Assembly (NCBI GenBank): GCA_013041835.1
Contig: JABDRH010000452.1
Location: 1-17,266 of the forward strand
DNA length: 17,266 nt
Origin: Desulfatitalea sp.
GTDB taxonomy: Bacteria > Desulfobacterota > Desulfobacteria > Desulfobacterales > Desulfosarcinaceae
Direction of reading: 5' to 3'
Shown: piece after piece, positions 1 through 17,266 of the stretch
Position numbering within the stretch: position 1 is the first letter of the stretch
How the letters are laid out: each line of letters starts with the position of its first letter
The notes under the pieces: model-generated
Seen by the model: the letters and a program-made list of their open reading frames with translations, nothing else
Told to the model about the DNA's origin: nothing
Databases searched by the model: none
Made by a program: the position numbers and the translations under genes

Positions 1-2
1 CG

Positions 3-1100
3 GTAGTGCAGGGCGTTGAGGTTTATTCAGCGCAGAATCTTTCCCAGGTGGCGGCCTTTATATCCGGTGATCTGGCCTTGGAAGCCGAACAGTGCGACAT
101 CGAGACACTCTTTGCGCAGCCTCCCACTGCAGAAGAAGATTTCAGCGATGTCAAAGGCCAGGAGCATGTCAAGCGCGCTCTGGAGATCGCCGCGGCCGGG
201 GGACACAATATCCTTATGGTGGGTCCGCCGGGGGCCGGAAAAACCATGCTGGCCAGGCGCTTGTCTTCCATTCTTCCCCCATTGACCTTTGACGAGGCCA
301 TCGAAACCACCAAGGTCTACAGTGTCATCGGTCTGCTGGGCTCGGAACAGGCGTTGATCACCCAAAGACCTTTTCGTGCCCCGCACCATACCATTTCCGA
401 TGCCGGCCTCATCGGCGGCGGTGTATCACCGCGCCCCGGCGAGGTCAGCCTGGCACATAACGGCGTGTTGTTTCTGGACGAATTACCAGAGTACAAGAAG
501 CATGTGCTCGAAGTATTGCGGCAACCCCTTGAAGACGGCACGGTCACCATCTCAAGGGCCAACGCCAGCGTTGCCTACCCGTCGCGTGTGATGCTGGTTG
601 CCGCGCTGAATCCATGCCCCTGCGGCTATCTGTCCGATCCCGTTCACTGCTGCCGTTGCACCCCCGCGCAGATCGAGCGTTACCGCTCCAAGATTTCAGG
701 CCCCCTGCTGGATCGAATCGATATGCACGTCGAAGTACCGGCCGTGCCGTACAGGAAGCTGAGCGCCGATGTCCCGGCCGAGTCTTCGGAAGAGATTCGA
801 AAACGCGTAACCAGGGCCAGATCCCTGCAATCCGAAAGGTTCCGCCGCGCACGGATTCACTGCAATGCCCAGATGGGTAGTCGCCAGATCAAAAAGTATA
901 GCCGCATCGATGCCGCTTCAGACCGCCTCCTGGAAGGGATGATCGACAAATTGGGGCTCTCGGCCCGGGCCTTTAACCGCATTCTTAAAATTGCCAGAAC
1001 CATTGCAGACATGGCGGGCGAAGCGTCCATTGCCACGTCGCACGTGGCGGAAGCAGTTCAGTATCGCAGTCTAGACCGGCCGGCGACGACGGCCCATTGA
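3..1100 (+). CDS. comM: ComM/YifB-family Mg-chelatase-like AAA+ ATPase, 5' end missing
   Basis: The reading frame is already open at the window edge (GTA precedes the first GTG at 6), so this is the C-terminal part of a larger gene; intact family members are about 500 residues. Counting from the GTG at 6, the Walker A motif GPPGAGKT is at residues 73-80 and Walker B VLFLDE at 154-159. A CPCG...CCRC cysteine cluster typical of the family lies at 204-218, followed by the Mg_chelatase_C region. The missing N-terminus would carry the Lon-protease-like domain. In Haemophilus and Vibrio, ComM is a hexameric helicase that promotes branch migration during natural transformation. In other bacteria the role is less clear, so the recombination role here is inferred from the family. 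The gene ends in TGA about 210 bases before the HU gene, which has its own promoter candidate. Family assignment is secure; the specific function is not. Confidence 0.93.
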   Translation, partial: VVQGVEVYSAQNLSQVAAFISGDLALEAEQCDIETLFAQPPTAEEDFSDVKGQEHVKRALEIAAAGGHNILMVGPPGAGKTMLARRLSSILPPLTFDEAIETTKVYSVIGLLGSEQALITQRPFRAPHHTISDAGLIGGGVSPRPGEVSLAHNGVLFLDELPEYKKHVLEVLRQPLEDGTVTISRANASVAYPSRVMLVAALNPCPCGYLSDPVHCCRCTPAQIERYRSKISGPLLDRIDMHVEVPAVPYRKLSADVPAESSEEIRKRVTRARSLQSERFRRARIHCNAQMGSRQIKKYSRIDAASDRLLEGMIDKLGLSARAFNRILKIARTIADMAGEASIATSHVAEAVQYRSLDRPATTAH

Positions 1101-1230
1101 TGCATTCGTGTGATGTGTCAGGCATTGATGCCATGGGGGTTTTTGGCTATCTATTGTTTTAAAACCGATGTGCCAAGCCGGTTTAATGCGCACTATATTC
1201 GAAAATCCGCTATTTATCAGCATTTATGTG

Positions 1231-1259
1231 TTGACAAAGGATATGTCACGCTGTAAATG
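1231..1259 (+). promoter_or_regulatory. candidate sigma-70 promoter for the HU gene
   Basis: A perfect TTGACA (1231-1236) lies in an AT-rich stretch about 80 bases upstream of the HU start. The best -10 choices are weak: TAAATG (1254-1259) at 17 bases or TGTAAA (1252-1257) at 15. The -35 is convincing and the -10 is not. Confidence 0.35.
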
Positions 1260-1314
1260 CTTTTTATATAAGCGTTGACGGGTTTTTTACTATTATTTTA
1301 AAGGAGGGATACAG

Positions 1315-1587
1315 ATGACAAAAGCGGAAATTGTTGAAAAAATGGCCACCGATGCCGGAATTACCAAAGCCGCAGCTCAGACAGCACTGGAATCTTTTGT
1401 TGACGGGGTCACAAAAGCGCTGAAGAAAAAAGACGGCAAGGTTACGCTGGTGGGGTTTGGTACATTCCAGAAAACGCGCCGTAAAGCGCGTAAGGGCAGA
1501 AATCCGCAAACTGGTGAAGCAATTAAGATTAAAGCCTCCAATGTGGTCAAGTTTAAGCCTGGCAAGAAACTCAAAGACGCCATCTAA
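1315..1587 (+). CDS. hup: HU-family nucleoid DNA-binding protein
   Basis: The gene encodes 90 residues, the normal length for an HU subunit. It opens MTKAEIVEKMA, has the GFGTF turn near residues 47-51, and continues into the beta-arm that intercalates DNA, with RNPQTGE at about 62-68 and a closing VKFKPGK. HU binds and bends DNA without sequence specificity as a dimer, compacting the nucleoid and helping replication and recombination. The start is fixed by a strong Shine-Dalgarno (AAGGAGG, 1301-1307) 7 bases before the ATG. The gene stands alone, with a promoter candidate upstream and a perfect hairpin terminator 23 bases after the stop, so it is very likely monocistronic. HU and IHF subunits are close relatives, but the length and sequence fit HU. 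Confidence 0.96.
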   Translation: MTKAEIVEKMATDAGITKAAAQTALESFVDGVTKALKKKDGKVTLVGFGTFQKTRRKARKGRNPQTGEAIKIKASNVVKFKPGKKLKDAI

Positions 1588-1609
1588 GTTGTTCCTCCCG
1601 CACTCCTGG

Positions 1610-1643
1610 GACAGCCATGCGAATTCGCATGGCTGTCTTTTTT
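1610..1643 (+). terminator. Rho-independent terminator after the HU gene
   Basis: A perfect 28-base palindrome (1610-1637; arms GACAGCCATGCGAA and its complement) is followed by CTTTTTTT-type sequence (T run 1638-1643). It sits 23 bases beyond the HU stop codon. With no separate loop, the central bases must open to form one. Confidence 0.9.
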
Positions 1644-1704
1644 CCCCAATGGCTATGTTGTAAGTTTTTTACATCATCGCAGACCAATCTTTTGTTGGTA
1701 ATGA

Positions 1705-1733
1705 TTGAACTTGAAATGGGGATTTGGTATAAA
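1705..1733 (+). promoter_or_regulatory. candidate promoter of the sigma/anti-sigma pair
   Basis: TTGAAC (1705-1710), a 17-base spacer and TATAAA (1728-1733) form a good sigma-70-like promoter 61 bases before the sigma factor start. The same bases also read GAACTT (1707-1712) and GTATAA (1727-1732) with 14 bases between. That resembles the E. coli sigma-E consensus (GGAACTT...GTCTAA), with a spacer slightly shorter than usual. Autoregulation by the ECF factor is therefore possible but unproven. Confidence 0.5.
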
Positions 1734-1794
1734 GCAGTTGTGCCTTTAAACCGGCTGCATCAGCACCTTCCAGCTAAATGTGAAGGATGATCCG

Positions 1795-2385
1795 ATGAAC
1801 CACAATCCCCCTCGCACCGACTACCCGGAAGATCCTGAACAATGGGTGGATCTTTATGGTAATTACATGTACCGGTATGCACTCTCGCGGCTTCCGGACA
1901 AGGAGATCGCCCAGGATTTGGTGCAGGAAGCATTTTTAGCGGCCATTGGCTCCCTAAAGCGGTTTAAAGGGCAATCTACCATCAAGACTTGGTTGATTGC
2001 TATCCTAAAACGCAAAATCGTTGATTATTACCGGCGAAGCGTCACACGCCAAATCAATATCGATGAGATGCCAACCGTCTCAGGCAACGATACCCGGTTT
2101 AACGGGAACGGCCATTGGCGCGTCGCTCCGGATGCATGGCGGTTTAATCCAGTGGCTGCTTATGAACAAAAAGAGTTCATGGATGTATTGTACCGCTGCA
2201 TGGCCAAACTGCCGGCGCGCCTGGCGGAGATCTTCATGCTCAGAGAGTTTGAAGAACTGGGAACCGAAGCCATTTGCAATCAAATGCAAATCAGCGAATC
2301 GAATAGCTGGGTGATGTTGTACCGGGCCCGCATGCAGTTGCGGGACTGTTTAAAGACGGATTGGCTCACCGAGCATAGCGGGTAG
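1795..2385 (+). CDS. ECF-type RNA polymerase sigma factor
   Basis: The 196-residue protein has only the two domains of extracytoplasmic-function (group 4) sigma factors. Region 2 (about residues 20-85) holds DLVQEAFL (41-48) and the DNA-melting/-10 recognition helix TWLIAILKRKIVDYYRR. Region 4 (about 130-187) is the helix-turn-helix that reads the -35 element, with LRE.EELGTEAICNQMQIS followed by LYRARMQLRDCL. The region-4 wording and the Trp near the end recall a proteobacterial sigma-70 subgroup curated as TIGR02943, from memory. I prefer the ATG at 1795 because AAGGA (1783-1787) is 7 bases upstream; an in-frame GTG at 1780 would overlap that site. The next gene, 96 bases downstream, encodes a small zinc-binding protein of anti-sigma type, so the pair probably forms a stress-response switch. 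Its stimulus cannot be read from the sequence. Confidence 0.92.
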   Translation: MNHNPPRTDYPEDPEQWVDLYGNYMYRYALSRLPDKEIAQDLVQEAFLAAIGSLKRFKGQSTIKTWLIAILKRKIVDYYRRSVTRQINIDEMPTVSGNDTRFNGNGHWRVAPDAWRFNPVAAYEQKEFMDVLYRCMAKLPARLAEIFMLREFEELGTEAICNQMQISESNSWVMLYRARMQLRDCLKTDWLTEHSG

Positions 2386-2481
2386 GTTTTCTGCTTACGG
2401 TGATGGCAAGATGCTCTGTGGCAAAATGTATCGGCTGCTACCCAACCTGATCGTGGTCGGGTGATAGGAGCACACAAGGCT

Positions 2482-2760
2482 ATGGGAAGATGGATCATCA
2501 ACTGCGAAGAGTATGCACAGATGGCCTCCAGAGGCATGGACTGCCCCATCTCATTAAGTGATCGTCTTCTGATCCTAATTCACCAATGGATCTGTCCACC
2601 GTGCAAATTCATACGCCATCAGCTCGACGATATACGCACCGCCTGTCGCTGGACGCCGTCAGAAGGTGATGCGACATCGTATCAGCAAGAGCCCCTGCCG
2701 GAAGAAATACGCTCCCGCATCAAATCCGCAATGAAGGCCCAGTCCAAATCCGTAGAGTAA
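2482..2760 (+). CDS. small zinc-finger (zf-HC2-like) anti-sigma factor
   Basis: The 92-residue protein carries the ZAS-type signature HQWICPPC (residues 34-41; His34, Cys38, Cys41), with a further Cys at 8. In this family these residues bind zinc and a helical bundle clamps the partner sigma factor. There is no membrane segment, so it would be a soluble cytoplasmic regulator, perhaps redox-sensitive like RsrA or ChrR; that last point is inference. Start choice: the ATG at 2482 has AGGAG 11 bases upstream (2466-2470), and the in-frame GTG at 2461 would place that site inside the gene. It follows the ECF sigma gene on the same strand with no terminator seen between, which supports co-transcription. 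The C-terminal third is polar, ends in Lys/Ser, and shows no recognisable domain. Confidence 0.78.
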   Translation: MGRWIINCEEYAQMASRGMDCPISLSDRLLILIHQWICPPCKFIRHQLDDIRTACRWTPSEGDATSYQQEPLPEEIRSRIKSAMKAQSKSVE

Positions 2761-2793
2761 TGGCACGCCGGTTCCTCCCGCGATAGTGTCCGG

Positions 2794-3342
2794 CTACGGC
2801 TTGATTACATCCTCGTCTTGCACATCTGAAAATGCTACCCCGGGTTGATCGTCTCCTTGCCCGCCCTGATGGCCTTCAGCACTGATGCATTCCGCCACAA
2901 CCCGTTGGACGATGGTGGAAGAAAACCCACGGCGGGTAAGAAATCGAAATAGCTTCTGCCGGCAGAAGGCCGGTGCACCCTTTCCCAAATAACGCTGTTT
3001 TTTCTTTTGCGACAGGGCTCGGCAGTCCGCATACTGAGCGGATTCATCGCAGTACCGGACCAGGCAATCGTCGATGTGTGACTTGGCCACACCCTTTTCA
3101 TTGAGCAGTTGCGCAATACGGGCACGCCCATAGCCCTTCCGCCGTTGATGACGAACTACCGTGTCGCAAAAACTGGCGTCGTCCAAGTAGTTTAATCGAA
3201 TGCATTCATCAATGGCTAAGGCAATCTGCCCCGTATCGAAACCGCGTTGGGAGAGCTTGTCGGCCAACTCGCGACGGCTGTGCGCCCTGCGACCAAGAAG
3301 CCGAAGGGCGCATTCCAGGCATTTGCGCTTGATGGGTATCAT
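2794..3342 (-). CDS. recX: RecX family recombination regulator
   Basis: The 182-residue, highly basic, helical protein has the RecX repeat signature: LGRRAHSRREL near residues 16-26, a LNYLDDASFCDTVVRHQRRKGYGRARIAQLL block in the middle, and a third repeat RFLTRRGFSSTIVQRVV. RecX binds within the RecA filament groove and limits RecA strand exchange and LexA cleavage. The ATG at 3342 has only a weak purine-rich stretch upstream. recA, its usual neighbour, is not in this window. The gene lies downstream of the DUF2892 gene on the same strand and converges with the sigma/anti-sigma pair. The last 25 residues are acidic and look like a disordered tail. Confidence 0.9.
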   Translation of the reverse strand: MIPIKRKCLECALRLLGRRAHSRRELADKLSQRGFDTGQIALAIDECIRLNYLDDASFCDTVVRHQRRKGYGRARIAQLLNEKGVAKSHIDDCLVRYCDESAQYADCRALSQKKKQRYLGKGAPAFCRQKLFRFLTRRGFSSTIVQRVVAECISAEGHQGGQGDDQPGVAFSDVQDEDVIKP

Positions 3343-3456
3343 GGCTTCTCAGGGTCCACACACAAATCAAAGACTGCAGACCGAATCTTGGCTGCACTGT
3401 GTGCTAGGGAGCAACATTGCCTGAACACCGGTATGGGTTGCAAGACGTGGGTTGCA

Positions 3457-3660
3457 CTACTTGAATGCCACACCCGGCTGCACCCCCAATTTTTTCAGCA
3501 CGACGGCTATCGGACAGAAACCGGTGAACGCGGCCTGGAACAAATTGGCACCGGCAAAGGCGGTTAGCAGCAACCAATACGGGCTATGAATCAAATAGAG
3601 CAGAAGGCTGACGATGATGACGGCGCCGGCCCAGGCCAATACTAAACGATCAATACTCAT
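3457..3660 (-). CDS. DUF2892 (YgaP-like) small inner-membrane protein
   Basis: The 67-residue protein has two predicted transmembrane helices (about residues 7-24 and 28-45), then GFCP (47-50) and KKLGV. That is the signature of the DUF2892/YgaP transmembrane domain: helix hairpin, GFCP, lysine-rich end. In E. coli YgaP the same domain anchors a rhodanese. Here it stands alone, as is common, and its role is unknown. The start is clear: AGGAGGT (3665-3671) sits 4 bases before the ATG. The upstream region holds two palindromic elements (3700-3715 and 3738-3749). The gene lies 114 bases upstream of recX on the same strand and may share a transcript with it. Confidence 0.85.
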   Translation of the reverse strand: MSIDRLVLAWAGAVIIVSLLLYLIHSPYWLLLTAFAGANLFQAAFTGFCPIAVVLKKLGVQPGVAFK

Positions 3661-3699
3661 GGCGACCTCCTGTATCCAAAATCTATATGGTGTCTTCCG

Positions 3700-3749
3700 G
3701 GTGCGTTACCGCACCGTTCCCTATTGGGTAGGGAGACGCAAGCGCTTGC
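3700..3749. promoter_or_regulatory. two palindromes upstream of the DUF2892 gene
   Basis: The divergent gap between the DUF2892 gene and the zinc-ribbon gene contains GGTGCG-TTAC-CGCACC (3700-3715, 6-base arms) and the perfect 12-base palindrome GCAAGCGCTTGC (3738-3749). Either could be an operator for a dimeric repressor. There is no T tract to make the first a terminator. Function is inferred only from symmetry and position. Confidence 0.3.
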
Positions 3750-3852
3750 CGGGTTACAATTGACATCACGGTGAATGTCCTTACGTTGACCCCTGTTTCA
3801 GGCTGCGATGTTGAATGCGGCCCAGAGGTAGAATACTAAATGGAGTGAGCAA

Positions 3853-4530
3853 ATGGCAATAGAGACCAAACAGGAGTATCTGGAACGGGTCATGGCAATG
3901 GAAAAACCCCGTTGTCCCCATTGTGACCATGAGATGAAGCTGTGGGAAGTGCCCCCAATCAATTTTTCCGATGGATTGGGCTGGGGAGCGCCTTTCCTGT
4001 TTCTGTGTTTTAATGACGAATGCACTCTGTTCACCAAGGGGTGGCAGGATATGCAAGAGCACTATGCCCAGCGCGCTTCCATGCGCTGCTTCAATTATCC
4101 TGGCACCGATCAATTCGAATGCATGCCGGTTTTCAGCGCCATGGGCGGCCAGGGCCAGGTGATCGATGACGAAGTGCTCGCTCAGCAGGAGATGCTCAAG
4201 GAGCAGACCAAGCGCGGTTTTTCCATACTGGCCGACTGCTATGTCAACAAAGACCTCATGACTATTATGCAATTGCTCACCGATGCCACCGAACCGGTGC
4301 GTGTGCGCATCAAGGCCGCCGAGATGATTGGTGACTTGGCTGAAGTGCAAGCCGTGGAGCCGTTGCGCTTCATGCGGGCCGGTAACCAGAAATTGCAAGA
4401 GGCCATTGAGGCCGCCATCGATCAAATCCACGAACGCCATTTTACGCGCGAATGTCCTTTTTGTGCGGAGATTATCAAGAAACGAGCCAAGATCTGCAAA
4501 AACTGCAGCAAGGAAGTGGCCGGGCAGTAA
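3853..4530 (+). CDS. uncharacterised protein with zinc ribbons at both ends and a helical middle
   Basis: I do not recognise this 225-residue protein by function. An N-terminal zinc-ribbon-like site has CPHC (Cys21, Cys24) paired with CFNDEC (Cys52, Cys57) across an aromatic, glycine-rich segment (GLGWGAPFLFLCF). Residues about 108-195 are helical and read like a short HEAT/PBS-type repeat (PVRVRIKAAEMIGDLAEVQAV, then QKLQEAIEAAIDQI). The C-terminus is a second zinc ribbon, CPFC (201-204) and CKNC (215-218), in the wording of the UPF0547/double-zinc-ribbon group. No signal peptide or membrane segment is visible, so it is probably a cytoplasmic adaptor or nucleic-acid/protein-binding factor. 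GGAG (3842-3845) is 7 bases before the ATG. It is monocistronic, divergent from the DUF2892 gene and convergent with the big - strand operon. The coding call is sure; the role is open. Confidence 0.82.
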   Translation: MAIETKQEYLERVMAMEKPRCPHCDHEMKLWEVPPINFSDGLGWGAPFLFLCFNDECTLFTKGWQDMQEHYAQRASMRCFNYPGTDQFECMPVFSAMGGQGQVIDDEVLAQQEMLKEQTKRGFSILADCYVNKDLMTIMQLLTDATEPVRVRIKAAEMIGDLAEVQAVEPLRFMRAGNQKLQEAIEAAIDQIHERHFTRECPFCAEIIKKRAKICKNCSKEVAGQ

Positions 4531-4598
4531 GGGTGCAGGAAAAAAATCGCATCTTCCTTCTTGCCTTTACGCATGGCTACGGTGTTGCATCCACGGGC

Positions 4599-4652
4599 AC
4601 ATATTCAGATATGTACCGGTGAGTGCGCCGAGTCAATGCACCCGAACTCGGC
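4599..4652. terminator. two hairpins between convergent transcripts, possible weak bidirectional terminator
   Basis: ACATAT-TCAG-ATATGT (4599-4614) and GCCGAGT (4627-4633) pairing with ACTCGGC (4646-4652) lie in the 133-base gap between the zinc-ribbon gene and the end of the - strand operon. Neither is followed by a T run, so intrinsic termination is uncertain. Confidence 0.25.
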
Positions 4653-4663
4653 ATCTAATGTAA

Positions 4664-5197
4664 TTATTGATTGCCAGCACCTTTATGGACGTTCATGGTG
4701 TCATAGGAACGGAAGATCAGCATCTGGCGTGCGCGGCGAGCCTCCGCCAAAGGCAGGAGCCGCTGGGGATCAAAACCCGCTTCAGCCTGCGCCTTGGTCG
4801 GGATTGCCGCCAGCCCCTGACCGATGCGTTTGCCACTGATGGTATCCCAGACCAAGGCTGTGCGACCATCGCAGGCCACAGCCAGAGGAATCTGGTAATC
4901 ATCGAGCAGCCGCGCAGCGGCGATCACCTCCCGCTCTCGGGAGGCTAAAGAGCCGGCGGCGCATAAAATCGCCATATAGCGCCAGCCGCCTACCCGAACC
5001 ACCAAATCGATGGTGGAACGGTACCGCCCGTCTTCTATCTGCAGGAAAATGGGGGCATCCACCTCGACCGCCTGTTTTGAATATCCCTTTTCTTCCACCA
5101 GCACTCGTTCCATCTGTTGCCGGTTGGCCTCTGCGCCGATATCGACAACTCGCCGGCCGGTAATGTAGTCGATGCGTGTTTCAGGATAAGTCGTCAT
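4664..5197 (-). CDS. stand-alone HsdR_N-type (type I restriction R N-terminal domain) protein
   Basis: The 177-residue protein resembles the short HsdR_N (PF13588) proteins found downstream of housekeeping genes in Desulfobacterota. It has RIDYITGRRV at the start, GAEANRQQMERVLVEEKGY (21-39), YRSTIDLVVRVGGWRYM (59-75) and CAAGSLASREREVIAAARLLD (79-99). The fold is PD-(D/E)xK nuclease-like and Asp64 matches the conserved acidic position. The usual lysine-containing strand reads MAILC here, so the catalytic Lys appears to be lost. There is no helicase, methylase or specificity gene nearby, so this is not a restriction system; nucleic-acid handling is only a guess. It starts 12 bases after the gpmI stop, with a poor ribosome site, suggesting translational coupling as the last gene of the rplU operon. 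Confidence 0.75.
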   Translation of the reverse strand: MTTYPETRIDYITGRRVVDIGAEANRQQMERVLVEEKGYSKQAVEVDAPIFLQIEDGRYRSTIDLVVRVGGWRYMAILCAAGSLASREREVIAAARLLDDYQIPLAVACDGRTALVWDTISGKRIGQGLAAIPTKAQAEAGFDPQRLLPLAEARRARQMLIFRSYDTMNVHKGAGNQ

Positions 5198-5209
5198 GGC
5201 CGGCGCTAT

Positions 5210-6754
5210 CTACTCCAGGATCAGGGATCGGCCGGTCATCATGGCCGGCGGGTCCAGCTCAAGCAACTGCAACACTGTGGGCGCGATATCTGCCAGTACG
5301 CCATCGTTGAGGCGGACTTGTTTACATCGATCGTCTACCAGAATAAAGTGCACCGGATTGGTGGTGTGCGCCGTGTGTATTTTTCCGTCGCTGTTGCGCA
5401 TGGTTTCAGCATTGCCATGATCAGCGGTGATAACTAGCGCGCCACCCTTTTCACGCACCGCCGATACAATGCGTCCCACGCAGGCATCAACGATCTCGCA
5501 GGCTTTAACCGCAGCCGGAATCACTCCGGTATGCCCCACCATGTCCATGTTGGCGAAATTGAGCACAATGACATCGTACTTATCGCCATGAATGCGTTGA
5601 AGTACTTCTTCGGTCACGGCCGTGGCGCTCATTTCCGGCTTGTGATCATAGGTGGGCACTTCTCTCGGCGAAGGAATCAGGCAGCGCTCTTCGTTTTTAA
5701 AGGGTGTCTCTTCGCCACCGTTAAAAAAGTAGGTGACATGGGCGTACTTTTCCGTTTCGGCGATGCGCAGTTGCCGCAAACCGTTTTTGGAAATCACCTC
5801 ACCCAGAATCTCTTCTAAATGCCTAGGGGGAAAAGCCACGGGCAAATGAAACGATTCATCAAAAAGGGTCATGCACACATAGTCACTTAAACGCGGGCAC
5901 ACCGAGCGCTTGAAGCCTGAAAAGTCCTTCTCGGTAAAAGCACGGGTTAACTGCCGAGCCCTGTCGGCCCGGAAATTGAAAAAAATTACGGCATCTTCGT
6001 CCTCAACGCACACCGGCAACCCCCGCTGGTTATCGGTGATCACGATCGGCTTGACGAACTCATCACTCTGCCCGCGCGCGTAAGCGTCGCGCACAGCCGA
6101 AACGGAGTCCGGGGCCGCATGCCCTTCGGCTTCGGTCAGCAGGCGGTAGGCCATTTGCGTACGCTCCCAGCGGGTGTCGCGATCCATCGCATAATAGCGA
6201 CCGCAGATGCTCGCCACGGCGCCCACGCCGAGATCGTCGATATGCGCCTGCAGCCGGGCCACATAGTCGACGCCGCCGTCCGGCGCCGTGTCCCGGCCGT
6301 CTAAAATGGCATGAATATATACCCGGGTAAGACCTTGCTGCTTGGCCATATCCAACAGGGCCAGCAAGTGCGTCAACTGGCTGTGGACCCCGCCATCGGA
6401 GACCAGCCCGATCAGGTGAAGCGCACGGCCCCTTTCACCCACTTGAGCCATGGCGTGCCGCAGGGCTTGATTATTAAACAGTTCACCGGATCGAATAGCC
6501 TGGTCGATTCGTAGCAGGTCCTGGAACACCACGCGACCCGCGCCGATGTTCAGATGCCCCACCTCCGAGTTGCCCATCACACCATCTGGCAGCCCTACGG
6601 ATTCGCCGCAGGTCTGCAATCTGGCATGCGGATATTCGGCCAGCAGGCGGTTTAGGTTCGGTGTCTGTGCCAGGCTGACCGCGTTACCGTCGCCGGCAGG
6701 GTATATGCCCCAGCCGTCCAGAATGATCAACATGACCGGTTTAGATCTCGGCAT
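5210..6754 (-). CDS. gpmI: 2,3-bisphosphoglycerate-independent phosphoglycerate mutase
   Basis: GpmI interconverts 3- and 2-phosphoglycerate using two Mn2+ ions and a phosphoserine intermediate, in cytoplasmic glycolysis/gluconeogenesis. The 514-residue length is normal. From the chosen start, metal-binding Asp13 is in LDGWG, catalytic Ser63 in GNSEVGHLNIGAGR, then DGRDT, RADRARQLTRAF, and the metal-binding ADHGNAE near the C-terminus. An upstream in-frame start at 6775 would add seven residues, but AGGAGGT (6761-6767) lies 6 bases before the ATG at 6754 and decides the start. It follows rsfS by 17 bases and precedes the HsdR_N gene by 12, inside the rplU operon. All key motifs are intact, so an active enzyme is expected. 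Confidence 0.97.
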   Translation of the reverse strand: MPRSKPVMLIILDGWGIYPAGDGNAVSLAQTPNLNRLLAEYPHARLQTCGESVGLPDGVMGNSEVGHLNIGAGRVVFQDLLRIDQAIRSGELFNNQALRHAMAQVGERGRALHLIGLVSDGGVHSQLTHLLALLDMAKQQGLTRVYIHAILDGRDTAPDGGVDYVARLQAHIDDLGVGAVASICGRYYAMDRDTRWERTQMAYRLLTEAEGHAAPDSVSAVRDAYARGQSDEFVKPIVITDNQRGLPVCVEDEDAVIFFNFRADRARQLTRAFTEKDFSGFKRSVCPRLSDYVCMTLFDESFHLPVAFPPRHLEEILGEVISKNGLRQLRIAETEKYAHVTYFFNGGEETPFKNEERCLIPSPREVPTYDHKPEMSATAVTEEVLQRIHGDKYDVIVLNFANMDMVGHTGVIPAAVKACEIVDACVGRIVSAVREKGGALVITADHGNAETMRNSDGKIHTAHTTNPVHFILVDDRCKQVRLNDGVLADIAPTVLQLLELDPPAMMTGRSLILE

Positions 6755-6771
6755 GATACAACCTCCTAAAA

Positions 6772-7188
6772 TCAATCCACGATGACTTCTTCGCCATTAA
6801 ATGCGCAGGCATCGGCATCGCGCTGCCTTTGTATGTTGTCGCTGCAGATGCGCCGGGCGTCCACCCACAATCCCTCCAGATCATAAAATGCGCGGGTCTC
6901 CTCATAAAAAACATGAATGACCACATGGCCATAATCCATAAGCACCCAATGCCCGTCGTTCTTGCCTTCGATACTGAGCGGCTTGATGGACCGGTCCCGC
7001 AAAAAGTGCTGAATATGGTCGGCGATGGCTTCCACCTGGCGATTCGAGCGTCCATGGCAGATAATGAACACATCGGCGATGGAGGTCAAGCCGCGCACAT
7101 CCAGCACTACCAGGTTTTCGGCCTTTTTGCCAAGGGCGGCCTGAACGTAAAGGTCGACCTGCGCATCTATTTGATCTTGATTGGTCAT
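6772..7188 (-). CDS. rsfS: ribosomal silencing factor RsfS
   Basis: The 138-residue protein has the RsfS/Iojap core: DVRGLTSIADVFIICHGRS (about 33-51), a middle basic segment, then GHWVLMDYGHVVIHVF (about 78-93) and FYDLEGLW. RsfS binds ribosomal protein L14 on the large subunit and blocks subunit joining when nutrients are scarce. The frame is open well upstream, but homology begins at the ATG at 7188, which has AAGGA (7198-7202) 9 bases upstream. Its ATG overlaps the nadD stop by four bases (ATGA), so translation is probably coupled. nadD-rsfS pairing is common in bacteria and supports the call. The C-terminal tail beyond the core is about 20 residues and unremarkable. Confidence 0.96.
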   Translation of the reverse strand: MTNQDQIDAQVDLYVQAALGKKAENLVVLDVRGLTSIADVFIICHGRSNRQVEAIADHIQHFLRDRSIKPLSIEGKNDGHWVLMDYGHVVIHVFYEETRAFYDLEGLWVDARRICSDNIQRQRDADACAFNGEEVIVD

Positions 7189-7880
7189 CGATACAATCCT
7201 TTTTCTTCGATATACTTCGCCGCTTCCGGGATCATCCACCGCTGGTAGTCTCTGCCGACCGCGATCCGTTCCCGAACCTGGGTGGAAGTGATATCCACCG
7301 GCGTAACCGATATTGGCTGGATCGCCTTGCACTGGGGGTGAATCAGCGCCACCGACGCAGGGTCCCACCGGTAGTCGTGTGAAATGCAATCATGCACGTA
7401 AGCTTTTAGCTTCCCCAACATGGCATCATCCCACTGTCCGATGCCAGGCCGGGACATGACGATGAAGGCGGTTTGCGCAAAGAGCAGTTTGAAACGCCGC
7501 CATGTGTGAATTTCAAAGAAGGCATCCATGCCGACCAGGAAGAACAGTTCACCGCCGGCCAACTGCTGAGCTTTGCATTGCAAAACAGTATCGATACTGT
7601 AGGAGCTACCCTCACGCTTGAGCTCAATATCACACACTTTGAGGCAGGGGTTGGCATCAACGGTTAGCCGAACCATTTCCAGCCGGTGCCTGGCCGGTGC
7701 CAGCCGGCTGCCGCACTTGTGGGGTGGACTGGCGCTGGGGATGAAATAGATGCAATCCAGGCCGGTTCGCTGCTGCACATCTTCGGCCACACGCAAGTGA
7801 CCCTTGTGTATCGGGTTGAAGGTGCCGCCGAACAGCCCCACCCGCAGAGGCCGCTGTGGGCTATTGGCCGGGGCTTTCAT
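7185..7880 (-). CDS. nadD: nicotinate-nucleotide adenylyltransferase
   Basis: NadD transfers AMP from ATP to nicotinate mononucleotide, giving deamido-NAD in NAD synthesis. The 231-residue protein shows the nucleotidyltransferase signature GGTFNPIHKGH (18-28), SASPPHK soon after, and the second ATP-binding motif DITSTQVRERI (about 196-206), replacing the usual ISSTxxR. I choose the ATG at 7880, which overlaps the last 20 bases of obg. A TTG at 7892 in the same frame is possible and would add four residues. Neither has a clear ribosome site, so translation is likely coupled to obg. The stop overlaps the rsfS start (ATGA). Catalytic motifs are complete. Confidence 0.95.
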   Translation of the reverse strand: MKAPANSPQRPLRVGLFGGTFNPIHKGHLRVAEDVQQRTGLDCIYFIPSASPPHKCGSRLAPARHRLEMVRLTVDANPCLKVCDIELKREGSSYSIDTVLQCKAQQLAGGELFFLVGMDAFFEIHTWRRFKLLFAQTAFIVMSRPGIGQWDDAMLGKLKAYVHDCISHDYRWDPASVALIHPQCKAIQPISVTPVDITSTQVRERIAVGRDYQRWMIPEAAKYIEEKGLYR

Positions 7881-8874
7881 CCAGTGAGTCAAGTTGTCGT
7901 CGAATACTTAGTTTCAATGAATCCAGCCCTTGATGCGTGGCGGCACTGATGCGATGTACAGCCACATTGGGCAACGCCCGACAGAAGCAATCGGCCAATC
8001 GGCCGGAATCGGTTAGGTCGAGCTTATTCAGTACCACCAACTGGGGTTTTCGCGCAAGGGCGCTGCTGTACATGCGCAACTCCCGGTTAATCGCCTCGTA
8101 CGCCTGAAGGGGTGCGTCCTCACTTAGGGTGCCGGCATCGATGAGATGCAACAACAGCCGTGTACGCTCCACATGCTTCAAAAACCGAATACCCAAACCC
8201 ACGCCGGTATGCGCGCCTTCGATTAGGCCAGGGATATCCGCGACGACGAAGGCGTCGGCCTCGGGCAGTGTCACGACCCCGAGGTTGGGAACCAAGGTGG
8301 TAAACGGGTAGTCAGCGATTTTCGGACGAGCTGCCGAAATGGTGCTGACCAATGTAGATTTGCCGGCATTGGGCAGCCCGATAATGCCCACGTCGGCGAT
8401 TAGCTTAAGTTCCAGGCGCAGGGTGCGGCACTCGCCCGGTTCGCCGGGTTGGGCGAAACGGGGTGTGCGATGAGTAGCGGATTTGAAACGTGTGTTGCCT
8501 TGTCCCCCGCGGCCGCCCCGGACGACGACGAAACGCTGCCGTGGTGAAACAAGATCACACAACGGTGCACCGCTTTGGACATCGAACACCATCGTGCCCA
8601 CAGGCACGTCGATGACCAAATCAGTACCGCTGCGGCCGTTTCGCTGTTGCCCCTGGCCATGGCCGCCACCGGGGGCTTTATACTCTTTTTTGAATTGGAG
8701 ATGATGAAGGGTGCGTTTGCCGGGATCGGCGTTTAGGAGGACATCGGCGCCCTTGCCGCCATCACCACCATCGGGCCCCCCCCGAGGGACGAACCGTTCG
8801 CGTCTAAAACTGACGCATCCACGTCCCCCGTCACCGGACTGCACGACAATGGTAGTTTCATCGATGAATCTCAC
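7861..8874 (-). CDS. obg: ribosome-assembly GTPase Obg/CgtA
   Basis: The 337-residue protein has a glycine-rich Obg fold (residues 1 to about 157, including [20 protein letters not shown]) and a G domain with the P-loop GLPNAGKST (166-174), DIPGLIEGA (213-221), NKLD (283-286) and the SAAT G5 motif near 311. Obg binds the 50S subunit, helps its maturation and links it to (p)ppGpp levels. No C-terminal extension follows the G domain, as in many bacteria. The start is GTG at 8874, whose GTGA overlaps the rpmA stop, and homology ([16 protein letters not shown]) begins directly there. In Geobacter-type clusters proB usually follows obg; here nadD follows at once. Confidence 0.97.
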
Positions 8875-9125
8875 GCGGCATAAACGCTGACCCTCTTTCG
8901 ATTGCGGCCCTTACGTTCATAGGTGACCACGCCGTCGATGAGGGCGAACAGGGTGTAATCCTTGCCCACGCCCACATTTTCACCCGGATGAATCTTGGTA
9001 CCCAGTTGGCGTACGAGGATGTTGCCGGCCTTGACGACCTGGCCGCTGAAGCGCTTGGTGCCCCTGCGCTGGCCGTTGCTGTCACGGCCGTTTTTCGAGC
9101 TGCCGCCCGCCTTTTTATGTGCCAT
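8871..9125 (-). CDS. rpmA: 50S ribosomal protein L27
   Basis: The 84-residue protein starts [16 protein letters not shown], whose flexible N-terminus reaches the peptidyl-transferase centre, followed by [17 protein letters not shown] and the family-typical [20 protein letters not shown]. Length and sequence are standard for L27, with no N-terminal pre-peptide of the Firmicutes type. AGGAG lies about 9 bases before the ATG. It is 63 bases after rplU, and its stop overlaps the obg start. Confidence 0.98.
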
Positions 9126-9188
9126 GGTATCTTCTCCTGAACCCCTTGCGGCGGGGTGCTATGGTCTGATCATATCAGCAAAAAAACC

Positions 9189-9500
9189 CTAAACCTCAAT
9201 GGCGTCGATCTTCACCGCCGTGTATTGCTGACGATGGCCCTGCTTGCGGCGATATCGTTTTCGCCGCTTGTACTTAAACACCAGCACTTTTTTGTGCTTG
9301 CCCTGCTCGACAATGTGCCCCTTAACGGCGACGCCCTGCACCAGCGGCTGGCCGATACGAACCTCTTCGCCGTCAGCAAGCATCAGCACTTGGTCAAAGT
9401 CCACTTCGGCGCCCACGTCACCCGCCAGTTTCTCTACCCGCAGAATATCGCCTGTTTCGACTCTATACTGTTTGCCGCCTGTGGCAACGATTGCATACAT
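9189..9500 (-). CDS. rplU: 50S ribosomal protein L21
   Basis: The 103-residue protein starts MYAIVATGGKQYRVETGD and ends in the basic 23S-rRNA-binding segment KYKRRKRYRRKQGHRQQYT. Both are diagnostic for L21, an early-assembly protein of the large subunit. A strong GGGAGG ribosome site precedes the ATG. It is the first gene of the seven-gene - strand operon, with a promoter candidate about 45 bases upstream. Confidence 0.98.
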   Translation of the reverse strand: MYAIVATGGKQYRVETGDILRVEKLAGDVGAEVDFDQVLMLADGEEVRIGQPLVQGVAVKGHIVEQGKHKKVLVFKYKRRKRYRRKQGHRQQYTAVKIDAIEV

Positions 9501-9543
9501 GTTGATTCCTCCCTACGCCAAAAGCCCGTTCTAAAAAATGGCA

Positions 9544-9572
9544 AATATGAAGGGGCCCGCATGTTTTGTCAA
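9544..9572 (-). promoter_or_regulatory. candidate promoter of the rplU operon
   Basis: On the - strand, TTGACA (9572-9567), 17 bases, then CATATT (9549-9544) lie about 45 bases before rplU. A perfect TATAAT also occurs just upstream (9583-9578), but without a matching -35. Either could drive the operon. Confidence 0.5.
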
Positions 9573-9642
9573 GTAAAATTATAGCCACCCTCGGCAACCG
9601 CATTTACCCCGATGTTGCATGAAAAGCGAGCTGTCGATGAAC

Positions 9643-9671
9643 TTGGCATTTTCGCCATTACGACCTATATT
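9643..9671 (+). promoter_or_regulatory. candidate promoter of fdhD-dus
   Basis: TTGGCA (9643-9648), a 17-base spacer and TATATT (9666-9671) give five of six matches at each hexamer, about 40 bases upstream of fdhD. It faces away from the rplU promoter, so the 209-base gap serves two divergent transcripts. Confidence 0.6.
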
Positions 9672-9709
9672 ACATTTCGCGATAATTCGAAACAGCAAAG
9701 GCGCATGCC

Positions 9710-10537
9710 ATGACCACGACATCATACGGCATCACCCGCTGGCTTAACGGCCGGCGCGAAGATGAGCGACTGGCCATCATCGACGAAGAGCCACTGGCCA
9801 TAAGGGTCCAGGGCAAACCATATGCCGTGGTGATGCGTACGCCCGGCGACGATACGGCCCATGCGGCCGGATTTTGCCTGACCGAAGGCTTGATCGACAC
9901 ACCGGAGGACATCGTCAACCTGGCGGCCTGCGACGGCACCGATTCCAATGTCGTAACCGTAACCCTCACCCCGCAGCGCCAGCGGATGATTGCCGGCCAC
10001 CTGGATCGGCGCGGCTATGTCAGCCAAACCAGCTGCGGGCTGTGTGGCAAAACCCTTATCGATGAGATTATGCAGGCATTACAGCCGGTAAGCGATGCCA
10101 CGACCGTCCACCCCACCGCCGCCGAGCGGTGCCTGCGCGATCTGCATACCCTGCAGCCTTTAAGAGCGCTTAGCCGGGCCGCTCACGCGGCCGCGTTGTT
10201 CGACAAAGACCTGCAGCTTTTGTCAGTGGCCGAGGATGTGGGACGCCACAACGCGCTGGACAAGGCTGTGGGGCGATTGTTCCTGGACGGCCGCCTTCAT
10301 CTGGCCAAGGCAGTGGTGATGAGTTCGCGCATCAGTTACGAACTGGTGCAAAAAAGCGTGCGTGCGCGCCTTCCCGTCTTTCTAGCCCTTTCGAGACCCA
10401 CGACCCTGGCCATGAACCTGGCCGATCGCTTGAATGTCACCCTGGCCGGCGCCATGAAACCGATGGGTTTACTGTTGTATACCCATGCGTGGCGGCTTTG
10501 GGACGATTCGATGTCGTCCGGAACCCAAAACCAATGA
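9710..10537 (+). CDS. fdhD: formate dehydrogenase sulfurtransferase FdhD
   Basis: FdhD takes sulfur from the IscS desulfurase and hands it to the bis-MGD molybdenum/tungsten cofactor, which activates formate dehydrogenases. The 275-residue protein shows EEPLAIRVQGKPYAVVMRTPG near the start, GFCLTEGLI (54-62), and the sulfur-transfer CxxC motif SCGLCGK (Cys109, Cys112). Further on are VAEDVGRHNALDKAVG and SSRISYELVQK, which help bind the cofactor. AAGG (9698-9701) is 8 bases before the ATG. The stop overlaps the dus start by four bases. Its presence implies a formate dehydrogenase elsewhere in the genome, consistent with a sulfate reducer or syntroph; none is in this window. Confidence 0.96.
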   Translation: MTTTSYGITRWLNGRREDERLAIIDEEPLAIRVQGKPYAVVMRTPGDDTAHAAGFCLTEGLIDTPEDIVNLAACDGTDSNVVTVTLTPQRQRMIAGHLDRRGYVSQTSCGLCGKTLIDEIMQALQPVSDATTVHPTAAERCLRDLHTLQPLRALSRAAHAAALFDKDLQLLSVAEDVGRHNALDKAVGRLFLDGRLHLAKAVVMSSRISYELVQKSVRARLPVFLALSRPTTLAMNLADRLNVTLAGAMKPMGLLLYTHAWRLWDDSMSSGTQNQ

Positions 10538-11556
10538 ACCCCGAACTGCCCCGGCTCCTGAACCGACCGCTGACCATCGGCGACCGCACCCTCCCCAACC
10601 GTTTGGTACTGGCACCCATGACTTATCTGGGGCATGTCTCCTTTCGACAATTGCTGGCGGCGCTGGGCGGCTGTGGGCTGATGTTTTCAGAAATGTGCAG
10701 CGCGGCGCGCATTCCCCATGAAAACCGCAATCGCTCGGCCTATTTTCGCTGGCGCAACGAAGAAGCCGGCCGCCTGGTGATTCAGATCGTAGGAAACGAC
10801 CCAGCCCGCATGGCTGCGGCGGCCAGGCGCATCGAGGCAGAGGGCCTGTTCGGGGTGGACATCAACCTGGGCTGCGCGGTGCGCGAGATCTGTAAATACA
10901 ACCAGGGCGCCGCCCTGCTTAAAAGCCCCCGGGACGCGGCTCGCATGGTCCGTGAAGTGCGCTTGGCAGTGGACTGCCCAGTGTTCGTCAAATTCCGCAC
11001 CGGCTGGCGCGACGACGGCCGTATCCCGGTGGATCTGGCCAGACGCCTGGAGGATGCCGGCGCCGATGCGCTGACCTTTCACCCCCGGGTGGCCCCCGAC
11101 GTGCGTTCGCGTCCTGCCCGGTGGGAATACATCGCCTTGGTCAAGCAGGCGGTGACGATTCCGGTGTTCGGCAACGGCGATGTTTTCGACGCTGATGACT
11201 GCCTGCGCATGCTCACCACCACCGGCTGTGACGGTGTCGCCCTGGGCCGCATTGCCATCGCCCGCCCCTGGCTGTTTGCTCAGTGGACCGGAACCGACAC
11301 ACCGCAGGAAACGGTTTATGCCCGTACCGCCCATGCCCTGGCCGATTTGCTGCAGTACCACTTCGATCCCCAGCCGGCCCTCAGACGCTTTAAGCGCTAC
11401 GGCGCCTACTTTGCGGCCAACTTCACCTTCGGCAACCACCTGTATAATCAGATCCGCAATGCCCGGGACTTGGATGCCATCCGTGAAGTATTGACCGATT
11501 TTACCCGCTCCCGGCCCCAGGTGCGCCGGCGGCCCAACATGAATCTGTTGCGATAG
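10534..11556 (+). CDS. dus: tRNA-dihydrouridine synthase family protein
   Basis: Dus enzymes are FMN flavoproteins that reduce specific uridines in tRNA with NADPH. The 340-residue protein is a TIM barrel with NRLVLAPMTYLGHVSFR at its start, VDINLGC (108-114) carrying the proposed catalytic Cys114, the FMN-contacting FVKFRTGW (Lys153), GNGDVF and GVALGRIAIARPWLF. It then has the helical C-terminal tRNA-binding domain. The residue after Cys114 is Ala rather than the usual Pro, and the loop reads CAVREICKYNQGAALL. Which Dus class it belongs to I cannot say. The start is the ATG at 10534, overlapping the fdhD stop (ATGA); frame extending upstream is inside fdhD. Coupling to fdhD is recurrent in my recollection of this phylum but has no obvious metabolic reason. 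Confidence 0.93.
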   Translation: MNPELPRLLNRPLTIGDRTLPNRLVLAPMTYLGHVSFRQLLAALGGCGLMFSEMCSAARIPHENRNRSAYFRWRNEEAGRLVIQIVGNDPARMAAAARRIEAEGLFGVDINLGCAVREICKYNQGAALLKSPRDAARMVREVRLAVDCPVFVKFRTGWRDDGRIPVDLARRLEDAGADALTFHPRVAPDVRSRPARWEYIALVKQAVTIPVFGNGDVFDADDCLRMLTTTGCDGVALGRIAIARPWLFAQWTGTDTPQETVYARTAHALADLLQYHFDPQPALRRFKRYGAYFAANFTFGNHLYNQIRNARDLDAIREVLTDFTRSRPQVRRRPNMNLLR

Positions 11557-11600
11557 CCGTCGTCAGCGGCTTTCGATGCTATACACATTCGGAAAAGCCA

Positions 11601-11696
11601 GAAAACGCAAGCGCCGGCGTTGCCAAGGGGTCATAGTCGCTTGACTATAATTTGTCCGTCTCGCCAAAACTATTCAAACGCCGGCGTATAGTTTTC
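11601..11696. repeat. 96-base imperfect palindrome with a nested hairpin
   Basis: Outer arms GAAAAC (11601-11606) and GTTTTC (11691-11696) pair. Inner arms CGCCGGCGTT (11612-11621) and AACGCCGGCG (11677-11686) pair over ten bases after a small internal loop. Within the central loop ATAGTC (11633-11638) pairs with GACTAT (11643-11648). There is no T tract, so it is not a standard terminator. It lies between the end of dus and the AT-rich NlpC-like gene. It could be a REP/MITE-like dispersed element or a structured RNA end. Confidence 0.55.
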
Positions 11697-11788
11697 CCGC
11701 ACCGGGCTCGTCATGGCAAAACGATGATAGGGCCGGCTTTACGCCCGCCCGCGAGGACCGCACATAGACCTTTTTTCGGATTCGTTGA

Positions 11789-11983
11789 TCCGACTCCCTG
11801 CAGGTCATCGGCCCCCTACCCTTCCGGTTTCGGTTGTCCTACCCGCCATTGCAAATGGGAACCGACAGGGCCTCCCAAGTTCCTGGTGCAATAGCGCACA
11901 GCGTGATTCCCATCCGTGTGTATGGCTTTGTTGGCCGGCCTGCGAGCCACACTATTTCTTACCAAACTAATCTGGAGGCCTAA
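11789..11983 (+). other. start-less open frame, possible decayed repeat or gene remnant
   Basis: The frame is open for 64 codons from just after a TGA (11786-11788) to a TAA at 11981-11983. It has no ribosome site or plausible start near its beginning. It translates to a proline/arginine-rich peptide including VIGPLPFRFRLSYPP. I have an unverified recollection of similar short peptides as widely repeated, over-annotated intergenic sequence in this phylum. Its end overlaps the stop of the opposite-strand NlpC-like gene by 17 bases. The rest of 11557-11966, apart from the palindrome, shows no gene. I would not annotate this as a functional CDS. Confidence 0.3.
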
Positions 11984-12485
11984 ATCCAATTTTAAATTTA
12001 AATGCCAATAATGATATGCCGCCAAAAGTTGGGGCATTGGATATCGGGCTATTATGAAAATAGCCTTTTTCAGTAACAATACCTACATGACAATTGCCAC
12101 CACCGGTACATCTATTATCGGTTCGGCCTTTAAACCTGTTAACCCAAATTACAATATCACCTTGTTTTAGCTTTTTTTTATTTTTGACTTTTTCCCAATT
12201 TTTCAAAACCTTTTCCACATGCCCAACACCAAGAAAAACTTCTTTGACCACGCCAGCCTTTAGAAGGATTATTGTAACAACCTTGGCGCATGCTAATTGG
12301 CCACCTTTTGTATCAGGACCATTTGTTCTGATCCCGTATAGTTCTACAATCCCGTTCGTTTCTTTATAATTATCCCGATCTAATGCTTTACTTGCATACT
12401 CATTTATAATTTCTGCAGTTTCAGCCCGCGCAGGAGAAACAATTAAAAAGACATAAGCAATTATGAATAATAGCTTCATTTTCAT
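11967..12485 (-). CDS. secreted NlpC/P60-like cysteine hydrolase, AT-rich
   Basis: The 172-residue protein begins with a clear signal peptide (MKMK, hydrophobic core, SPARA cut after residue 21). The mature part follows the NlpC/P60 (papain-like) plan: QLACAKVVTIILLKAG with candidate nucleophile Cys66 at a helix start, KLKQGDIVIW (105-114), then NCHVGIVTEKGYFHNS with candidate His133. Such enzymes usually cut peptide bonds in peptidoglycan, here in the periplasm or outside; amidase specificity cannot be read. Other cysteines (126, 132) might form a disulfide. One sampled 60-base line (12181-12240) is about 33% G+C, against about 73% for a line of dus (11041-11100), so recent acquisition is likely. 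No good ribosome site precedes the ATG at 12485; a TATAAA three bases upstream could give a near-leaderless mRNA. A second ATG at 12479 is possible. Confidence 0.72.
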   Translation of the reverse strand: MKMKLLFIIAYVFLIVSPARAETAEIINEYASKALDRDNYKETNGIVELYGIRTNGPDTKGGQLACAKVVTIILLKAGVVKEVFLGVGHVEKVLKNWEKVKNKKKLKQGDIVIWVNRFKGRTDNRCTGGGNCHVGIVTEKGYFHNSPISNAPTFGGISLLAFKFKIGFRPPD

Positions 12486-12717
12486 GATTTATACCGGCCA
12501 ATGACAAAACACAATGCTTTTTACGGAGCACAGCGGAGTAAAAATCCAATGTTGCAACGGCCGTTACGGCCATGGATCGATTCCAAAACCTCTTGGAAAG
12601 ATCGGAGATTTCCAATAAGGTAGGCAGCCTGAAATGATCGCTCCCCAGGCCCGGCGCCATGCGAATTGTTCGCGTATTGACGAGATTAGTGGAAGCGATA
12701 ATGCACAAGAGGCTGAG

Positions 12718-14649
12718 ATGACATTGCTCAAGCACCTATTTGAACCGATTACGATTGGTGGTCTTACGGCCCGGAATCGCATTCTCATGTCACCCATGAG
12801 CGTGAATTTCGGAGTGGATGATGACGGAAACGTTACCGAACAGCTTACAGCGTATTTCATCGCCAGGGCCAAGGGCGGTGCCGGCATGATGCTGGTAGGT
12901 GGCGCCGCCGTGGATCCGGGCGGGATGGAGGCGCCGAGGCTGCCGGGTTTATGGGATGACGCCTGCATTCCCGCCCTTCGGAAAATGGCGTCGTCAGTTC
13001 GGCCTTACGGCGCTAAGTTCGGCGTCCAGATGATGCACGGCGGCCGGCAATGCATGCACGACAATAAAGTGGCGCCTTCTCCCATTGCGGCCCCTGCCTT
13101 GGCCAAAGGCATCCCCCGGGCCCTTTCTATTGCACAGATTCATCAGATGGTGGCCGCATTTGGGGATTCGGCCCGGCGATGCAAGGCGGCCGGATTTGAT
13201 TTTATCGAAATCCATGCGGCTCATGGTTATCTCATCAATCAGTTTATGTCCCCCAACGCCAACAAACGATCGGACGAATATGGCGGGTCTTTTGAAAACC
13301 GCATTCGGTTCATGATGGAAGTGTATCGCGACATCCGAAAAAAAGTCTCCGATGATTTTCCGGTGGGCGTGAGGATCAATGGCGATGATTTTATCCGGGA
13401 CGGGTGGACGCTGGAAGAAGCGATCCGGCTCGCGCAGATTCTGGAAGAGCAAGGGGTGGACTATCTTCATATTTCCGCAGGCGTTTATGGCTCAACCCAA
13501 CTGACGATCCCTTCCATGTATGCCAGCCATGGTTGCTTTGTTTATCTGGCGGCGGCTGTCAAAAGGCAAGTCTCCATCCCGGTGGTGGCGGTCGGCCGGA
13601 TAAAACACCCGGAATTGGCCGATCGGATTCTCAAAGAAGGAAAAGCGGACATCATCGCCATGGGGCGGGCGTTGATCGCCGATCCTGATCTTCCACAAAA
13701 GGCGGCGGCAGGCGCGTATACTCAAATCCGCAATTGCATCGGATGCTGCCGGGGCTGCATTCAATCCGTGTTTGATCAGGAGCCGGCCTTTTGCGTGGTC
13801 AACCCGGAGATGGGCCGAGAATATGTCATGGAAGATGTTGGAAAAGCGGAAAAAACCAAAAAAGTTCTGGTTGTGGGGGCAGGTCCGGCCGGTCTTGCCG
13901 CTTGCAGGTCCGCCGCTATTCGAGGGCATGATGTCATCCTCATTGATGCGCACGGATATCTTGGAGGGCTGTTAAGACTCGGAGCGCTGGCACCCGGCCG
14001 GGGTGAACTGATGGACATTATCGGGTTTTTTCAAAATGAACTGGAACGACTAAAGGTTGAAATCCGCTTGAATGTGGCGCTTTCAAAAGAGGTGATGGAT
14101 GACATCAGGCCTGAGCAAGTCATTATCGCCACGGGCAGCCTTGCGGATACCCCTATCATTAAAGGTCTTTCCCAGACACGCATGGACCTTTGTTCTGTCA
14201 CCGAAGTATTTGAAGCAAGCGTGGGCACGGGTGACCGTGTTATTGTTATCGGAGGGGGACAGGTCGGGCTGATGACCGCGGATTTTCTGGCTGAAAAAGG
14301 CAAAGAGGTGGTGGTGCTTCATCGCGGCGCGCATTTTGCCGAAGAAATGTCCAGCAATGACAGGTATTACCTTCGCGAGCGCCTGAAGCAGGGCAATGTC
14401 ATACTGTACAAAAAAGTGGCGATAAAGAGGTTACTCTCAAACCAGGTCGTTTTTCGCTCGGATAATCAGGAAAAATGCCTGGATGGTTTTGATACGGTGG
14501 TTTTTGCGGAAAAAATGGTTTCAATGGGTCAATCTGTGCAAATGCTCAAGCCATACAACATCACCGTCCATGTGATCGGCGATGCGAAAGCGGCTCGCGT
14601 TCTACAATATGCCATTGAAGAAGGAGAGCAGATCGGCCGTGAGCTTTGA
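12718..14649 (+). CDS. FadH/enoate-reductase-type NADH:flavin oxidoreductase (Old Yellow Enzyme family)
   Basis: The 643-residue protein is a three-part flavoenzyme. Residues 1 to about 335 form the FMN-binding OYE barrel, with MMHGGRQ (105-111), the active-site strand IEIHAAHGYLINQFMSP, and AMGRALIADPDLP. A 4Fe-4S site follows, CIGCCRGC...FCVVNP (Cys340, 343, 347, 359). The rest is an FAD/NAD(P)H dinucleotide-binding module with VLVVGAGPAGLAA (383-395) and VIVIGGGQVGL further on. Electrons pass from NAD(P)H through FAD and the cluster to FMN, which reduces an activated C=C bond. 2,4-dienoyl-CoA reductase, enoate reductase and bile-acid BaiCD/BaiH types share this plan, so the substrate is open. 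AAGAGG lies 5 bases before the ATG at 12718; earlier in-frame starts lack homology. Base use is less GC-rich than dus or obg. It seems monocistronic. Confidence 0.9.
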   Translation: MTLLKHLFEPITIGGLTARNRILMSPMSVNFGVDDDGNVTEQLTAYFIARAKGGAGMMLVGGAAVDPGGMEAPRLPGLWDDACIPALRKMASSVRPYGAKFGVQMMHGGRQCMHDNKVAPSPIAAPALAKGIPRALSIAQIHQMVAAFGDSARRCKAAGFDFIEIHAAHGYLINQFMSPNANKRSDEYGGSFENRIRFMMEVYRDIRKKVSDDFPVGVRINGDDFIRDGWTLEEAIRLAQILEEQGVDYLHISAGVYGSTQLTIPSMYASHGCFVYLAAAVKRQVSIPVVAVGRIKHPELADRILKEGKADIIAMGRALIADPDLPQKAAAGAYTQIRNCIGCCRGCIQSVFDQEPAFCVVNPEMGREYVMEDVGKAEKTKKVLVVGAGPAGLAACRSAAIRGHDVILIDAHGYLGGLLRLGALAPGRGELMDIIGFFQNELERLKVEIRLNVALSKEVMDDIRPEQVIIATGSLADTPIIKGLSQTRMDLCSVTEVFEASVGTGDRVIVIGGGQVGLMTADFLAEKGKEVVVLHRGAHFAEEMSSNDRYYLRERLKQGNVILYKKVAIKRLLSNQVVFRSDNQEKCLDGFDTVVFAEKMVSMGQSVQMLKPYNITVHVIGDAKAARVLQYAIEEGEQIGREL

Positions 14650-14672
14650 AGCTTGCAAGGTCGATGAAGGGC

Positions 14673-16589
14673 TCACAGTTGGAAGATATGCAAGTGCAAA
14701 CGGCGTGAGAGTTCTTCAAATACTTTGATTCCCCGCAAACTGTTGCCCCTGCGGTCGAGCGGCGGGGAGTACACGGCGATGCCCATTCGGCCGGGCACGA
14801 CCCCCACGATGCAACCGCTCACTCCGCTTTTGGCCGGGATGCCCACCTTGCAGGCCCACTCGCCGGCAAAGTCGTACATGCCGCATGTGTGCATGACGGT
14901 GAGCAGATCCCGCGCATACTCGCCTTTCAAGGCGCGTCGGCCCGTGAGCGGGTTGATGCCGCCATTGGCCAGCGTCGCCCCCATGACCGCCAGATCCCGG
15001 CTGTTGACGATGACGCTGCATTGCTGCAGATATAAATCCATGGCCTGGCCGATATCGCCCTCGATCATCCCGAAATTTCGCAGAAGATAGGCGATGGCCC
15101 AGTTTCGGTCGTTGCCTGCCCTTTCGGACAGGAAAGCCGCTGTGTCTAAATGGGCCGGTCGGCCGGTATAACGCTGGTACGCAGCCAGCACGCGATTGAG
15201 ACGCTGTGCCGGGCCCTTGCCTTTGATCAGGCTGGCAACGGCCAGGCCGCCGGCATTGACCATGGGATTGTGGGGGCGCTTGGAAGCGGTTTGGACTTTG
15301 ATGACGGCATTATACGCATCGCCGGTCGGTTCCACGCCCACGCGTTTGAGCACCTCGTCCCGGCCGTGATCCTCCAGGGCAAGGCCGTACGTCATTAGCT
15401 TGGATACCGACTGGATGAGAAAGTCGGCATCGGCATCGCCGGCCGCCACGCTCTGCCCCTCGGTTGTGACCGCGCATATGGCAAACTGGCGGCGGTCTAC
15501 ATACCGCAACCCTGGTTCGCTGACGTAGATCTCGCCATGGTCGACCCCACGGTACTGTGCATGAATGGCTTGGAAAACGGGTTCGATGTCCGCCACGTCG
15601 GTGGATGAACGGCTGATCGTGGAACAGAGGCCACGCTGGGGTCGGCAGAAGCTATGACATCGATAGGTATTTGAGATTTCTTCCAGGGCGCGAACTCCCC
15701 GAACCGTTTTATGGCGGCGACCCAGCAAGGGGGAATAGGCTGCCAACCCCATCTGCCCGGGCACCACCGCCAAGATGGCGCCGGCGAGACCGCTTTTGGC
15801 CGGAATCCCGACGCGGTAGGCCCATTGTCCGGAGTAATCGTACAACCCGCTGCTGAACATGATGCTAAGTAAATGGCAGACATATTGGGAAGATACCGCA
15901 CGAACCCCGGTCAGCGGATGAATGCCGCCGTTGGCCAGCGTTGCTGCCATGAAAGCAAGATCCCGGCAGGTTACGGATACCGAGCATTGGTGGGCATACA
16001 ACTCGACCGTGGCCTCCACATCGGCCGATAGGTGTCCCTCGCTCATCATCAGGTAACCGATTGCCCGGTTTTGATTGTCCAGGCGGCGGCGGGAATTCAG
16101 GACCTCAGCGTCAAAACCGACCGGATGCCCCACATACCGGCTAAACATCCTTTGCAAACGGCCGATCCGGGCTGTCGGCGTTTCCCCCTTGATCAGGCTG
16201 GTCGTCGTCACGGCGCCGACATTGACCATTGGATTGAAGCGCCCTTCGCTGACTTGATCGTGCTGGATCATCGAATTGAAGGCGTCGCCTGTGGGCTCCA
16301 CGCCGACACGCTCGCGCACGAACGCCTCCCCGTGATCTTGCAGGGCCATGCCATAAACGAAAGGCTTGGAAATGGATTGCAGCGTGAAGTTTTTTTCGCA
16401 CTCGCCGGCGGTATGGGCCCTGCCGGAAACCATGACGGCACAAACAGCGAAGTCATCGGGGTCCGCCGCCGCCAGTTGTGGTAGTATCCGCGAGGGACGG
16501 CCGATTTTCAGCGGTAGGTACTTATGGTAAATCTGCCGTAGGAAGGCCGACATATCGTCTTCGATCTGGCGTGCTGATAAAACCGACAT
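14673..16589 (-). CDS. tandem-domain glutaminase (two GlsA domains in one chain)
   Basis: Glutaminases of this serine-dependent (beta-lactamase-like) family hydrolyse glutamine to glutamate and ammonia. A normal one is about 310 residues; this is 638 and holds two complete copies, about residues 12-306 and 336-630, joined by a linker with three cysteines (311, 315, 322). The catalytic SxxK is S72-K75 in copy 1 and S394-K397 in copy 2. NPMVN, QCSV, LANGGI.PLTG, SG.YD and VGIPAKSG recur in both, always 322 residues apart. Against E. coli GlsA2 (recalled), copy 2 keeps the substrate-site residues equal to Ser66, Asn117, Glu161, Asn168, Tyr192, Tyr244 and Val262. Copy 1 has Arg167 for Glu161 and Leu268 for Val262. 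There is no signal peptide or membrane segment, so it is cytoplasmic. AAGGG (16599-16603) is 9 bases before the ATG. Convergent with the flavoenzyme gene. Confidence 0.95.
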   Translation of the reverse strand: MSVLSARQIEDDMSAFLRQIYHKYLPLKIGRPSRILPQLAAADPDDFAVCAVMVSGRAHTAGECEKNFTLQSISKPFVYGMALQDHGEAFVRERVGVEPTGDAFNSMIQHDQVSEGRFNPMVNVGAVTTTSLIKGETPTARIGRLQRMFSRYVGHPVGFDAEVLNSRRRLDNQNRAIGYLMMSEGHLSADVEATVELYAHQCSVSVTCRDLAFMAATLANGGIHPLTGVRAVSSQYVCHLLSIMFSSGLYDYSGQWAYRVGIPAKSGLAGAILAVVPGQMGLAAYSPLLGRRHKTVRGVRALEEISNTYRCHSFCRPQRGLCSTISRSSTDVADIEPVFQAIHAQYRGVDHGEIYVSEPGLRYVDRRQFAICAVTTEGQSVAAGDADADFLIQSVSKLMTYGLALEDHGRDEVLKRVGVEPTGDAYNAVIKVQTASKRPHNPMVNAGGLAVASLIKGKGPAQRLNRVLAAYQRYTGRPAHLDTAAFLSERAGNDRNWAIAYLLRNFGMIEGDIGQAMDLYLQQCSVIVNSRDLAVMGATLANGGINPLTGRRALKGEYARDLLTVMHTCGMYDFAGEWACKVGIPAKSGVSGCIVGVVPGRMGIAVYSPPLDRRGNSLRGIKVFEELSRRLHLHIFQL

Positions 16590-17075
16590 GATACTTCACC
16601 CTTGAGTTCTTCGGTGGTTGTGGCGCTATTTCCAGGTTCGAGACCCTTTATCATTGTCGTTTTTCAAAAACCACGCCAATGCAAATGCCATCATCGGCCG
16701 GATGGGCCGTGACGCATTGCAAATAGGCATGATAGCATCGCATGGAAACCGTTAAGCCGATTGAGACAAGCATGGCGCGCCTGTTGGATGGATTTGTTTT
16801 AATACAATATTGTAGCCTGCAAGGCGCTTTTTCGACATTTTTGTCAAGGCAGGAATGGCGCCACCAATCGAACAAAAAAGCACCACGATATCAATTTATT
16901 CCCCCAAAGCTGCGATTCATCCCCCATATATGCATTTCATGTTTTTAGAGTTGTGTATTGATGAGCAAAGACTAAGCATTAGGGAATAGTGGTGCAGGTA
17001 AAGAACCATCGACGCCAATGTTGGGATTGCAGTGATGACTTGTTAACATTAACGATTGTTTGGAGGAGGTAGACG
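16590..17075. other. 486-base intergenic region, divergent glutaminase/lipoprotein control region
   Basis: No convincing gene is visible. It contains a perfect 12-base palindrome TACAATATTGTA (16803-16814), a short GCCT-GCA-AGGC hairpin just after it (16815-16825), and a - strand TTGACA (16847-16842) that lacks a well-spaced -10. The part from 16860 to 17040 is AT-rich. It must hold the start signals for the glutaminase (-) and the lipoprotein gene (+), but I could not fix either promoter. Confidence 0.5.
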
Positions 17076-17266
17076 ATGTGGCGACGATTGTGGCTGGGAG
17101 TTATTTTGGTGATCTTCGTGGGAGCTGTGGGGTGCCAGGGAACCGATACAGGCGGACAGGAGCCGGACTCGCCGCCGCAGGCGTCGCCATCGGCGCCGTT
17201 GGATCCGCCAACGGCGGCGCCGCAAGACGTTGTTCTGCGCGGCATGCGCGTGTTCGATGTGCAGGC
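17076..17266 (+). CDS. lipoprotein, 3' end beyond the window
   Basis: An open frame of 63 codons runs off the window end. It begins MWRRLWLGVILVIFVGAVGC, a lipoprotein signal peptide with a lipobox AVGC and lipidated Cys20. A low-complexity Pro/Ala/Ser linker follows (about residues 29-50), then DVVLRGMRVFDVQ where a folded domain seems to start. A very strong ribosome site GGAGGAGGT (17062-17070) lies 5 bases before the ATG. It would be anchored in the inner or outer membrane; the residues after Cys (Gln-Gly) do not suggest the Asp+2 retention signal. The family cannot be named from this fragment. Confidence 0.85.
   Translation, partial: MWRRLWLGVILVIFVGAVGCQGTDTGGQEPDSPPQASPSAPLDPPTAAPQDVVLRGMRVFDVQ

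Follow-up and report, generated by a model that had tools for sequence, protein, structure and literature searches.

Does a single gene in the draft genome of a Desulfatitalea species encode a glutaminase with two working active sites, or one whose two domains have come to differ? The gene lies in a stretch of 17,266 nucleotides (referred to here as the window), and a sequence-only reading of that stretch had described it as two full catalytic glutaminase domains in one polypeptide. The locus raises three questions: (i) whether the tandem is genuine; (ii) whether its halves are equivalent; and (iii) whether comparable proteins are encoded elsewhere.

The tandem gene and its chromosomal setting

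The frame runs from an ATG start to a stop codon without internal stops (Table 1). Pfam places the glutaminase family PF04960 in two stretches of the protein (whole-protein E-value 9.6e-212; 701.4 bits against a cut-off of 27), NCBIfam likewise recognises a glutaminase twice, and both halves exceed the curated PF04960 cut-off when scored separately (337.4 and 368.7 bits). A six-frame search of the organism's own genome located the first match at 15648-16502 and the second at 14682-15515, both within a single frame, so that the two-domain frame, for which a check by PF04960 matches had been proposed, is borne out. This search detected no further PF04960 match in the draft assembly (86.9% complete, 693 contigs). 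PF04960 is the only family that Pfam reports in the protein, which has neither a STAS (PF01740) nor a cNMP-binding (PF00027) domain, and no sigma-70-like site was detected when 14500-17266 was scanned for promoters.

Table 1. Positions of the tandem glutaminase gene and its parts in the window
Feature	Position	Strand	Basis
Tandem glutaminase gene, 638 aa	14673..16589	-	ORF, Pfam, six-frame profile search
N-terminal half D1, residues 1-322 (authors' cut)	15624..16589	-	PF04960
C-terminal half D2, residues 323-638	14676..15623	-	PF04960
Linker, residues 311-328, with Cys311, Cys315 and Cys322	15606..15659	-	Model confidence <50 at 320-328
Codon of Arg167 (position Glu in 92/92 single-copy homologues)	16089..16091	-	Alignment
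Codon of Leu268 (Val 87, Ile 5 among 92 single-copy homologues)	15786..15788	-	Alignment

Consistent with the spacing noted from the letters alone, the halves align gap-free at an offset of 322 residues, with 135 of 316 positions identical, and the motif positions in the N- and C-terminal halves (94/416, 119/441, 201/523, 225/547, 260/582 and 275/597, with SxxK at 72/394) all differ by exactly this number. The same codon is used for 66 of the 130 identical residues other than methionine and tryptophan, which, with the level of identity, fits the old duplication that had been suggested.

A scan of a one-genome-per-species collection, comprising exact matches to six short peptide patterns only, returned 60 stretches, of which 42 were relatives. 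A Verrucomicrobiia MAG (locus L031) encodes a 657-residue protein that matches the window protein nearly end to end (320 of 627 residues identical, three gap positions). It has the same distinguishing traits, namely arginine and leucine in place of glutamate and valine in the N-terminal half, and halves that pair with their counterparts in a tree. These two proteins, from different phyla, are the ones of this type that were found. The three linker cysteines, to which the sequence-only reading had drawn attention, are present in the window protein; however, L031 has no cysteine at the matching places, and we rejected the cluster as a conserved feature.

Within the genus, pieces of the window between approximately 3850 and 11560 match all ten other genomes at 68-77% identity (divided between contigs in a few of them), whereas the region of the tandem gene gives only a 126-base match, to the ordinary glutaminase of genome G003. 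Seven of the 60 genomes searched as relatives, the organism's own included, matched the protein, and only its own contains the tandem. Given this difference between the flanks and the gene, the tandem gene appears to be a lineage-specific acquisition within an authentic stretch of chromosome.

The sequence-only reading had itself named a frameshift or an assembly error joining two adjacent genes as what would undo the tandem. The window's genome is indeed a fragmented draft, and L031 likewise lies on a MAG contig. Nevertheless, the frame is uninterrupted, a co-linear homologue with the same odd N-terminal residues is present in an independent MAG, pieces of the same contig match every other genome of the genus, and 11 further tandems were found (see below), one on a 6.9-Mb contig (genome G1407). 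We therefore rejected an artefactual join, which we regard as extremely improbable.

The tandem gene is convergent to a gene for a long-form flavin oxidoreductase (12634-14649, forward strand; PF00724 and Pyr_redox_2), whose best NCBIfam matches, mycofactocin OYE 2 and BaiCD, are both under their cut-offs; DNA similar to it is present elsewhere in same-genus genomes. Beyond it, on the reverse strand at 11967-12485, lies a gene for a small, secreted-looking protein with no Pfam match, in which cysteine and histidine are presumably placed as in CHAP/NlpC-like hydrolases. The window also contains two dispersed repeats, one at 4528-4620, matched at 72-77% identity by nine further sites of the genome, and one at 11713-11870, pieces of which are found at 85-90% identity on contigs C663, C691, C505, C632 and C559.

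Residue differences between the two halves

To compare the halves at the active site, we used an alignment of 96 rows, made up of the four halves of the two tandems and 92 homologues with a single glutaminase domain, 17 duplicate or fragmentary loci having been dropped beforehand. Seven catalytic positions were mapped onto it by position and are given with human numbers: Ser286, Lys289, Asn335, Glu381, Asn388, Tyr414 and Tyr466. Most of these names are printed in PMC9060542, and Lys289 in PMC13204110. According to PMC10912226, Glu381 of human GAC hydrogen-bonds the substrate and Tyr249 closes over it.

At six of the seven positions, none of the four halves departs from these residues. The exception is the Glu381 position, which is glutamate in all 92 single-domain proteins and in both C-terminal halves, and arginine in both N-terminal halves. 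Thus D2 of the window protein retains seven of seven (Ser394-Lys397, Asn445, Glu489, Asn496, Tyr520 and Tyr572) together with Val590, while D1 retains six, including its Ser72-Lys75 dyad, with Arg167 in place of the glutamate. At the position of Val484, the single-domain proteins have valine (87 of 92) or isoleucine (5 of 92), and both N-terminal halves have leucine (Leu268 in the window). The lid tyrosine, Tyr249, is found in 88 of the 92 single-domain proteins, a column whose placement is less certain for the actinobacterial rows because they carry an insertion there, and in none of the four tandem halves, being Ile35 in D1 and Ser357 in D2 of the window protein. D2 also has glycine at 448, where all 92 single-domain proteins have alanine.

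The claim of two full catalytic domains is therefore not supported, as two residues of the substrate site are replaced in the N-terminal half; the substrate-contacting glutamate was not covered by the motif list from which the claim had been drawn. The companion suggestion, that the halves are non-equivalent, holds more strongly than had been argued, Arg167 and Leu268 being confined to the N-terminal half. It might still be proposed that both halves are active glutaminases and that the tandem merely fixes a dimer or raises the dose, since each half carries the serine-lysine dyad, both asparagines and both tyrosines. However, both tandems show the changes from glutamate to arginine and from valine to leucine in their N-terminal halves, and in each of the 11 other tandems only one half is intact at the seven positions. 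We consider this proposal unlikely, and two equal active sites were set aside on the same residue changes.

Of the 22 columns invariant among single-domain proteins, the two N-terminal halves keep 19 and 20, and the C-terminal halves 21 each. Residues private to both N-terminal halves include R117, R167, E184, L268 and K294, and those common to both C-terminal halves include Y426 and G448. The N-terminal pattern thus looks like change at particular places rather than general decay. If D1 were a degenerating copy, kept for stability and with no role beyond folding, its longer branches in the tree (0.68 and 1.37, the latter that of L031, against 0.58 and 0.5 for D2) would be accounted for. The retention of nearly all invariant columns by two proteins that are only 51% identical, and the private residues that they have in common, argue against such degeneration, which appears improbable to us.

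A tree was built from 79 of the 96 rows, and in it the N-terminal halves of the window protein and L031 pair with each other (support 100/99), as do the C-terminal halves (100/98). A duplication private to the window's lineage is rejected (p-AU 0.0002), while the test does not reject a single clade of the four (p-AU 0.264); a recent duplication was discarded on the first of these tests and on the identity between the halves. The two halves of the window protein may stem either from a duplication or from two glutaminases that became fused. Because corresponding halves pair and a private duplication is rejected, the tandem was most likely already present before the two proteins diverged. The D2 domains share 180 of 316 residues. 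Plain identity does not pair the D1 domains, since window D1 matches L031 D1 at 139 of 319 residues, L031 D2 at 142 of 317, and a single-copy protein, L100, most closely of all (49%); the D1 pairing accordingly rests on the tree and on the shared odd residues.

Tandem glutaminases in other lineages

Further tandems were sought with a two-sequence profile in samples of genomes that form overlapping sets, scoring the first few candidates per genome, a procedure by which tandems can be missed. The window's phylum (297 genomes) and its order (389 genomes, searched with the protein itself) each yielded one tandem, that of the window, and 288 and 196 genomes around L031 yielded only L031's own. None was detected in 99 genomes around L035 (Planctomycetaceae). 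Nine tandems (L119, L120 and L122-L128) and one adjacent gene pair were found in 324 genomes of the phylum of L033, a planctomycete (Phycisphaerae), and two (L154 and L155) in 317 genomes of the phylum of L057, an acidobacterium. A search for other long two-domain chains, as had been recommended, thus turned up 12 other tandems, and the window protein is not unique.

In all 11 surveyed tandems the N-terminal half keeps seven of seven catalytic positions, and the C-terminal half has lost the catalytic lysine (asparagine in 10, valine in one), frequently also the serine (7 of 11) and nearly always Tyr466 (10 of 11), while retaining both asparagines, Glu381 and Tyr414. Hence 13 of 13 tandems combine a half in which the seven positions are intact with an altered half, but the polarity differs: the window protein and L031 alter the N-terminal half, the 11 surveyed tandems the C-terminal half. 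The lysine-to-asparagine change that marks the C-terminal half in L033's phylum is absent from the window protein, which keeps Lys397.

The halves of L155 (genome G1785) group as each other's closest relatives in the tree (100/99), the C-terminal one having lost both serine and lysine, and on this placement the tandem is of separate origin. A single clade of all tandem halves, those of L155 included, is rejected (18 rows, p-AU 0.017), whereas a clade of the window type with the main type of L033's phylum is not (16 rows, p-AU 0.233); the halves of L119 and L120 were left out of both tests. Nor is a grouping of the altered halves rejected (p 0.47). Some of these groups were named only after the trees had been seen. 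Judged by the rejection of the single clade, tandems recur and arose at least twice.

The adjacent pair lies in genome G1561, downstream of a type III glutamine synthetase, and its second gene is changed at the lysine only (to asparagine) among the seven positions. In the stretch concerned (L144:11135-15786), the synthetase is followed by a gene for an intact glutaminase and by a separate gene for a glutaminase-like protein that carries the lysine-to-asparagine change. These adjacent genes look like an unfused version of the tandem.

Some neighbouring genes were scanned with Pfam at five of the nine tandem loci in L033's phylum (L138-L142). A protein combining class-II amidotransferase and transglutaminase domains (PF13230, PF01841) adjoins the tandem on the same strand in L139, L140 and L141. 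Also near the tandem are genes for Alpha-E (PF04168; L138, L140 and L141), CP_ATPgrasp (L140 and L141) and a DUF2126-transglutaminase amidoligase (L140, L141 and L142). In L139 the tandem has a type VI secretion DotU-like gene on its other side. An amidoligase survey was reportedly carried out in 2009 by Iyer and colleagues. It is possible that the tandem of L033's phylum is an unrecorded component of an amidoligase-type cluster. ATP-grasp, alpha-E and transglutaminase genes are known to occur together in the Anbu operon (PMC6376114). The L031 tandem lies upstream of an asparagine synthase, and no amidoligase-type cluster was seen in the window.

The sequence-only reading had held that known glutaminases are mostly single-domain or fused to STAS or cNMP-binding domains, and this is true of the other chains encountered. 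Long glutaminase frames around L031 were rejected as tandems, since each of those retrieved (three of them scanned with Pfam) has one PF04960-type domain, with the exception of a 603-residue frame, L109. Its glutaminase occupies residues 294-598, preceded by approximately 290 residues without an identity; the frame may be over-long. Eleven stretches of viral contigs matched one of two short patterns, and none was a relative. Match places in four phage records (0.85-0.93 kb) are of one-domain length, and those in the best 10 of 208 plasmid records measure 0.92-1.0 kb. Judged by their titles, the openings of their abstracts and the counts of terms in them, none of the open-access papers among the matches listed concerns a tandem PF04960 protein, although Pfam or InterPro pages may already hold the double architecture. 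The tandem is a variant of a well-known enzyme family, with no earlier description among those matches.

A putative active half with a proposed built-in partner

The predicted structure of the window protein (pLDDT 90.3, pTM 0.91) implies that the halves have a definite placement relative to each other, and an intramolecular dimer is plausible. Single-copy rows of the underlying alignment lie on the C-terminal half, and the N-terminal half is covered by little but L031. For L031, whose alignment was shallower (25 rows), the model (pLDDT 83.2, pTM 0.53) does not define how the domains are placed. The C-terminal half matches human GLS and YbaS closely; the N-terminal half is barely tested by the matches listed.

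Taken together, we favour, at about an even chance, the reading that the window protein joins a catalytic C-terminal glutaminase to a built-in partner that is not a glutaminase. From its conserved residues and the known mechanism, the C-terminal half would be a Ser-Lys glutaminase in which Ser394 is the nucleophile and Lys397 the base, glutamate and ammonia being the products of glutamine hydrolysis. In the N-terminal half the charge of the pocket is reversed at Arg167 and the Val484 position is filled by leucine, so that it should not bind glutamine normally. It would instead be a built-in subunit that takes the place of the other chain in a conventional glutaminase dimer, packing against its catalytic partner and steadying or tuning it, perhaps through binding of an acidic compound (glutamate or 2-oxoglutarate, for instance). 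Against this reading stand (i) the Ser-Lys dyad and both catalytic tyrosines of D1, which a dead domain need not keep; (ii) the lid and Ala448Gly changes of D2, whose putative activity could be low or changed; (iii) the failure of window D1 to be nearer L031 D1 than L031 D2, with L100 nearer than either; (iv) the low pTM of L031 and the near-sole contribution of L031 to the N-terminal alignment of the window model; and (v) the number of proteins of this exact type, which is two.

Since the N-terminal dyad is intact, that half could be a second amidase of changed specificity, making the protein bifunctional. An arginine in the pocket might suit an amide with an acid or keto group replacing the amino group, for example 2-oxoglutaramate. 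The serine, lysine, both asparagines and both tyrosines persist in D1 of both tandems with the glutamate's charge reversed, and the dyad is retained here, whereas the altered half of the 11 other tandems lost its lysine. However, the D1 domains of the two tandems are less alike (139/319 identical) than their D2 domains (180/316), and the window's neighbouring genes include no recognised one pointing to such a substrate; this alternative seems doubtful. The broader idea that tandems form a recurrent, overlooked class with a regulatory twin, the window's twin being a Ser-Lys amidohydrolase for an acidic amide, is one to which we would give a rather low probability; if true, one chain would handle glutamine and a related omega-amide.

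Catalysis by the human glutaminases is linked to their oligomeric state and to loop closure (PMC10912226), and how one subunit assists another is a question of current interest. A fusion of an intact and an altered subunit fixes the stoichiometry and breaks the symmetry, which would make the cooperation of subunits directly testable. The occurrence of several tandems of L033's phylum beside amidoligase and transglutaminase genes would, in addition, tie a poorly understood cluster to glutamine hydrolysis.

Among known systems, YbaS (PDB 1u60) and Micrococcus Mglu (3if5/3ih8) have the same fold, align with the C-terminal half at 39-41% identity and share the seven catalytic positions of D2. Single-domain bacterial glutaminases have one domain per chain and mostly the lid tyrosine, while the window protein has two domains, both without it. 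Human GLS/GAC and GLS2 have the Ser-Lys mechanism in common with it (residue names from PMC10912226, PMC13204110 and PMC9060542), but form homo-oligomers and filaments in which Tyr249 and Phe318 lock the substrate. Three other loci (L083, L086 and L074) encode PF04960 in open frames of similar length (610-662 residues); they differ in that all three have a cNMP-binding domain, with STAS above the cut-off in L083 and L086 and below it in L074. The tandems of the L033 and L057 phyla likewise join two PF04960-type halves, one intact and one altered, with the polarity reversed (lysine, serine and Tyr466 losses in the C-terminal half). Finally, in vitamin B6 synthesis the inactive paralogue PDX1.2 reportedly serves an active enzyme as partner or regulator; in the window protein the partner is fused in one chain, and its regulatory role is what we propose.
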